Source: Prochlorococcus sp. AG-412-P08
Lineage (GTDB): Bacteria > Cyanobacteriota > Cyanobacteriia > PCC-6307 > Cyanobiaceae
Assembly (NCBI GenBank): GCA_003214695.1
Contig: QCLI01000005.1
Location: 1 to 64,000, forward strand
Direction of reading: 5' to 3'
DNA: 64,000 bases
This document shows, piece by piece, positions 1 to 64,000 of this stretch (positions are counted from its first letter, which is position 1; every line of letters begins with the position of its first letter). Under the pieces are notes generated by a model. It was not told the origin of the DNA and did no database searches. It saw only the letters and a list, made by a program, of their open reading frames with translations. The position numbers and the translations under genes are program-made.

Positions 1-190
1 GGATAGGGTCCAGCAAACAATTCAAGCAAATATATAAACTTCAAAAGTCAGTCCTACAATTCTTTTACCCTAAGAAGAAACTGAATCTTAGAATTAGAAC
101 AGGCAAGCTATTAGACTAAGAAAACCCTCATATTCTGCTGGCAGCAGATATCTTCTAATTCAGCAATTGGAGGATTAGTAACATTGTCAC

Positions 191-1807
191 ATGAGTCTAG
201 AGCAATCCAATCAGGGAAAGATTGTCCCATCTGTCTTGGACGATGCAAAAGTCTTAATAATTAGGCTGCCATGTAATCCAATATTTCCTATTGGTCCAAT
301 CTATTTAGCTGATCATCTGCACAAATGCTTCCCACAATTACCTATAAAGATCCTTGATCTTGCAGCACTGCCTGTGATTGATGTGGAAAGAGTTTTGATA
401 TCTCATATCAAAATTTTCCAGCCTTCATTATTGGTTTTTTCCTGGAGGGATATCCAAATATATGCTCCAGTTGATGGCCGCGGAGGCAACCCACTACAAC
501 ATTCTTTTGAAGCTTTTTATGCAAAAAATCCATTAAGGAAACTCCGAGGAGCATTTGGTGGCATTCGATTAATGAAAAGTCATTACGGTGAACTATGGAG
601 AAATCAACGTTTAATTAAAAAAGGGCTGAAAGAAGCAAAAATTTATAAAAAAGATGCTCAGGTCTTAATTGGAGGAGGAGCAGTCAGTGTTTTTTACGAA
701 CAACTTGGGAGGTCTCTGCCAAAAGGAACAATAATTTCAATCGGCGAAGGGGAACCGTTATTAGAAAAATTACTGTTAGGTCAGTCTATAGATCAAGAAA
801 GGTGTTTTGTAGTTGGTCAAGACCCTAGAAGCGGACTAATACATGAGCAACCTACAAGCTCCATTAAAACGGCATGCGATTACCAATATATTGCTTCAAT
901 CTGGCCACAATTCCATTGGTATCTTGAAGGAGGGGATTTCTATATCGGAGTTCAAACAAAGCGTGGGTGCCCGCATAATTGTTGTTATTGCGTTTACACA
1001 GTTGTTGAAGGTAAGAAAGTTAGGGTCAATCCTGTAGAGGAAGTCATTAAAGAAATTAGGCAGTTATACCAACTAGGTGTCCGCAATATCTGGTTCACCG
1101 ATGCTCAATTCATTCCAGCACGACGCTATATAGAAGATGCTAAAGAACTTCTCAGAGCAATTCATAGAGAGGGAATGGTTAACATGCACTGGGCTGCATA
1201 TATTCGAGCAGATAATCTCGATGCAGAATTAGCATCCTTAATGGTCCAAACAGGAATGAGCTATTTTGAGATAGGTATCACCTCAGGTTCCCAAGAATTA
1301 GTAAGGAAAATGAGGATGGGATATAACTTAAGAACAGTTTTGGAAAATTGTCAGTTGCTTGCAGATGCAGGCTTTCGAGACAATGTCTCTGTAAATTACT
1401 CATTCAATGTTATCGATGAAAGACCAGATACTATTCGTCAAACTATTGCTTATCATCGGAAATTAGAAAAGATTTTTGGCGCAGAAAAAGTTGAACCATC
1501 TATTTTCTTCATAGGGCTTCAACCACATACCCATTTAGAGCAATACGGATTTGATCAAGGTCTAATAAAACCGGGATATAACCCAATGAGTATGATGCCA
1601 TGGACAGCTCGAAAACTTCTTTGGAACCCTGAGCCAATGGGGCAAACATTTGGGAGAATTTGCTTAGAAGCATTTGACTCTTGTCCCCATGACTTTGGAC
1701 GTACTGTAATGGATTTACTAGAAAGAGACTATGGAGCAGCATCTTTAAATGAAGCTTTACGTTCTCCATTAAAAGGACGACCTGCTATGGCAAAAGCTTT
1801 CCAATAA
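191..1807 (+). CDS. B12-binding-domain type radical SAM protein (resembles the cyanobacterial family annotated as PSII high-light acclimation radical SAM / PhpK-like)
   Basis: 538 aa ORF; N-terminal Rossmann-like region with IGEGEP motif; radical SAM cluster motif CPHNCCYC (CxxxCxxC). Confidence 0.8.
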   Translation: MSLEQSNQGKIVPSVLDDAKVLIIRLPCNPIFPIGPIYLADHLHKCFPQLPIKILDLAALPVIDVERVLISHIKIFQPSLLVFSWRDIQIYAPVDGRGGNPLQHSFEAFYAKNPLRKLRGAFGGIRLMKSHYGELWRNQRLIKKGLKEAKIYKKDAQVLIGGGAVSVFYEQLGRSLPKGTIISIGEGEPLLEKLLLGQSIDQERCFVVGQDPRSGLIHEQPTSSIKTACDYQYIASIWPQFHWYLEGGDFYIGVQTKRGCPHNCCYCVYTVVEGKKVRVNPVEEVIKEIRQLYQLGVRNIWFTDAQFIPARRYIEDAKELLRAIHREGMVNMHWAAYIRADNLDAELASLMVQTGMSYFEIGITSGSQELVRKMRMGYNLRTVLENCQLLADAGFRDNVSVNYSFNVIDERPDTIRQTIAYHRKLEKIFGAEKVEPSIFFIGLQPHTHLEQYGFDQGLIKPGYNPMSMMPWTARKLLWNPEPMGQTFGRICLEAFDSCPHDFGRTVMDLLERDYGAASLNEALRSPLKGRPAMAKAFQ

Positions 1808-2631
1808 TTAACAAGAATCACACTTAAGCCAAGGATTCCTATAAGGCTACCAATAGGGTTGGGAGACAAGTTTCCTGGACCTATAAGGACCGTAGGTATC
1901 TCTGAAGATATATTTAGAAAAACGAAATTAGCAAGAAACCAGCTCCCGACTAAGCCTCCATGTATACCTATACAACCAATTAATGAACCATGATCGATAA
2001 TTCTTCTTAACGCAAGCACGAGTCCTAAAAGAAATAAACCAAAAAAAAGTAGACATAATTCCAAGAAATCCAAATTAGCCTTTTCAAGAGCCCCTACATG
2101 CGCAAAGCTAAAAATTATGGCCTGAAAGAAAGTACTCTTACGAAATCCAAAGAAGCAATTCAATTCATTCCATAACCATCCACGAAAAATCAATTCTTCT
2201 GCAACTCCAACACCAATACCTAGACAAATTCCATTCATTATAGTTGCCAAGCTAAATTCCCCTCTCCACTCAACCCATTGACCCAGGAACAGTGGGATCA
2301 ATACAAAGCAAACTAAACACGTGGCCAAAAAACAAGTTTTAAAGAAAATTTGTGCTGCAGAGTTACTTGAAAATCTATTCAAGCCTAAAGAAATGAAAGG
2401 GTTCCCTTGTCTCCATCTATACTTTGCCCAACTAGGTAGAGCTACTAGAAATAAAATAAAAGTAAGAACAGTGCCTAATAATGAAAGGCTGTGCAAAGCA
2501 ATTTCATAAGGAAGTAAAATTAAAGGTTGAACAATTAACCAACCCAATAAATACAAGATTGGAATAAAAGAAACTGTGGGAACCCAAGTACATCGCTGGA
2601 GAAGCCATTTCTTCCATAAAACTACAATCAA
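1729..2631 (-). CDS. CPBP family intramembrane (Rce1-like) metalloprotease
   Basis: 300 aa hydrophobic ORF with EELIFRGWLWNEL and later FAHVG / HGGLVGSWF motifs typical of CPBP/Abi family. Confidence 0.85.
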   Translation of the reverse strand: MIVVLWKKWLLQRCTWVPTVSFIPILYLLGWLIVQPLILLPYEIALHSLSLLGTVLTFILFLVALPSWAKYRWRQGNPFISLGLNRFSSNSAAQIFFKTCFLATCLVCFVLIPLFLGQWVEWRGEFSLATIMNGICLGIGVGVAEELIFRGWLWNELNCFFGFRKSTFFQAIIFSFAHVGALEKANLDFLELCLLFFGLFLLGLVLALRRIIDHGSLIGCIGIHGGLVGSWFLANFVFLNISSEIPTVLIGPGNLSPNPIGSLIGILGLSVILVNYWKAFAIAGRPFNGERKASFKDAAP

Positions 2632-2636
2632 TGTCT

Positions 2637-2948
2637 TCAGCTTTCTTTTTCAATAGTACTTGTAAGGCCTTTACTTCTAAGAGATTCAGAATAAAATTCA
2701 GCAGGTTCAATATCGCAAGTAATAACTAGTCCTATCCCAGTATTATGTGTTTCCAGCATGATTGATATAGCATCTTGTTCACTTAATTGAGGAACTACCT
2801 GACGTAAGGTTTTGACGACATAATCCATTGAATTCACAGGGTCATTATGTAGCAAGACTTTATACCGAGGAGATATCTTCCTCTCACGTTGAGTTTGCTT
2901 GTCAAGAACTGCAGCGCCATCAGTCATTCGACTTGAATTCTCCACCAT
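2637..2948 (-). CDS. clpS: ATP-dependent Clp protease adaptor ClpS
   Basis: YKVLLHNDPVNSMDYVVKTLRQVV core of ClpS. Confidence 0.93.
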   Translation of the reverse strand: MVENSSRMTDGAAVLDKQTQRERKISPRYKVLLHNDPVNSMDYVVKTLRQVVPQLSEQDAISIMLETHNTGIGLVITCDIEPAEFYSESLRSKGLTSTIEKES

Positions 2949-3002
2949 ATTTAAAATGGCTAATTAACCAAACCGTAGTTATCTAAGAACTTTATAGCAA
3001 AA

Positions 3003-4229
3003 TCAAAAATTAATGATCCTTTGCATAGCTTCTTCTACATTTTCCCTACTATTGAAAGCAGAAAGACGGAAATAACCCTCCCCTGCCGTTCCAAAACCAC
3101 TCCCAGGCGTACCAACTACATTTGCCTTTTGCAGTAAGAAATCAAAGAATTGCCAAGAGCTTTGTCCCTTTGGAGCTTCTATCCAAACATATGGAGCATG
3201 TTCTCCCCCAAACACTGTGTAACCTGCTGATGATAATTCTTTCCTAATAATGCTTGCATTCTCCATATAAAAACTTACAAGTTTTTTTGTCTGCATTTGA
3301 CCTGACAAGGAATAAACAGCTTCTGCCCCTCGTTGAACGATATAACTGACTCCATTAAATTTAGTACTTTGGCGACGATTCCACAGAGTCCATAAATCAA
3401 TTTCAGTCCCGTTTAACGTCGAGCCTTGCAGTGATTTAGGAATAACTGTGTATGCGCAACGAGTTCCTGTAAAGCCAGCTTTTTTAGAGAAAGAACGGAA
3501 TTCAATTGCACAATTTCTTGAACCATCTATTTCAAAGATGGAATGAGGTAATAATGGATCTTGGATAAAAGCTTCATAAGCTGCATCAAATAAAATCAAT
3601 GCATTATTTTGGTTCGCATAATTAACCCACTTTGCTAGATGCTCCTTACTTGCGACAGCTCCTGTTGGATTATTAGGAAAGCACAAGTAAATTAGATCAA
3701 CTGGGTCCAAAGGGAGCTCTGCTTCAAAACCATTCTCTGAATTTAAAGGTATATAAGATAATCCTTCATATTGTCCTGCTTGATCTGCCTCCCCAGTTCT
3801 ACCAGACATCACATTACTATCTACATAAACTGGATATACCGGATCAGTTACCGCAATTTGATTATCTTCCCCCAGGATGTCAAGAATATTACTGCTATCA
3901 CACTTTGAACCATCGGAAACAAAAATCTCATCTGCGGAAATTTGGCAGCCTCTAGCCTGAAAGTCATTTTTAGCAATTGCCTCTCTAAGCCATGGGTAAC
4001 CTTGTTCAGGACCATACCCATGGAATCCTGAACTGTTTCCCATCTCATCAACAGCATCTTTCATTGCTTGGCAGCAAGCTTGGGGTAAAGGCTCCGTAAC
4101 ATCCCCAATACCCAAACGAATCAAACTTGCTTGAGGGTTGGCCTCAGAAAAAGCATTTACCCTTCTCGAAATCTCCGGGAACAGGTAACCGGCTTTAAGC
4201 TTGAGATAATTTGTGTTGATCTGAACCAC
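3003..4229 (-). CDS. dapL: LL-diaminopimelate aminotransferase
   Basis: 408 aa class I/II aminotransferase; [40 protein letters not shown] motifs. Confidence 0.95.
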
Positions 4230-4326
4230 GAAAAGAATCTATTTAATCCATGTATATACTGCCTGGAAAAGGTACCTATGTGGGCAAAAACTGCATACGA
4301 TATAAAAAGAAAAATGTTTATCTGCT

Positions 4327-7014
4327 GTGTCGGTTGAAATAAACTCTAGTGCAGAACAAAGCAATTTCTGCAAGCCGGTCAACTTTCACCAATTGGTGGA
4401 TATTGATATTCACAAGCCTGCCCAATATATGGGACATGAGCTTGGAAGGAAGCCCTTTGATTGGAACTCAAAAAAAGTACGTTGGGTTCTGAGTTATCCT
4501 GAACTATATGAAGTGGGGGCAAGTAATCTTGGCCACATCATTTTATATTCAATTCTCAATACTATCCCCGATCAACTATGCGATAGAGCCTATCTTCCAG
4601 AAGCCGATTTAGCAAAACGTCTTAGAGAACAATCCATAGGGTTGTTTGGAGTTGAGTCTAGACGTGAATTAAAGAATTTCGATCTCATAGGCTTTAGTCT
4701 TAGCTATGAATTAGGGGCAACAAATATTCTAGAAATGCTAGATCTAGCACAAATAGATATTTACGCAAAAAATCGAGCCAATTTATCTCTTGATGATCCA
4801 CAATCTGTACCTTTAATCTTTGCAGGCGGACCAACTGCAACTAGCAATCCTGAACCATATGTAGATTTCTTTGATTTCATTGCACTAGGTGATGGGGAAG
4901 AGTTACTGCCAGAAATAGGTCTCATCATTTCTAAAACAAAAAAATTAAAACTCACAAGATCTCAGACACTAATGAGTCTTGCTGAGATCCCTGGAGTATA
5001 TGTTCCTTCTTTCTACAAAACATCAAAAGATTTCTTATCCGTCAAAGCCGCCACCTCACTTGCTCCTACAAGAGTTATTAGACGTGTGGCCACTCCAATG
5101 CCTTATTATTCAATGGGGTTAGTACCCAATGTTGAGACCATCCATGATCGACTAACAATTGAGATTAGAAGAGGTTGTACTAGAGGGTGCCGTTTTTGTC
5201 AACCAGGCATGCTTACTCGACCAGCTAGAGATGTCGCTCCAGATGAAGTTGTAGATGCAGTTGAAACTGGCATGAAAAAAACAGGTTATAGTGATTTCTC
5301 TCTACTCTCGTTAAGTTGTAGTGACTACCTATCACTACCAGAGGTTGGGGTAAGGCTTCGCAATAAATTAAATGAAAAGAACATAACCTTACAACTACCT
5401 AGTCAAAGGATCGATAGATTTGACGATGATATAGCCCACATCCTTGGTGGAAGTCGTAAAGCAGGGTTAACCTTTGCACCAGAGGCAGGGAGTCAACGTC
5501 TCCGAGACATAATCAATAAAGGTCTTACAAATGCTGACCTACTTCGTGGAATACGCAAAGCAATGGAAAATAAATTCACCAAAGTGAAGCTATACTTTAT
5601 GATTGGTCTTCCTGGAGAAGAGTTTGAAGATATCCGAGCTATAGCAAAGACCTGCAAATGGCTGCAAGATGAGTGCAGAGATCTAGGTAGATTAAAATTA
5701 AATCTCACAATAAGTAATTTCACTCCCAAGCCTCATACGCCATTCCAATGGCACAGTGTCTCAACAAAAGAGTTATCACGAAGGCAACAACTTCTCAAAG
5801 AGGAATTCTTTACTCTAAAAATTAGGAATATAAAAATTAATTTTACTGATGTCAGAATTTCTGCCATAGAGGACTTCTTGGGCCGAGGTGATCGTCGCTT
5901 AGCTCCGGTAATTGAAGCAGCATGGCGAAGTGGAGCTGGAATGGATGCCTGGTTTGAATCTCAAGATCGGGCATATAACGCATGGGGGAAGGCCATTGCA
6001 AGTGCTGGTCTAAATTGCCAACTTAGGGAATTAGAAATAGGAGATTGGGATTTCGCTCAAACTTTAGGGAAGAATAATTTAATAAACTTCTGCCACAAGC
6101 CACTCCCTTGGGATCATATTGATACAGGCATCGATAAAACATGGCTCATGAAGGATTTAGAGAAAGCCCTGAATGCAACCATAGTGCCTGATTGTTCATT
6201 TGATCAATGCAGTGGGTGTGGTGTCTGCGGACCAGAGTTAGGTCACAATCAAATTATTCCATCCACATCAATACCTGCTAGAGAAGCACAAAAACTTCCT
6301 CACTCAGAAAAAAAATGTCGGATACGCTTGCAATTCAGCAAAACTATGCCTATGCATTTTATTAGTCACTTAGATTTAATTCGTCTACTAGAGAGAGCCT
6401 TAAGAAGAAGCGAGTTACCCGTCAGTTATTCAGGAGGGTTCCACCCCCTCCCACGTTTACAAATTGCTCTTGCTCTACCTTTGGGTGTAGAAGGTCTTGG
6501 CGAATGGATGGACATTGATTTCTTTGAAGAGGTAAACCCAGTCACCATGAAAGAAACGCTTCAACAGTACTTACCTATAGGAATACATCTCTTACAAAGC
6601 ATTAGCATCCCTATTCAAAAAGCCACGCTTTTCCAAGAACTTGTTCAAGCAAATTGGCATTTTCAACTAAAAGGGGAAAAAGGTGTGAAGCTTGATTTTG
6701 AAAAATGGGAGTATGCAATAAAGAAAATCGTTAATTCAAAGGAGTTGATCTGGGTAGATACCGATAAAAAAGGACGTTCGCGAAAAAGGGACCTAAAACC
6801 CGAGTTAAAGAACCTCCATGTAATTAAGAACAAAATCAAAAATAACCACTTAACTCACGAAGAAACAATATCTATCGAACTTCAGTCATTAATTTCTCCC
6901 ATAGGTCAGAGTATTAAACCAATGCATATTCAGCATTTACTGACTAAGTCGTTAGGCCATTCCATAACGATTAAAGACATAAAAAGAAGTAAGCTTATTT
7001 TGAAAAAGTGCTAA
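4327..7014 (+). CDS. TIGR03960-type B12-binding radical SAM protein fused to a C-terminal DUF2344 (TIGR03936) domain
   Basis: 895 aa; CTRGCRFCQPG cluster motif; C-terminal KCRIRLQFSKTMPMHFISHLDLIRLLERALRRSELPVSYSGGFHPLPRL typical of DUF2344. Confidence 0.9.
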   Translation: MSVEINSSAEQSNFCKPVNFHQLVDIDIHKPAQYMGHELGRKPFDWNSKKVRWVLSYPELYEVGASNLGHIILYSILNTIPDQLCDRAYLPEADLAKRLREQSIGLFGVESRRELKNFDLIGFSLSYELGATNILEMLDLAQIDIYAKNRANLSLDDPQSVPLIFAGGPTATSNPEPYVDFFDFIALGDGEELLPEIGLIISKTKKLKLTRSQTLMSLAEIPGVYVPSFYKTSKDFLSVKAATSLAPTRVIRRVATPMPYYSMGLVPNVETIHDRLTIEIRRGCTRGCRFCQPGMLTRPARDVAPDEVVDAVETGMKKTGYSDFSLLSLSCSDYLSLPEVGVRLRNKLNEKNITLQLPSQRIDRFDDDIAHILGGSRKAGLTFAPEAGSQRLRDIINKGLTNADLLRGIRKAMENKFTKVKLYFMIGLPGEEFEDIRAIAKTCKWLQDECRDLGRLKLNLTISNFTPKPHTPFQWHSVSTKELSRRQQLLKEEFFTLKIRNIKINFTDVRISAIEDFLGRGDRRLAPVIEAAWRSGAGMDAWFESQDRAYNAWGKAIASAGLNCQLRELEIGDWDFAQTLGKNNLINFCHKPLPWDHIDTGIDKTWLMKDLEKALNATIVPDCSFDQCSGCGVCGPELGHNQIIPSTSIPAREAQKLPHSEKKCRIRLQFSKTMPMHFISHLDLIRLLERALRRSELPVSYSGGFHPLPRLQIALALPLGVEGLGEWMDIDFFEEVNPVTMKETLQQYLPIGIHLLQSISIPIQKATLFQELVQANWHFQLKGEKGVKLDFEKWEYAIKKIVNSKELIWVDTDKKGRSRKRDLKPELKNLHVIKNKIKNNHLTHEETISIELQSLISPIGQSIKPMHIQHLLTKSLGHSITIKDIKRSKLILKKC

Positions 7015-7265
7015 AATTAAATTGGGTTAGAAGATGGCTCAGCAGAGCACATTTAACCTAAGTTATTTTGGAAGAGACTCACTCTCGATACTCGCAAATT
7101 CCTGGGACTAATTGTCCAGGGTCATCAGCAATCAAACTTCAAGAAGCTCTAATTTAATGCTTTGCATTATTCCTTCCAAAACTTAGCATTTACCTTTTAT
7201 CTAACTCATAGCAGTAACACTGCCAATTGATTTAAAACCGAGCTAAAGAGCTCACACTTTCTTAT

Positions 7266-9242
7266 ATGCCCAAAAAAATTATCATCGCAGAGCAAGAGCG
7301 AATAGCAGCCTTGCTTTCCGATGGCCGAGTAGACAAATTAATCGTTGCTCAGGGTCGTTACCAAATAGGAGATATTTATCTTGGAACAATCGAGAACGTT
7401 CTTCCTGGGATAGATGCTGCCTTTGTAAACATTGGTGCAAGTGAAAAAAATGGCTTTATTCATGTAACAGATTTAGGTCCTTTAAAAATCAAACAAACTG
7501 CTGCAAGTATTACTGAATTACTAAGGCCAAGCCAAAAAGTCCTAGTCCAAGTAATGAAAGAGCCTACAGGTAATAAAGGTCCACGTTTAACAGGAAAAGT
7601 TTCTTTGCCTGGCCGATATCTTGTACTTCAGCCAAATGGTCAAGGGGTAAACATTTCACGGAAAATCAATACTGAAACCGAACGAAATCGACTTAAGGCA
7701 CTTGGAGTGTTAATAAAACCACCGGGAACAGGGCTTTTAATTCGCTATGAAGCTGAAACTATATCTGAAGAATTAATTATTGAAGACCTGGAAAATCTTC
7801 TCAAAAAATGGGAGTTAATACAACAAGCGGCAGAACGAGCAAATCCCCCAACTCTTCTAAGTAGAGATGAAGACTTTATACATAGAGTTTTGCGTGACCA
7901 TGCAAACGCTGATCTGTCAGAAGTAATTGTTGAAACAAGCGAAGCAAGTGAAAAAGCCAATAAATTTCTTGAACAAAATAATACAAAAGTAACTGTCGAA
8001 GATCTCAAAGAAAGTCAAAGTTTAATAGGTCATTATAAAGTTGACCTAGCAATTTTAAATGCTCTTAAACCTAGAGTAGATCTACCATCTGGAGGTTATA
8101 TCATTATTGAGCCTACAGAGGCACTAACAGTAATTGATGTAAACTCAGGCTCTTTTACTCGCTCGGCCAATGCCCGTGAAACAGTACTTTGGACAAACTG
8201 CGAAGCCGGTATTGAGATAGCAAGACAACTAAAGCTCAGAAATATAGGAGGAGTAATAATCATAGATTTTATTGATATGGAATCACGTAGGGATCAATTA
8301 CAACTTTTAGAGTATTTCACAGCTGCTTTAAGTGACGATTCATCAAGGCCTCAAATCTCTCAGCTGACTGAACTAGGGTTGGTCGAAATGACTAGAAAAA
8401 GGCAGGGTCAAAACATTTATGAATTATTCAGTAAAGAGTGTATTAATTGCAATGGGTTGGGTCATAACGCAAACATCCCTAGTAAAGAGCAAGTCAAGCC
8501 ATCAGCATTAAATTCTGGACTTATTAAAAGTGAGCCTCAAGATTTAGTTAATACAACATTGAATAACAATAACAAGCTTAAATTAAATGAGCCTGTACTT
8601 GAAAATAATGAAATCAATTCCAAAGGCAATATAAGCAAGTTAAATGAAAAAGAAAGCTATTCAGAGAAAACACCTATCAGAAAAGAACCGGAGCATGTTA
8701 AAGTTGAAATGAATGATGATGAGGAATTAGTTTTCAGTAATTTAGGTTTAAGCCCTGCTTTAATTTTAGATAATCTGCCTAGCAATAATAATATTTTACT
8801 TGAGGTAATTAAGCCTACTAAAGATCATAGTAAAAAAACAGAGATTACTATTACTGACACAGAGAATGTAAATCAAAAGAGATCACAAGAATTAAATTCA
8901 GGAAGCAGTAGTTCAACTACATTTATAGAAGAAAAAGGTCATATTCATCTCAACCTGGAAGAGGAAGGCAACCCATCTATAGAAAAAATACAAGAAGATA
9001 GTCCCAAAAGAAATCCAGAAAATATCTCAAGAGATGAACCTAATCATATAAAAGAAGCAACACAGTCAGAACAAGAAGCTGAAGACCCTAGAAGGCGGCG
9101 GCGACGCTCCTCTAATGAGACAGACAACAAAAATATAACAACAGAGGCAGAGAAAGGGGCAATAGAAACTAAATCTTCCGAGCAGGAGGAGGAAGTTGAG
9201 GATCCTAGAAGGCGAAGGAGAAGATCCTCAGCAACAAGTTAA
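7266..9242 (+). CDS. rne: Ribonuclease E/G family endoribonuclease
   Basis: 658 aa; S1 domain [23 protein letters not shown], catalytic [10 protein letters not shown] ... IIIDFIDM, Zn-link CINCNGLG; disordered tail with Arg-rich motifs. Confidence 0.95.
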
Positions 9243-9822
9243 ACCATTGTTAAGTAAAGAAATAGCAGGCATAGATGAAGTCGGCAAAGGGGCTCTATTT
9301 GGTCCAGTTTTCGCTGGAGCTGTGATTTTAAATAAACAAAGTGAAAGTCTTCTAATTAAAGCCGGACTAAAAGACAGCAAGAAATTATCTGCCAAAAAAA
9401 GAGCCGCGTTAGTACCTTTAATCAAAGAAATCGCAATCAGCTGGGCTCTTGGGCAAGCTTCCGCTCAAGAAATAGATCAGTTTGGCATCCGAAAAGCTAC
9501 AGAAAAAGCAATGCTCAGAGCTGTTCATCGCTTAAAGCCACAACCTTTGCTTCTTCTAATTGATGGCTGTCTCCCATTACGACTTTGGGAAGGGAAACAA
9601 AAGACATTAGTTAAAGGAGAAGATAAATCAGCAGCGATTGCAGCAGCAAGCGTATTAGCCAAGGTGAATAGAGATGCACTTATCAAAGAACTTGCCAATA
9701 AGCACCCATTGTATGGCCTAGAAACAAATTCGGGATATGGAACAATTCTCCATCGCAACGCATTAATCCAAAAAGGACCGACAGAACTTCATAGAAAAAG
9801 TTTTCTCTCAAAAATTAAATAA
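9196..9822 (+). CDS. rnhB: Ribonuclease HII; true start is probably a TTG at 9247
   Basis: [20 protein letters not shown] motif; [13 protein letters not shown]; homology appears to begin after residue 18. Confidence 0.92.
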
Positions 9823-9830
9823 TTTACACA

Positions 9831-10346
9831 TCAACTTTCTATACACCATGCAGAAAAATCTCGAAGCAGTTGTTGGCCAACTCGTGCCTTAATACCCAAC
9901 AAAATGCCATTTAGAATTGAATGGCCAGTTGATTCTAATAATTTAGGAGGTATCAGTTTTAGTAAAGGTGGTTGACTCACAGTTACCCCTAAAAAAGCCT
10001 CGCCAACTAAGCCTTGTTCAGTTGCAATCAAAGTCGCATCAAGCATTAGTTCAAAATCATCAACCAATCCAAGTCCATCAAGCTCACTATCAGTTGCATG
10101 CATTTGAAGTTTATTCCCTTCACTATTGGCCACAGCAATTGATACGACTGGTTTTACTTCTAATTGGAAGACCTTAAAACTTGTGACGGTGTATCGAAAA
10201 TTGCCTTGACTTAAAGCAACAAGCTTTTTTGGGTCAAGCATTGCACCTACAACTCTTTCCTGTTGTAAGAGATAATCAGGAAGTCGCTCTATTTTACTTT
10301 TGACAGGTAGATTAATTTCCTGTCGAGCATTAAAAGCCAGAGACAT
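9831..10346 (-). CDS. DUF1997 family protein
   Basis: ORF 9831..10412; start probably the internal Met (MSLAFNARQ) because the long form overlaps the divergent pheA start. Confidence 0.65.
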   Translation of the reverse strand: MSLAFNARQEINLPVKSKIERLPDYLLQQERVVGAMLDPKKLVALSQGNFRYTVTSFKVFQLEVKPVVSIAVANSEGNKLQMHATDSELDGLGLVDDFELMLDATLIATEQGLVGEAFLGVTVSQPPLLKLIPPKLLESTGHSILNGILLGIKARVGQQLLRDFSAWCIES

Positions 10347-10400
10347 AATTGGCAACTGACGCGACACAATCCTATCGACACTTGCACTCTTTTTTAAATA

Positions 10401-11249
10401 ATGCCAACTCAAGTGGCCTATCTCGGACCAAAAGGGACATACGCTGAACAGGCAGCTTGTACTTTAGCAACGCTAGAAAAGCTTTCTCAGCCAGTGTTTA
10501 TGCCATATTCTGGGTTAAGATCTGTAGTTGAACATCTTGCCAATAAAGATTGTGAAGCTGCTGTAGTACCTATAGAAAATTCTGTCGAAGGGGGTGTCAC
10601 CACAACATTAGATTCATTGTGGACTTATCCAGACTTATTTATTCAAAGAGCCCTAGTCCTACCAATTCGTCATGCGTTAATCAGTAGTGGTTCGATGTGC
10701 GAAATTTCAGAAGTCTTGTCGCATCCTCAGGCTCTTGCGCAATGCTCTGAATGGCTAAGAAGCAATCTCCCTAATGCCCTCCAGTTGCCTACAAATTCCA
10801 CTGCTGAGGCAGTAAGAATGGTCATAGGGAGCAAGTTCCGTGCTGCCATAGCCTCTAAGGAGTCAGAAGAAATAAGTGGTGTAAAGAGTATTTCATATCC
10901 TATTAACGATGTGCCTGGAAATTGCACGAGGTTTGTTCTGCTTAAGAGGCAAAAACCAATAGAAAGTGAAATGGCTGACCTTGCAAGCTTTGCATTCTCT
11001 CTACATTCCAATGCTCCTGGCGCATTACTAAATGCATTGGAATGCATCGCCAATCTAGGTCTAAACATGAGTCGAATCGAATCAAGGCCTTCAAAAAGAG
11101 AATTAGGTGAGTATATTTTCTTTATAGATATTGATTTAACTAATAAAGTTATAGATATTGAAAAAAAACTCAGTCCATTATTAAAACCCTATTGTGAGAA
11201 TATTAGTTATTTTGGTTCTTATAAAAATATCCAACCGAGTCTTTTATAA
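10401..11249 (+). CDS. pheA: Prephenate dehydratase
   Basis: VAYLGPKGTYAEQAA; PIENSVEGGVTTTLDSL; ACT domain ESRPSKRELGEYIFFIDID. Confidence 0.95.
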   Translation: MPTQVAYLGPKGTYAEQAACTLATLEKLSQPVFMPYSGLRSVVEHLANKDCEAAVVPIENSVEGGVTTTLDSLWTYPDLFIQRALVLPIRHALISSGSMCEISEVLSHPQALAQCSEWLRSNLPNALQLPTNSTAEAVRMVIGSKFRAAIASKESEEISGVKSISYPINDVPGNCTRFVLLKRQKPIESEMADLASFAFSLHSNAPGALLNALECIANLGLNMSRIESRPSKRELGEYIFFIDIDLTNKVIDIEKKLSPLLKPYCENISYFGSYKNIQPSLL

Positions 11250-11251
11250 AT

Positions 11252-12181
11252 TTAACCTCGCGCACGAAATACGCCAAACCTCATGAGCCCACTGCCAAAT
11301 GCCAATCTCATTAAAATAATAGTAGGAATTTCTCTAATGCCATGTAGAAAAGATTTTGGACCCAATTCTATAAAAACATCTAATCTTCTAAAGCCTTCCA
11401 TTATCGAATCATTCCAAGAAGGTTTGGTAAACTTACTCCAATCATCAGATTCTACTTTCCCACCACAAAAACTACTATTTAACAAATTTTCCGAGAAGCT
11501 TTCGATACTTGCAAATTCAGGGTGAGACCATTGATCTAAAAGCTGTTTCATAATTAACTTATCAACCAATCCTAATGATAATTTTTTATCATTACATCTA
11601 TTCCAATCAGCAACTGCAAGAACACCTCCTGGTCTTAATACACGAAGCATTTCATCAGCGTAACGTTGTTTATCTAAAATATGTGCCCCTGCTTCAACAC
11701 TCCAAACTCCATCATAACTTCCATCTTGAAATTTAAGATTAAGAGCATCCATAACTTGAAATCGACAAGAAAGATCTTTTGGAGTTAGTTGCGAAGCTCT
11801 TTTAACCTGCTCTGAACTAATAGTGACGCCTACAACATCAAAGTCATAATCTCTAGCTAAAATTCTAGAGCTCCCACCTATGCCACAACCAATATCAATA
11901 ATTCGAGAGCCCTTAGGCAACTTATCTAAACCACTCCAATGAACTAAGTGATGAACAAAATCTATTTTTGCTTGCTTAAAATCTTTACTGTTAGAAAGTT
12001 GAGAGTAATAACCAAGATGTATATGCTCGCCCCATAATTTCTCTAGAAGCTTATCATTAGTCCATGCATCATAAGAAGAAGAGACTGTAAGAGACGATCT
12101 ATACTTTCTAGGATTAAATGACCATATGATTATTATTAAAAATGAAAGAATTAAGCTCCATAAAAACAAATTAATCAGCAT
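11252..12181 (-). CDS. SAM-dependent methyltransferase (membrane-anchored, tocopherol/MPBQ-type)
   Basis: IIDIGCGIGGSSRILARDY SAM-binding motif; N-terminal hydrophobic segment. Confidence 0.85.
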   Translation of the reverse strand: MLINLFLWSLILSFLIIIIWSFNPRKYRSSLTVSSSYDAWTNDKLLEKLWGEHIHLGYYSQLSNSKDFKQAKIDFVHHLVHWSGLDKLPKGSRIIDIGCGIGGSSRILARDYDFDVVGVTISSEQVKRASQLTPKDLSCRFQVMDALNLKFQDGSYDGVWSVEAGAHILDKQRYADEMLRVLRPGGVLAVADWNRCNDKKLSLGLVDKLIMKQLLDQWSHPEFASIESFSENLLNSSFCGGKVESDDWSKFTKPSWNDSIMEGFRRLDVFIELGPKSFLHGIREIPTIILMRLAFGSGLMRFGVFRARG

Positions 12182-12183
12182 TA

Positions 12184-12861
12184 TTAATTCTTTGGATCAA
12201 CATTAGACAGTGTTTCTTTTAGTGCTGTTCTTGCAGCAAGCTGTTTTCGAGTCTGATCAAGCATGTCGTATTCACGCTGAAGTCTTGTCTTCGTATCTAG
12301 CATCTCTAATAGACTTTGTTGCTCATCTGCTACAGAGCCTCCTAAATGTGAAGCAATCCAGAAAGATAGCTCTCTTGGGATTTCAGGCAGTCCTTCAGGC
12401 AAACTTCGCTCAGAATCAGTTAATTTACCTGTTAAAGAAACAACATCTTTCAAAGCAAGCAAAACAGAACTAGATAAAGAGGTCAACTCATCTTGATCAT
12501 CCACGGAATTATCATCAATCCAGGTAACCATTGCGCTATAAAAGGGAGCTTCTCGAATAATCTCTAAAATCCGAAAACGTTGTTGACCAACAGTAACTAT
12601 ATTACTTCTTCCATCTTCTGACATCTGATGCTTGACTATTTGGGCACAACATCCTACATCTGCAATTTGCTTAGTAGCTGGATTAGACCTAACTATTCCA
12701 AAGCGACTATCTGCCTCTAGAACCGTTTGAAGCATTATTCTGTACCTTGATTCAAAAATATGAAGTGGCAGAACCTCCTGAGGGAATAGAACCACTTCAG
12801 GGAGAGGGAAAAGAGGTAACTCCCTGACTGAAATATCGGTCACGGGAACATTCCCAAACAT
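12184..12861 (-). CDS. LON peptidase substrate-binding domain protein
   Basis: LPLFPLPEVVLFPQEVLPLHIFESRYRIM typical of the Lon N-terminal domain; no AAA or protease domain. Confidence 0.9.
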   Translation of the reverse strand: MFGNVPVTDISVRELPLFPLPEVVLFPQEVLPLHIFESRYRIMLQTVLEADSRFGIVRSNPATKQIADVGCCAQIVKHQMSEDGRSNIVTVGQQRFRILEIIREAPFYSAMVTWIDDNSVDDQDELTSLSSSVLLALKDVVSLTGKLTDSERSLPEGLPEIPRELSFWIASHLGGSVADEQQSLLEMLDTKTRLQREYDMLDQTRKQLAARTALKETLSNVDPKN

Positions 12862-12907
12862 ATATAGATACTACAGAAATATTCTTGCCATTGAGGTACT
12901 CACATCA

Positions 12908-13228
12908 TCAAAGCTTAACCTCAATATCAACTCCACTTGGAAGATCAAGCTTCATTAGTGCATCAATTGTTTTGGCTGATGGGCTATAAATATCAATAAT
13001 TCTTCTATGAGTGCGTGTCTCAAAATGTTCTCTGGAATCCTTGTCAACATGAGGTGACCTTAGGACACAATATATCTTCCTTTTAGTAGGAAGAGGTATT
13101 GGACCAATAGCTGTTGCTGCAGTATTGTCAGCTGTTTCAATGATTTTTTCACATGAAAGATCTAACATTCGCCTGTCAAATGCTTTAAGGCGTATTCGTA
13201 TCTTCTGCTGAGCTATAGCCGTTGACAT
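12908..13228 (-). CDS. rpsJ: 30S ribosomal protein S10
   Basis: [16 protein letters not shown]...[29 protein letters not shown]; start placed at internal MSTAIAQQ. Confidence 0.96.
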
Positions 13229-13366
13229 AGGTTTAATACGATAAGTTTCCCTGAATTGGGGATGTGAAAATGAATTTTCAAGATTCAAAAAGGGCTATCT
13301 AAGAACGAAAGCCCTTTTGATTAATTTAACCGATAGCAAGATCGATAATCAGAGATCGTAAAGTAT

Positions 13367-14560
13367 TTATTTAAGGATCTTAGAAACAACTCCTGCTCCA
13401 ATCGTCCTTCCGCCCTCTCTAATGGCAAATCTCATACCTTGCTCAATTGCTACTGGGCAAATCAACTCACCCGTCATTTTTATGTTGTCTCCCGGCATAA
13501 CCATTTCAACATTACTTCCGTCCTCTGCAGTAAATGCAGTAATTTGACCAGTTACATCAGTTGTGCGGATATAAAACTGTGGCCTATATCCAGCAAAGAA
13601 AGGGGTATGCCTTCCGCCTTCTTCTTTTTTGAGTACATAAACCTGCCCCTCAAACTGTGTATGAGGAGTAATAGAACCTTTCTTTACTAAAACCATGCCA
13701 CGCTCAATGTCTTCTTTCTGAATTCCGCGAAGCAAAAGTCCGACATTGTCACCTGCCATACCTTCATCAAGAAGTTTCCGGAACATCTCAACACCAGTAA
13801 CTGTTGTTAGTCGAGTATCTCTAATTCCAACAATTTCAACCTCTTCACCAACTGTCACCTTCCCTCTCTCAATTCTTCCAGTTGCTACTGTTCCTCTACC
13901 TGTAATAGAGAAGACATCTTCAACAGCCATCAAGAAAGGTTTATCCACTTCTCTTTCTGGCTCAGGTATAGATTCGTCTACAGCTTTCATAAGCTCTTCG
14001 ACCTTTCCTTCCCATTCAGCTTCGCCTTCTAATGCTTTTAAGCCAGAAACCTGAACTATTGGCACATCATTAAAGCCATACCCTTCTAAGAGTTCGCCGA
14101 TTTCCATTTCCACAAGCTCAATGATCTCAGGGTCATCAACCATGTCACATTTATTGAGCGCAACAACTAGTGCAGGAACACCAACTTGTTTTGCCAAAAG
14201 AATGTGCTCCTTTGTTTGGGCCATTGGGCCATCAGTTGCAGCACATACCAAGATTGCGCCATCCATTTGGGCTGCACCTGTGATCATATTTTTCACATAA
14301 TCAGCATGTCCTGGGCAATCAACATGAGCATAGTGCCTGCCTTCAGTCTCATATTCAACATGAGCTGTATTAATCGTGATACCGCGCTCTCTTTCTTCAG
14401 GCGCTCCATCGATATCACCATAGTCTTGGGCTGTAGCCTGCCCTTTCTTAGCTAACACATTGGTGATAGCTGCAGTAAGGGTAGTTTTACCATGGTCAAC
14501 ATGCCCAATTGTCCCAATGTTGACGTGAGGCTTGTTTCTTTCGAACTTCTCTCTGGCCAT
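13367..14560 (-). CDS. tuf: Elongation factor Tu
   Basis: [20 protein letters not shown]; full-length EF-Tu. Confidence 0.98.
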
Positions 14561-14606
14561 TTGTTTAAAGAATCAGTTTAATAATAGAGGATTAATGATG
14601 AAGATA

Positions 14607-16682
14607 TCAGGAATTGCCCTGACTCTTAGAGATAATTGCTTCAGCAACATTACGAGGGACTTCCTCGTACTGGCTAAACTCCATAGAAAATATACCTCGA
14701 CCTTGAGTCATAGATCTAAGTTGAGTGGCGTAACCGAACATTTCAGCCAAAGGAACCTTGGCCTGAACCTTCGAGATACCATCATCGATGGATTGTCCTT
14801 CTACTTGTCCTCTTCTCGAGGAAAGATCACCAATAACAGAACCTAAGAAATCCTCAGGGACCTCAACTTCTACTTTCATCATTGGCTCAAGAAGAACTGG
14901 ATTGCATTTTTTCACTCCATCTTTAAATGCCATTGATCCAGCAATCTTAAATGCCATTTCAGATGAATCAACGTCATGGAACGAGCCATCTACCATAGTC
15001 ACTTTGACATCAATCAATGGATAACCAGCTAATACACCAGACTCACATGTTTCTTTCATCCCATTTGAAGCAGGCCCAATAAACTCTTTAGGAACAGAAC
15101 CTCCAACAATTTTATTTACAAATACAAAGCCTGACTCGGGCTCTCCTGGCTCCATTTCAATAACAACATGACCATATTGGCCTTTACCTCCTGTCTGTCG
15201 AGCATATTTTCCTTCACCTTTTGAGCTTGATCGAATTGTTTCTCTATAAGAAACCTGAGGAGCCCCAATATTAGCCTCAACCGAAAATTCTCTCAGCATT
15301 CTATCTACAAGTATTTCAAGATGGAGCTCACCCATTCCTGCAATAACAGTTTGATTAGTTTCTTGATCAGTCCTTACTCGGAAGGTTGGATCTTCTTCAG
15401 CTAAAGCAACTAAGGCCTTAGAAAGCTTTTCCATATCACCTTTTGTCTTTGGCTCAACAGCAACTGATATGACAGGCTCTGGGACAAAAAGAGTCTCGAG
15501 AACAATAGGTTCATCAGTTGAACACAAAGTGTCACCTGTGGTTGTATTTTTCAGACCAAGCACTGCCCCTAAGTCCCCAGCTCGCAATTGATCAACTTCC
15601 TCTCGATCATCTGCTTTCAATACAACTAAACGTGAGATCCTCTCTTTACTGTCTTTAGTTGAATTAAGAACATAGCTTCCTTTTTCAAGTACACCTGAAT
15701 ACATCCTCACAAAAGTCAACTTCCCATAAGGGTCAGCCATGACTTTAAAAGCCAATGCACTAAATGGGGCATCATCCTCGGAAGCTCTCACGGCCTCTTT
15801 CCCACTAGGCAACAATCCTTGAATAGGAGGAACATCAATTGGGGCTGGTAAATAATCAATTACTGCATCAAGAACCAATTGAACCCCTTTATTTTTAAAG
15901 GCAGATCCACAAAGCATTGGGACAAGGCCATGCTTTAATACTCCTTCTCGAATACCTTTTTTTAATTGCTCTATTGATAATTCACCAGTTTCAAGAAAAG
16001 TCTCTATTAATACCTCATCATTTTCTGCAACAGTTTCCATTAGTTTAGCTCGCCATTCGGCAGCCTCTTCAGCCATATCAGAGGGTATCTCCGTTTCTTC
16101 TATATCAGTACCCAGATCATTCTTGTAGATATAGGCCTTGTTAGCAACCAAATCAATAATTCCACTTAGATCTCCCTCTGAACCAATAGGAAGCTGTATC
16201 GGCGCAGCATTTGCTTTAAGCCTATCCTTAATTTGACCATAAACTTTCAAGAAATCTGCACCAGTCCTATCCATCTTATTCACGAAAACCATCCTAGGAA
16301 CTGAATATCGATCAGCTTGTCTCCATACAGTCTCTGATTGGGGCTGTACTCCACCAACAGCACAAAAGACGGCAATTACACCGTCTAAAACCCTCATAGA
16401 CCTTTCCACCTCGATAGTGAAGTCCACATGCCCAGGAGTATCAATAATGTTAACCCTGTGATCTTGCCAACTTGTTGATATTGCAGCAGCCGTAATTGTT
16501 ATTCCTCTCTCTCTTTCTTGGGCCATCCAATCAGTTACTGCAGCACCATCATGGACTTCACCAATCTTATGAACAACTCCAGAATAGAAAAGGATTCTTT
16601 CAGTGGTAGTGGTTTTCCCAGCGTCAATATGCGCTGCAATACCAATATTCCGTACACGATCAAGGGGGAAGGCTCGAGCCAC
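14607..16682 (-). CDS. fusA: Elongation factor G
   Basis: [24 protein letters not shown]; 691 aa. Confidence 0.98.
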
Positions 16683-16775
16683 AGTTATCTCTCCAGTTTC
16701 AGTGGTAAAAGGCGGATGTGACTCTACAGGGCAATAGGTAAAAAGTGAAACTTTTTCACCTTTAAATCAACAAAT

Positions 16776-17246
16776 TCAATAACGGTAATGAGCAAAAGCT
16801 TTATTTGCCTCGGCCATTTTATGAGTCTCTTCTCGCTTGCGAACTGCACTACCAGCTTCATTGGCAGCATCCATTAATTCTCCCGCAAGCTTTTGAGCCA
16901 TACTTCGTCCATTCCTTGATCGAGAAAAATTTACAAGCCACCTGAGGGCCATAGCTGTGCCCCTCTCCTGTCGAACTTCCATAGGTACTTGATAGGTAGC
17001 GCCTCCAACACGTCTTGCTCTTACTTCTACAAGAGGGGTAGCATTCTTTATAGCTGTTTCAAATAGCTCAATAGGGTCTCCACCGGTTCGCTCATTAATT
17101 AATCCAAAAGCTTGAGAAAGAATTCTTTGAGCGGTTGATTTTTTTCCGTGCTTCATAAGCCTTGCAACCATCATTGTGGCAAGACGATTATTAAACTGAG
17201 GATCAGGTAAAACTGGTCTTTTTACTGCTGCGTTTCTTCTAGACAT
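16776..17246 (-). CDS. rpsG: 30S ribosomal protein S7
   Basis: [37 protein letters not shown]. Confidence 0.97.
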
Positions 17247-17287
17247 AAGATTAATTAATGATTTTTAGAAATTAAATTTAGAATTTT

Positions 17288-17662
17288 TTATGATTTAGGG
17301 GTTTTTGCACCATATTTAGAACGGGACTGACGTCGGTCTTTAACCCCAGCAGTATCAAGAGTTCCCCGAATTATGTGATAACGAACTCCTGGGAGATCCT
17401 TAACTCGTCCACCTCGAAGCAATACAACAGAGTGTTCCTGAAGATTATGTCCTATACCAGGTATATAAGCAGTCACTTCAAACCCAGAAGTAAGTCGAAC
17501 ACGAGCAACTTTGCGTAATGCCGAATTAGGTTTTTTAGGTGTAGAAGTATAAACCCTTGTACAAACACCCCTTCTCTCAGGGCATGACTGCAATGCTGGC
17601 GACTTGGTTTTGCGAGTAAGTCGACTGCGCTCGGTTCTAATTAGCTGTTGAATGGTTGGCAT
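17288..17662 (-). CDS. rpsL: 30S ribosomal protein S12
   Basis: [24 protein letters not shown]...[17 protein letters not shown]. Confidence 0.98.
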
Positions 17663-17917
17663 CGAAGATTGGCTAGGTCAGTAAGGTTTGGACCAGAATC
17701 CGTAATTCCTTATTCTACTAGCTAAAGTGCATGAAAAGAAATTTTCCTCTAAAAGCATTTATCTGAAAACAAAGGTATTAAATAACAAAGACCTGAAACA
17801 ATTGATTTATTACCTCTTCGTGTTTTAAACCTATTAATAAAGCTCTCTAGGATCATTTGCTACCTATTGTGCTGTTTTTATCTTTACTAAGGCGAATCTA
17901 AAAGCTTGCTTGCATTC

Positions 17918-20900
17918 ATGCCTAACGAATCACATATTTCTAATTCTCCTTACTGTGATAGCAGTTCGCCAAAAGCATTAGTAGGCGAGAAAGATGCTTG
18001 CGGTGTTGGTTTCTTAGCTCAAATAGAAAGCAAAGCAAGTTATTGGATTTTAGAACAGGCACTACGAGCTCTGGGATGCATGGAACACAGAGGTGGGTGC
18101 GGAGGCGATGGTGATTCAGGTGATGGAGCCGGTCTTCTATGTGAAATCCCTTGGAATTTTTTTAAGAAGGTTTGGCCTGAAACCAATAGCTCTCACAAAT
18201 CAAGTGGCATTGGCATGGTCTTCATGCCTAATGATTTAAATCAACGCAATAAGGCTAAAGAAATCTTTGAAGAGGAAGCAAAAAAGCTTTCTTTAAATTC
18301 AAAAGGATGGCGCAAAGTCCCTGTGGACCTGGAGGTGCTCGGTCCATTAGCTAGATCAACAGCCCCATTTATTGAACAATGGCTTATAGAGGGTAATCAA
18401 GAAGAGGAGAATCTGGAAAATTTATTATTTAGGTTAAGGAAAAGAATTCAGAATCGTTGCAGCAAATCACTTAACAACATTGAAGGTGATCCATATATCG
18501 CATCTTTAAGTACACGAACTATTGTTTATAAAGGGATGGTTAGATCCCAAGTCTTAGCAGAATTCTATCGAGATCTAAAAGACGAACGTTTCGAAATTTC
18601 GTTTGCCATCTACCATCGAAGATTCAGTACAAATACTTTGCCGCGCTGGCCTCTGTCTCAACCAATGCGTTTGCTTGGACATAATGGAGAAATTAACACT
18701 CTCCTTGGGAATTTAAACTGGGCAAAGGCAACAGAAGTTCATCTAGAAGAAATTTGGGGAGAATCTTCAAAAGATATAGAACCAGTTATAAATGCCTCAT
18801 TTAGCGACTCAGCAAATCTAGATGCAACACTTGAACTCCTAGTTCGAAGTGGGAGACCTATTACTGACAGTTTGCTCACATTGGTCCCAGAGGCTTTTAG
18901 AGATCAACCTGAACTGGAGAAGCAACCAGAAATCAATTCTTTTTACGAATATTCAGCATGTACCCAAGAAGCATGGGATGGACCAGCTCTGCTTGTGTTT
19001 TCAGACGGGTGTTTTATAGGAGCAACACTTGATCGCAATGGCTTAAGACCTGCACGTTATTGCGTGACTAAAGACAATCTTGTGATCATGGGATCTGAAA
19101 CAGGAGTTGTAGAAATAGGTGAAAGCAACATTCTTGAAAAAGGAAGATTGGGGCCTGGTCAAATGTTGGCCGTTGATCTCATAGAAGGAAGACTTTTGAA
19201 AAATTGGGAGGTAAAGAAAGAAGCCGCCAATCGACATCCTTATCAAGATTGGCTTACAAAAAATTGCTTAACTCTGAACGAACAGCCTTGGCAAAATAAA
19301 AGCAACTTTAGTGATTTAGAACTACTTAAAGCTCAAACAGCATTTGGCTTCTCAGCAGAAGATCTGGAAATAATTATTAATGACATGGCCACTGGGGCTA
19401 AAGAGCCTACTTACTGCATGGGAGACGATATTCCACTTGCAATACTTTCCAATAAACCTCATCTTTTATACGACTACTTCAAACAAAGATTTGCTCAAGT
19501 AACCAACCCTCCTATTGACCCATTACGAGAAAAGCTTGTTATGAGCATAGAAATGAATTTAGGAAAAAGAGGATCTCCTTTAGCTCCGAAAGACAATTCA
19601 TTTTCAGTAATTAATCTTCATTCACCAATTCTCAATGAGAATGATTTGAACCAACTAGGCAATAAAGGTCTTGTCGTTAAAACAATTTCAACTCTAATAG
19701 AAATATCTGAAGGGTTCCAAGGGCTCGGGCAAAGTCTCCAGAACATCTGTCTTGAGGCAGCGTCAGCAGTCAAGAGTGGGAGTAAAATACTAATCCTTTC
19801 TGATCGAGGGATCAGTCAAAACAAAACATATATACCCCCATTACTAGCTGTAGGTGCAGTACATCACTATTTGCTAGAACATAAACTCAGACTTGATGCA
19901 TCCATTGTTATAGATACTGCGCAATGTTGGAGCACTCATCATGTTGCATGTCTCATTGGATATGGAGCAAGTGCAATCTGCCCGTGGCTGACATGGGAAA
20001 CAACACGTCACTGGTGGCATTCACCTAAAACACAAAAGTTACTTGAAGGTAACAAGCTTACAGATTTTACAATCCAAAAAGCTCAAGCAAACTTAAAGAA
20101 AGCCTTGGAAGATGGCTTACGGAAAATACTCTCAAAAATTGGAATTTCTCTTTTAGCTAGTTATCATGGTGCTCAAATATTCGAAGCAGTAGGTATTGGA
20201 TCTGATATTATCAACCTTGCTTTCAAAGGAACCACCAGCAGAATAGCTGGGTTAACTCTTAAAGAACTAGCTAATGAAACCTTAGCCTTTCATTCAAAGG
20301 CATATCCAGAATTAGATCACAAGAAACTTGAGTTTTTTGGTTTTGTTCAATACCGTAGCAGCGGCGAGTTCCATTTAAACAATCCTGCTATGTCTAAGGC
20401 TTTGCATGCAGCAGTTAAAGCAGGTCCAAGTTATGATCATTTTTCAACTTATCAAACACTTCTTGAATCAAGACCAGCAACTGCATTGCGTGATTTATTG
20501 ACATTTCAAAAGGTGCCACATCCTATACCTATAGATCAAGTGGAAAGTGTTGAAAGTATTTGTAGAAGGTTTTGTACTGGTGGGATGAGCTTAGGTGCCC
20601 TTTCCAGAGAAGCCCATGAAGTCCTCGCAATAGCAATGAATAGAATTGGGGGCAAAAGTAATAGCGGTGAAGGTGGAGAAGACCCACAAAGGTTCAAAGC
20701 TCTTACTGACGTCGACGAAAAGAGTCTATCAGCTACTTTGCCTAACTTAAAAGGGCTGAGAAATGGAGATACCGCCTGTTCAGCCATTAAACAAATAGCT
20801 TCAGGGAGGTTTGGAGTTACACCTGAGTATTTGAGAAGTGGTAAACAATTAGAAATAAAAGTAGCCCAAGGTGCTAAGCCAGGTGAAGGTGGTCAATTAC

Positions 20901-22477
20901 CTGGAGCAAAAGTAGATACTTATATTGCAAAACTTAGAAATAGTAAGCCTGGCGTTGCACTAATTTCACCTCCACCGCACCACGATATCTACTCCATAGA
21001 AGATTTAGCTCAATTAATCCACGATCTACACCAAATCCATCCACAAGCAAAAGTTAGTGTCAAACTAGTAGCAGAAATAGGCATAGGAACAATTGCCGCA
21101 GGCGTAGCAAAGGCAAACGCCGATGTAATACAAATTTCTGGGCACGATGGTGGGACTGGGGCTTCTCCTCTTAGCTCTATTAAACATGCTGGATTGCCAT
21201 GGGAGTTAGGCCTAACTGAAGTCCACAGGTCTTTACTAGAGAATGGACTCAGAGGCAGAGTGTTATTGCGGGCAGATGGAGGATTAAAAACTGGTTGGGA
21301 TGTTGTTATTGCCGCACTACTGGGCGCAGAAGAATATGGCTTTGGGTCAATCGCAATGATTGCAGAAGGTTGCATCATGGCGCGTATATGTCATACAAAT
21401 AAATGTCCCGTAGGTGTTGCTACGCAACAAGAAGCATTAAGAAAACGCTTCCCAGGCATCCCTGAACATGTCGTAAATTTCTTCTTATTTGTCGCAGAGG
21501 AAGTAAGACAAATCATGAGCACCTTGGGTTTTTCTCGTTTAGAAGATCTAATTGGCAGGACTGACATACTTCAATCTCGAAATCTCAATCTTGCAAAAAC
21601 AAAAAAACTGGATTTGTCTTCGCTTCTAGAACCAATTAAAGAGTCTAAGGATCGATCATGGCTTCTTCATAAAGAAACCCCGCATAGCAATGGTCCAGTA
21701 TTAGAAAATCAACTCTTAGAAGACGCAGAAATTGTTAATGCGATACACAATCATGGAAAAGTTTCTCGCCATATCTCAATCGCTAATACGGATCGAAGCG
21801 TATGTGCCCGCATATCTGGAGATATTGCTCAACTCCATGGAAACAAAGGTTTTCAAGGATTTATTGAAATAACCTTTTCGGGAGCATCAGGACAAAGTTT
21901 TGGAGCCTTTTTACTTCAAGGCATGCATATTCGGCTAATAGGAGAAGCTAATGATTATGTAGGGAAAGGAATTAATGGAGGAAGAATTGCCATAATCCCG
22001 CCAACGAATGATAAGCATGCCTCAGATCAAGTAATTTTAGGTAATACTTGCTTATATGGAGGCACTGGGGGGCAGCTATTTGCAGTTGGGAAAGCTGGTG
22101 AACGCTTTGCAGTGAGAAATAGCGGAGTAGAGGCAGTTATAGAAGGTGCTGGGGATCATTGCTGTGAATACATGACTGGTGGAATAGTTGTTGTACTTGG
22201 GCCTACCGGTAGAAATGTTGGCGCTGGAATGACTGGTGGAATAACTTTCTTGTTAGATGAAGATGAACAAGTATCTAAAAGAGTTAACAAGGAAATTGTT
22301 GAGATTTATCCGTTATCCAATAAGAAGCAAGAAGATATATTAAAGCCCTTAATTCATGAGCATTGGTTGCAAACCAAGAGTTTTAAGGCGGAAGGTATCT
22401 TGAAGGATTGGGAGACTTTAAAAAAACTATTCAAAGTTTTGGTTCCTCCCAGTGAAAAAGAAAAAGTTGATTTGTGA
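17918..22477 (+). CDS. gltB: Ferredoxin-dependent glutamate synthase (large)
   Basis: N-terminal glutaminase DACGVGFLAQ; central and FMN domains; about 1519 aa; GEGGEDPQRF, ISGHDGGTGASPLSSIKHAG. Confidence 0.96.
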   Translation: MPNESHISNSPYCDSSSPKALVGEKDACGVGFLAQIESKASYWILEQALRALGCMEHRGGCGGDGDSGDGAGLLCEIPWNFFKKVWPETNSSHKSSGIGMVFMPNDLNQRNKAKEIFEEEAKKLSLNSKGWRKVPVDLEVLGPLARSTAPFIEQWLIEGNQEEENLENLLFRLRKRIQNRCSKSLNNIEGDPYIASLSTRTIVYKGMVRSQVLAEFYRDLKDERFEISFAIYHRRFSTNTLPRWPLSQPMRLLGHNGEINTLLGNLNWAKATEVHLEEIWGESSKDIEPVINASFSDSANLDATLELLVRSGRPITDSLLTLVPEAFRDQPELEKQPEINSFYEYSACTQEAWDGPALLVFSDGCFIGATLDRNGLRPARYCVTKDNLVIMGSETGVVEIGESNILEKGRLGPGQMLAVDLIEGRLLKNWEVKKEAANRHPYQDWLTKNCLTLNEQPWQNKSNFSDLELLKAQTAFGFSAEDLEIIINDMATGAKEPTYCMGDDIPLAILSNKPHLLYDYFKQRFAQVTNPPIDPLREKLVMSIEMNLGKRGSPLAPKDNSFSVINLHSPILNENDLNQLGNKGLVVKTISTLIEISEGFQGLGQSLQNICLEAASAVKSGSKILILSDRGISQNKTYIPPLLAVGAVHHYLLEHKLRLDASIVIDTAQCWSTHHVACLIGYGASAICPWLTWETTRHWWHSPKTQKLLEGNKLTDFTIQKAQANLKKALEDGLRKILSKIGISLLASYHGAQIFEAVGIGSDIINLAFKGTTSRIAGLTLKELANETLAFHSKAYPELDHKKLEFFGFVQYRSSGEFHLNNPAMSKALHAAVKAGPSYDHFSTYQTLLESRPATALRDLLTFQKVPHPIPIDQVESVESICRRFCTGGMSLGALSREAHEVLAIAMNRIGGKSNSGEGGEDPQRFKALTDVDEKSLSATLPNLKGLRNGDTACSAIKQIASGRFGVTPEYLRSGKQLEIKVAQGAKPGEGGQLPGAKVDTYIAKLRNSKPGVALISPPPHHDIYSIEDLAQLIHDLHQIHPQAKVSVKLVAEIGIGTIAAGVAKANADVIQISGHDGGTGASPLSSIKHAGLPWELGLTEVHRSLLENGLRGRVLLRADGGLKTGWDVVIAALLGAEEYGFGSIAMIAEGCIMARICHTNKCPVGVATQQEALRKRFPGIPEHVVNFFLFVAEEVRQIMSTLGFSRLEDLIGRTDILQSRNLNLAKTKKLDLSSLLEPIKESKDRSWLLHKETPHSNGPVLENQLLEDAEIVNAIHNHGKVSRHISIANTDRSVCARISGDIAQLHGNKGFQGFIEITFSGASGQSFGAFLLQGMHIRLIGEANDYVGKGINGGRIAIIPPTNDKHASDQVILGNTCLYGGTGGQLFAVGKAGERFAVRNSGVEAVIEGAGDHCCEYMTGGIVVVLGPTGRNVGAGMTGGITFLLDEDEQVSKRVNKEIVEIYPLSNKKQEDILKPLIHEHWLQTKSFKAEGILKDWETLKKLFKVLVPPSEKEKVDL

Positions 22478-22503
22478 AACACCAAAATTTCTTAACATGA
22501 TCA

Positions 22504-22821
22504 ATGTCTATTTTTATTAAAACTGAGCGGTTTAAGAAAGAAACTCTAAACTTAATGCCGAAAAAACGTAGTCAATATATCAAAGAACACTTAACCTGGG
22601 TATCAAAACTAAAAGAGGCTGGTGAGAATATTGCTTCTGGTTATCTAGTCAATGAATTTAGTGAGGCTGGAGGTGGAGGGTTTCTGGTGGTAGAAGCGAA
22701 TAATTTTGAAGAAGCAAAGTTGCTTATTATCAACGATCCAATGATTACAAATCAATTAGTAACTTGGGAAATTCACCAATGGATTCCTGTTTTTGGTCAA
22801 CTATTAAATCAACGAGGGTAA
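22504..22821 (+). CDS. YciI-like protein
   Basis: 105 aa; [34 protein letters not shown]. Confidence 0.75.
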
Positions 22822-23684
22822 TCCTTTATAAGTCTACGAACCTCCCCTGCATGATAGCTACTACGTGTCAAAGGAGAGCTCACTACTTGCAAAAAGCCAA
22901 AGCGCATCTCTCCTTCTTGTCGGTATTCATCAAACTGAGAAGGTGTTACAAATCTATCAACGGGTAAATGCTTGGGCCCAGGAGAGAGGTACTGGCCTAT
23001 GGTTACGATGTCTACATTATGATCATACAAGTCGGAAAGGACTTGTATCACCTCTTCGTCGGTTTCACCAAGACCAACCATTAATCCAGACTTTGAATAT
23101 ATATTTGAAGCTTCTTCTCTAACACGAAGTAATAATTCTAAGGAGCGTTGATATATCCCCTGAGGTCTAGCTCTCCTATAAAGTCTCGGAACGGTTTCTA
23201 TATTGTGATTTAAAACATCAGGGCAAGCTTGAACAACTTGGCTCAAGGCATCCCAATTGCCGCAAAAGTCAGGTATCAACAATTCAATAGTTGTTCCAGG
23301 GGAACTTGCCCTTACAGCATTAATACAACTTACAAATTGACTTGCTCCACCATCTTCTAAATCGTCACGATTTACAGACGTAATCACAACATGGTTTAAC
23401 CCAAGCCTTCTCACAGCTTCACCAAGACGTTCTGGCTCAGAAGGGTCAAGGCTTCTGAAACTTTTATCAAAGTCAATATCACAATATGGACATGCTCTAG
23501 TGCAGCCAGGTCCCATTATTAAAAAAGTTGCTGTTCCTCCTGCAAAACATTCTCCGATATTTGGACAGCTAGCCTCTTGGCAAACTGTATTTAAATTTAA
23601 ATCTGACAATAAATCAGCAACTCGTCCAATACGTTCGTGCTGTGGGGCCTTAACCCTTAACCAATTTGGTTTTTGAGTGCTCAT
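22809..23684 (-). CDS. lipA: Lipoyl synthase
   Basis: [13 protein letters not shown] and radical SAM motif [11 protein letters not shown]. Confidence 0.96.
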
Positions 23685-23818
23685 TGTCCTAATAAAACAA
23701 ATTTCTCAAAAATTGATAGCTCATTAAACCATTCAGGAAAGTTTGAAAGTATAGATCAACAAGTAAAAGATTGGGGTCGTCCTTTTCAGGAACACAGTCC
23801 TGAAACTTTCCAATCAAG

Positions 23819-25636
23819 CTAATAACCACGAGGGGTTACTACATATCCATCCTGGTAAAAACTTGTACTATTGCCTACAAGTATCAACGTAAGCATGTCA
23901 ACTTGATCGATAGGAAAGTCCCCGAGACAATGAACTTGAACTTTTTCTTCTTTTCTACCAAGTTGACGGGCAAAGACAACAGGAGTAGATGAATTTCTAG
24001 TTTCAAGGATTACGTCAAAAGCTTTTCTTAGTTGCCAATTTCGGTTATTGGATCTCGGGTTATAAAATGCAATCACAAAATCTGACATAGACGCAGCTTT
24101 AATTCGCTTTTCAATTTTTGACCAAGAGGTTAAACAATCGCTCAAACTAATTGCACAAAAATCATGCATCAATGGAGCACCGATTCTTGCTGCTGCCATT
24201 TGAAGAGAACTAATACCTGGATGAACTTTAAAATCTGGTCTATCTGACTTTGGTTTTCTCAACCAAAGTTCCAAAAGCAATCCCGCCATTCCATAAATTC
24301 CACTTTCTCCTGAAGAAATGAGTGATACTCGAACACCTTCTATGGCTAATTTCAAGGCATCACTGCATCTTTGACGCTCCTCAGTAAGAGAACTATCAAG
24401 ACGAACCTGATCAAATCTCCTGAATGGCTCCAATAAATCCAAATATCTCTTATACCCAACCCATACTGAACTTCTCGCAAGTGCAAAACGAGCATCATGA
24501 GTTAAGAAACTTGGTTCACCTGGTCCACTCCCAACCAAATGAATCTCACCCCTAGCTGGTGCAAAAGGTTCACTAGACTCAGCTATTGCTACGGTGACTG
24601 CTCCTCTTTCATTATTTTGCGCCTTATAAATATGTTTCTCATATTTAAGTTTGCCTTTGTCTCCTGAAGCTAAAATCGCCGCAGCCTCAGCAACTGATGA
24701 AGTTCCTACTTCAGCTTTGACTCTTGCAGAAGGATTGGGTACAGAAATTGCTAAGAGTTCTTTAGCATTGTAAAAGCGGCTAGATAAAGATTCATCGCTT
24801 AGAAAATCTCTGATAGCAACCTCATTCTCCTTGATATCAATAGTTGCTAAGCCTGCAACAGCTTCTTTAGCTAAACCGGCATGTTTTAAAGATTCTTTTA
24901 TAGCTCTTTTTAAAAGATTGGAGCTTGTATTTCTTTCACAGCCGATTCCCAACCACAAGGTCGCTGGATGCCAACAACACTTACCTACTACATTTGAGCA
25001 AATATGAAATAAAGGAGAGCTATTAGAAAGCGTCTCATTTTCTGGGAACTCACAAGTTTTAGCTGCACCTTTAGAACGATTCCATAATTCCGAACCAGTA
25101 GTTTGGTTTACCATTATTCGACTTCCCTTACTTAATCGAATCATTAGATCATTCCAGTGAGCTGTCTCACCAGTGCGCCTCCAACCCCATGCTTCTCCAA
25201 AACTATCAATTGAAAGTATCTTTTCAGTTCTAGAGAATCCTGTAAAAATAGCTTTTCCGCCTATATCTTGAGCTAATTGGACAGCAAATTCTTCAGCACC
25301 TCCTTTGTGTCCGCCTAAAACTGGAACGATATTTTCGGCTCTCCCATCAATTACTAAAACTGACGGATCCTTATCTTTTCCATTTAATAATGGAGCAATT
25401 ATTCGAATTACTGCTCCAATTGCACCAACAACCAAGAAAGTTGTTCCAGAGCTCCAAAACCTATGGAAGACCTCATAGGGGTTTTCGACCAAAACTTCTT
25501 CCACAGACAAGTCAAGCTCAGAAGCTGCACCTGGAGTTAAAACAATCAAATCTGCATGACCGCGTGACTTCAGCCTCTTCAATAGGTGGTATGAAGAAGG
25601 GGAAAATCCAAGAGCAATTCTGTCGGGAGGTTTCAA
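23819..25636 (-). CDS. cobJ: Cobalamin biosynthesis CbiG / precorrin-3B C17-methyltransferase (CobJ) fusion protein
   Basis: N-terminal CbiG-like region (VVGAIGAVIRIIAPLL, VPVLGGHKGGAEEFA); C-terminal tetrapyrrole methylase GEIHLVGSGPGEPSFLT, SSGESGIYGMA, FYNPRS. Confidence 0.92.
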   Translation of the reverse strand: MKPPDRIALGFSPSSYHLLKRLKSRGHADLIVLTPGAASELDLSVEEVLVENPYEVFHRFWSSGTTFLVVGAIGAVIRIIAPLLNGKDKDPSVLVIDGRAENIVPVLGGHKGGAEEFAVQLAQDIGGKAIFTGFSRTEKILSIDSFGEAWGWRRTGETAHWNDLMIRLSKGSRIMVNQTTGSELWNRSKGAAKTCEFPENETLSNSSPLFHICSNVVGKCCWHPATLWLGIGCERNTSSNLLKRAIKESLKHAGLAKEAVAGLATIDIKENEVAIRDFLSDESLSSRFYNAKELLAISVPNPSARVKAEVGTSSVAEAAAILASGDKGKLKYEKHIYKAQNNERGAVTVAIAESSEPFAPARGEIHLVGSGPGEPSFLTHDARFALARSSVWVGYKRYLDLLEPFRRFDQVRLDSSLTEERQRCSDALKLAIEGVRVSLISSGESGIYGMAGLLLELWLRKPKSDRPDFKVHPGISSLQMAAARIGAPLMHDFCAISLSDCLTSWSKIEKRIKAASMSDFVIAFYNPRSNNRNWQLRKAFDVILETRNSSTPVVFARQLGRKEEKVQVHCLGDFPIDQVDMLTLILVGNSTSFYQDGYVVTPRGY

Positions 25637-26011
25637 TGCGGGAAAAATCTGCCTGGTTTGTAAAGAATTTGAGTAGCTCTTGTTGATAAAAAAATTGTTT
25701 TTTATTCAAAACTTGATTCTAGTAATTCCATTTCTCCTGACAATCTTCTATGGGAAAACCCAGTAATAGGCTATGTTTGAATTAATTTCGAAGAATCCTC
25801 TGAAAGATTTTTATTCCAAAAAAAAGAAAAAACCTGGGTAGAACATTTGTTACTTGAATAGGTAGTAACTGGCTCACGGATCTATGATTTCTAAATTAGA
25901 TCCTTTAAATAGGGATCCTTTAATCAATATTGAATCTAGAGGCAACTCTATTTTCTTTATTAAAAACACGGTGGCCTGCCACCTAGACCTATTCCTCGGG
26001 GAAGAATCTCG

Positions 26012-28291
26012 ATGACCATAAGCCCACCAAAACGTGGGGATAAAGCAAAAGGGGAAGCACCCACCCCTTATGACCAGCCTGTCGATAGGGATCATCAACC
26101 TATTGATTATGAAAAACTCAACAAACCTGGGTTCTGGTCTTCCAAGCTTTCAAAAGGTCCCAAAACCACAACATGGATTTGGAATCTCCACGCTGATGCT
26201 CATGATTTTGACACTCATCTAGGTGACCTAGAAGAGACTAGTAGAAAGATTTTTTCTGCTCACTTTGGACACTTAGCAGTCGTCTTTATTTGGATGAGTG
26301 CTGCTTTCTTTCATGGAGCACGATTCTCTAATTACACCGGCTGGTTAGCCGACCCTGCAAACGTAAAGCCTGGGGCTCAGGTTGTTTGGCCAGTAGTAGG
26401 CCAGGAAATTCTTAATGCTGATTTAGGCGGCAACTATCAAGGGCTGCAAATCACATCTGGGGTTTTTCAGATGTGGAGAGCATGGGGAATTACCAGCGAG
26501 GTTCAGCTAATGGCTTTAGCCATTGGTGGTGTGATCATGGCCGCTTTAATGCTTCATGGCGGCATTTACCACTACCACAAAGCTGCTCCCAAGCTTGAGT
26601 GGTTTCAGAAAATTGAACCTATGCTTCAACACCATCAGATTGCTCTGATTGGTTTGGGCTCTATTGCATGGGCTGGTCACCTAATTCATATAGGTGCTCC
26701 TGTTGCAGCAATGCTTGATGCCATTGATGCAGGCAACCCTCTTATGGTTGATGGAGTAACTATTGCCTCAGCGGCAGATGTTACGAATCTTGCTCCTAGG
26801 CTTTGTGACCCTTCTGTAGCCAGCCAGATTTTCCCAAGTCTTGCAGGTAGAACAGTAGAAAATTTCTTCACCTTAAACTGGTGGGCTTTTAGCGATATTC
26901 TGACCAACAAAGGTGGGCTCAACCCTGTTACAGGAAGCCTTTGGATGACTGACATTTCCCACCATCACCTTGCATTTGGTGTTTTTGCCATCTTTGGTGG
27001 TCATATGTGGAGAAATAATGTTCATGGTGTTGGTCACAGCATGAAGGAGATAATGGATGTACATAAGGGAGACCCGATCCTCTTTCCTGCTCCAAAAGGG
27101 CATGAAGGGATATTTGAATTCCTAAGTAATAGTTGGCACGGTCAATTAGCTATTAACCTTGCGATGGTTGGTTCAGCAAGCATTGTGATCGCTCATCACA
27201 TGTATGCTCTACCTCCCTATCCATATTTATCCTCTGATTACCCAACTGTCCTTGGTCTATTCACCCACCATATGTGGATAGGCGGGCTAATGATATGTGG
27301 AGCAGCTGCTCATGCTGGTATTGCGATGATTCGTGATTACGATCCAGCAGTTCATGTTGATAACGTTCTTGATCGAATTCTTAAAGCCCGTGATGCAATT
27401 ATTAGCCACTTAAATTGGGTTTGTATGTGGCTTGGTTTCCATAGTTTTGGCCTTTACATTCATAACGATGTAATGCGTGGACTGGGAAGACCTCAAGATA
27501 TGTTTAGTGATACAGCAATTCAGCTGCAACCATTCTTAGCTCAATGGGTTCAGAACCTTTGGAAAGGTTCAATAGGAACTTCTCAGCTAGCTGGTACAAC
27601 CCAAGCATTACCTGGTGGAGTCAGTGAAGCTTTCTCTATGCCTCTAGGGACAGCAGATCTCATGATTCATCATGTTCATGCTTTCACTATTCATGTAACG
27701 CTACTTATCCTTCTTAAGGGTGTTCTTTACGCAAGAAGTTCACGTCTAATTCCTGATAAAGCTCAACTTGGCTTTAGGTTCCCTTGTGATGGACCTGGTC
27801 GTGGTGGTACTTGCCAAGTTTCTTCTTGGGACCATGTTTTCTTGGGTCTCTTCTGGATGTATAACTCCCTGTCTGTTGTCATTTTCTACTTCTCTTGGAA
27901 AATGCAAAGTGATGTATGGGGACTAACAGGTGGAAACTTTGCTCAAAGCTCTATCACCATCAATGGCTGGCTTCGTGACTTCCTATGGGCTCAATCATCC
28001 CAGGTTCTAACTGGTTATGGACAAGGGACTGCTGCTTATAGTTTGTTGTTCCTTGGAGCTCATTTCATTTGGGCCTTCAGCTTAATGTTCCTATTCACTG
28101 GACGTGGCTACTGGCAGGAACTATTTGAATCCATAATATGGGCACACAATAAGCTAAAAATCTCTCCTACTATTCAACCTAGGGCACTTTCAATCACCCA
28201 AGGCCGTGCAGTAGGTGTAACTCACTTCCTCCTAGGCGGCATTGTGACCACCTGGGCATTCTTCCACGCCCGCCTTATTGGGCTCGGCTAA
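26012..28291 (+). CDS. psaA: Photosystem I core protein PsaA
   Basis: 759 aa; [19 protein letters not shown] Fx cluster motif. Confidence 0.99.
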
Positions 28292-28312
28292 CCTTTCCTG
28301 ACCTTATCCACA

Positions 28313-30556
28313 ATGGCAACGAAATTTCCTTCGTTTAACCAGGGTCTGGCACAGGACCCTACAACCCGCCGTATTTGGTACGGCATAGCCACGGCTCACG
28401 ATTTCGAGAGTCATGATGGCATGACCGAAGAAGCTCTTTATCAAAAGATCTTCGCAACACACTTTGGTCATCTTGCAATCATTGGTCTTTGGGTTGCTGG
28501 GAACCTGTTCCATATCGCCTGGCAAGGCAACTTCGAACAATTTGTAATTGACCCACTTCATGTTCGTCCAATTGCTCATGCAATCTGGGATCCTCACTTT
28601 GGCCAAGGCTTAACTGATGCCTTAACCCAAGCAGGAGCAAGTGGGCCTGTAAACATTGCATATTCTGGTCTTTACCACTGGTGGTACACGATTGGAATGC
28701 GTACCAATCAACAGCTATTCCAGGGTGCGATATTCATTAACATCCTTGTTTGCTGGCTTCTATTTGCCGGTTGGTTGCATCTTCAACCAAAATTCAGACC
28801 ATCTTTAGCTTGGTTCAAAAACGCAGAAGCTCAACTAAACCATCACTTAGCTGTTTTATTTGGCTTTAGCAGTATTGCTTGGAACGCTCACCTTGTTCAT
28901 GTAGCAATTCCTGAGTCTCGAGGTCAACATGTTGGTTGGGACAACTGGCTTACAGTTGCACCTCACCCTGCAGGATTGGCTCCATTCTTTTCATTGAATT
29001 GGGGCGCATACGCTCAAAACCCTGATTCTGTTGATCATGTTTTTGGTACAGCTCAGGGAGCAGGGACTGCAATGTATACCTTTATGGGCGGCCTGCACCC
29101 TGGTACTGAGTCCCTTTGGCTAACAGATATCGCCCATCATCACTTGGCTATTGGTGTGATGTTTGTTATTGCTGGCCATATGTATAGAAATACATTTGGC
29201 ATAGGACATACTCTTAAAGAAATCACTGAGTTCCATAACACAGATCATCCAAATGATCCCCATACCACTGCCAAAGATGGTCGTCATTTCGGTGTAAATC
29301 ACAATGGAATCTATGAGACAGTTAATAACTCACTGCACTTCCAACTTGGGCTAGCACTTGCTTGTTTAGGTGTTGCTTGTAGTTTGGTAGCTCATCATAT
29401 GGGTGCATTGCCTTCCTATGCCTACATAGCAAGGGATTACACAACTCAAGCAGCCCTTTATACACACCACCAATACATAGCAGTATTGCTAATGACTGGG
29501 GCCTTCTCACATGGAGCTATATTCTTCATTCGTGACTACGACCCAGAACTTAATAAAGGTAATGTTCTAGCAAATGTTTTAGAGACAAAAGAAGCTCTAA
29601 TTAGCCATTTGAGCTGGGTAACTATGCTTCTAGGATTCCATACACTAGGAATCTACGTTCACAATGATGTAGTAGTTGCATTTGGAACTCCTGAAAAGCA
29701 GATACTTGTAGAGCCAGTTTTTGCTCAAGCTCTTCAGGCATTTAGTGGAAAAATGATGTATGGCATAGATGCCCTACTGGCTAACGCAAATAGTTCAGCA
29801 AGCTTGGCAGCCAACAGCATGCCTGGTAACCACTATTGGATGGAAATGATCAATGCGCCAAACGCAACGACTAACTTCGTCCCAATTGGTCCAGCAGATT
29901 TCTTAGTACACCATGGAATCGCTCTAGGTCTACACACAACAGCTTTGATACTTATCAAAGGTGCTTTAGACGCAAGAGGTACCAAGCTGATACCTGATAA
30001 GAAAGATTTTGGATATTCTTTCCCCTGTGATGGACCTGGACGTGGAGGCACATGTGACTCTTCTCCTTGGGATGCTACTTACATGGCACTATTCTGGGCA
30101 GTTAATACAATTGCTTGGGTTCAGTTCTACTGGCATTGGAAACACCTGGCCATCTGGCAAGGCAACCTTGCTCAGTTCAATGAATCAGGAACATACCTAA
30201 TGGGTTGGTTCAGAGATTATCTATGGCTAAATAGCGCACAGCTAATCAATGGATACAATCCATTTGGAGTAAATGCATTGTCTGCTTGGGCTTGGATGTT
30301 CCTCTTTGGGCACTTAATTTGGGCAACAGGCTTCATGTTCCTTATTTCATGGAGAGGCTACTGGCAAGAACTTATTGAAACGCTTGTATGGGCGCATCAA
30401 AGAACGCCAATTGCTAATCTGATTGGATGGAGAGACAAGCCAGTTGCGCTTTCAATTGTTCAGGCACGACTAGTAGGTGTAACTCACTTTGTTGTTGGGA
30501 CAGCAGTCACATATGCAGCCTTTGTAATAGGTTCGACTGCTGGAAAATTCGGATAA
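28313..30556 (+). CDS. psaB: Photosystem I core protein PsaB
   Basis: 747 aa; [19 protein letters not shown] motif; adjacent to psaA. Confidence 0.99.
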
Positions 30557-30594
30557 AGGCTGCTTAACTCTGCTAAAGAGTTGAAAAGGAAAGG

Positions 30595-30630
30595 AAAACC
30601 CCGTCAGTTATTAAACTGACGGGGTTTTTT
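30595..30630 (+). terminator. Rho-independent terminator of psaAB
   Basis: AAAACCCCGTCAGTTATTAAACTGACGGGGTTTTTT: perfect GC-rich stem followed by T run. Confidence 0.93.
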
Positions 30631-31528
30631 ATTTAAGACTCCATTGACTTAATTCTGATGAAAACGAGGGTAAAAGAAGAGTATCCCTAGCGAGATTTTT
30701 CCCTTGAGTAAAAACTATTAGAAGCATTCTGTGCCCTTTAGGAGTTTCAAAGTACGCTGCATCATGTCTGACTTCACTCATTAATCCTGCTTTGCTCCAC
30801 AAATTACTGCCAGTTGGCAATCCTTCTCCGAGAAAACCATCAACTTGATTATCAGGATTCTCCTTTCGCTTTAGTAAATCTAATGATCGATTAAGAATCT
30901 TTTTTAAATTCTGAGTTGCTTTTGGCATTAAAAAAGAACTATTGATTAACTCATGCATCAACTTTGCCGTGGCAATTGTAGTTAATGAATTTCGATTCTG
31001 ACCTCTATCACCATAAAAGTCGCTATCTCGACCAAAAGGACCATCGCCCCAAGTCTTTTGACAGCAATTAATTGATCGAAATTCCTGCCAATTGAAACTA
31101 GAAAGCCAAGCATTAACAAAATTTCTCTTTTTTTTCCAAACTTCCCATCTTTGACCTTTTAAAGATGGACCGCTGGTTGTCGCTGTTAAAAGATCAACAA
31201 TATAACTAGTTGCATCATTGCTCGAATTAGTAATCATTTCCGACATTGCTCTTCGAAGCTCGCTTGATTCAATTAACAAATCTCGATACAACCAATTTTC
31301 AATTGCACATGCATAGAATAATTTAACTACACTAGCTGGATATATTGGCTTCTCTTCCAACCAACCTGCACCTCTTGCTGAACCCAATGAATCGCCATCA
31401 TCAGCTGTATAACAAACCCATGTAATTGAAACCTTCTTATGAAGGTTTGGTCGGCATTCATTCTCAAACCGGTCAATTAATTGTCGCAAGAAAGATCCCA
31501 TCGAAGGATCGTAAATGTAAAAACTCAT
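30629..31528 (-). CDS. Class A beta-lactamase-like serine hydrolase
   Basis: SxxK-like YPASVVKLF, SDN-like TNSSNDATS, KTG-like SKAGL; about 299 aa. Confidence 0.75.
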   Translation of the reverse strand: MSFYIYDPSMGSFLRQLIDRFENECRPNLHKKVSITWVCYTADDGDSLGSARGAGWLEEKPIYPASVVKLFYACAIENWLYRDLLIESSELRRAMSEMITNSSNDATSYIVDLLTATTSGPSLKGQRWEVWKKKRNFVNAWLSSFNWQEFRSINCCQKTWGDGPFGRDSDFYGDRGQNRNSLTTIATAKLMHELINSSFLMPKATQNLKKILNRSLDLLKRKENPDNQVDGFLGEGLPTGSNLWSKAGLMSEVRHDAAYFETPKGHRMLLIVFTQGKNLARDTLLLPSFSSELSQWSLK

Positions 31529-31546
31529 TGCATACTTCTGTAATCA

Positions 31547-32302
31547 ATGTCTGTAGTCAAAATAGCTTGGGATGAAAAAGCTCTTACATCTGGAAGCTTA
31601 TGGTTACTAAACAACAATATTAATGGATACGACAATGTGCAGAATGATCTACTTGCTACAGAAGCTATTTCGGGAAGAAAGTTTGAAATACTCACTCAAC
31701 CTAAACCTGGATATTCTCCCTTGCCTAATGGAAAAATTAAAGTTCGTCTTCTTGAGGATGGATATATTTGCTATTTCAAATTGCAAGATCTTATAGGTCA
31801 TATTGAAAGAACTCAAAATTGGAACCCAATATTATTCACCAAAACTCAGATCATAGAAAAACTACCTCAAGTTCTTAGTTGGGTAAGAAAAGCTTCAAAA
31901 GTACCTAACTATTATCTATGGGGAGGAACAGAAGGTCCAAATTTTGATTGTTCTGGTCTAATTCAAGCTGCATTTTCTTCAGAAAAAATTTGGTTACCTC
32001 GAGATGCTTATCAGCAAGAGCAGTTTTGTACCAGAATTGAGTTTAATTCCAAAACATTAACGGAAATTTGCTTAGGCGACTTACTATTTTTTGGCGAAAA
32101 GGAAAGATGTACTCATGTTGGTCTTTACAACGGCGCAGGAGCCTATTGGCATAGTTCAGGCTCGGAGGATGGTAGGAATGGTATTGGAATTGATTACCTA
32201 AATTCTAAGAGTAATGAAATTTCATCTAATTATTTCTCTAAGCTAAGAGGTGCTGGTAGAGTTGAACATTGTTATAATGGTCAGTCTTTTTACAAGCAAT
32301 GA
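31547..32302 (+). CDS. NlpC/P60 family peptidoglycan hydrolase
   Basis: YLWGGTEGPNFDCSGLIQAAF, LGDLLFFGEKERCTHVGLYNG: Cys-His catalytic motifs. Confidence 0.9.
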   Translation: MSVVKIAWDEKALTSGSLWLLNNNINGYDNVQNDLLATEAISGRKFEILTQPKPGYSPLPNGKIKVRLLEDGYICYFKLQDLIGHIERTQNWNPILFTKTQIIEKLPQVLSWVRKASKVPNYYLWGGTEGPNFDCSGLIQAAFSSEKIWLPRDAYQQEQFCTRIEFNSKTLTEICLGDLLFFGEKERCTHVGLYNGAGAYWHSSGSEDGRNGIGIDYLNSKSNEISSNYFSKLRGAGRVEHCYNGQSFYKQ

Positions 32303-32710
32303 TAAGGCTATCTATCATTTAAAAATACAATAAATATAGCTTTTAGTCTTCTTTCTACAAAAAGATAGTAATTGGCGAAGTTAAAACTAGAGCAAAGAGA
32401 GCTGAATTTAATGTAATCAAATCTAGATTTTAAAATGGATTTAGCAAGCTATTTATTGTGTTCTTCTTAAATATATTTTTACCAAAAGATTATCAATCTT
32501 TAGACTTAGATGGGTTATTGTAATCTTAAATAATTTGAAAATCAGCTTTTGTCTGTTAACAATCAAAACTTTGGGCCAGACTATTTGGGAAAAACTTCTA
32601 ATAAATAATTGCTCTACCATTTGTTATTACCGTTGACAAAACTATTTTGTTTGGGCTTCAAAGATAATTGAGAGCCTCTCCATTACCGAAAAGACTAGAC
32701 CAAGGTGTAT

Positions 32711-33178
32711 TTAGAGTATTCGCGAAGCATTCAGAGGATAACGAATTGCTTTTGCTTTCTTCTTTGTCAGGACCTTAGGACATCCTCTAAATCGAGATAT
32801 TGCTTGAGCTGACTTAATAACCACGCGACTATCAACATCCCTTAGCCCTAATCTAAGGATTGGTAAAACAGACAAGTCACCCCATTTTTCTGCAGCATTA
32901 ATAGCAATTAATCTGTCTTCCGGCCCAGATGCAATCAAATTTTTCAATTTTTTCCGTAAAAGAAATTTCTCTTTCTCAGTTTTAGGAAATAAGAAATGAA
33001 CTGATTCAATTCCACTAGTCACCTTCTCCTTACCTCCTGGAACAATCACCAAGGAAGAAGGTTGGACTGTCAGATTCTCTGAAATTTTAGTATTGAGAAG
33101 GGTTTTCGGTTTTCTACCAAGCCCCAAAAGAGTTAATGCTAGGAAAAATGCTGCTCCTGCTGCGACAAGCTGATTCAT
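32711..33178 (-). CDS. HEAT-repeat-like protein with N-terminal membrane anchor
   Basis: Hydrophobic N-terminus; DRLIAINAAEKWGDLSVLPILRLGLRDVDSRVVIKSAQAISRFRG. Confidence 0.6.
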   Translation of the reverse strand: MNQLVAAGAAFFLALTLLGLGRKPKTLLNTKISENLTVQPSSLVIVPGGKEKVTSGIESVHFLFPKTEKEKFLLRKKLKNLIASGPEDRLIAINAAEKWGDLSVLPILRLGLRDVDSRVVIKSAQAISRFRGCPKVLTKKKAKAIRYPLNASRIL

Positions 33179-33303
33179 AAAAGGAGAGTAATGGATGTGT
33201 CATTGGTCGGTATTGGATTGAACTTTTATGTCACCAATGAGCTCTTTTCGTACTATTACACCTTAACTCTATAAAATATTTATGGATCCTTTTGGTACAT
33301 CCA

Positions 33304-33420
33304 ATGTCTAGTGATTTTGCCGCGACCTGGCTTCCGGCTGTCTTTGTCCCTTTGATTGGACTTGTAACACCAGCAGTTTTCATAGTTCTTGTTGGTCGCT
33401 ACATCACAGCAACCGACTGA
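33304..33420 (+). CDS. psaI: Photosystem I subunit VIII (PsaI)
   Basis: 38 aa ORF not in the supplied track: MSSDFAATWLPAVFVPLIGLVTPAVFIVLVGRYITATD; single TM helix; immediately upstream of psaL. Confidence 0.92.
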   Translation: MSSDFAATWLPAVFVPLIGLVTPAVFIVLVGRYITATD

Positions 33421-33467
33421 AACACATTGTTTGTTTCTCCTAAGTCAACAAAGTTTTTTATACGCCC

Positions 33468-34067
33468 ATGACTGAATTCCAAGACCCTTTTCTAAAGTCA
33501 TCTGAACCTGTCAAATTAAACCAAAAGTATATTGACAGTTCAGTTCGCCCTGGCGACATAGGGATTGTCGATCAGTGGGCTGTGAACCCAGTTTCGGACC
33601 CCTGCGTTGGAGACTTAGAAACACCAGTTAATTCTGGTTATTTTACAAAAGCATTTATTAATAACCTCCCATTTTATAGAGCTGGGCTTTCACCAAATTT
33701 TCGTGGGCTAGAAGTAGGAGCTGCTTTTGGCTATCTGCTTTATGGACCATATGCAATGACAGGTCCTTTAAGAACTACTGAATTTGCTCTTACAGCTGGT
33801 TTATTAGGGACAATTGGAGCGGTTCATATACTTACAGCCCTTCTAGTTTTATATAATGCCCCTGGAAAGGCTCCTAATGTTCAACCTGCCGATACAATAG
33901 TTGCTAACCCTCCAGCTGATTTGTTTACCCGAGAAGGGTGGGCAGACTTTACAAGTGGCTTCTGGTTAGGAGGTTGTGGCGGTGCTGTTTTTGCATGGTT
34001 ATTATGTGGAACCCTTCATCTAGATACAATTATGCCGATTGTTAAAAATGTTTGGGCAGCAGGCTAA
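33468..34067 (+). CDS. psaL: Photosystem I subunit XI (PsaL)
   Basis: [48 protein letters not shown]. Confidence 0.97.
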
Positions 34068-34087
34068 TTCAATCCTGAAGAAGATCT

Positions 34088-34140
34088 AATAATAAAACCC
34101 TAGTAGATGGACTCGCTCCTCCTACTAGGGTTTTATTATT
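34088..34140 (+). terminator. Strong terminator downstream of psaI-psaL
   Basis: AATAATAAAACCCTAGTAG / CTACTAGGGTTTTATTATT: 19-bp perfect stem, symmetric A/T tracts. Confidence 0.9.
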
Positions 34141-34285
34141 AGAAATGCCTCATCAACCTCTTATTCAATACACAAAGATATTTAATAGATCAAGGCAAGA
34201 TTTAATCCATTAGCTAAATCAAATATTCCTAATTTCTTTTTTGTTTTGTTGGCTTAATCCTCTAAAAAATTCAAATAATTAATCA

Positions 34286-34317
34286 ATAAAAAAGCCCGCT
34301 CAAGGCGGACTTTTTTA
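34286..34317 (-). terminator. Rho-independent terminator of the Yfr2-like RNA
   Basis: Minus strand AAGTCCGCCTTGAGCGGGCTTTTTT (stem with one G-U wobble, T run). Confidence 0.8.
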
Positions 34318-34378
34318 TGAGATCTTGAGCAAGTGTTTCCTAGTTTCCACTGCTCGGAGAATCTCTGCTCCTCACACA
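34286..34378 (-). ncRNA. Yfr2 / Cyano-1-like small RNA
   Basis: Minus strand: GTGTGAGGAGCAGAGATTCTCCGAGCAGTGGAAACTAGGAAACACTTGCTC... hairpin with two GGAAAC repeats, followed by terminator AAAAAAGTCCGCCTTGAGCGGGCTTTTTT; AATAAT -10-like box upstream. Confidence 0.65.
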
Positions 34379-34594
34379 AAAATTATTGCATATGATTTTA
34401 AAATTGCTCAACGCATTGGATAGCAAGGAAAACTGTCACATGTGACAGTTTAATTGTCCATAAATAATCAGAGTCTAAATGTAAAAAACATATCGAAGCG
34501 AAGGGAGCAGTAAAAAGTAAGAGGATCCTTTTGTAATCCCTAAAAACATAACCTGGTGATCTAAAAGTTCTGGAAGACATTCAAAGGAGATGTA

Positions 34595-35305
34595 TCAGCC
34601 CTGGCTGGAGCGTTGAGATGAAGACAAGTAATTCCTCTCCCAAACGGTGAAGCCGGCCAAGCAGAAGGTTAACCAAACATACCCAACCGCCGCGCCAGCA
34701 AGGATATCACTTGGCCAGTGGGCTCTGGAATAGAGAGTACTAGACCAAACAAGAGCAACCCACAAGCTAGAGAACACAAACAAAGGCAAGCGCAGTCGAG
34801 GATAGTGCGCAGCTATCATGGTGCAACTCATGAAATAAAAGACCACTGATCCAGCGGCATGGCCGCTGGGAAAGCTGCTACCTGTTAAGGAAAGAAGTGA
34901 ACCGCCAGGACGTGGACGATCAAACCATGGCTTCAAGATTTTATCGACTATTACCAGGATGCCACCAGTTCCAAATACTAAACATATCAAGTCTTGCCAA
35001 AAGCATTTCAAGGCAAAGAAAAACAACACAGCAAACACCAAACCCCCTGTAACATGGACCCCGCTCAGTTTATAAATAACTAGTAGGAAAGATCCCAAGC
35101 TAGAAGGAATATTCTGAATAAAGACGTCTAGTAGCTGATGGTCCAGTGAATTGACAGAATTAATTACCAAGCTTGGAGCCGCCCAAACCAATAGAAGCAA
35201 TAGCAATACAACAAAAGTAATACGGGGCAATCCGAGAACCTTAAACCACTCAAGAAGCAAACTAGTCATGGAGATAAAGGAATCTATTGCATATGATGGG
35301 AGCAA
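34595..35305 (-). CDS. PAP2-superfamily phosphatase
   Basis: KPWFDRPRPGG ... SFPSGHAAGS ... SRAHWPSDILAG: three PAP2 motifs. Confidence 0.92.
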   Translation of the reverse strand: MLPSYAIDSFISMTSLLLEWFKVLGLPRITFVVLLLLLLVWAAPSLVINSVNSLDHQLLDVFIQNIPSSLGSFLLVIYKLSGVHVTGGLVFAVLFFFALKCFWQDLICLVFGTGGILVIVDKILKPWFDRPRPGGSLLSLTGSSFPSGHAAGSVVFYFMSCTMIAAHYPRLRLPLFVFSSLWVALVWSSTLYSRAHWPSDILAGAAVGYVWLTFCLAGFTVWERNYLSSSQRSSQG

Positions 35306-35366
35306 GCACGATTCAATCTGTTCAAGGTCGCCAGACTCATCTTAAATTAGCCAATCATCTAAATTT

Positions 35367-35381
35367 AAACGGAGAGGGAGG
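35367..35381. repeat. Partial copy of the tRNA-Ser 3' end (AAACGGAGAGGGAGG), candidate att remnant
   Basis: Identical 15 bp at 37628..37642, the 3' boundary of tRNA-Ser. Confidence 0.6.
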
Positions 35382-35447
35382 ACTTTCGCTTGAACCCCTG
35401 TGACCTCTTATGAACTTAACAGAACGGGCAATATTTGAAAATCGTCC

Positions 35448-35476
35448 ATTTACCAACAACAATACCAACAACACAC
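35448..35476. repeat. 29-bp direct repeat, left copy: ATTTACCAACAACAATACCAACAACACAC
   Basis: Exact copy at 37491..37519. Confidence 0.95.
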
Positions 35477-35639
35477 TAAAATGTTAATTAGTGAATGGAC
35501 TTCTTCGCTTAAATATCATTTCCAAATATTACTAGAAACTAGACAGAGACTGGGGTTACGTGCTATAATCAATCATGAAGATGGCGTGAATAGAGCAACG
35601 TCAAATCGTAATAATCATATTCTCTAAAACAAATTTATT

Positions 35640-36635
35640 ATGGACAAGAATTGGGATTTTTTACTTTCTGAATTTCGTAGACTTGGCGGAATAGCAGATA
35701 ATATATGCCAAAAGGAAGGGAAATATGGGAGAGGTATCTTTTCTATTAATCCAAGTCTTAAAGCGAGAATTTTTACTCCATCAAAATTACTGGTCAAAAA
35801 AGATGATATTTATTTAGAAGGTAATAAATTAAGAATTAAAAAAGATAAGGAATATAATCAGGAAATCAGAGATTTTTTTAATTTTTACCAAGATAACTTT
35901 TCATGGGGATCCGGCGGGAAAGAAACAACAGAATTGTTTGAGAAAGGATTAAGTTTATTTAATTCAAATTTAAAGGAATTAATTAAAAAATATTCTTTAG
36001 TTGATTTAGAAGAAAGGCATCAAGGGAATTGGGATAATGTTATTAAAAAGCATTTCTTGAATGCCAGAAGTGTTGAGTTTGAAAATAATTCTGTTATTTG
36101 TCCTATCTGGGACCTTGTAAATCATAAAGTAAGATCTTTGTCTTTTGTTATTAGTAAAGAAGGAATAAGCGCTCCAAATTATCCCGCTTCAAACTGTGAG
36201 ATAAGATTTGCATATCGTAATATGAGTCCATTAAATTGTTTTTTTGCTTATGGTTTTTTTTCCAAAGAAACCATTGTATTTTCATTCCCTTTTTCAATTA
36301 ATATTCAAAATCTTGGTATTCATATTTCTTGTAAGGGAATCGCTCTTAAAGATGATTCTATGAAAATAGAATCATCTGGTAATAAAATTATTTTAGAAGG
36401 TTTACCTATCGCTGATGTCAATCATCCTAGATTGCCATATGATTATTTTGATGAGATTCTTAGGAAGATTGCTCATATTAATATTCCAAAAGATCTTTTA
36501 TTGAAAATATTTGACTTAAATATTTCAATTAGAAAGAAAATTATAGATGAGTCTTATTTAGTAGACAACGAAGTTTCAAGGGCATTGAGTAAACTTATGC
36601 TTTATGAAATTAATCTAATTTCATCTCACGATTAA
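35640..36635 (+). CDS. SET-domain-like protein (putative protein lysine methyltransferase)
   Basis: GKYGRGIFSINPSLKARIFTPSKLL (SET N-terminal RGIF-type motif) and CPIWDLVNHK (P-x-D-x-x-NH motif). Confidence 0.6.
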   Translation: MDKNWDFLLSEFRRLGGIADNICQKEGKYGRGIFSINPSLKARIFTPSKLLVKKDDIYLEGNKLRIKKDKEYNQEIRDFFNFYQDNFSWGSGGKETTELFEKGLSLFNSNLKELIKKYSLVDLEERHQGNWDNVIKKHFLNARSVEFENNSVICPIWDLVNHKVRSLSFVISKEGISAPNYPASNCEIRFAYRNMSPLNCFFAYGFFSKETIVFSFPFSINIQNLGIHISCKGIALKDDSMKIESSGNKIILEGLPIADVNHPRLPYDYFDEILRKIAHINIPKDLLLKIFDLNISIRKKIIDESYLVDNEVSRALSKLMLYEINLISSHD

Positions 36636-37284
36636 AACTGTATGAACCCAAAATTGACCATGATCTTATAGACATAATTTGTTCTGAACATAATCTTGCT
36701 TCTTCTAATTTACCAAGATCTCTCAATACATTTCCCAGATTGTTATACGCCTCTGCGAAATCAGGTTTGATTTCAATTACTTTGCGGTATGAGACTTCTG
36801 CGTCTTGTAATTTGTCAAGATCATTCAATATGTTTCCCAAATTGAAATGTGCTATTGCGTCATTAGGATTCAGTTCAATTGCTTTGCGAGTAGATAATTC
36901 TGCTTCTTGTAAGTTGCCAAGATCTCTCAATATGGTTCCCAGATTGGAATGTGCTTCTGCGAAATCAGGTTTAAGTTCAATTGCTTTGCGTAATGAGATT
37001 TCTGCTGCCTCTAATTTGCTAATACCTTGCAAAATTCCTGCATAATTAGAAAACACCCGGTGATCATGAAAACCTTGATTTATACAATACTGATAATATT
37101 TTGATGCTTCTGGAATATTTCCTTTTAGATGAAACTGAATTGCTTGATTGATTATTTGTTCTTTAGAAGGTTTAGAAGGTGTATTTGTATTAATAGTATT
37201 ATTTTTTTTTATTTCTCCTAAGGCAAATGGAACTGGAAATGTTTTCACTTCAGTAATTTTCTTCTTCCCTTCTTGTTCTGTCAA
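36610..37284 (-). CDS. TPR-repeat protein
   Basis: Three near-identical 34-aa TPR units (KAIELKPDFAEAHSNLGTILRDLGNLQEAELSTR ...). Confidence 0.9.
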   Translation of the reverse strand: MTEQEGKKKITEVKTFPVPFALGEIKKNNTINTNTPSKPSKEQIINQAIQFHLKGNIPEASKYYQYCINQGFHDHRVFSNYAGILQGISKLEAAEISLRKAIELKPDFAEAHSNLGTILRDLGNLQEAELSTRKAIELNPNDAIAHFNLGNILNDLDKLQDAEVSYRKVIEIKPDFAEAYNNLGNVLRDLGKLEEARLCSEQIMSIRSWSILGSYSFNREMKLD

Positions 37285-37490
37285 AGATTCTGTTTCTCTT
37301 GAAAACTTTGCAATGCATATTAATCTAGTTTAACTATAAAAACTAAATTTTTAGTGTATCTATATGTTCTATACACTTCCTTGCGATTGATTCCTCAAGG
37401 CGAGCATTTAACCAAGCGGTGCAGAAATTAGCAGAAGAAGCGTGTACTTGAAATTAATGGGTATCCTGAAGTTGCTGAAAGATCTAATGA

Positions 37491-37519
37491 ATTTACCAAC
37501 AACAATACCAACAACACAC
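37491..37519. repeat. 29-bp direct repeat, right copy
   Basis: Exact copy of 35448..35476. Confidence 0.95.
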
Positions 37520-37630
37520 GACTGAACTAGCATGAACTCGGATGATTTCATTAGACCGACTCTATCTAGTCAAACCAGTCAGTTTCAGGGTTTTTGGACT
37601 CGTATGAACTCCTCTGAACCTAATTAAAAA

Positions 37631-37719
37631 CGGAGAGGGAGGGATTCGAACCCTCGACAAGAGTTGCCTCCTGTAACTCCTTAGCAGGGAGCCGCTTTCA
37701 ACCACTCAGCCACCTCTCC
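37631..37719 (-). tRNA. tRNA-Ser (GCT)
   Basis: Minus strand GGAGAGGTGGCTGAGTGG...CTGCTAA...GGTTCGAATCCCTCCCTCTCCG; 7-bp acceptor stem, long variable arm. Confidence 0.95.
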
Positions 37720-37786
37720 AGTAGCTTCATTACCTTATCAAGACAACATCAATATCCCAAGAAATTTCCCTGATTCTTCAGGAATA

Positions 37787-38947
37787 TCAAATGACCACTC
37801 TAGGAAGACGATACTTAAAACTACATAGAATCTCCCAAGGGATAGAGCCACAAGCTTGACTCCATTCATAGGGAGTTATGGAAGAACCCTTGTCCTCGCC
37901 TAGCAAAGTAACAATATCTCCTATTCGAATATCATTGTTTTCAGTAATATCTATGACCAATTGATCCATGGTAATTGAACCAACTTGTGGATAGAAATAA
38001 CCATTAATTAAAACAGAAATTTTTCCAGATAAAGCGCGATTTATTCCATCTGCATAGCCAATTCCTACAACAGCAAGACGAGTTGGTCGTTTTGTAATGA
38101 AATTATGCCCATAGCTCACCCCAGTATGAGAAGGGACATCGCGAATCAATGTAATTCTGGCCCTTACAGCTAAAGCAGGCTTTAAAGAACAATTATCAGC
38201 AAAGTCCTCAAAAGGTTTGTAGCCATACAAAGCTAAACCCACCCTGACCATATCGAAATGAAGGGCCTTATCTCTAAAGGTGCCTGCCGAATTGGCCAGG
38301 TGCCTACAAAGATTTTGACGTGCAGGTTTGAAATTAGATAATAATGAATTAAACCTTTTTTTCTGAAGAGAGGTAATTATTTCCGGCTGACCATGCCTCT
38401 CACCATCAGCCAATGCAAGGTGGCTATAGATTCCTACCAGCTCAATGTTCTCAAGAGTATCAATTAAATTGATAAGACTTTTCAGAGAACTTATATCACA
38501 CCCTAATCTAGTCATTCCAGTATCAACTTTAATATGAATATTGAATTTCTTCTTAGATGATTCAGCAATTTTTTGACATAAAAGTGCTTCTCTCGAACTA
38601 CTTATAGTAGGTATCAGGTCCCAATTGAGGCAGGCCTCTAAGTCTTTCAAATTGACTAAATTGCCCAGTATCAATATTGGGCAAGAAATGCCAAGTTTTC
38701 GCAAATCTAGAGCTTCCTGCAATGTTGCGACTCCTAAATTTGCCGCACCTCCTTCCAAAGCTGCTTCAGCTACTGTTCCAGCTCCATGGCCATAACCATC
38801 AGCTTTGACAACCGCCATTAAGAGACAGTTTTCTGCAAGAAGACTTTTAACAACTTGAGTATTATCGCGAATCGCACTTGGGAAAACTTCCACCCAAGCT
38901 CTTTGCCGAGGATCAATACTATCTAAAGAAAAGGATGTGTACTTCAC
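37787..38947 (-). CDS. alr: Alanine racemase
   Basis: MAVVKADGYGHGA PLP motif; DMVRVGLALYGYKP. Confidence 0.95.
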   Translation of the reverse strand: MKYTSFSLDSIDPRQRAWVEVFPSAIRDNTQVVKSLLAENCLLMAVVKADGYGHGAGTVAEAALEGGAANLGVATLQEALDLRKLGISCPILILGNLVNLKDLEACLNWDLIPTISSSREALLCQKIAESSKKKFNIHIKVDTGMTRLGCDISSLKSLINLIDTLENIELVGIYSHLALADGERHGQPEIITSLQKKRFNSLLSNFKPARQNLCRHLANSAGTFRDKALHFDMVRVGLALYGYKPFEDFADNCSLKPALAVRARITLIRDVPSHTGVSYGHNFITKRPTRLAVVGIGYADGINRALSGKISVLINGYFYPQVGSITMDQLVIDITENNDIRIGDIVTLLGEDKGSSITPYEWSQACGSIPWEILCSFKYRLPRVVI

Positions 38948-39002
38948 GAGGCAAGCAGCATTGATCTAATGCAAGTAGAATTATATTAATTAAGTTGCTG
39001 GC

Positions 39003-39506
39003 ATGAGCCAGGTTCTAGTACTAAATGCATCCTATGAACCTTTGAATATCACCACGTGGCGTCGAGCCACAGTGTTGATGCTTAAAGGTAAAGCAGAGAG
39101 CTTGGAAGAGAATTACAATCATGAAATTAGAAATAATGTAAAACTTCCCACTGTTATTCGACTGAGATATTTTATAAAAGTTCCATATCGAGAATTAGCC
39201 TTAAACAGAAAGAACCTCCTTCAACGTGATAATTACTCCTGCCAATACTGTTCCTATTCGGGTGATCAATTATCAATCGATCATGTAATACCTCGAAGCC
39301 GCGGGGGAGAAGACATTTGGGAGAATGTTGCGACAGCTTGCATCTCCTGCAATATCAGAAAGGGTAATCGCACTCCTAAAGAAGCAAATATGCCTTTAAA
39401 AAATAAACCACATAAGCCATTTAATACACTTAGTTTTGAAGCTACTAAGCTAATAGGCTCTGGTCGTCATAAAGAGTGGAGTAAATACGTAATTGGATGG
39501 GGTTAA
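39003..39506 (+). CDS. HNH endonuclease
   Basis: CQYCSYSGDQLSIDHVIPRSRGGEDIWENVATACISCN. Confidence 0.93.
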   Translation: MSQVLVLNASYEPLNITTWRRATVLMLKGKAESLEENYNHEIRNNVKLPTVIRLRYFIKVPYRELALNRKNLLQRDNYSCQYCSYSGDQLSIDHVIPRSRGGEDIWENVATACISCNIRKGNRTPKEANMPLKNKPHKPFNTLSFEATKLIGSGRHKEWSKYVIGWG

Positions 39507-39514
39507 TCAAGTTT

Positions 39515-40618
39515 TTATTCCTCTGATTGGTTCCCCAATTCTTCAATTTGCAATCTTTGTTCTTCTGCTATACAAGCTCCAATTAATTCCTCCAACTGTC
39601 CTTCTATAACACTTTCTAAAGGGAAATTAACTCCTAATCGATGGTCAGTAGTGCGATTATCTTTATAGTTATATGTGCGAATCTTTTCACTTCTATCACC
39701 TGTGCCAACTTGAGCTAATCGAGCAGAACGTTCTTTTGCATTCGCTTGAGCAATTTCTAGTTCTAATAATTTAGCTCTTAAAATTTCGATAGCCCTCTCT
39801 CTATTTTGCAACTGAGATCGTTCTTGAGTGCAAAAAACTCTTATTCCAGTTGGCTTATGCAACAAATCAACAGCCGTTTCAACTTTATTAACATTCTGGC
39901 CACCTGCACCTCCTGATCTTGCTGTACTAATTTCTAAATCAGTAGGCTCCAGTTTCACTTCAACAGGATCTGCCTCAGGCATCACGGCAACCGTAGCAGT
40001 AGAAGTATGCACTCTGCCTTGAGATTCTGTTGCAGGCACACGTTGAACCCTATGGACGCCCGCTTCAAATTTCAGTTGACTAAATACTCCTTCCCCTTTT
40101 ACAGAAATAATTAGTTCACGGAAACCACCTAAATCCGCCTCAGTAGAACTAATTGGCTTCACTGACCAACCAACTTTCAACCCATATCTTTCATACATTC
40201 TCGCCAAGTCACCTGCCCAAATACACGCTTCATCTCCTCCAGCACCAGCTCGAATCTCCAACATTACACTTCTCTCATCCCTTGGATCCTTTGGCAAGAG
40301 AGCAATAGTTAAACGTTCAAGGAGAACCTTCTCAAGATCCTCTAATCGCTTTAATTCTTCCTGAGCCAATAACTCCATTTCTTTATCTGACTTACTTTCT
40401 CTTAATAACTCTTTTGCTTCAATTGACTCTGCATCTATAGATTTAAGTTGTTGATAATCTAAAACTAAAGGTTCTAGTCGAGCCCTCTCCCTTGCAATAG
40501 TCTCAAGGCGTTTGGGATCTGAGGCAACATCTGGGTCAGCCAACTGCAATTCCAAGTTTTTAAAACTTGCACTAGCGGTTTCTAATCTTGCTTTCAGGGT
40601 TGAAGTGTCCATCGCCAC
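39515..40618 (-). CDS. prfA: Peptide chain release factor 1
   Basis: [22 protein letters not shown] motif. Confidence 0.96.
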
Positions 40619-40648
40619 ATCCTCAACTCCTTTTAATTTGAGAAATAA

Positions 40649-40933
40649 CTAAGACTCCTCAGATGTGGAATCTTTGGCCGTTTTTTTAGAAGATTGCTTT
40701 GTTTCCTTTACAGATTCTTCATCAAGGCTAGACATACCATATTTGCGCATAAAGCGATCAACCCTACCTTCCGTATCAAGGATTTTTTGGGTACCAGTAA
40801 AGAAAGGATGGTTGCCACTCCAAACGTCAACATGAATCTCTGGCTGAGTTGAGCCAGTAGTCATAACAACCTCACCATTGCAAATGACTTTTGCGTCCGG
40901 ATACCATTTAGGATGAATATCTTTTTTAGGCAT
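40649..40933 (-). CDS. rpmE: 50S ribosomal protein L31
   Basis: MPKKDIHPKWYPDAKVICNGEVV...GNHPFFTG. Confidence 0.94.
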   Translation of the reverse strand: MPKKDIHPKWYPDAKVICNGEVVMTTGSTQPEIHVDVWSGNHPFFTGTQKILDTEGRVDRFMRKYGMSSLDEESVKETKQSSKKTAKDSTSEES

Positions 40934-40971
40934 TTTGAAAACTGAATAAATGAGTTAAGAATTAAACGAGA

Positions 40972-41382
40972 CTAACGTTTAGAAAACTGTGGAGCTTTTC
41001 TAGCTTTCTTTAAACCATACTTTCGTCTTTCTTTAGCTCTAGGATCTCTACTTAAATGACCCTCCGTTTTTAAAGGTTTCCGATTATCCATTGACAATTC
41101 ACATAAGGCTCTAGCAGCACCTTGTTTAATTGCATCAGACTGACCAGTTAATCCACCACCGTAAACATTAACTAGCACGTCATATGCGTCACCTAAACCA
41201 AGAGTAAGTAAAGGAGCTTTCACAGCTGAAATATATGCAGGATTAAAATTCAAATAATGATCTCCTGGGCGACCATTAATTGTTATTTTACCCGAACCTG
41301 GAACTAAACGAACGCGGGCAACTGATGTTTTCCTACGCCCAGTCCCCAAGTAAACAACTTGATTTTTAGAAGAGCTATTCAT
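40972..41382 (-). CDS. rpsI: 30S ribosomal protein S9
   Basis: [25 protein letters not shown]...[16 protein letters not shown]. Confidence 0.97.
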
Positions 41383-41831
41383 TTAACTAATGCGTTGGAA
41401 TTAATACTAAGAGCCTTAGGGTTCTGCGCAGCATGAGGGTGTTCAGATCCCTTGTAAACTTTCAATTTGCGAAACAACTGCCTTCCAAGTGCATTATGAG
41501 GAAGCATTCCTTTAATAGCTTTTTCAACAATCCTTTCAGGTATTCGCTCTTGAAGAGCATTAAAAGTTTCAACTTTCATACCACCTGGACGGCCAGAATG
41601 TCTCCGGTAAAGCTTCTGAGTACCTTTTCGGCCAGTAACTTGAATTTTCTCAGCATTAACAATAACAACGAAATCCCCTGTATCTAAATGTGGAGTGAAG
41701 TAAGGCTTGTTTTTACCTCGAAGAACAGCAGCCACATCTGTAGCCAGTCTTCCAAGTGTCTGGTTCTCAGCATCAACCAGATACCACTGGCGATTTATCG
41801 AGTCGATGGATGGATTAATAGTCTTGTTCAT
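41379..41831 (-). CDS. rplM: 50S ribosomal protein L13
   Basis: [28 protein letters not shown]. Confidence 0.97.
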
Positions 41832-41997
41832 CTATCCGGCATGCCGGTTTTTAGTAATAGCCCTGGATTTAACAGAGCAGGAAGTCGATGAGACTCAGAC
41901 CAAAATCTGATCTATATCTCAAAGATCTATTTTACACTTTCATAGATGATTTTTTAAAGAATTCAAGAAATTAATATTGCAAATGCATTAATCAGCA

Positions 41998-42858
41998 TTA
42001 AGAAGGTGGATCACTTGTCATCAAAGAAAAGCCAGGAAAGCTATCAAAAACGATATTATCTCTAAAAACAGGCTCTTTATAGCCTGCTCTAAGAAAGCAA
42101 AGACCTCTTGCAGGGGCGGCCTCTTTCACTTCTGATCTCAATTTATCTTTCCATCTTTTTTCAAAATCTTTAATAGAAAGCTTCCCTTCTCCTACCAAAA
42201 CTAGTTGCCCGACTAATAATCTAACCATTCCATATAAAAAACCACTCGCTTGGATTTCAAAAACCAATAGATCGCCCTTCCTTGAAAGTCTCACCTCTTG
42301 AATTGTTGTAAAAGAATTATTCCTATTACTGCCACTTCTTTGAAATGCCGAAAAATCAAAATACCCAATCAATCCCGATGCAGCCTCTAACATCAAGTTT
42401 TCATCAAGAGCATATTGATATCTATGCCAGCTCCAAGGCTCTAGAAAGAGATTTGGTGTACACCCATTATAAATTGTGTAACGGTATCTTCTAAATTGTG
42501 CTGAATAACAAGCATGCCAATCAAATTTTTGTTCTGAAGAGTCTCTAACTCTTATTGATGAGGGTAATCTTCCATTCAAAGCAGAAGGCCACCTATTAAC
42601 TGGAACTTGTCCAACAGAATCAAAATGAGCAACTTGTCCTGCAGCATGGACGCCTGAGTCAGTTCTGCCTGCTGCAACAAGTTTTATTGGATAAAAAGGC
42701 TCCAAAGAAAAAATGGTTTTTTCTATAGTCTCCTGAACACTCCCAGCTGTCTTCTGTCTTTGCCAACCACAAAAATCAGTTCCTTGATACTGTATAGATA
42801 AGGCAATTCTTTTAACTAAGGGTTTTTGAATTATTTCCTCTACTGGTCTAATTGCCAT
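41998..42858 (-). CDS. truA: tRNA pseudouridine synthase A
   Basis: [10 protein letters not shown]...[19 protein letters not shown]. Confidence 0.95.
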
Positions 42859-42884
42859 TGCAACTAAACAGCATATCTAGCTGA

Positions 42885-43235
42885 TTAAACAAGTTCAATA
42901 ATTGCCATCTGTGCATTATCTCCACGTCTAGGGACAGTCCTAACTATTCGTGTATACCCTCCATTTCTCTCCCCGTAGCGTTCTTTAGCCTTCTCAAAAA
43001 GAGAATGGACCAATTTTTTATCATATATATATCCAATAGCTCGCCTTCGAGAAGCAAGGCTTCCTTCCTTTGCTAAACCAATCATCCTTTCGACTTCATC
43101 TCTAAGAGCTTTTGCTCTTGCTTTTGTAGTTGTGACTCTACCCTCGCGAATTAACTGAGTAGTTAAACCTCTCAATAAAGCTTTCCTTTGATCAGCTGGT
43201 TTACCAAGTTGAGGGACTCGAAGTTGGTGGCGCAT
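42885..43235 (-). CDS. rplQ: 50S ribosomal protein L17
   Basis: [24 protein letters not shown]. Confidence 0.97.
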
Positions 43236-43268
43236 GTTATTACTCCTGAAACTAGTGAAAAATTAAAG

Positions 43269-44207
43269 TCATGCAGATGTTCTGCTTTGAGGGATTGAAA
43301 TGCCAATGCGCTCTAAAGCTTCAATAACTTCATCGGCTGATTTGGATCCAAAGTTTTTAATCTCCAATAGATCCTCATAACTAAAGCCCATCAAATCAGA
43401 CACTGAATTAACTTGAGCTCTCTTAAGGCAGTTATATGCTCTAACTGAAAGATTCAACTCTTCTAGAGGAATCTGCGCTTCAGCCGCTGGCTCGGGCTCT
43501 GGAGGAATCTCCTCAACCATAGTAACTGTTGCCAAAGGCTGAAAAAGCTCTATCAATTGATTAGCAGCTTCTGAGACAGCATCATCAGGTGTTATTGAAC
43601 CGTCAGTTAATATCTCCATACGCAATCTTTCACGAGTTGATCCACCCTCAGAGACAGCTGTTTCATCGATAGTAAAGTTAACCTTTTTAACAGGCATAAA
43701 AACAGCATCTATCTGAAGAAGGTCAATAGCGCTGGTTTCTTCATTCCTTCTATCTACAGGTCTATACCCAATACCTCTTTCAACATGAAGCTCTAATTCA
43801 AGGTTATGACCTGCATTAACAGTTGCGATAGGACGATCAGCATCAACAATTTGAACTTGAGAAGAAAATTGAAGATCACGAGCCGTCACTTCAGCAGGAC
43901 CTGTTGCAACAAGGCGACCAATTTCCAGTTCTTGACTACGACTATTCACTGTTAGCTCTTTGCAATTCAGCAAAATATCTAAAACATCTTCCCGAACTCC
44001 AGGCACAGTTGCATACTCATGATTAACTCCAGAGATGCGCACGGCTGTAACCGCACTACCCTCGAGCCCTCCCATGAGAACCCTTCGAAGAGAATTGCCT
44101 AATGTTGTTGCTTGGCCTCTTTCTAGAGGACCTATTAGGAATATTCCTGTTTGAGAACGATCATCAGCAACTTGATGTTCGATTCGATCAATCTGGTATT
44201 GCAACAC
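43269..44207 (-). CDS. rpoA: RNA polymerase alpha subunit
   Basis: 312 aa; [20 protein letters not shown]; alpha-[23 protein letters not shown]. Confidence 0.98.
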
Positions 44208-44258
44208 GGGCTAAATCAATAAGAAAGAGTTAAAGAAGATCACACTAAGCGAAAAGGT

Positions 44259-44651
44259 TTAAACGCGCCTGCGTTTAGCCCTTCTACAACCATTATGTGG
44301 GAGAGGAGTCACATCTCTAATCAATGTGATTTCCAGACCAGCCACTTGCAATGCACGAATGGCTGTTTCGCGTCCAGAACCTGGGCCTCTAACGAGAACC
44401 TCTATCTGACGCATACCTTGGTCAAGTGCACGCCTTGCTGCGGCCTCGGCCGCAGTTTGGGCTGCAAAGGGTGTTCCTTTTCTAGCTCCTTTAAAGCCGC
44501 TTGCACCAGCTGATGACCAAGAGATAACTTCTCCATTAGTATCAGTTATAGAGACAATTGTGTTATTAAAGGTGCTTTGAATGTGCACAACCCCATTAGG
44601 GACATTGCGCTTGGATTTCTTTGAACCTGTTTTCTTTGCTGGTGTGGCCAT
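44259..44651 (-). CDS. rpsK: 30S ribosomal protein S11
   Basis: [30 protein letters not shown]. Confidence 0.97.
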
Positions 44652-44715
44652 TAGGCTGGGCCTTTTTTGTAGTAAATGGATTAAAGCCTTTAAGCAAGGC
44701 AGAGATGATTAAGTG

Positions 44716-45081
44716 TTATTTTTTCCTACCTGCAACGGTTTTACGTGAACCTCTTCTTGTACGTGCATTTGTTCTAGTTCGCTGACCTCTAACTGGAAGG
44801 CTCAGCCTATGACGGCGACCACGAACACACCCAATGTCCTGAAGACGCTTAAGGGCCATACCTTCCTGCCGACGCAAATCACCCTCAAGAGTAAAGGATT
44901 CAGTTGCAGCCCTGAGTTTCTGAACGTCACTATCATTTAAATCCTTGACTCGAATATCAGGGTTAACCCCAGCTTCAGCAAGGATATTTTGAGATCGTGT
45001 TAATCCAATCCCATAGATATAGGTGAGGGCAATCTCCACCCGTTTTTCACGGGGGATATCAATGCCAGCGATTCTTGCCAC
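44716..45081 (-). CDS. rpsM: 30S ribosomal protein S13
   Basis: [26 protein letters not shown]. Confidence 0.97.
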
Positions 45082-45202
45082 TTAAACTTTCAATAAAAGG
45101 GTAAGTAAAGTCCACTCATAGAGTGGGATGTTAATCAAATTAAAGATGAAAACTGGCATAGCAGTCTTGAGTCTTTAAGGTTGATCAGCACCAAGATGGT
45201 AT

Positions 45203-45319
45203 TCAGCCTTGGCGCTGCTTGTGCTTCTGAGTAGCGGTACAAATGACCATTACCCTGCCATGGCGACGAATCACCCGACATTTTTCACACATCTTTTTGA
45301 CTGAGGCTCGCACCTTCAT
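45203..45319 (-). CDS. rpmJ: 50S ribosomal protein L36
   Basis: 38 aa ORF absent from supplied track: [38 protein letters not shown]. Confidence 0.95.
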
Positions 45320-45356
45320 AGGGTGTGGGTCTCCTTATTTGCAAACTCCAACTGTA

Positions 45357-45914
45357 CTACACTGTTTCAATTAATGCTGCTTTGATCTGATTATTAACAT
45401 CTTCAACATTCCCAGAACCGTTAACAGACTTAAGTATCCCTAATTTTTTATAGTGGTTTACCAACGGAGAAGTTATATCTCTATATATCTTAAGTCGATT
45501 TCTAATGACAACTTCCGTGTCATCTTTCCTACCCCTAGCAAGCATCCTTTGAATCAAAATATCATCATCAATCTCTAGAAGCAAAACAGCAAGAATAGGT
45601 TGATCCAATTTTTCTAATAAGTCTTGCAATAAGCCTGCTTGAGATAGATTTCTAGGAAAGCCATCTAATAGCCAGCCTGTTTTATTCAAAGAAAGTCTTT
45701 TCTCAACAATAGATAAAACAATTTCATCACTAACCAATTCACCTTTATTCATTATTGATTCAGCTTCTTTGCCCAAATCCGAATGTGCACTTACTTCTTC
45801 ACGCAATAAATCACCTGTAGATAAATGCAATAGAGATTGTTCCTTGCAAATGAGGTTTGCCTGAGTACCTTTCCCAGCGCCAGGGGGACCCAAGAATAAT
45901 AAACGATTCTTCAT
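45357..45914 (-). CDS. adk: Adenylate kinase
   Basis: LLFLGPPGAGKGTQANLI; DGFPRNLSQA. Confidence 0.95.
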   Translation of the reverse strand: MKNRLLFLGPPGAGKGTQANLICKEQSLLHLSTGDLLREEVSAHSDLGKEAESIMNKGELVSDEIVLSIVEKRLSLNKTGWLLDGFPRNLSQAGLLQDLLEKLDQPILAVLLLEIDDDILIQRMLARGRKDDTEVVIRNRLKIYRDITSPLVNHYKKLGILKSVNGSGNVEDVNNQIKAALIETV

Positions 45915-45946
45915 GAGATTTGGGGATCAAAATTTTCTACTGGTTT

Positions 45947-47281
45947 TCACTGTCTAACAAGTCCTTCATACCTCTGTGAAATCACATAAGTCTGCACTTG
46001 TTTTGCAGTGTCAATTGCAACACCCACAAGAATAAGCAGAGAAGTTGCGCCTAAACCCTGAAAAGTTTGCACATTGGTAGCTCTCTCAACAGCTGCAGGC
46101 ACTATGGCAACAGATCCTAAAAACAAACCTCCAAGTAGTGTCAGTCTATTTTGCACCCCAGAGAGATATTTGGAGGTAGCACTCCCAGGACGAACTCCGG
46201 GTATGGCAACTCCACCTCTTTTTAAATTTGCTGAAATGTCCACTGGGTTAATTGTTAATGATGCATAAAAATATGAAAAGCCAACTATTAATGCAAAGAA
46301 GGTAATTGCATAAGGCCAAGGATTGGCTGCACCAGGATTTAAAGCACCAGATGCTTTTAATAAGAAAGGTCCAACTATTGTGTCTTTTGCAAAATTCGCA
46401 ATTGTTATAGGAAGGAAGATTAGAGCAGATGCAAAAATAATAGGCATTACCCCACCTGCATTAAGCTTCAAAGGTAAATAACTTTGCCGAGTAGGCAATA
46501 TAGCTGTTCCACCTATTTGTCTTTTAGCACTAACAATTGGCAATTTTCTAGCACCTTCTTGAACAAAAATTATTCCCACAATGGTTATCAAGAAAACAAT
46601 TAGAAGGACAATAATTCCAAAAACATCGCTTCTATCTCCAGTCTGGGCCTTTTCAATGGTGGAGCTTAATGCTTTAGGAAGAGTCGCAACAATATTCAAG
46701 AAAATAACTAGTGAAGCACCTTGGCCAATACCTTTTTCAGTAATAATTTCACTCAGCCACATGACAATAATTGACCCAGTAACCAATGCAATAGATGTTT
46801 GCATCAGGAACTGAGCATCAGTCCCCATTGTGTTATCTGCATATGGCAGAAGGATGGTTGCAAATACTAAACTTTGCATAAAGCCCCATCCAAGAGCCAC
46901 GTAACGCGTGATCTGAGCAATTTTCCTTCGTCCCGCTTCACCTTCATTCTTTTGCAAGTCTTCTAACTGAGGCAAAGCAGCCGTTAATAGCTGAATAATT
47001 ATCGATGCATTAATAAAAGGAAGTATCCCAAGTGCAAAAATCCCAAGAGTTGAGATTCCACCCCCAGTAAAAATGTCTAAGAATCCTATTAGCTGACCAC
47101 CTTGTTCAATAAATGTCTGAAATTTCTCCGCATCAATGCCTGGGACAGGAATATATATACCTAACCTGACAAATAACAGCATCCCTAAAGTTACTAAAAC
47201 CCTTCCTCTTAGTTCTTTGTTGAGGAACAACTGGGTTATTACTTCTGATGCACTTGGGTTTCGGCCTCGGGTAACAAGCAT
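45947..47281 (-). CDS. secY: Preprotein translocase SecY
   Basis: 444 aa, about 10 TM; VRLGIYIPVPGID; GIGQGASLVIF. Confidence 0.97.
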   Translation of the reverse strand: MLVTRGRNPSASEVITQLFLNKELRGRVLVTLGMLLFVRLGIYIPVPGIDAEKFQTFIEQGGQLIGFLDIFTGGGISTLGIFALGILPFINASIIIQLLTAALPQLEDLQKNEGEAGRRKIAQITRYVALGWGFMQSLVFATILLPYADNTMGTDAQFLMQTSIALVTGSIIVMWLSEIITEKGIGQGASLVIFLNIVATLPKALSSTIEKAQTGDRSDVFGIIVLLIVFLITIVGIIFVQEGARKLPIVSAKRQIGGTAILPTRQSYLPLKLNAGGVMPIIFASALIFLPITIANFAKDTIVGPFLLKASGALNPGAANPWPYAITFFALIVGFSYFYASLTINPVDISANLKRGGVAIPGVRPGSATSKYLSGVQNRLTLLGGLFLGSVAIVPAAVERATNVQTFQGLGATSLLILVGVAIDTAKQVQTYVISQRYEGLVRQ

Positions 47282-47348
47282 GAACTAAAATGAAGAATTT
47301 CAAGCAAATAGGTGAGCTTTATTAAAGGGACTGAAGAGGTGGTTAAAT

Positions 47349-47801
47349 TCAATCAAAGACCTCACAGGTTCCACCTGCCGCTTCTATTTTACTTTTAGCA
47401 GATGCGGTAAATAGCGCAGCCTGGACAGTCAATTTAATTTTCAAATTGCCATTGCCAAGCACTTTTAAAGGATACTTAGGAGTAGTAACAATTCCTGCTT
47501 TGACAAGAGAGTCTAAGTTAACAGTTGTTCCTTCCTTGACATCATTTAGCGATGAAATATTGATTATGGTGAAAGATTTCTGGTTAATCAAGGGAAAATG
47601 TTTCAACTTAGGTACCCGTCTATATAAGGGCATTTGTCCTCCTTCAAAACCAGGTCTAGTTGGTCTACCAGAACGTGATTTCTGACCTCTCATACCAAAG
47701 CCGCAGCTAGCGCCCTGACCTGCAGCAATACCACGTCCTTTACGAAGCTTCTTTTTCCTAGAGCCGGTATTTGATTTTAAAGAATGAAGTCTAATAGTCA
47801 T
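47349..47801 (-). CDS. rplO: 50S ribosomal protein L15
   Basis: [31 protein letters not shown]; start set at MTIRLHSL. Confidence 0.95.
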
Positions 47802-47808
47802 GGTAATT

Positions 47809-48429
47809 TCAAGAGTAAATCTGCTCGAGGGAAACACCTCGTTCTTTAGCAGTGGCCTTATGAGTTCTTAATAGAGACAAAGCTACCATTGCAGCACGTG
47901 CATTATTTAAAGGTGTTTTACTCCCAAGCCTTTTTGCTAAAACATTTTTAATCCCTGCAAGTTCTAAAACAGTACGAATAGATCCTCCAGCAATTACACC
48001 TGTACCAGGAGCTGCAGGGCGAATTAGAACACTTGCTGCTCCATCTCTTCCATTTGAAAGAGTAGGAATTGAACTATTAGGAGTCAAGGGGACTTTTACT
48101 AGGTTCTTCTTTCCATCAGCAACACCTTTACGAACTGCACCAATCACATCTCCTGCTTTACCAACTCCAACTCCAACTTGGCCTTTCTCATTGCCAACAA
48201 CAACTATTGCACGAAAACTCATTTTCTTTCCTCCCTTAACTGTTTTTGAGACTCTTCTAATCTGTATCACTCTTTCTTGCCACTCAGAATCCCTATCCTG
48301 ATTTCTTCTATCAGAACGCCTCCCACGACGATCACCTCCACGGTTATTCCCTCGACGTTGTTCTTGCTTGCCCTCGGAAGCCGCAGGAGCTGGAGATGAT
48401 GAATTCTCTTTTGATTTGGTGGCTGTCAT
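47809..48429 (-). CDS. rpsE: 30S ribosomal protein S5
   Basis: [30 protein letters not shown]. Confidence 0.97.
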
Positions 48430-48442
48430 TTTAAAACAATAA

Positions 48443-48811
48443 TCAGAATGTAAGGCCTGCTTTACGGGCTGCCTCAGCTAGAGCCTTCACTCTGCCGTGA
48501 TAAAGGCTTCCACCTCTATCAAATACAACTTGGTTAATGCCCTTTTCAAGAGCACGTTTTGCAAGAAGTTCACCTACAGCCGAAGAAGCTGCACAGGTGC
48601 TGGCATTAACTTTACTATTTGAGAGAACCTCCTTTTCAACTGTTGATGCTGAACAAAGAGTGTTTTGAGCAATATCATCAATAACTTGGGCATAAATATG
48701 GTTGTTTGAGCGAAATACTGCTAAGCGAGGTCTTTGATCGGTACCGCTCAAATAACGGCGAAGACGTTTGTGACGCTTCTGGGTTTTTTGTTTACGTGAG
48801 AGAGTTGCCAT
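48443..48811 (-). CDS. rplR: 50S ribosomal protein L18
   Basis: [20 protein letters not shown]...[27 protein letters not shown]. Confidence 0.97.
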
Positions 48812-48841
48812 GATTAAAAAAATAAGTAAATGAAAAAGTTT

Positions 48842-49381
48842 TTATTTCTTACCAGACTTACCTGCTTTTCTAACAATATGCTCACCAGTATATTTTATTC
48901 CTTTTCCTTTATAAGGTTCAGGTGGTCGTATAGCCCTGATTTTTGCGGCCTCATTACCGACAAGCTCCTTATCGATTCCAGAAATAAATACATTCGTATT
49001 GCTCTCAACTTTAAAAGTAATCCCTTCAGGAGGAACAACCTCCACCGGATGACTATAGCCAGCGCTAACTACAAGTTTCTTGCCTTTAACCTGAGCTCTA
49101 GAACCTACTCCTACTATTTCCAATTGTTTTGAATAACCATTGCTAACTCCCTCAATCATGTTTGCGACTAATGTTCTAGACAAACCATGTCGCTCCCTGC
49201 ATCTTCTCTTATCGCTATCTGCAGAAACTGTGATCAATCCATCAGAATGAGAAAGACTTACTCCTTCAGGGAGAGTCCTACTAAGCTCACCTTTAGGACC
49301 CTTTACAGTAATAGATAGTCCATCAAGGGTGATATCCACCTTCTCCGGAACTGTTATAGGTTTTTTGCCAATACGGGACAT
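48842..49381 (-). CDS. rplF: 50S ribosomal protein L6
   Basis: [15 protein letters not shown]...[13 protein letters not shown]. Confidence 0.97.
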
Positions 49382-49396
49382 AATAAAAGCTCCTAA

Positions 49397-49798
49397 TTAA
49401 TATACGTAACAGAGAACTTCACCGCCAATGCCCTGTTTTCGGGCATCACGGTCACTCATAACACCTTTAGATGTTGAAATAATCGCTACTCCAAGGCCGC
49501 CTAGAACCTTTGGAAGGCCGCGATTATTTTTGTAAATTCTCAATCCTGGCTTACTAACTCGTTTCATGGAACGAATTGTTGGATGGCGGTGTTTACCGCT
49601 GTATTTCAATTCTAGAATCAGTTGAATGTGGACGCCTTCTCCCTCCTCACTAATGTGAGAAATAAAGCCCTCATTTTGAAGGACCTTCGCAATACTTCTT
49701 GACATCCTAGAAGCAGGAACACGAGTCTTCTCATGTCGCTTTTCACTCGCATTTCTAATTCGAGTGAGCATGTCTGAAATTGGATCGTGATTAGCCAT
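49397..49798 (-). CDS. rpsH: 30S ribosomal protein S8
   Basis: [28 protein letters not shown]; start set downstream of the ORF-track start. Confidence 0.96.
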
Positions 49799-49802
49799 AG
49801 TT

Positions 49803-50342
49803 TCAGTTACTCCGGAAAGGCATTCCCATCTCCTTAAGAAGAGCTCGGCCCTCCTCATCGGTTCTGGCACTGGTGACAATCGTTATATCCATTCCTCGTA
49901 TAGCGTCAACTTTGTCAAATGAAATTTCAGGAAATATAAGCTGTTCTTTAACCCCTACCGTGAAATTACCGCGACCGTCAAAGCTCTTAGGACTAACTCC
50001 ACGAAAATCCCTGATTCTTGGCAAAGCAAGATTGATTAATCTTTCCAGAAAAGCGTACATTCTTTCTCCGCGCAGGGTTACCGCACAACCAATTGGCATC
50101 CCCTCTCGGATCTTGAATCCAGCAATTGCCTTTTTAGCTCTTGTCACAAGAGCTTTCTGACCTGTAATTGTTGACACTTCTGAGAGAGAAGCTTCTAATG
50201 CTTTGGAATTTTGAGCAGCTTCTCCTAGACCCCTGTTAACATTGATCTTTAGGACCTTAGGGACTTGATGAATATTAGAAAATCCTAAATCTTTCAATAA
50301 TTTAGGTCTAATAGTCTCTCGATAACGATTTTTGAGTGACAT
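49803..50342 (-). CDS. rplE: 50S ribosomal protein L5
   Basis: [42 protein letters not shown]. Confidence 0.97.
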
Positions 50343-50431
50343 GGTTGATTTAGAGGTGAATTCTGGTCTTTGTCAGAATTGAAATAGGAAAAAAGAAAAA
50401 ATGATGAAGCAGAGAAAAAGGAATTAATGAA

Positions 50432-50788
50432 TTAATCAATTAATTCACCAGTTTTCTTAAGCCGTCGTTTTTTAGAACCATCCTTATCAATAAATACCTC
50501 AATGCGACTTGCAACCTTTTTCTTAGTTGAATAAAACATCACATTAGATGCATGCAAAGAAGCCTCTTCAGTAACAATTCGACCTGATTCACCTTCTTGA
50601 GAAGGTTTCATATGGCGTGTACGAAGATTGACACCTTGAACAACTACGCGATTTTCAATTGGCATGGTCTTCAAAACTTCCCCTGTTTTACCTTTCTCTT
50701 TCCCATTGATGACTTGAACCGTATCACCTTTACGAATTCGCATCTTGATTGGCAAAGAAGGTTTCTTAGTCTGCTTAGCGTCTAACAC
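50432..50788 (-). CDS. rplX: 50S ribosomal protein L24
   Basis: [25 protein letters not shown]. Confidence 0.96.
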
Positions 50789-51154
50789 TTAAATCACCTC
50801 CGGGGCTAAAGATACAATTTTAGTGAAATTTCGTTCACGCAGTTCGCGAGCAACAGGTCCAAAAACCCTTGTTCCTCTTGGATTTTTATCTTCATTTATC
50901 AAAACAGCTGCATTATCATCGAATCGAATTGAATTACCTGTATCCCTCCTCAAAGTTGCTTTTGTTCTAACTACTACTGCCTTTACAACATCTGATTTTT
51001 TCACTCCCATATTTGGGACAGCATCCTTAACTGCAGCAACGATTACATCACCTACATGAGCATATCTACGATTAGAACCTAGGACACGAATGCATTGCAG
51101 ACGTTTTGCGCCACTATTGTCTGCAACAGTTAGGAAAGTCTCTTGCTGAATCAT
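50789..51154 (-). CDS. rplN: 50S ribosomal protein L14
   Basis: [26 protein letters not shown]. Confidence 0.97.
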
Positions 51155-51420
51155 TTGCCAACCTCCTGCTTCTCTTGATTAGTTGTTCTCAAAACTTCTG
51201 CAACCGACCATCTTTTTGTTGCGCTCAAAGGCCTTGTTTCAGTGATACGGACCCTGTCTCCCACTTTGCAATTGTTTGCCTCATCGTGAGCCTTGTATCG
51301 AGTTGTTCTACTAACTGTCTTCTGATAGATAGAATGTGGGAAACGGTTCTCAACCGCTACTACCACTGTCTTATCCATCTTGTCACTAACAACAGTGCCT
51401 AACCTTTCCTTGAGAGCCAT
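51151..51420 (-). CDS. rpsQ: 30S ribosomal protein S17
   Basis: [36 protein letters not shown]. Confidence 0.97.
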
Positions 51421-51440
51421 GATTTTAAAAATTTTCGATT

Positions 51441-51647
51441 TTAAGTTTTTGAGCGACTACGCTCGCCCTGAGCAGTTAAAAGCTGTGCAAGCTGAACACG
51501 AGCACTCTTGAAACGATGGGTTTCACTTAGCTGCCTAGTTGCTAATTGAAAGCGAAGATCAAATAATTCACGACGGGTAAGATCGATCTTTTCTTTAATC
51601 TCGATGTCAGACAATTTGCCAACATCTAACTTTTCTAATTCAGCCAT
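51441..51647 (-). CDS. rpmC: 50S ribosomal protein L29
   Basis: [36 protein letters not shown]. Confidence 0.95.
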
Positions 51648-51650
51648 AAT

Positions 51651-52181
51651 TTAAGACTCCGAAGTAGTGACAGATGCAGTCTCAGCCTGATGAGCTGATG
51701 CAGCCTCATCCAAAGAATTGGCTGATGATTTTGGAGGAGCCTTACCAACTTGAGTCGGCTTTTGACCTTCCTCTAATCCAATAAACTTTGTTCTTATTGG
51801 GAGTTTATACTGAGCCAAGCGCATTGCTTCCTTAGCAATTTCCTCAGTAATATCTTCGCCACCCATCTCAAAAAGTACTCGGCCTGGTTTAACAACAGCA
51901 ACCCAAAACTCCGGGTTACCTTTACCTGAACCCATTCGAGTCTCAGCAGGTCTCATTGTAACTGGCTTGTCAGGGAAAATACGAATCCAGATCTGGCCGC
52001 CACGCTTAACGTATCGAGTCATAGCCCTTCGGCTTGCTTCAATCTGTCTTGACGTAATCCATCCACATTCTTGAGCCTGTAGAGCAAACTCACCAAAAGC
52101 AATTTTATTGCCTTTAGTTGCAACACCTCTCATGCGGCCGCGTTGCTGCTTACGAAATTTAGTTCGTTTTGGACTAAGCAT
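51651..52181 (-). CDS. rplP: 50S ribosomal protein L16
   Basis: [25 protein letters not shown]. Confidence 0.97.
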
Positions 52182-52194
52182 GATTTATACCTCC

Positions 52195-52926
52195 TTATTT
52201 GCTTTCATTGGATCTGTCCTCAAATTGTTGAGGCCTACGATTACCTTTTCGTCGAGGGCTAGCCCCAATAGGTAACGGTTGATCTTCTTTGGATAAGACT
52301 TCGCCTTTAAAAACCCATACCTTAATTCCCAAAACTCCATAAGTAGTATTGGCAGTTTTATTTGCATAATCAATTTCTGCTCTCAAAGTATGTAGTGGCA
52401 CTCGTCCCTCTCTGGTCCATTCAGAACGAGCAATCTCTGCTCCATTTAAACGACCTCCTACTTGGATTTTCAAACCAAGAACCCCTGCTCTTTGAGCTCT
52501 CTGCACAGCCATACGTATTGTTCTACGAAAGGCAACTCTTTTTTCAAGCTGCTGAGCAATATATTCGGCTAGAAGATGAGCATCTGCATCAACTCTTTCA
52601 ATTTCAACTACGTTGATGCGAACCTGTCTGCTTCGATCCCCAATTGTTTTTTGAATACCCGACCTCAGTTCTTCTATGCCACTACCTTGACGACCAACTA
52701 TAACTCCGGGTCGAGCAGTTTTAAGTTCTACCTCTAGTTGATCAGCTTTACGAGCTATCAAAACATCACTGATTCCCGCAGCTAAATACTTCTTTTGAAT
52801 AAACACCCTAATCTTGTCATCTTCCTGCAGAAGCAAAGGATAGGTTTTGCTCGATGCATACCAACGAGAACGATGCTCTTGAGTAATTCCAAGCCGTAAA
52901 CCATTTGGATGAATTTTATGTCCCAT
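52195..52926 (-). CDS. rpsC: 30S ribosomal protein S3
   Basis: [29 protein letters not shown]. Confidence 0.97.
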
Positions 52927-53300
52927 CAGTCAGAAGCCTCCATGCTCGATGATTCAGTTGAAGAAGCCACAGCAATACTGATGTGGCAAGTTTGTTTTTT
53001 AATTGCAAAGGCCCTCCCTTGAGCTCTTGGCCGATAGCGTTTCATAGAAGGTCCCATATCAGCTGAAGCAGTTTTAATAACTAATGAAGATGGATCTAAC
53101 CCAAGATTGTTCTCAGCATTAGCAACAGCTGACCTTAGTACTTTTGTTATTGGCCCTGTTGAACGATAAGGCATGAACTCAAGCATAATCAAAGCATCTC
53201 GATAGGTTCTACCTCGAATTTGATCTAAAACTCGGCGAACCTTGGACGCCGAACCGCGAATATATCGTCCATGAGCCTGAGCAAGTGGTGAATCAGTCAT
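52926..53300 (-). CDS. rplV: 50S ribosomal protein L22
   Basis: [38 protein letters not shown]. Confidence 0.97.
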
Positions 53301-53576
53301 TTAACGACCTCCTTTTTTGTCTTTCATATGGCCTCTATATGTTCTTGTAGGAGCAAACTCTCCTAACTTGTGACCAACCATTTGCTCAGTAATAAAAACC
53401 GGAACATGAGATTTGCCATTGTGAACAGCAATAGTGTGACCAATCATCATTGGAAGAATTGTTGATGCCCTTGACCAAGTTTTAATGACTGATTTGTCAT
53501 CATTACTATTTTGTTTTTCAACCTTTTGGATAAGGCTGTCGGCAATAAAAGGGCCTTTTTTAAGTGAACGTCCCAT
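53301..53576 (-). CDS. rpsS: 30S ribosomal protein S19
   Basis: [20 protein letters not shown]. Confidence 0.97.
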
Positions 53577-53611
53577 GGAGAATTAAGAGAAATACATGAC
53601 GATGAAGAACA

Positions 53612-54475
53612 TCAAGAATCACGCCCTCCTCGGCTCCGCTTGGAGACTCGACGACGTTTCCTAAGAACAAACCTATTGCTAGGTTTATTACGCTTACGGG
53701 TTTTTAAACCTAAAGCTGGTTTCCCCCAAGGAGTAACAGGGCCAGCACGGCCAACTGGTGCCCTGCCCTCTCCACCACCATGAGGGTGATCGCAAGGGTT
53801 CATAACACTCCCTCGGACTTGTGGCCTTCTACCTAGCCATCTTTTTCTACCTGCTTTACCTAGACTAGTATTACGAATCTCTGAATTACCAACTTCTCCA
53901 AGAGTTGCATAGCACTCGCACCTCACAAGTCTAACTTCAGTCGAAGGTAATTTTAACGCTACATACTCGCCTTCTTTAGCCATAACCTGAGCACTAGCAC
54001 CAGCCGAGCGAACCATTTGTCCACCGCGACCTGGGTAAAGTTCAACACAATGAACACTAGAGCCTAAAGGGATAGACGATAACGGCATTGCATTTCCAGT
54101 TTCAAAAGGAACGCTTGAACCTGAAATAACTTCCTGACCAACACTGATCCCAGCAGGAGCCAAAATATACCTCTTTTCACCATCTTTATAAAACAGCAAT
54201 GCTAAACGAGCATTACGATGAGGATCATAGTGAATGGCAGCGATTTTAGCAGGGACATCATGTTTATTCCGCCGAAAATCGACAAGCCTATATTGCCTTT
54301 TATGACCGCCACCGCGATGTCGACAAGTAATAACACCTCGATTATTTCTTCCCTTAAAACGGTGCTTTGAAACCACCAAAGATCTCTCAGGTTTACGGCC
54401 CGTAACTTCACTAAAATCAGTTACTACTCTTGCGCGAGTACCAGGGGTATAAGGACGGAAAGTACGAATTGCCAT
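53612..54475 (-). CDS. rplB: 50S ribosomal protein L2
   Basis: [18 protein letters not shown]...[18 protein letters not shown]. Confidence 0.98.
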
Positions 54476-54479
54476 TTTT

Positions 54480-54794
54480 TTAATCTTCAGAATCAGGGAA
54501 CAATTGAATTGAATTGCCTTCAGCTAATCTGACAATAGCCTTCTTTACTTGGGCTCTTTTACCAGAGAAGCGACCTACTCGCCTGCTTCGCCTAGGGGGA
54601 TTCATAGTACTAATACCAATGACTTTTACATCAAACAGTTGTTCAACTGCAGCCTTGATATCAGGTTTTGTCGCACGGTGATCAACCTCAAAGGTGTACT
54701 GATTAAGATCAAGTCCTCTAGTGGCTTTTTCTGTAATCAAAGGACGTCGAATTACGTCTGCAAGGCGTTCTTTAAACATCTTAGTCATTACCAT
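54480..54794 (-). CDS. rplW: 50S ribosomal protein L23
   Basis: [45 protein letters not shown]. Confidence 0.96.
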
Positions 54795-55416
54795 ATACCT
54801 CCTGGATTTTGCCTAAAGCGTCTTCGCCAATAATTAACGAGTTTGCATTCAGCAAATCAAAGACATTTAAATTATCTGCTCCAATTAACTTGACCTTCTT
54901 TAAATTTCTTACAGATTTTCTAATCGTCTCTGAAGGTTCTGAAAGAATAATCAATACTTTGGAGTTTGCAGCAATACCTAAACGAGCCAAGAAATCTTGA
55001 ATCTCCCTAGTTTTAGGGACCTTAATATTGCTACCAAAATCCTTTACAGCAATTACATCTTCCACCCTTGCCATTAGAGCAGTCCTTAAGGCTAAACGTC
55101 TCTCTTTCCTATTCATGCCAAGATTATATTGCCTTGGTTTTGGACCGAAAATAATACCTCCACCTGGGCGCAATGGTGTTCGAATAGAACCTTGTCTAGC
55201 TCTCCCAGTACCCTTTTGCTTATATGGCTTACGACCGCCACCTCGTACTTCTGCTCTGGTCAAAGTACTTGCTGTACCCTGACGAGCATGTGCCTGCTGA
55301 CGTATTACAGCTCTATGCATTAAATCGACAGCAGTGCTTTTCTTCGCAACCTTCAAATCAAGAGTTGCTTGTCCAGCTTCTTTCCCCTGCCAATCGAGAA
55401 CAGAACAATTAGCCAT
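54781..55416 (-). CDS. rplD: 50S ribosomal protein L4
   Basis: [33 protein letters not shown]. Confidence 0.97.
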
Positions 55417-56072
55417 TACTTATCTCCTCCTATGGCGGTCGAACCGACACGATTAGCAGGTCGGATATTAAGTAAAGATCCTGGTTTACCTGGTAAAGAA
55501 CCCTTAATAACTAAAAGGTTGTGATCACTGTCGACTTTCATAATCTGTAAACCTCTAGTTGTAATTTTTTTACCTCCATAACGTCCTGCCATTCTTTTGC
55601 CTGGGTAAACCCTGCCTGGAGTAGTACCTGCACCTGTAGAACCCGGTTCGCGATGGTTTTTAGAGCCATGACTCATTGGACCTCGAGTAAAACCATGCCT
55701 CTTTTGATAACCGGCAAAGCCTCTCCCCATACTTATTCCACTAACATCAACTTTCTGACCAGTCTGAAAGTTCGCAACTGTAATATGAGCACCTAATTCA
55801 TACTGTTCCAAATCATCGACTCGATATTCACGTATATAACGAAGAAACTCTTCACCTGACTTGGAAAGATGACCTTGAGAAGGCTTATTAACCAACTTTT
55901 CTCGAACAGCACCAAAAGCAATCTGAATTGCTGAATAACCATCAGTTGCTGAACTTTTAATTTGTGTAATACGGCAAGGTCCAGCCTGCACCAAAGTAAC
56001 AGGAACAGACTTTCCCTCATCGTCAAAGAATTGGGACATGCCCAGCTTCTTTCCTAAAATTCCAATTGACAT
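55416..56072 (-). CDS. rplC: 50S ribosomal protein L3
   Basis: [33 protein letters not shown]; start set at MSIGILG. Confidence 0.97.
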
Positions 56073-56477
56073 AAACCCAATGGAGCCAGCTTGTGAAATC
56101 AATCCGAATCAAATAAGAACGGTAATTGATGTTTTTTGACTGATTTATTAAAAGACCCTGGAAATAACCAAAAAATCAAACCTAAATACTAGGAATTGAA
56201 AATAATTCTTCGGAATAGGGCTAGCAAAAATCAGATGGTGGAGACTTTTTCGAATCAATAAATAATTCGACTAGTTTCTCTACAGAACAAAGCTAAAAGC
56301 CTTGCTGTATAAACCAAGAGATCCAACGCAATCGCTGAAACTGCTTTGTCTTCTGGAGGCCCGGCTAGCGTACGGGCACAGATAAACATTGCAATTAAAT
56401 AGAATACACTAACGACCCCCTAAAAAAATTCCTCATTTTGCTGCCACAATCTATAAATAAAATGATTTAATTCAGAG

Positions 56478-56936
56478 ATGCCTATTTTATTATCTGGTCA
56501 AAAATTTCGTAATGATCTTGAATCTGCAGGTTGTCTTGCAATTACTACTCCTTTGGAAGGTGGATCCGAAACCAGGTTATTAAGACGTCTCAGAGCGGCG
56601 GGCTATAGAACTCAAATCTCATCAGTTAGAGGCTTAGGTGACCCATCAGTATTTCTTTTTAACCTGCATGGGATCAGGCCACCGCACCTAGGTCATCAGA
56701 ATGTAGGAAGAAATGGTGCCTTAGGAGAAGTACAACAAGTGATGCCCCAAGCTAATGAATTACTTGCAGAAGACAAACCATTAGTTCTTTGGTTACTAGA
56801 AGGACAAGTTCTTTCACATTCAGAGTTACTTTCTCTATGTGATGTATGTGAGAAAGAAAACAGGCTCAAAATAGTTATCGAAATGGGAGGGTCACGAGCA
56901 CTTAAATGGCAACCAATGCGAAGTTTTCTCAACTAA
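56478..56936 (+). CDS. ndhN: NAD(P)H-quinone oxidoreductase subunit N
   Basis: [59 protein letters not shown]. Confidence 0.93.
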
Positions 56937-56954
56937 AAGACTTTATAAACTCCA

Positions 56955-57983
56955 TTGCCCCAAAATCATTTTTCCAACAAATCTGCTTTAGAAAGTGGAA
57001 CATGGGTCAAGCTAATTTGTGGTGCTAGCAATGAAGACCTGCCTTCTATTACAGATTTATGTGCTGTTTATGGAGCCGCCGGTGTACATTGCGTCGACGT
57101 AGCTGCTGACATTGCAGTAGTTGCAGCTGCACGAGAAGGACTTAATTGGGTTGAAAGCAAATTAGGGAAAAAGCCTTGGCTAATGGTTTCAGTAAGCGAT
57201 GGCAAAGATATTCATTTTAGGAAGGCTTCTTTTGAACCAAAATTCTGTCCAAAAGAATGTTCGCAGCCTTGTTTAAAAATTTGTCCTGCAAATGCTATAA
57301 CTCAAACGCTAGGAGTAATTGAAGATCTTTGTTATGGATGCGGGCGATGCTTACCAGCATGTCCACTAGAATTAATAACAGAAGAAAATAATCTTTTAGA
57401 AATTAAAGATTTCGGAGCTTTGGTTTCCAAAATTAAACCTGATGCCGTTGAAATACATACCGCTCCTGGACGGATAAAGGAGTTTGAACATTCTTTAAAA
57501 GCAATTTTGCAATCAAAAGTGGAATTAGAAAGAGTCGCTGTTAGTTGTGGATTAGAGGGACATGGGATTACCCAAAACGAACTCTCAAAAGAACTATGGT
57601 CTCGCTATGAATGTTTGCGGCGATACAAGCAGAACGCAATTTGGCAACTTGACGGTCGACCAATGAGTGGAGATTTAGGAAGTGGAACCGCAAGAGCTGC
57701 GATATTGCTATTAGAAAAAATACAGGCCATAGCTCCACCTGGTCCTCTTCAACTAGCAGGCGGGACTAATAAAAAGACTATTCACCACATAAAAAGCAAT
57801 CACTGCTTAGCAGGAATCGCATTCGGAGGAGTTGCCAGAAAATTAATACAGCCTTTCTTAATAGAAGCAAAAAAACAAAACAAAAAACTCATTGAATGCC
57901 CAGAAGCATTGAATCAAGCAATCAATATTGCCAAAGAACTGATTAATCCCTGGTTGAGAAAGAGATCTGGCGGAAACTTTTAA
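56955..57983 (+). CDS. ldpA: LdpA-like iron-sulfur protein (circadian clock input / redox)
   Basis: Cys clusters CPKECSQPCLKICP and CYGCGRCLPACP; adjacent to ndhN. Confidence 0.85.
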   Translation: MPQNHFSNKSALESGTWVKLICGASNEDLPSITDLCAVYGAAGVHCVDVAADIAVVAAAREGLNWVESKLGKKPWLMVSVSDGKDIHFRKASFEPKFCPKECSQPCLKICPANAITQTLGVIEDLCYGCGRCLPACPLELITEENNLLEIKDFGALVSKIKPDAVEIHTAPGRIKEFEHSLKAILQSKVELERVAVSCGLEGHGITQNELSKELWSRYECLRRYKQNAIWQLDGRPMSGDLGSGTARAAILLLEKIQAIAPPGPLQLAGGTNKKTIHHIKSNHCLAGIAFGGVARKLIQPFLIEAKKQNKKLIECPEALNQAINIAKELINPWLRKRSGGNF

Positions 57984-58128
57984 CTTACAAAAAGTCCAAA
58001 ACTTGTCTTAAAATTCATCCCGACTCATATCAATCAAAAACCATGTCGTGATGAGATGAACTTGGTTAGTCCACAATGTGCAATTATTTTGTATAAATGA
58101 AGAGTCCCTTTTCGGGATCACCTCTCAA

Positions 58129-58200
58129 TGGGGCGTCGCCAAGCGGTAAGGCACCGGGTTTTGGTCTCGGCATTCCTAGGTTCGAATCCTAGCGCCCCAG
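58129..58200 (+). tRNA. tRNA-Gln (TTG)
   Basis: TGGGGCGTCGCCAAGCGGTAAGGCACCGGGTTTTGGTCTCGGCATTCCTAGGTTCGAATCCTAGCGCCCCAG; acceptor stem TGGGGCG/CGCCCCA. Confidence 0.96.
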
Positions 58201-58215
58201 TTCTTGAATCATCTT

Positions 58216-58986
58216 GTGTCAAAACAACCTATTTTAGTTTTTGACTTTGATGGAGTTATTGTCGATGGATTAATTGAATATTGGAGTAGTTCTAGAAAAG
58301 CCTGTTTAAAACTGGTTGGGAACGAAAAGTATGAAGAACAATTACCCCTAAGACCACCAGATGCTTTTCGAAAAGTACGCCCTTGGGTCAAAAATGGATG
58401 GGAGATGGTTCTTCTAGCAGCGGAGTTACTGAGAACAGATAGTCCCATCAAACATCCAGCACAATTTTCTAATGAATATCAAAACAACTGCCATAAGGCA
58501 CTGAAATTCTGGGGTTGGCATCCAGAACAATTACAAATTGCACTAGATAATGTTCGCAAACAGGCAATTCACGAAAACAAAGAGAAATGGTTAGAAAGCC
58601 ATCATCCATTTTCAGGAGTGGTTAAAAGAATTCAACAACTAAACAATGAGAAGATTGAATGGGCTGTCTTAACAACAAAAAGCACTGAATTCACTGCACA
58701 ACTTCTAAGTTATTACAAGCTTTCTCCAACGCTCCTATACGGTTACGAGAGAGGGAACAAACCAGAAGTTTTACTGCAAATTTCAAAAGAATATTCAATC
58801 CAGGGATTCATAGAAGATCGGAGAGCAACTCTAGAGACAGTATTAAATACCCCTAGCATTAGCTGGATCCCCTGTTATCTAGCCAATTGGGGATACCTCA
58901 AACATAATGATGCTCAAGATCTACCTATAGGGATTAAATTACTAAAACCAGAAGTTTTTGTGTCCCCAATAGCAGATTGGCCTTGA
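58216..58986 (+). CDS. HAD-family hydrolase-like protein
   Basis: PILVFDFDGVIVDG HAD motif I; AVLTTKSTEFTAQLLSYY motif II; start taken as GTG at 58216. Confidence 0.85.
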   Translation: MSKQPILVFDFDGVIVDGLIEYWSSSRKACLKLVGNEKYEEQLPLRPPDAFRKVRPWVKNGWEMVLLAAELLRTDSPIKHPAQFSNEYQNNCHKALKFWGWHPEQLQIALDNVRKQAIHENKEKWLESHHPFSGVVKRIQQLNNEKIEWAVLTTKSTEFTAQLLSYYKLSPTLLYGYERGNKPEVLLQISKEYSIQGFIEDRRATLETVLNTPSISWIPCYLANWGYLKHNDAQDLPIGIKLLKPEVFVSPIADWP

Positions 58987-59011
58987 CTCGCTAGCGTACG
59001 TGTGTACTAAT
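58983..59011 (+). promoter_or_regulatory. Predicted recA promoter with internal LexA-type operator
   Basis: TTGACT - 17 nt - ACTAAT with CGTACGTGTGTACT (58995..59008) inside; fits cyanobacterial LexA pattern RGTACNNNDGTWCB except the first position. Confidence 0.6.
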
Positions 59012-59099
59012 ACCAGAAGAAGTGCTAAACCTTAGTCCAGATTTCTAATCCGCTAAGCCTTGCGACAACTTTCTCTTAAAACTCACACAAATAATCAAA

Positions 59100-60239
59100 A
59101 TGCCAGCTGAAATGAAACCAGGTCAATCTTTATCTTCAGGTAATCGAACAAGCGATACTCAATCAATAGAGAGAGATAAAGCCCTAAACCTTGTCTTAGG
59201 TCAAATAGAAAGAAATTTTGGCAAAGGTTCTATTATGAGACTGGGGGACGCATCCAAGATGCGCGTAGAGACCATCTCCACAGGAGCTCTGACTCTTGAT
59301 CTTGCTTTAGGTGGCGGATACCCTAAAGGAAGAGTTGTAGAAGTATATGGGCCAGAAAGTTCAGGGAAAACAACTCTCACGTTACACGCAATAGCAGAAG
59401 TTCAAAAACGTGGCGGTGTCGCAGCTTTTGTCGATGCAGAGCATGCTCTGGACCCAGTTTACGCTGCTTCCTTGGGAGTTGATATTGAAAATCTTCTCGT
59501 CTCACAACCAGACACAGGAGAAATGGCTCTGGAAATTGTCGACCAATTAATTAGATCCACAGCAGTGGATCTAGTGGTTGTTGACTCTGTTGCCGCACTA
59601 ACGCCCCGATCAGAGATTGAGGGAGAGATGGGAGACCATTCAGTAGGTAGCCAAGCAAGGTTAATGAGTCAGGCAATGCGAAAAATTACTGGCAATATTG
59701 GCAAATCTGGATGTACAGTAATCTTCCTCAATCAATTACGTCTCAAAATAGGAGTTGTGTATGGTAATCCTGAAACAACTACTGGTGGAAATGCTCTGAA
59801 GTTTTATGCCTCTGTGCGTCTCGACATACGAAGAATTCAAACATTAAAAAGGGGTACAGAGGAATATGGAATACGTGCCAAAGTCAAAGTTGCAAAAAAC
59901 AAAATTGCCCCTCCATTTCGAATTGCTGAATTTGATATCCTTTTCGGGAAAGGTATCAGCACGTTAGGGTGTCTACTTGACATGGCTGAAGAAACAAATA
60001 TTGTCACTCGCAAAGGTGCTTGGTATAGCTATGAAGGAGACAATATAGGTCAAGGTCGCGACAATACAATTACTTGGCTAGAGGAAAATTCTGATGCCAA
60101 AGAGGTAATAGAGAAATTAGTTCGGCAAAAGTTAACTGAGGGCTCTGAAGTTACCGCTAACTCTATGCGACCTCTTGCAGCCGCTGCTCGTACAGGAAAT
60201 ACAACACCTGTTGCGAGCAAAGTTTCTAGTGCTGCCTAA
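59100..60239 (+). CDS. recA: Recombinase RecA
   Basis: [19 protein letters not shown] Walker [36 protein letters not shown]. Confidence 0.99.
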
Positions 60240-60491
60240 TTAATATACGTCTGCAGGGATCCACCATCCCGCAGCAGGTCCAATAAAACGTACAACGACA
60301 AATATCAAAACCAAAACTCCTATCCCAACCCAACTGGCTTTAATGCTTATATCAAAGAACTGATCTCTTTGTTTCTGTGTCACAGGTAACCATGGAAAAA
60401 TACGAGGGGAGTCATCACCTCTCTTCTTTGCTTTAATCTTCGTTTTTCGTGGCAAAAGGCCGTCCTGGGCCCTACGTCGAGCTTCACCCAT
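60240..60491 (-). CDS. DUF2839 family small membrane protein
   Basis: MGEARRRAQDGLLPRKTKIKAKKR...; one TM segment. Confidence 0.8.
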   Translation of the reverse strand: MGEARRRAQDGLLPRKTKIKAKKRGDDSPRIFPWLPVTQKQRDQFFDISIKASWVGIGVLVLIFVVVRFIGPAAGWWIPADVY

Positions 60492-60539
60492 AGTTTATTT
60501 GTAGAATAATATTAGTCTAAGTAAGAAAAAAAAAACCGC

Positions 60540-61970
60540 TTAATCTGGTAAAAGGCGATCTAAAGGAATCCATGGTTGAAGGACATCAAATACATTTTTT
60601 CCCCATGTACGTGCACGCAAGCGACCATCCAAGATAGCAATTCTTCCGTTATTCCTTCTGACCGGTGAGACCAGCCTTGGCAAAACGCTAAGAAGTTCTG
60701 GTAGAAGCAGATCTCTAAACCAATCAAGCCCTTTCTTCTTGAATGCCTCAACCCTTGCAGCAGTTAAAGGGGATTCCAAGCTACTAATTGGCAACAATGC
60801 AACGATCAATTGCTCTGGAGCAGGTAGTTGCTCATGAGTTACAAGCCACCATTTAGAAGTACAACAAATAATCCCATTAGAATCCGGCGCAGTAGAACAA
60901 AAAGCAACTCTTTTCCCAAATTCAGCAGCAAGCTCAGACGTCAATCGTCTCAGTAAATGATCATCATCTAAAAGAATGATTGTCAGTCCTTGTCGACCTA
61001 GTACAAGGCGACGGGATTGGTCTAATAAATGCTCAGCAAAGCACTCTGTATTAGGCAAAGGCTGCCTGAAAGGTGCAAAGAGTCTTATAGGCTCTTCATA
61101 AATTGGAGCCCCTAATTTAACTCTGACATTAATCATTTCATCAAAAGAAATGAATTCATTTTCGGATAAACTACTCAATATAATAAATGGATTGTCGACA
61201 AATAGTTGGTGAAGAGTCTGGAATGGTTCTAACGGCTGTAGTTGCCATGTCCAATCAAGCAATTTATAGTCCAGTTCCGCCCAGCTCGCCCACCCGCCAG
61301 TTGTTGCATTCAAGACAGCAGTCCATGGTTTAGGAGGTTGAGGCAATACCCTCAATAAATCTCTTAATGCAAATATATTCGTCAAGTCCATTCTAATCAA
61401 TTCATTAGGTCTAATTGCTAACGAAAACAGTCTCTTAGTTAAACCCTCATGTACATCAACTAATGCTGACGCTGCCGAAGGATAGGCTCGTCGAAGGCAA
61501 TCCCAATCCGATGAGGAAACTTGAATAGACATTGCTTCTCGTAACCGTCGACTTAACAGCTCTGCTTCTGTAAAAATAAATTGCTTAGAACAAAGAGAAT
61601 TTTGATCATATGCATTCAAAAATTCTTGATAATTAAGGACCCAAACTTTCTCATCAGCGGGAGGCTCCAAGCCTTCCCAAACCGCAAGATGAAAACCCTC
61701 ATTTTTCAACTTCGGAATTTCTACTTGAAATAATCTCTGTTTCTGTAATGGTGTAACGACTAGAACAACATCAAAACTGTTTAAACATAGAGGGATCAGG
61801 ACGCCTAGCCAATAGTCATTAGAGTTAGCCCCTTCAATCTGAAAAGTAGATTTATCTCTTCGTCGCAAGCTTCTTGCAACCAATCGACTTAATGTTAAAT
61901 TATGCGGCCAAAGCAAAGAATCCTTCTTTAAAAGCTTCTTCATATAGTTATGGGCATATACCTCAATCAT
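60540..61970 (-). CDS. DinG-like helicase-related protein lacking a canonical Walker A
   Basis: C-terminal WFRDLLLPELLSVLPRLVSPVRRNNGRIAILDGRLRARTWGKNVFDVLQPWIP resembles the DinG/XPD motif VI region; no GxxxxGK[TS] found. Confidence 0.5.
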   Translation of the reverse strand: MIEVYAHNYMKKLLKKDSLLWPHNLTLSRLVARSLRRRDKSTFQIEGANSNDYWLGVLIPLCLNSFDVVLVVTPLQKQRLFQVEIPKLKNEGFHLAVWEGLEPPADEKVWVLNYQEFLNAYDQNSLCSKQFIFTEAELLSRRLREAMSIQVSSSDWDCLRRAYPSAASALVDVHEGLTKRLFSLAIRPNELIRMDLTNIFALRDLLRVLPQPPKPWTAVLNATTGGWASWAELDYKLLDWTWQLQPLEPFQTLHQLFVDNPFIILSSLSENEFISFDEMINVRVKLGAPIYEEPIRLFAPFRQPLPNTECFAEHLLDQSRRLVLGRQGLTIILLDDDHLLRRLTSELAAEFGKRVAFCSTAPDSNGIICCTSKWWLVTHEQLPAPEQLIVALLPISSLESPLTAARVEAFKKKGLDWFRDLLLPELLSVLPRLVSPVRRNNGRIAILDGRLRARTWGKNVFDVLQPWIPLDRLLPD

Positions 61971-62052
61971 TTAATGAAATTATTTAACTAATAAAATTTC
62001 TACCTTATATTGAGCATAAGACAAAAGTGAAGATGGAGGCGTTCAAAAATTA

Positions 62053-62898
62053 ATGGAAATTGACCGTATTGGAATTGTTGGACTTGGTCTCATTGGAGGT
62101 TCAATAGGTTTAACACTGCAAAACAAAGGGTATGAGGTCTCTGGCCTTGTCAATAAAAGCAAGACTGCAGAAAGAGCTAAAGAAAGAGGCCTGGCTCAAG
62201 TCATAAGTACAAATTCTGATATCCTTTCAAATTGCTCAATGGTGATATTAGCAATCCCATTAGAACAACTCATCAATCCAACTTCAGAGCTGGTGGATGC
62301 ATTGCCAAAAAATGCCGTAATTACAGATGTCGGTTCTGTAAAGAAGCCTGTATTAGAAATATGGCAAAAATTACATCCTCGTTTTGTAGGTAGTCATCCA
62401 ATGGCCGGAACGATTCAGACTGGTGTAGAAGCGGGGCAAACACATTTATTCAAAAATCGGCCATGGATAGCAACTCCTGAAGAAACAACTGATGTAGAAG
62501 CACTAGATGCTGTACATCAACTAGCTATTACTCTTGAAGGGCAATGGATTACCACAGATCCTCAAACACATGATCAAGCAGTCGCCTTGATATCCCATTT
62601 ACCTGTGTTCATAAGCACTGCATTACTTCAAACAGTTACCAAAGAGCCCAACAAATCTTTGCTACTGCTTTCACAGACAATTGCATCAAGTGGGTTCCGA
62701 GATACAACACGTGTAGGGGGTGGGAACCCTGAGCTTGGAGTAGCAATGGCATCAAACAATACATCTGCTCTATTAAATGCAATTACTTCTTACCGTTCGT
62801 CACTAGATATGTTAGAAGAAATGATTCAAGCCAAAAAATGGGATCACCTGAAAAATGAGTTATCAAAAAGTCAACTGAGTCGGCCAGATTTTTTATAA
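62053..62898 (+). CDS. tyrA: Prephenate/arogenate dehydrogenase
   Basis: IGIVGLGLIGGSIGLTLQNKGYEV Rossmann motif; GSHPMAGTIQTGVEAGQ. Confidence 0.93.
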   Translation: MEIDRIGIVGLGLIGGSIGLTLQNKGYEVSGLVNKSKTAERAKERGLAQVISTNSDILSNCSMVILAIPLEQLINPTSELVDALPKNAVITDVGSVKKPVLEIWQKLHPRFVGSHPMAGTIQTGVEAGQTHLFKNRPWIATPEETTDVEALDAVHQLAITLEGQWITTDPQTHDQAVALISHLPVFISTALLQTVTKEPNKSLLLLSQTIASSGFRDTTRVGGGNPELGVAMASNNTSALLNAITSYRSSLDMLEEMIQAKKWDHLKNELSKSQLSRPDFL

Positions 62899-62902
62899 AA
62901 AA

Positions 62903-64000
62903 TCATTTCATTAAAGTAAATTCTCTACCCTCTTCAGACATTAATTGCCTACAAGCCATAAGAGCAGATTGACTGACTCCAGCTGTACCCTCACCAGGGT
63001 AAATAGAATCTCCACATAACCAAAGACCTTTCATCGGTGTTCTACTTGACAATCCAAAAGGACCAAATGTTGTGGGTGTCTGTGCTAAACCTCCAACAAT
63101 ACCTTGTGGTCGTCCCGTCCACCTTGCAAAGCTTCTAGGTGTAGCCAATTCTTTATGAAGCCACTGTTTAGACTCAATAGCAAATTGGGCATTTAATACT
63201 TTAAGAATTTTTTCCAAGATCAAGTCTTTGCGCTGTTGATACTCCGAGCGACTATAAGTAGACCAAGAAGTTACATCTGTAAAAAGACTTGCAATTACTG
63301 TTGCTTGTCCAATAGGAGCACGTCCATCTCCCTCAAAACTAATAGAAATAAAGATTGAGCCAAGCTCTTCTAGCAAAAGTTGGAAATGTCCTACGCAGTA
63401 TGATGGAAGATGACGACGAGTAATCGCACCATAAAAAACAATAGCTCCAGTTGGTTGAGATAATGTTTCTAGCCTATCTCGATAACTCTTAGGTAGCCCA
63501 CTACTAGTATGGGGGATTAACTCCAAAAGGGATTGTGGAGGTAACGTAAAGACCACATTTTTAGCTTGAAATTTTAAAGGTAATTTTTTGTGAGTGTTAA
63601 CCTCTAACTGCCAAGTATTGGTATTTTTTGATAAACCTACAACCTTATGACTTAAAAGGAGTTTTCCTCCATCTCTTAAAAAGCAGAAAAGTAATTGATC
63701 ACTCAATTTCTGCATAGACCCTTTTAGGTGCCACAAGCCAAGTGGAGCCTGTGCCATTTGAAGTACAGTTGCGCCATATAAAGCGGCAGTTTTATTACTG
63801 GGCTCTTGAGAGTAAAGTTTTAATTGACAATCCAAGAACTTTCTTAAGTGTTGATCGTGATTACATGAGCAAAGCCAAAGCAAATCAGCAATAGATGATC
63901 TAGTGAATGCTCCTGTCAAGAAATTCATCGATCTACTAGAGTTCAGAAATTGCTTGAGATCCCAAAGATTTTGAATCGGTAAGATAGGGTCACTACCAGC
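62903..64000 (-). CDS. Carotenoid desaturase/isomerase family FAD oxidoreductase (CrtD/CrtH-like), 5' part outside window
   Basis: GLWLCGDSIYPGEGTAGVSQSALMACRQL C-terminal FAD motif; frame stays open upstream of the ORF-track Met to the window end. Confidence 0.8.
   Translation of the reverse strand, partial: AGSDPILPIQNLWDLKQFLNSSRSMNFLTGAFTRSSIADLLWLCSCNHDQHLRKFLDCQLKLYSQEPSNKTAALYGATVLQMAQAPLGLWHLKGSMQKLSDQLLFCFLRDGGKLLLSHKVVGLSKNTNTWQLEVNTHKKLPLKFQAKNVVFTLPPQSLLELIPHTSSGLPKSYRDRLETLSQPTGAIVFYGAITRRHLPSYCVGHFQLLLEELGSIFISISFEGDGRAPIGQATVIASLFTDVTSWSTYSRSEYQQRKDLILEKILKVLNAQFAIESKQWLHKELATPRSFARWTGRPQGIVGGLAQTPTTFGPFGLSSRTPMKGLWLCGDSIYPGEGTAGVSQSALMACRQLMSEEGREFTLMK

Follow-up and report, generated by a model that had tools for sequence, protein, structure and literature searches.

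Few small RNAs (sRNAs) of cyanobacteria are as conserved and as abundant as Yfr2. On the minus strand of contig QCLI01000005.1 of Prochlorococcus sp. AG-412-P08, an unannotated element next to psaL combines a doubled GGAAAC loop with a complement of the Yfr1 core motif. The locus thus raises the question of whether this is a gene of the Yfr2 family and with which RNA its 5' end might pair. The window referred to below is the whole stretch of DNA analysed, namely the first 64,000 nucleotides of the contig.

A yfr2 gene convergent with psaL

The gene, its parts and its neighbours are located in the window as follows:

33468..34067 (+), psaL, convergent neighbour (PF02605, E 1.9e-56)
34286..34377 (-), yfr2 (Cyano-1) sRNA gene, placed by RF01701 match, fold z and register to SS120 yfr2
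34286..34318 (-), Rho-independent terminator with strong hairpin and U-run, RNA end near 34286
34327..34355 (-), hairpin GAGCAGTG/CACTTGCTC with one bulged U and a 12-nt loop with doubled GGAAAC
34382..34387 (-), -10 box AATAAT with TG just before it
34595..35305 (-), PAP2-family phosphatase gene, upstream of yfr2 on the same strand (PF01569, E 1.4e-14)

The Rfam covariance model RF01701 (Cyano-1) matched positions 34315-34381(-) over its full length (model 1-69 of 69) with 54.4 bits against a curated cut-off of 41 bits, and the E-value of 1.1e-6 (64 kb against all Rfam) is far beyond chance. The earlier note had suggested membership in Yfr2/Cyano-1 and had named this model as the check; run here, it bore the suggestion out. 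Judged by its sequence, 34286..34377(-) is a genuine sRNA gene of the Yfr2 family.

The predicted fold of the 92-nt sequence has a z of -3.6, equalled in 1 of 200 shuffles. The parts previously read from the letters were all recovered, namely the AATAAT -10-like box on the minus strand (34387-34382), the hairpin with one bulge and two GGAAAC units in its loop (GAAACTAGGAAA), and the T-rich terminator, a strong hairpin followed by a U-run ending near 34286. It should be added that the box is accompanied by only a weak -35, and that shuffled regions yield a promoter-like site of equal quality about once each. An additional outer stem pairs 34361-34365 with 34319-34323, giving a stem region in two parts (34365-34319), and the 5' segment partly self-pairs, weakly, in the predicted fold. 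Loop residues were invariant across 51 aligned Yfr2 sequences; RNAalifold recovered from this alignment the five loop-proximal pairs alone, probably because stem lengths vary.

The start of the gene at 34375-34377 is placed by homology, which gives a predicted RNA of approximately 90-92 nt. Genus member G002, which we take to be Prochlorococcus SS120, has its RF01701 match at 556643-556707(-), and this was set against the published SS120 gene as a check on the identity of Cyano-1 with Yfr2. The latter was published as complement(556612..556701), 90 nt (PMC1242208), and its 5' end is the G of GTGAGGAG, i.e. window position 34375 in this register, so that the first GT of the 10-mer GTGTGAGGAG may lie just outside the RNA.

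The window gene resembles the Yfr2-Yfr5 family (RF01701; PMC1242208, PMC2662882) in its 12-nt GGAAAC-repeat loop, bulged stem, conserved 5' end and terminator, and its predicted 90-92 nt compare with 89-95 nt in that family, whose several copies occupy shifting loci; we see no essential difference, the position convergent with psaL being a feature of this subclade. It is an ordinary additional member of a long-known family, for which the idea of the mechanism and its test have already been published. New details are the yfr2-only 22-bp palindrome in the genus, the psaL linkage limited to the closest relatives and a second class of hairpins with the Yfr1 motif.

Copies and genomic neighbourhood

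The family was present in 56 of the 61 genomes searched. Three RF01701 matches were found in the genome itself (82.8% complete), which therefore holds at least three yfr2 copies; a fourth was probably lost in an assembly gap beyond contig 28, the end of which is occupied by a Yfr10-like hairpin and the upstream palindrome (C28:1-110, L188). In five genus genomes, this one included, yfr2 is convergent with psaL (one of these loci is interrupted by a contig end), and their PsaL is 95-100% identical to that of the window, whereas no RF01701 match was obtained beside psaL at eight more distant genus psaL loci. The linkage is therefore a local arrangement of the subclade, in keeping with the lack of synteny for which the family is known.

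These data also bear on the origin of the element. Lying convergent with psaL and downstream of the same-strand PAP2 gene, it might be dismissed as a by-product of psaL/PAP2 transcription, arising by 3' processing or as an antisense RNA and not functioning as an sRNA. We regard this as highly improbable, as family copies occur at unrelated loci and are absent at the eight more distant psaL loci, a conserved -10 box, a palindrome and a terminator belong to the element itself, and psaL has a terminator-like inverted repeat of its own.

Two minor observations concern the loci as such. The inverted repeat after psaL (34089-34141) is long and near-perfect, and is probably the psaL terminator. A degenerate yfr2 missed by the Rfam model (L186, G003:C1 near 1290037) has kept its Yfr10-like hairpin intact; its palindrome is partly decayed.

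The 5' segment and the absence of Yfr1

The part of the gene that would engage in pairing comprises:

34368..34377 (-), 5' segment GTGTGAGGAG, complement of CTCCTCACAC
34368-34375 (-), conserved core GTGAGGAG of the 5' segment

The plus strand carries CTCCTCACAC at 34368-34377 and the minus strand therefore reads GTGTGAGGAG. The perfect 10-nt complement to the Yfr1 core claimed for this site is thus exact in the window, but the full GTGTGAGG(A/G)G occurs in only 2 of 41 genus yfr2 copies (that of the window and the G008 orthologue), and the two bases at its 5' end are possibly upstream of the start. The leading G is missing in two of the four psaL-linked orthologues, and hence the perfect match is not conserved even among them. 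The core GTGAGGAG is kept in 38 of the 41 copies. Elsewhere in the genome CTCCTCACAC has a single site, which was rejected as a Yfr1 remnant, since it sits within a 422-aa ORF.

Pairing of the Yfr2 5' end with a Yfr1-type motif is real biology of this family. Complementarity of Yfr2-type 5' ends to Yfr1/Yfr10-type motifs was proposed in 2008 (PMC2518516), and Yfr1/Yfr2 pairing was supported in 2019 by pull-down, RNase E assay and an E. coli reporter in which MED4 Yfr2 lifted the repression by Yfr1 (PMC6778093). The mechanism is accordingly known, and it is only its use in this lineage that we infer.

What did not stand is Yfr1 as the partner. The earlier note had made its proposal depend on a Yfr1 with an accessible motif in the same genome, and RF01116 found none there, which goes against the proposal in substance; likewise, no match was obtained in any of the 14 genus genomes, of which three have a completeness of 99% or more, and ACTCCTCACAC was not found anywhere in the 82.8% complete genome. 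Among other members of the family or class, Yfr1 was found in 24 of 27. This agrees with the published loss of Yfr1 in SS120 and MIT9211 (PMC2190773), and Yfr1 was rejected as partner, being missing from the genus. In comparison with the published Yfr1-Yfr2 interplay (PMC2518516, PMC6778093), the Yfr2 5' end is alike in complementing the CUCCUCACA motif; in this genus without Yfr1, however, the partner would be a Yfr10-like RNA.

Yfr10-like hairpins as probable partners

The genome has predicted RNAs that expose the Yfr1 motif in a loop, as Yfr10-Yfr2 pairing would ask of a partner:

C28:94-102 (-), Yfr10-like hairpin with ACTCCTCACA in the loop, then terminator
C23:13924-13932 (-), Yfr10-like hairpin with ACTCCTCACA in the loop, then terminator, just upstream of another yfr2

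Sequence and modelled folds point to Yfr10-like RNAs, which hold ACTCCTCACA in an open loop, as the likely partners in this genome. The predicted duplex between them and the window Yfr2 has -17.3 kcal/mol, or -15.3 kcal/mol if Yfr2 starts at 34375, and equally strong duplexes arose in 0-2 of 500 shuffles. An alignment of 17 genus sequences, from which one misplaced row had been left out, had 97% of pair cells formed, and its cells with two-sided changes exceeded those of all 500 shuffles. Furthermore, a ACTCCTCACA-type motif lies 93-148 nt upstream on the same strand in 15 of the 41 genus yfr2 copies. The tested loci of these hairpins matched no Rfam family.

The Yfr10 family (PMC2518516, PMC6778093) likewise has the Yfr1 motif in a stem loop followed by a terminator, often directly upstream of yfr2. 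Yfr10 has been reported in SS120, and the yfr10-yfr2 tandem was described for high-light strains (PMC6778093), whereas here it occurs in an SS120-type genus without Yfr1. The window yfr2 copy differs in having no adjoining Yfr10-like hairpin, the Yfr10-like RNAs of this genome being located at other loci.

We consider it very probable that the locus is a yfr2 gene whose RNA pairs through its 5' segment with a Yfr10-like partner, each titrating the other, and whose transcription is probably controlled through the palindrome. Once expressed, the gene would yield a structured RNA, about 90 nt long, in which a 5' GUGAGGAG segment is combined with the doubled GGAAAC loop. On the model of Prochlorococcus MED4, this 5' segment would base-pair with the CUCCUCACA motif of partner sRNAs, GUGAGGAG lying against CUCCUCAC, and in this Yfr1-less genus the partner would most likely be a Yfr10-like RNA. 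Mutual titration would then alter the access of the partner to its mRNA targets.

The 5' segment is conserved also in genomes that have Yfr1, and it may serve other targets. In a rival reading, the GGAAAC loop is the chief site of action of Yfr2, with mRNAs or a protein as its target, and the 5' segment is preserved for reasons such as direct mRNA targets or RNase E recognition instead of titration of Yfr1/Yfr10-type RNAs. The invariant loop residues of the 51 aligned sequences and the conservation of the 5' segment despite the loss of Yfr1 are consistent with it, as are the many other RNAs enriched in the MED4 Yfr2 pull-down and the cleavage of Yfr2 by RNase E (PMC6778093). We nevertheless find it unlikely, given that the genus retains several further RNAs whose loops carry the exact motif, many of them encoded immediately upstream of yfr2, and that Yfr2 relieved Yfr1 repression in E. 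coli (PMC6778093). A lineage that has lost Yfr1, yet in which almost every Yfr2 copy retains the complementary segment and several motif-bearing RNAs persist, amounts to a natural test of whether selection acts on the pairing of the two sRNAs or on the individual RNA.

A yfr2-specific palindrome and its candidate regulator

Titration by a Yfr10-like partner, as favoured here, would be combined with control of yfr2 transcription, probably through the following site and perhaps by a single GntR protein:

34430..34451 (no strand), perfect 22-bp palindrome AAACTGTCACATGTGACAGTTT, candidate operator

Its centre is about 64 nt upstream of the yfr2 start. Of the 41 genus copies, 25 have a matching half-site 58-61 nt before the start of the RF01701 model. 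Elsewhere in the family it occurs in 11 of 39, at 58-64 nt in all but one, where the distance is 25; an 18 kb control flank contained none. All 20 genus-wide sites with at most two mismatches from the 18-bp core adjoin yfr2 loci: 18 at model matches, one beside the degenerate yfr2 of G003 and one at the contig-28 edge. Within the genus, a spacing of 20 bp goes with GTGGAAAC-loop copies (18) and one of 19 bp with GTCGAAAC-loop copies (6).

In MED4, two yfr2 genes have been assigned to the GntR regulator PMM1637, whose site may already be defined in a 2018 paper on GntR/PMM1637. The present genome has one GntR-domain gene, encoding a protein of 328 aa, and AAACTGTCACATGTGACAGTTT is perhaps the operator of this protein, which makes the palindrome a concrete site for testing the regulator. 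That the palindrome might terminate an RNA from further upstream was not favoured, because its U-run is unconserved and it keeps an almost constant distance from the yfr2 start.

As a separate observation, the symmetry is stretched to perfect palindromes of 31-53 bp at L167 (G028:C4), L107 (G004:C11), L105 (G003:C1) and L102 (G002:C1), with arms that differ from genome to genome.

A second class of motif-bearing hairpin elements

A two-hairpin element with ACTCCTCACA in a loop was found at C21:2321-2338(+) of the same genome (L090, L212) and at eight further genus sites (relatives at L208, L209, L210, L214, L215, L216, L219 and L221); at four loci it stands tail-to-tail with a yfr2 copy. In the alignment (n=9), 93% of pair cells are kept and two-sided changes occur at three pairs. 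The two loci tested (L212, L208) matched no Rfam family. For the copy of this genome, folding predicts that some of the motif is base-paired, and the net binding computed for it is weak.

It is quite possible, if short of probable, that two structurally distinct classes of loop-motif RNAs sustain the Yfr2 network in this SS120-type genus, which lost Yfr1: the Yfr10-like ones, often just upstream of yfr2, and the two-hairpin ones, tail-to-tail with it at four loci. Some of the yfr2 copies would be coordinated by a yfr2-specific palindromic operator. The setting without Yfr1, the palindrome and the second motif class are useful leads.

Finally, positions 237-292(+) of locus L212 (G000:C21) gave a match to the Glutamine-II riboswitch aptamer with 32.8 bits, just under the curated 33.

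Follow-up and report, generated by a model that had tools for sequence, protein, structure and literature searches.

Variable genes of Prochlorococcus are acquired at tRNA-linked islands. Tycheposons, as described in PMC10872708, carry a recombinase and measure 4-200 kb, and the same source reports additive flexible islands in Methylophilaceae, where the final ~20 bp of a tRNA gene are found repeatedly next to accessory genes of mostly unknown function. CIMEs and microCIMEs keep their att sites after loss of the recombination genes and accrete in tandem at one site, and the streptococcal microCIMEs are gene-less units of 130-220 bp (PMC7563491). In addition, the att site of the KplE1/IntS-TorI system contains, besides a tRNA core, arm-type sites for the integrase and short RDF sites arranged in blocks (PMC2951348).

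In the 64-kb stretch of DNA analyzed here (the window), positions 35367-37627 (2.26 kb) are interpreted, with a probability of about 0.82, as a single integrative element, non-autonomous and located at the 3' end of tRNA-Ser(GCT), with outer crossover cores and inner pairs of arm-type sites. On the best reading, it is a tycheposon-type, CIME-like cassette with complete att ends and without an integrase, and a member of a wider set of units at this tRNA gene. The left core (35367..35381), a displaced copy of the tRNA-Ser 3' end representing the left att crossover region, is identical over 15 bp to the right core (37628..37642), which lies within the tRNA-Ser(GCT) gene (37630..37720, minus strand), the intact integration target, and constitutes its 3' end. 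Both copies of this 15-mer, AAACGGAGAGGGAGG, occur where the earlier note had placed them and nowhere else in the 64 kb, where shuffled sequences are expected to contain none. Further inside, a 29-mer is present with 100% identity at 35448..35476 and 37491..37519, confirming the perfect direct repeat previously claimed, and its copies represent putative left and right arm-type pairs, with TACCAACAACA at 35451 and 35463 on the left and at 37494 and 37506 on the right (four in the window vs 0.05 expected). A genome-wide search revealed no more than these two copies in the 1.55-Mb assembly, even allowing 3 mismatches, and 13 congeneric genomes contained none; a dispersed repeat was thus ruled out.

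Between cores and arms, the left spacer (35382..35447; 95% identity with G009) harbors two TGAAC motifs and the right spacer (37520..37627) four, the latter arranged as two 10-bp spaced pairs, and these motifs are candidate RDF (excisionase) sites. The six copies fall within end segments of 174 bp in sum, and this count together with the 10-bp spaced pairs on the right was reached by 0 of 500 shuffles. The short motif TATGAACT reported earlier near each end is indeed present at 35409 and 37603, but its frequency (2 per window vs 2.7 expected) is at chance level, and only its TGAAC core is non-random. Directly inside the left arm lies the AAAATGTTAATTAG box (35478..35491), which was matched with <=4 mismatches in 33 of 53 left ends of related loci, compared with an average of 6 and a maximum of 15 in shuffles. 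Its position just inside the left arm pair is fixed across units with differing arms and cargo.

Comparison of the interval between the PAP2 and alr genes across genomes revealed that the tRNA-Ser(GCT) locus is variable within the genus. In the closest relative, G012, with 97-98% DNA identity in its core genes, the PAP2-alr gap is ~220 bp and the left flank passes through AAACGGAGAGGGAGG directly into the tRNA gene, which represents an empty site. G009 harbors a 208-bp unit without a gene, in which both end sequences meet at one inner site, and the more distant G003 has a 205-bp gene-less version at the same tRNA. Moreover, psaL is located only 133-440 bp from the tRNA in six congeners (G001, G002, G007, G008, G010, and G013), and the locus yielded no additional copy of the core in any of these six. 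Single-repeat-copy alleles were therefore identified at both levels, upholding the view that this is a tRNA-bounded, variable cargo island of tycheposon type without its own integrase. Of the two observations that had been named as speaking against an island, invariance among close relatives and a dispersed 29-mer, neither was made.

The window's segment could in principle reflect two successive insertions, whereby a cargo element would have entered a ~205-bp tRNA-bounded element via the 29-mer as its att or target site, as the outer unit occurs without cargo and with just one inner site in G009 and G003, and the inner repeats of several units (22-34 bp, composed of two ~12-bp copies) are identical inside a unit and different among units. 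The spacing of these repeats argues against this history, which we consider highly improbable. Six tRNA-Ser(GCT) units, among which five distinct repeat sequences occur, have inner repeats that begin 66-71 bp inside the core on the left, and in the same six they stop 100-115 bp before the core on the right, whereas shuffled ends have words of ~8 nt in common. In the G374 element, two shorter shared words of 15 and 11 nt lie at these core distances, and a seventh unit, the 2.6-kb unit of G387, has no more than 12 nt in common between its ends and lends the spacing no support. The tRNA-Ser(GCT) units with this layout differ in length, and two of them encode an integrase of their own. Intact elements with an integrase at tRNA-Ser(CGA), Ser(TGA), Asn, and Thr, one of them on contig C13 of the window's own genome, show comparable distances, mostly with different site sequences: their repeats start 67-80 bp from the left core and stop 111-155 bp from the right core; elements at tRNA-Pro do not show this spacing, and the survey comprised a few dozen units picked by the analyst rather than a blind sample. 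Furthermore, a G120 unit at tRNA-Phe carries relatives of both window cargo genes between ACTTCCATACC pairs located at 77 and 104 bp, so that the same cargo is flanked by other inner repeats at another tRNA.

The inner repeats thus track the att type rather than the cargo, and because their distance from the core is fixed in single integrase-bearing elements, they belong to one att pair, and one element explains both of the "nested boundary systems" from which repeated insertions had been proposed. That proposal was not sustained, and the inner repeat does not mark an insertion independent of the tRNA core. The ends are best read as one attL/attR pair, in which the 29-bp repeats would be pairs of ~12-bp arm-type sites for a P4/CP4-57-like tyrosine integrase. 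If the stretch from the left to the right arm sites of a single element were deleted, what would be left is a unit of ~200-215 bp in which the two cores and their spacers enclose one or two arm sites, which fits both the sizes of the gene-less units and their missing AAAATGTTAATTAG box, suggesting that G009 and G003 need no second insertion.

Two loci with integrase genes were also observed in this context. In the window's genome, contig C13 (4000-20000; L094) harbors a tandem at tRNA-Ser(CGA), consisting of a 7.2-kb element encoding a 442-aa integrase, an AlpA/MerR-like protein of 73 aa, and a resolvase, and of an adjoining 3.8-kb integrase-less unit encoding a 1095-aa protein with helicase and Mrr-type nuclease domains. 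In G097 (C1, 1756000-1770000; L095), two copies of a tRNA-Thr/tRNA-Tyr pair, ~8.2 kb from each other, flank an integrase gene.

When the ~205-bp unit was used as a DNA query, 25 of 400 genomes of the family matched, several as separate left and right halves. Neighborhood mapping uncovered tandem arrays downstream of tRNA-Ser(GCT) with units of about 0.2-7 kb, many of which start with a core copy and left end and finish with a right end followed by the next core. Among the array cargo are methyltransferases (FkbM-type and others), TPR proteins, DUF1651, and a TPR protein that also has a 2OG-Fe(II) oxygenase domain; the arrays further contain gene-less units of 201-226 bp and another short unit (255 bp) without a recognizable left end. 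The PF00589 matches in 22 genomes (three complete) included none within the tRNA-Ser(GCT) arrays, and among the examined array genes an integrase was found in the G374 and G387 elements only.

The G374 element (9.68 kb, at tRNA-Ser(GCT)) encodes a 430-aa tyrosine integrase in which the conserved R, H-x-x-R, and Y columns are present in the alignment, and almost the full length of the protein is covered by a match to NCBIfam PRK09692 (E 4.5e-14, below the curated cut-off). Its ends bear CCAACAACA arm pairs, and its right arm pair, TTCCCAACAACAATACCAACAACACA, has 23 nt in common with the window's repeat, whereas G387 combines its own tyrosine integrase with TTTCATCCCCC-type arms. No Pfam arm-binding domain was matched in the element integrases, and a profile search found no solved structure for them. 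Judging from these ends, the G374 element is probably an autonomous relative of the window's element, and a G374-type integrase, which is predicted to act on the ends of the latter, would excise and insert it in trans, or alternatively in cis once an element carrying such an integrase has integrated alongside. Neither a circular form nor a product of excision was observed.

Cassettes might also be swapped without any integrase, through homologous recombination between tRNA copies and shared cargo as in additive flexible islands, and the TPR cargo is indeed repetitive and common to several units, some of which combine left and right ends of differing types. A core of 12-15 bp is too short for efficient homologous recombination, and the precise core boundaries, the arm geometry, and the integrase-bearing members point to an integrase, making this explanation very unlikely for the element, even though homologous recombination may lie behind cargo swaps between end types.

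As claimed previously, two genes lie between the repeats. According to the ORF list and domain search, they are the only cargo and neither encodes a recombinase: a gene for a 331-aa protein without a known domain (35640..36635, plus strand) and a convergent gene for a 224-aa TPR protein (36610..37284, minus strand), with a 26-bp overlap of their 3' ends. This pair recurs in G097 and other genomes, and it was observed in several island settings (L135-L152). For the 331-aa protein, no family was found in Pfam, PHROGs, or NCBIfam, and no relative in IMG/VR or among solved structures; its sole PADLOC match was weak (E 0.023) and taken as chance. A resemblance of GRGIF, DLVNH, and YGFF to SET methyltransferases was seen by eye, but Pfam finds no SET domain and this identity is therefore not claimed. 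An AlphaFold prediction from a two-sequence alignment gave no usable model (mean pLDDT 37). Compared with L070, the gene showed a dN of 0.11 and a dS of 0.24 (ratio 0.46), indicating fast evolution at the protein level. Many TPR cargo proteins have an N-terminal motif like EVKTFSVPFAL in common (EVKTFPVPFAL in the window). In G332 (C47, ~3970-4600; L136), the same cargo adjoins, by eye, an apparent guaA 3' end with tandem GTGTGGAAGTG repeats, which suggests an attachment site at a protein gene.

Both ends and cargo have moved between genera more recently than the lineages split. Over 124 nt, the right end has 98% identity to that of G009, and it is 91% identical to that of G054, whose alr has only 64% DNA identity to the window's. 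Similarly, the 331-aa gene, which was not found in other genomes of the window's genus, is present in 17 of 41 genomes of another genus; copies in that genus show a DNA identity of 85-90% to it (88-90% for the best ones), compared with 65-76% for the core genes there, and its dS is 0.24 vs 2.2 for prfA. Ends and cargo being far more alike across genera than core genes, transfer has occurred. A phage origin was rejected, as 50,697 phage records gave no match and IMG/VR contained no left junction; arm-like IMG/VR matches lacked matching ends and were dismissed.

These data also bear on whether the element is a dead relic, with ends inherited from an integrase-bearing ancestor and no longer moved by anything. 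The lack of an integrase in the arrays and of one with matching arms in the window's genome (assembly 83% complete), as well as the occurrence of decayed ends, e.g., in G004, are consistent with this explanation, but the core and arm pairs of the element are intact and its right end and cargo have diverged far less across genera than alr and prfA, and a relic is accordingly considered unlikely. The high end identity and low cargo dS indicate that the transfer was recent, though perhaps within a larger element.

Integrase-bearing full-length relatives with nearly the same sites suggest a route by which small cargo packets pass between distant Prochlorococcus lineages. It is possible, although we propose it only tentatively, that the tRNA-Ser(GCT) arrays constitute a maintained system of integrase-less, att-bearing cassettes exchanged between genera by trans-acting tycheposon integrases, with the arm repeats allowing cargo to be emptied or swapped. 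If so, units with full attL/attR, one or two cargo genes, and several arm-site types would work much as CALINs do (integron arrays that lack an integrase), the difference being that they use att sites at tRNA genes. In addition, the arm-site spacing provides a means to delimit single units in islands and to recognize gene-less remnants, and it tells which integrase type each unit would require.

With regard to the known systems, the element resembles tycheposons in being variable and cargo-bearing and in having a tRNA gene at one end and part of a tRNA copied at the other, and its end layout is the same as in recombinase-bearing elements, including integrase-bearing relatives at the same tRNA. 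It differs in having no tyrosine recombinase of its own and in its size of 2.26 kb, below the 4-200 kb given in PMC10872708, and by that description is not itself a tycheposon. Recurring tRNA 3'-end copies next to accessory genes are shared with the additive flexible islands, for which the consulted passages of PMC10872708 mention neither an arm-site layout nor a partner integrase. The att layout matches that of KplE1 in its tRNA core, its arm-type sites, and its short RDF sites grouped in blocks, with the difference that KplE1 retains its integrase and that binding is proven there, whereas the corresponding roles here are putative (PMC2951348). As in CIMEs, both att sites are kept, the recombination genes are gone, and units accrete in tandem at one site; CIMEs, for their part, derive from conjugative or mobilizable elements (PMC7563491). 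The closest described parallel is that between the gene-less units of 201-226 bp at tRNA-Ser(GCT) and the microCIMEs of 130-220 bp (PMC7563491).
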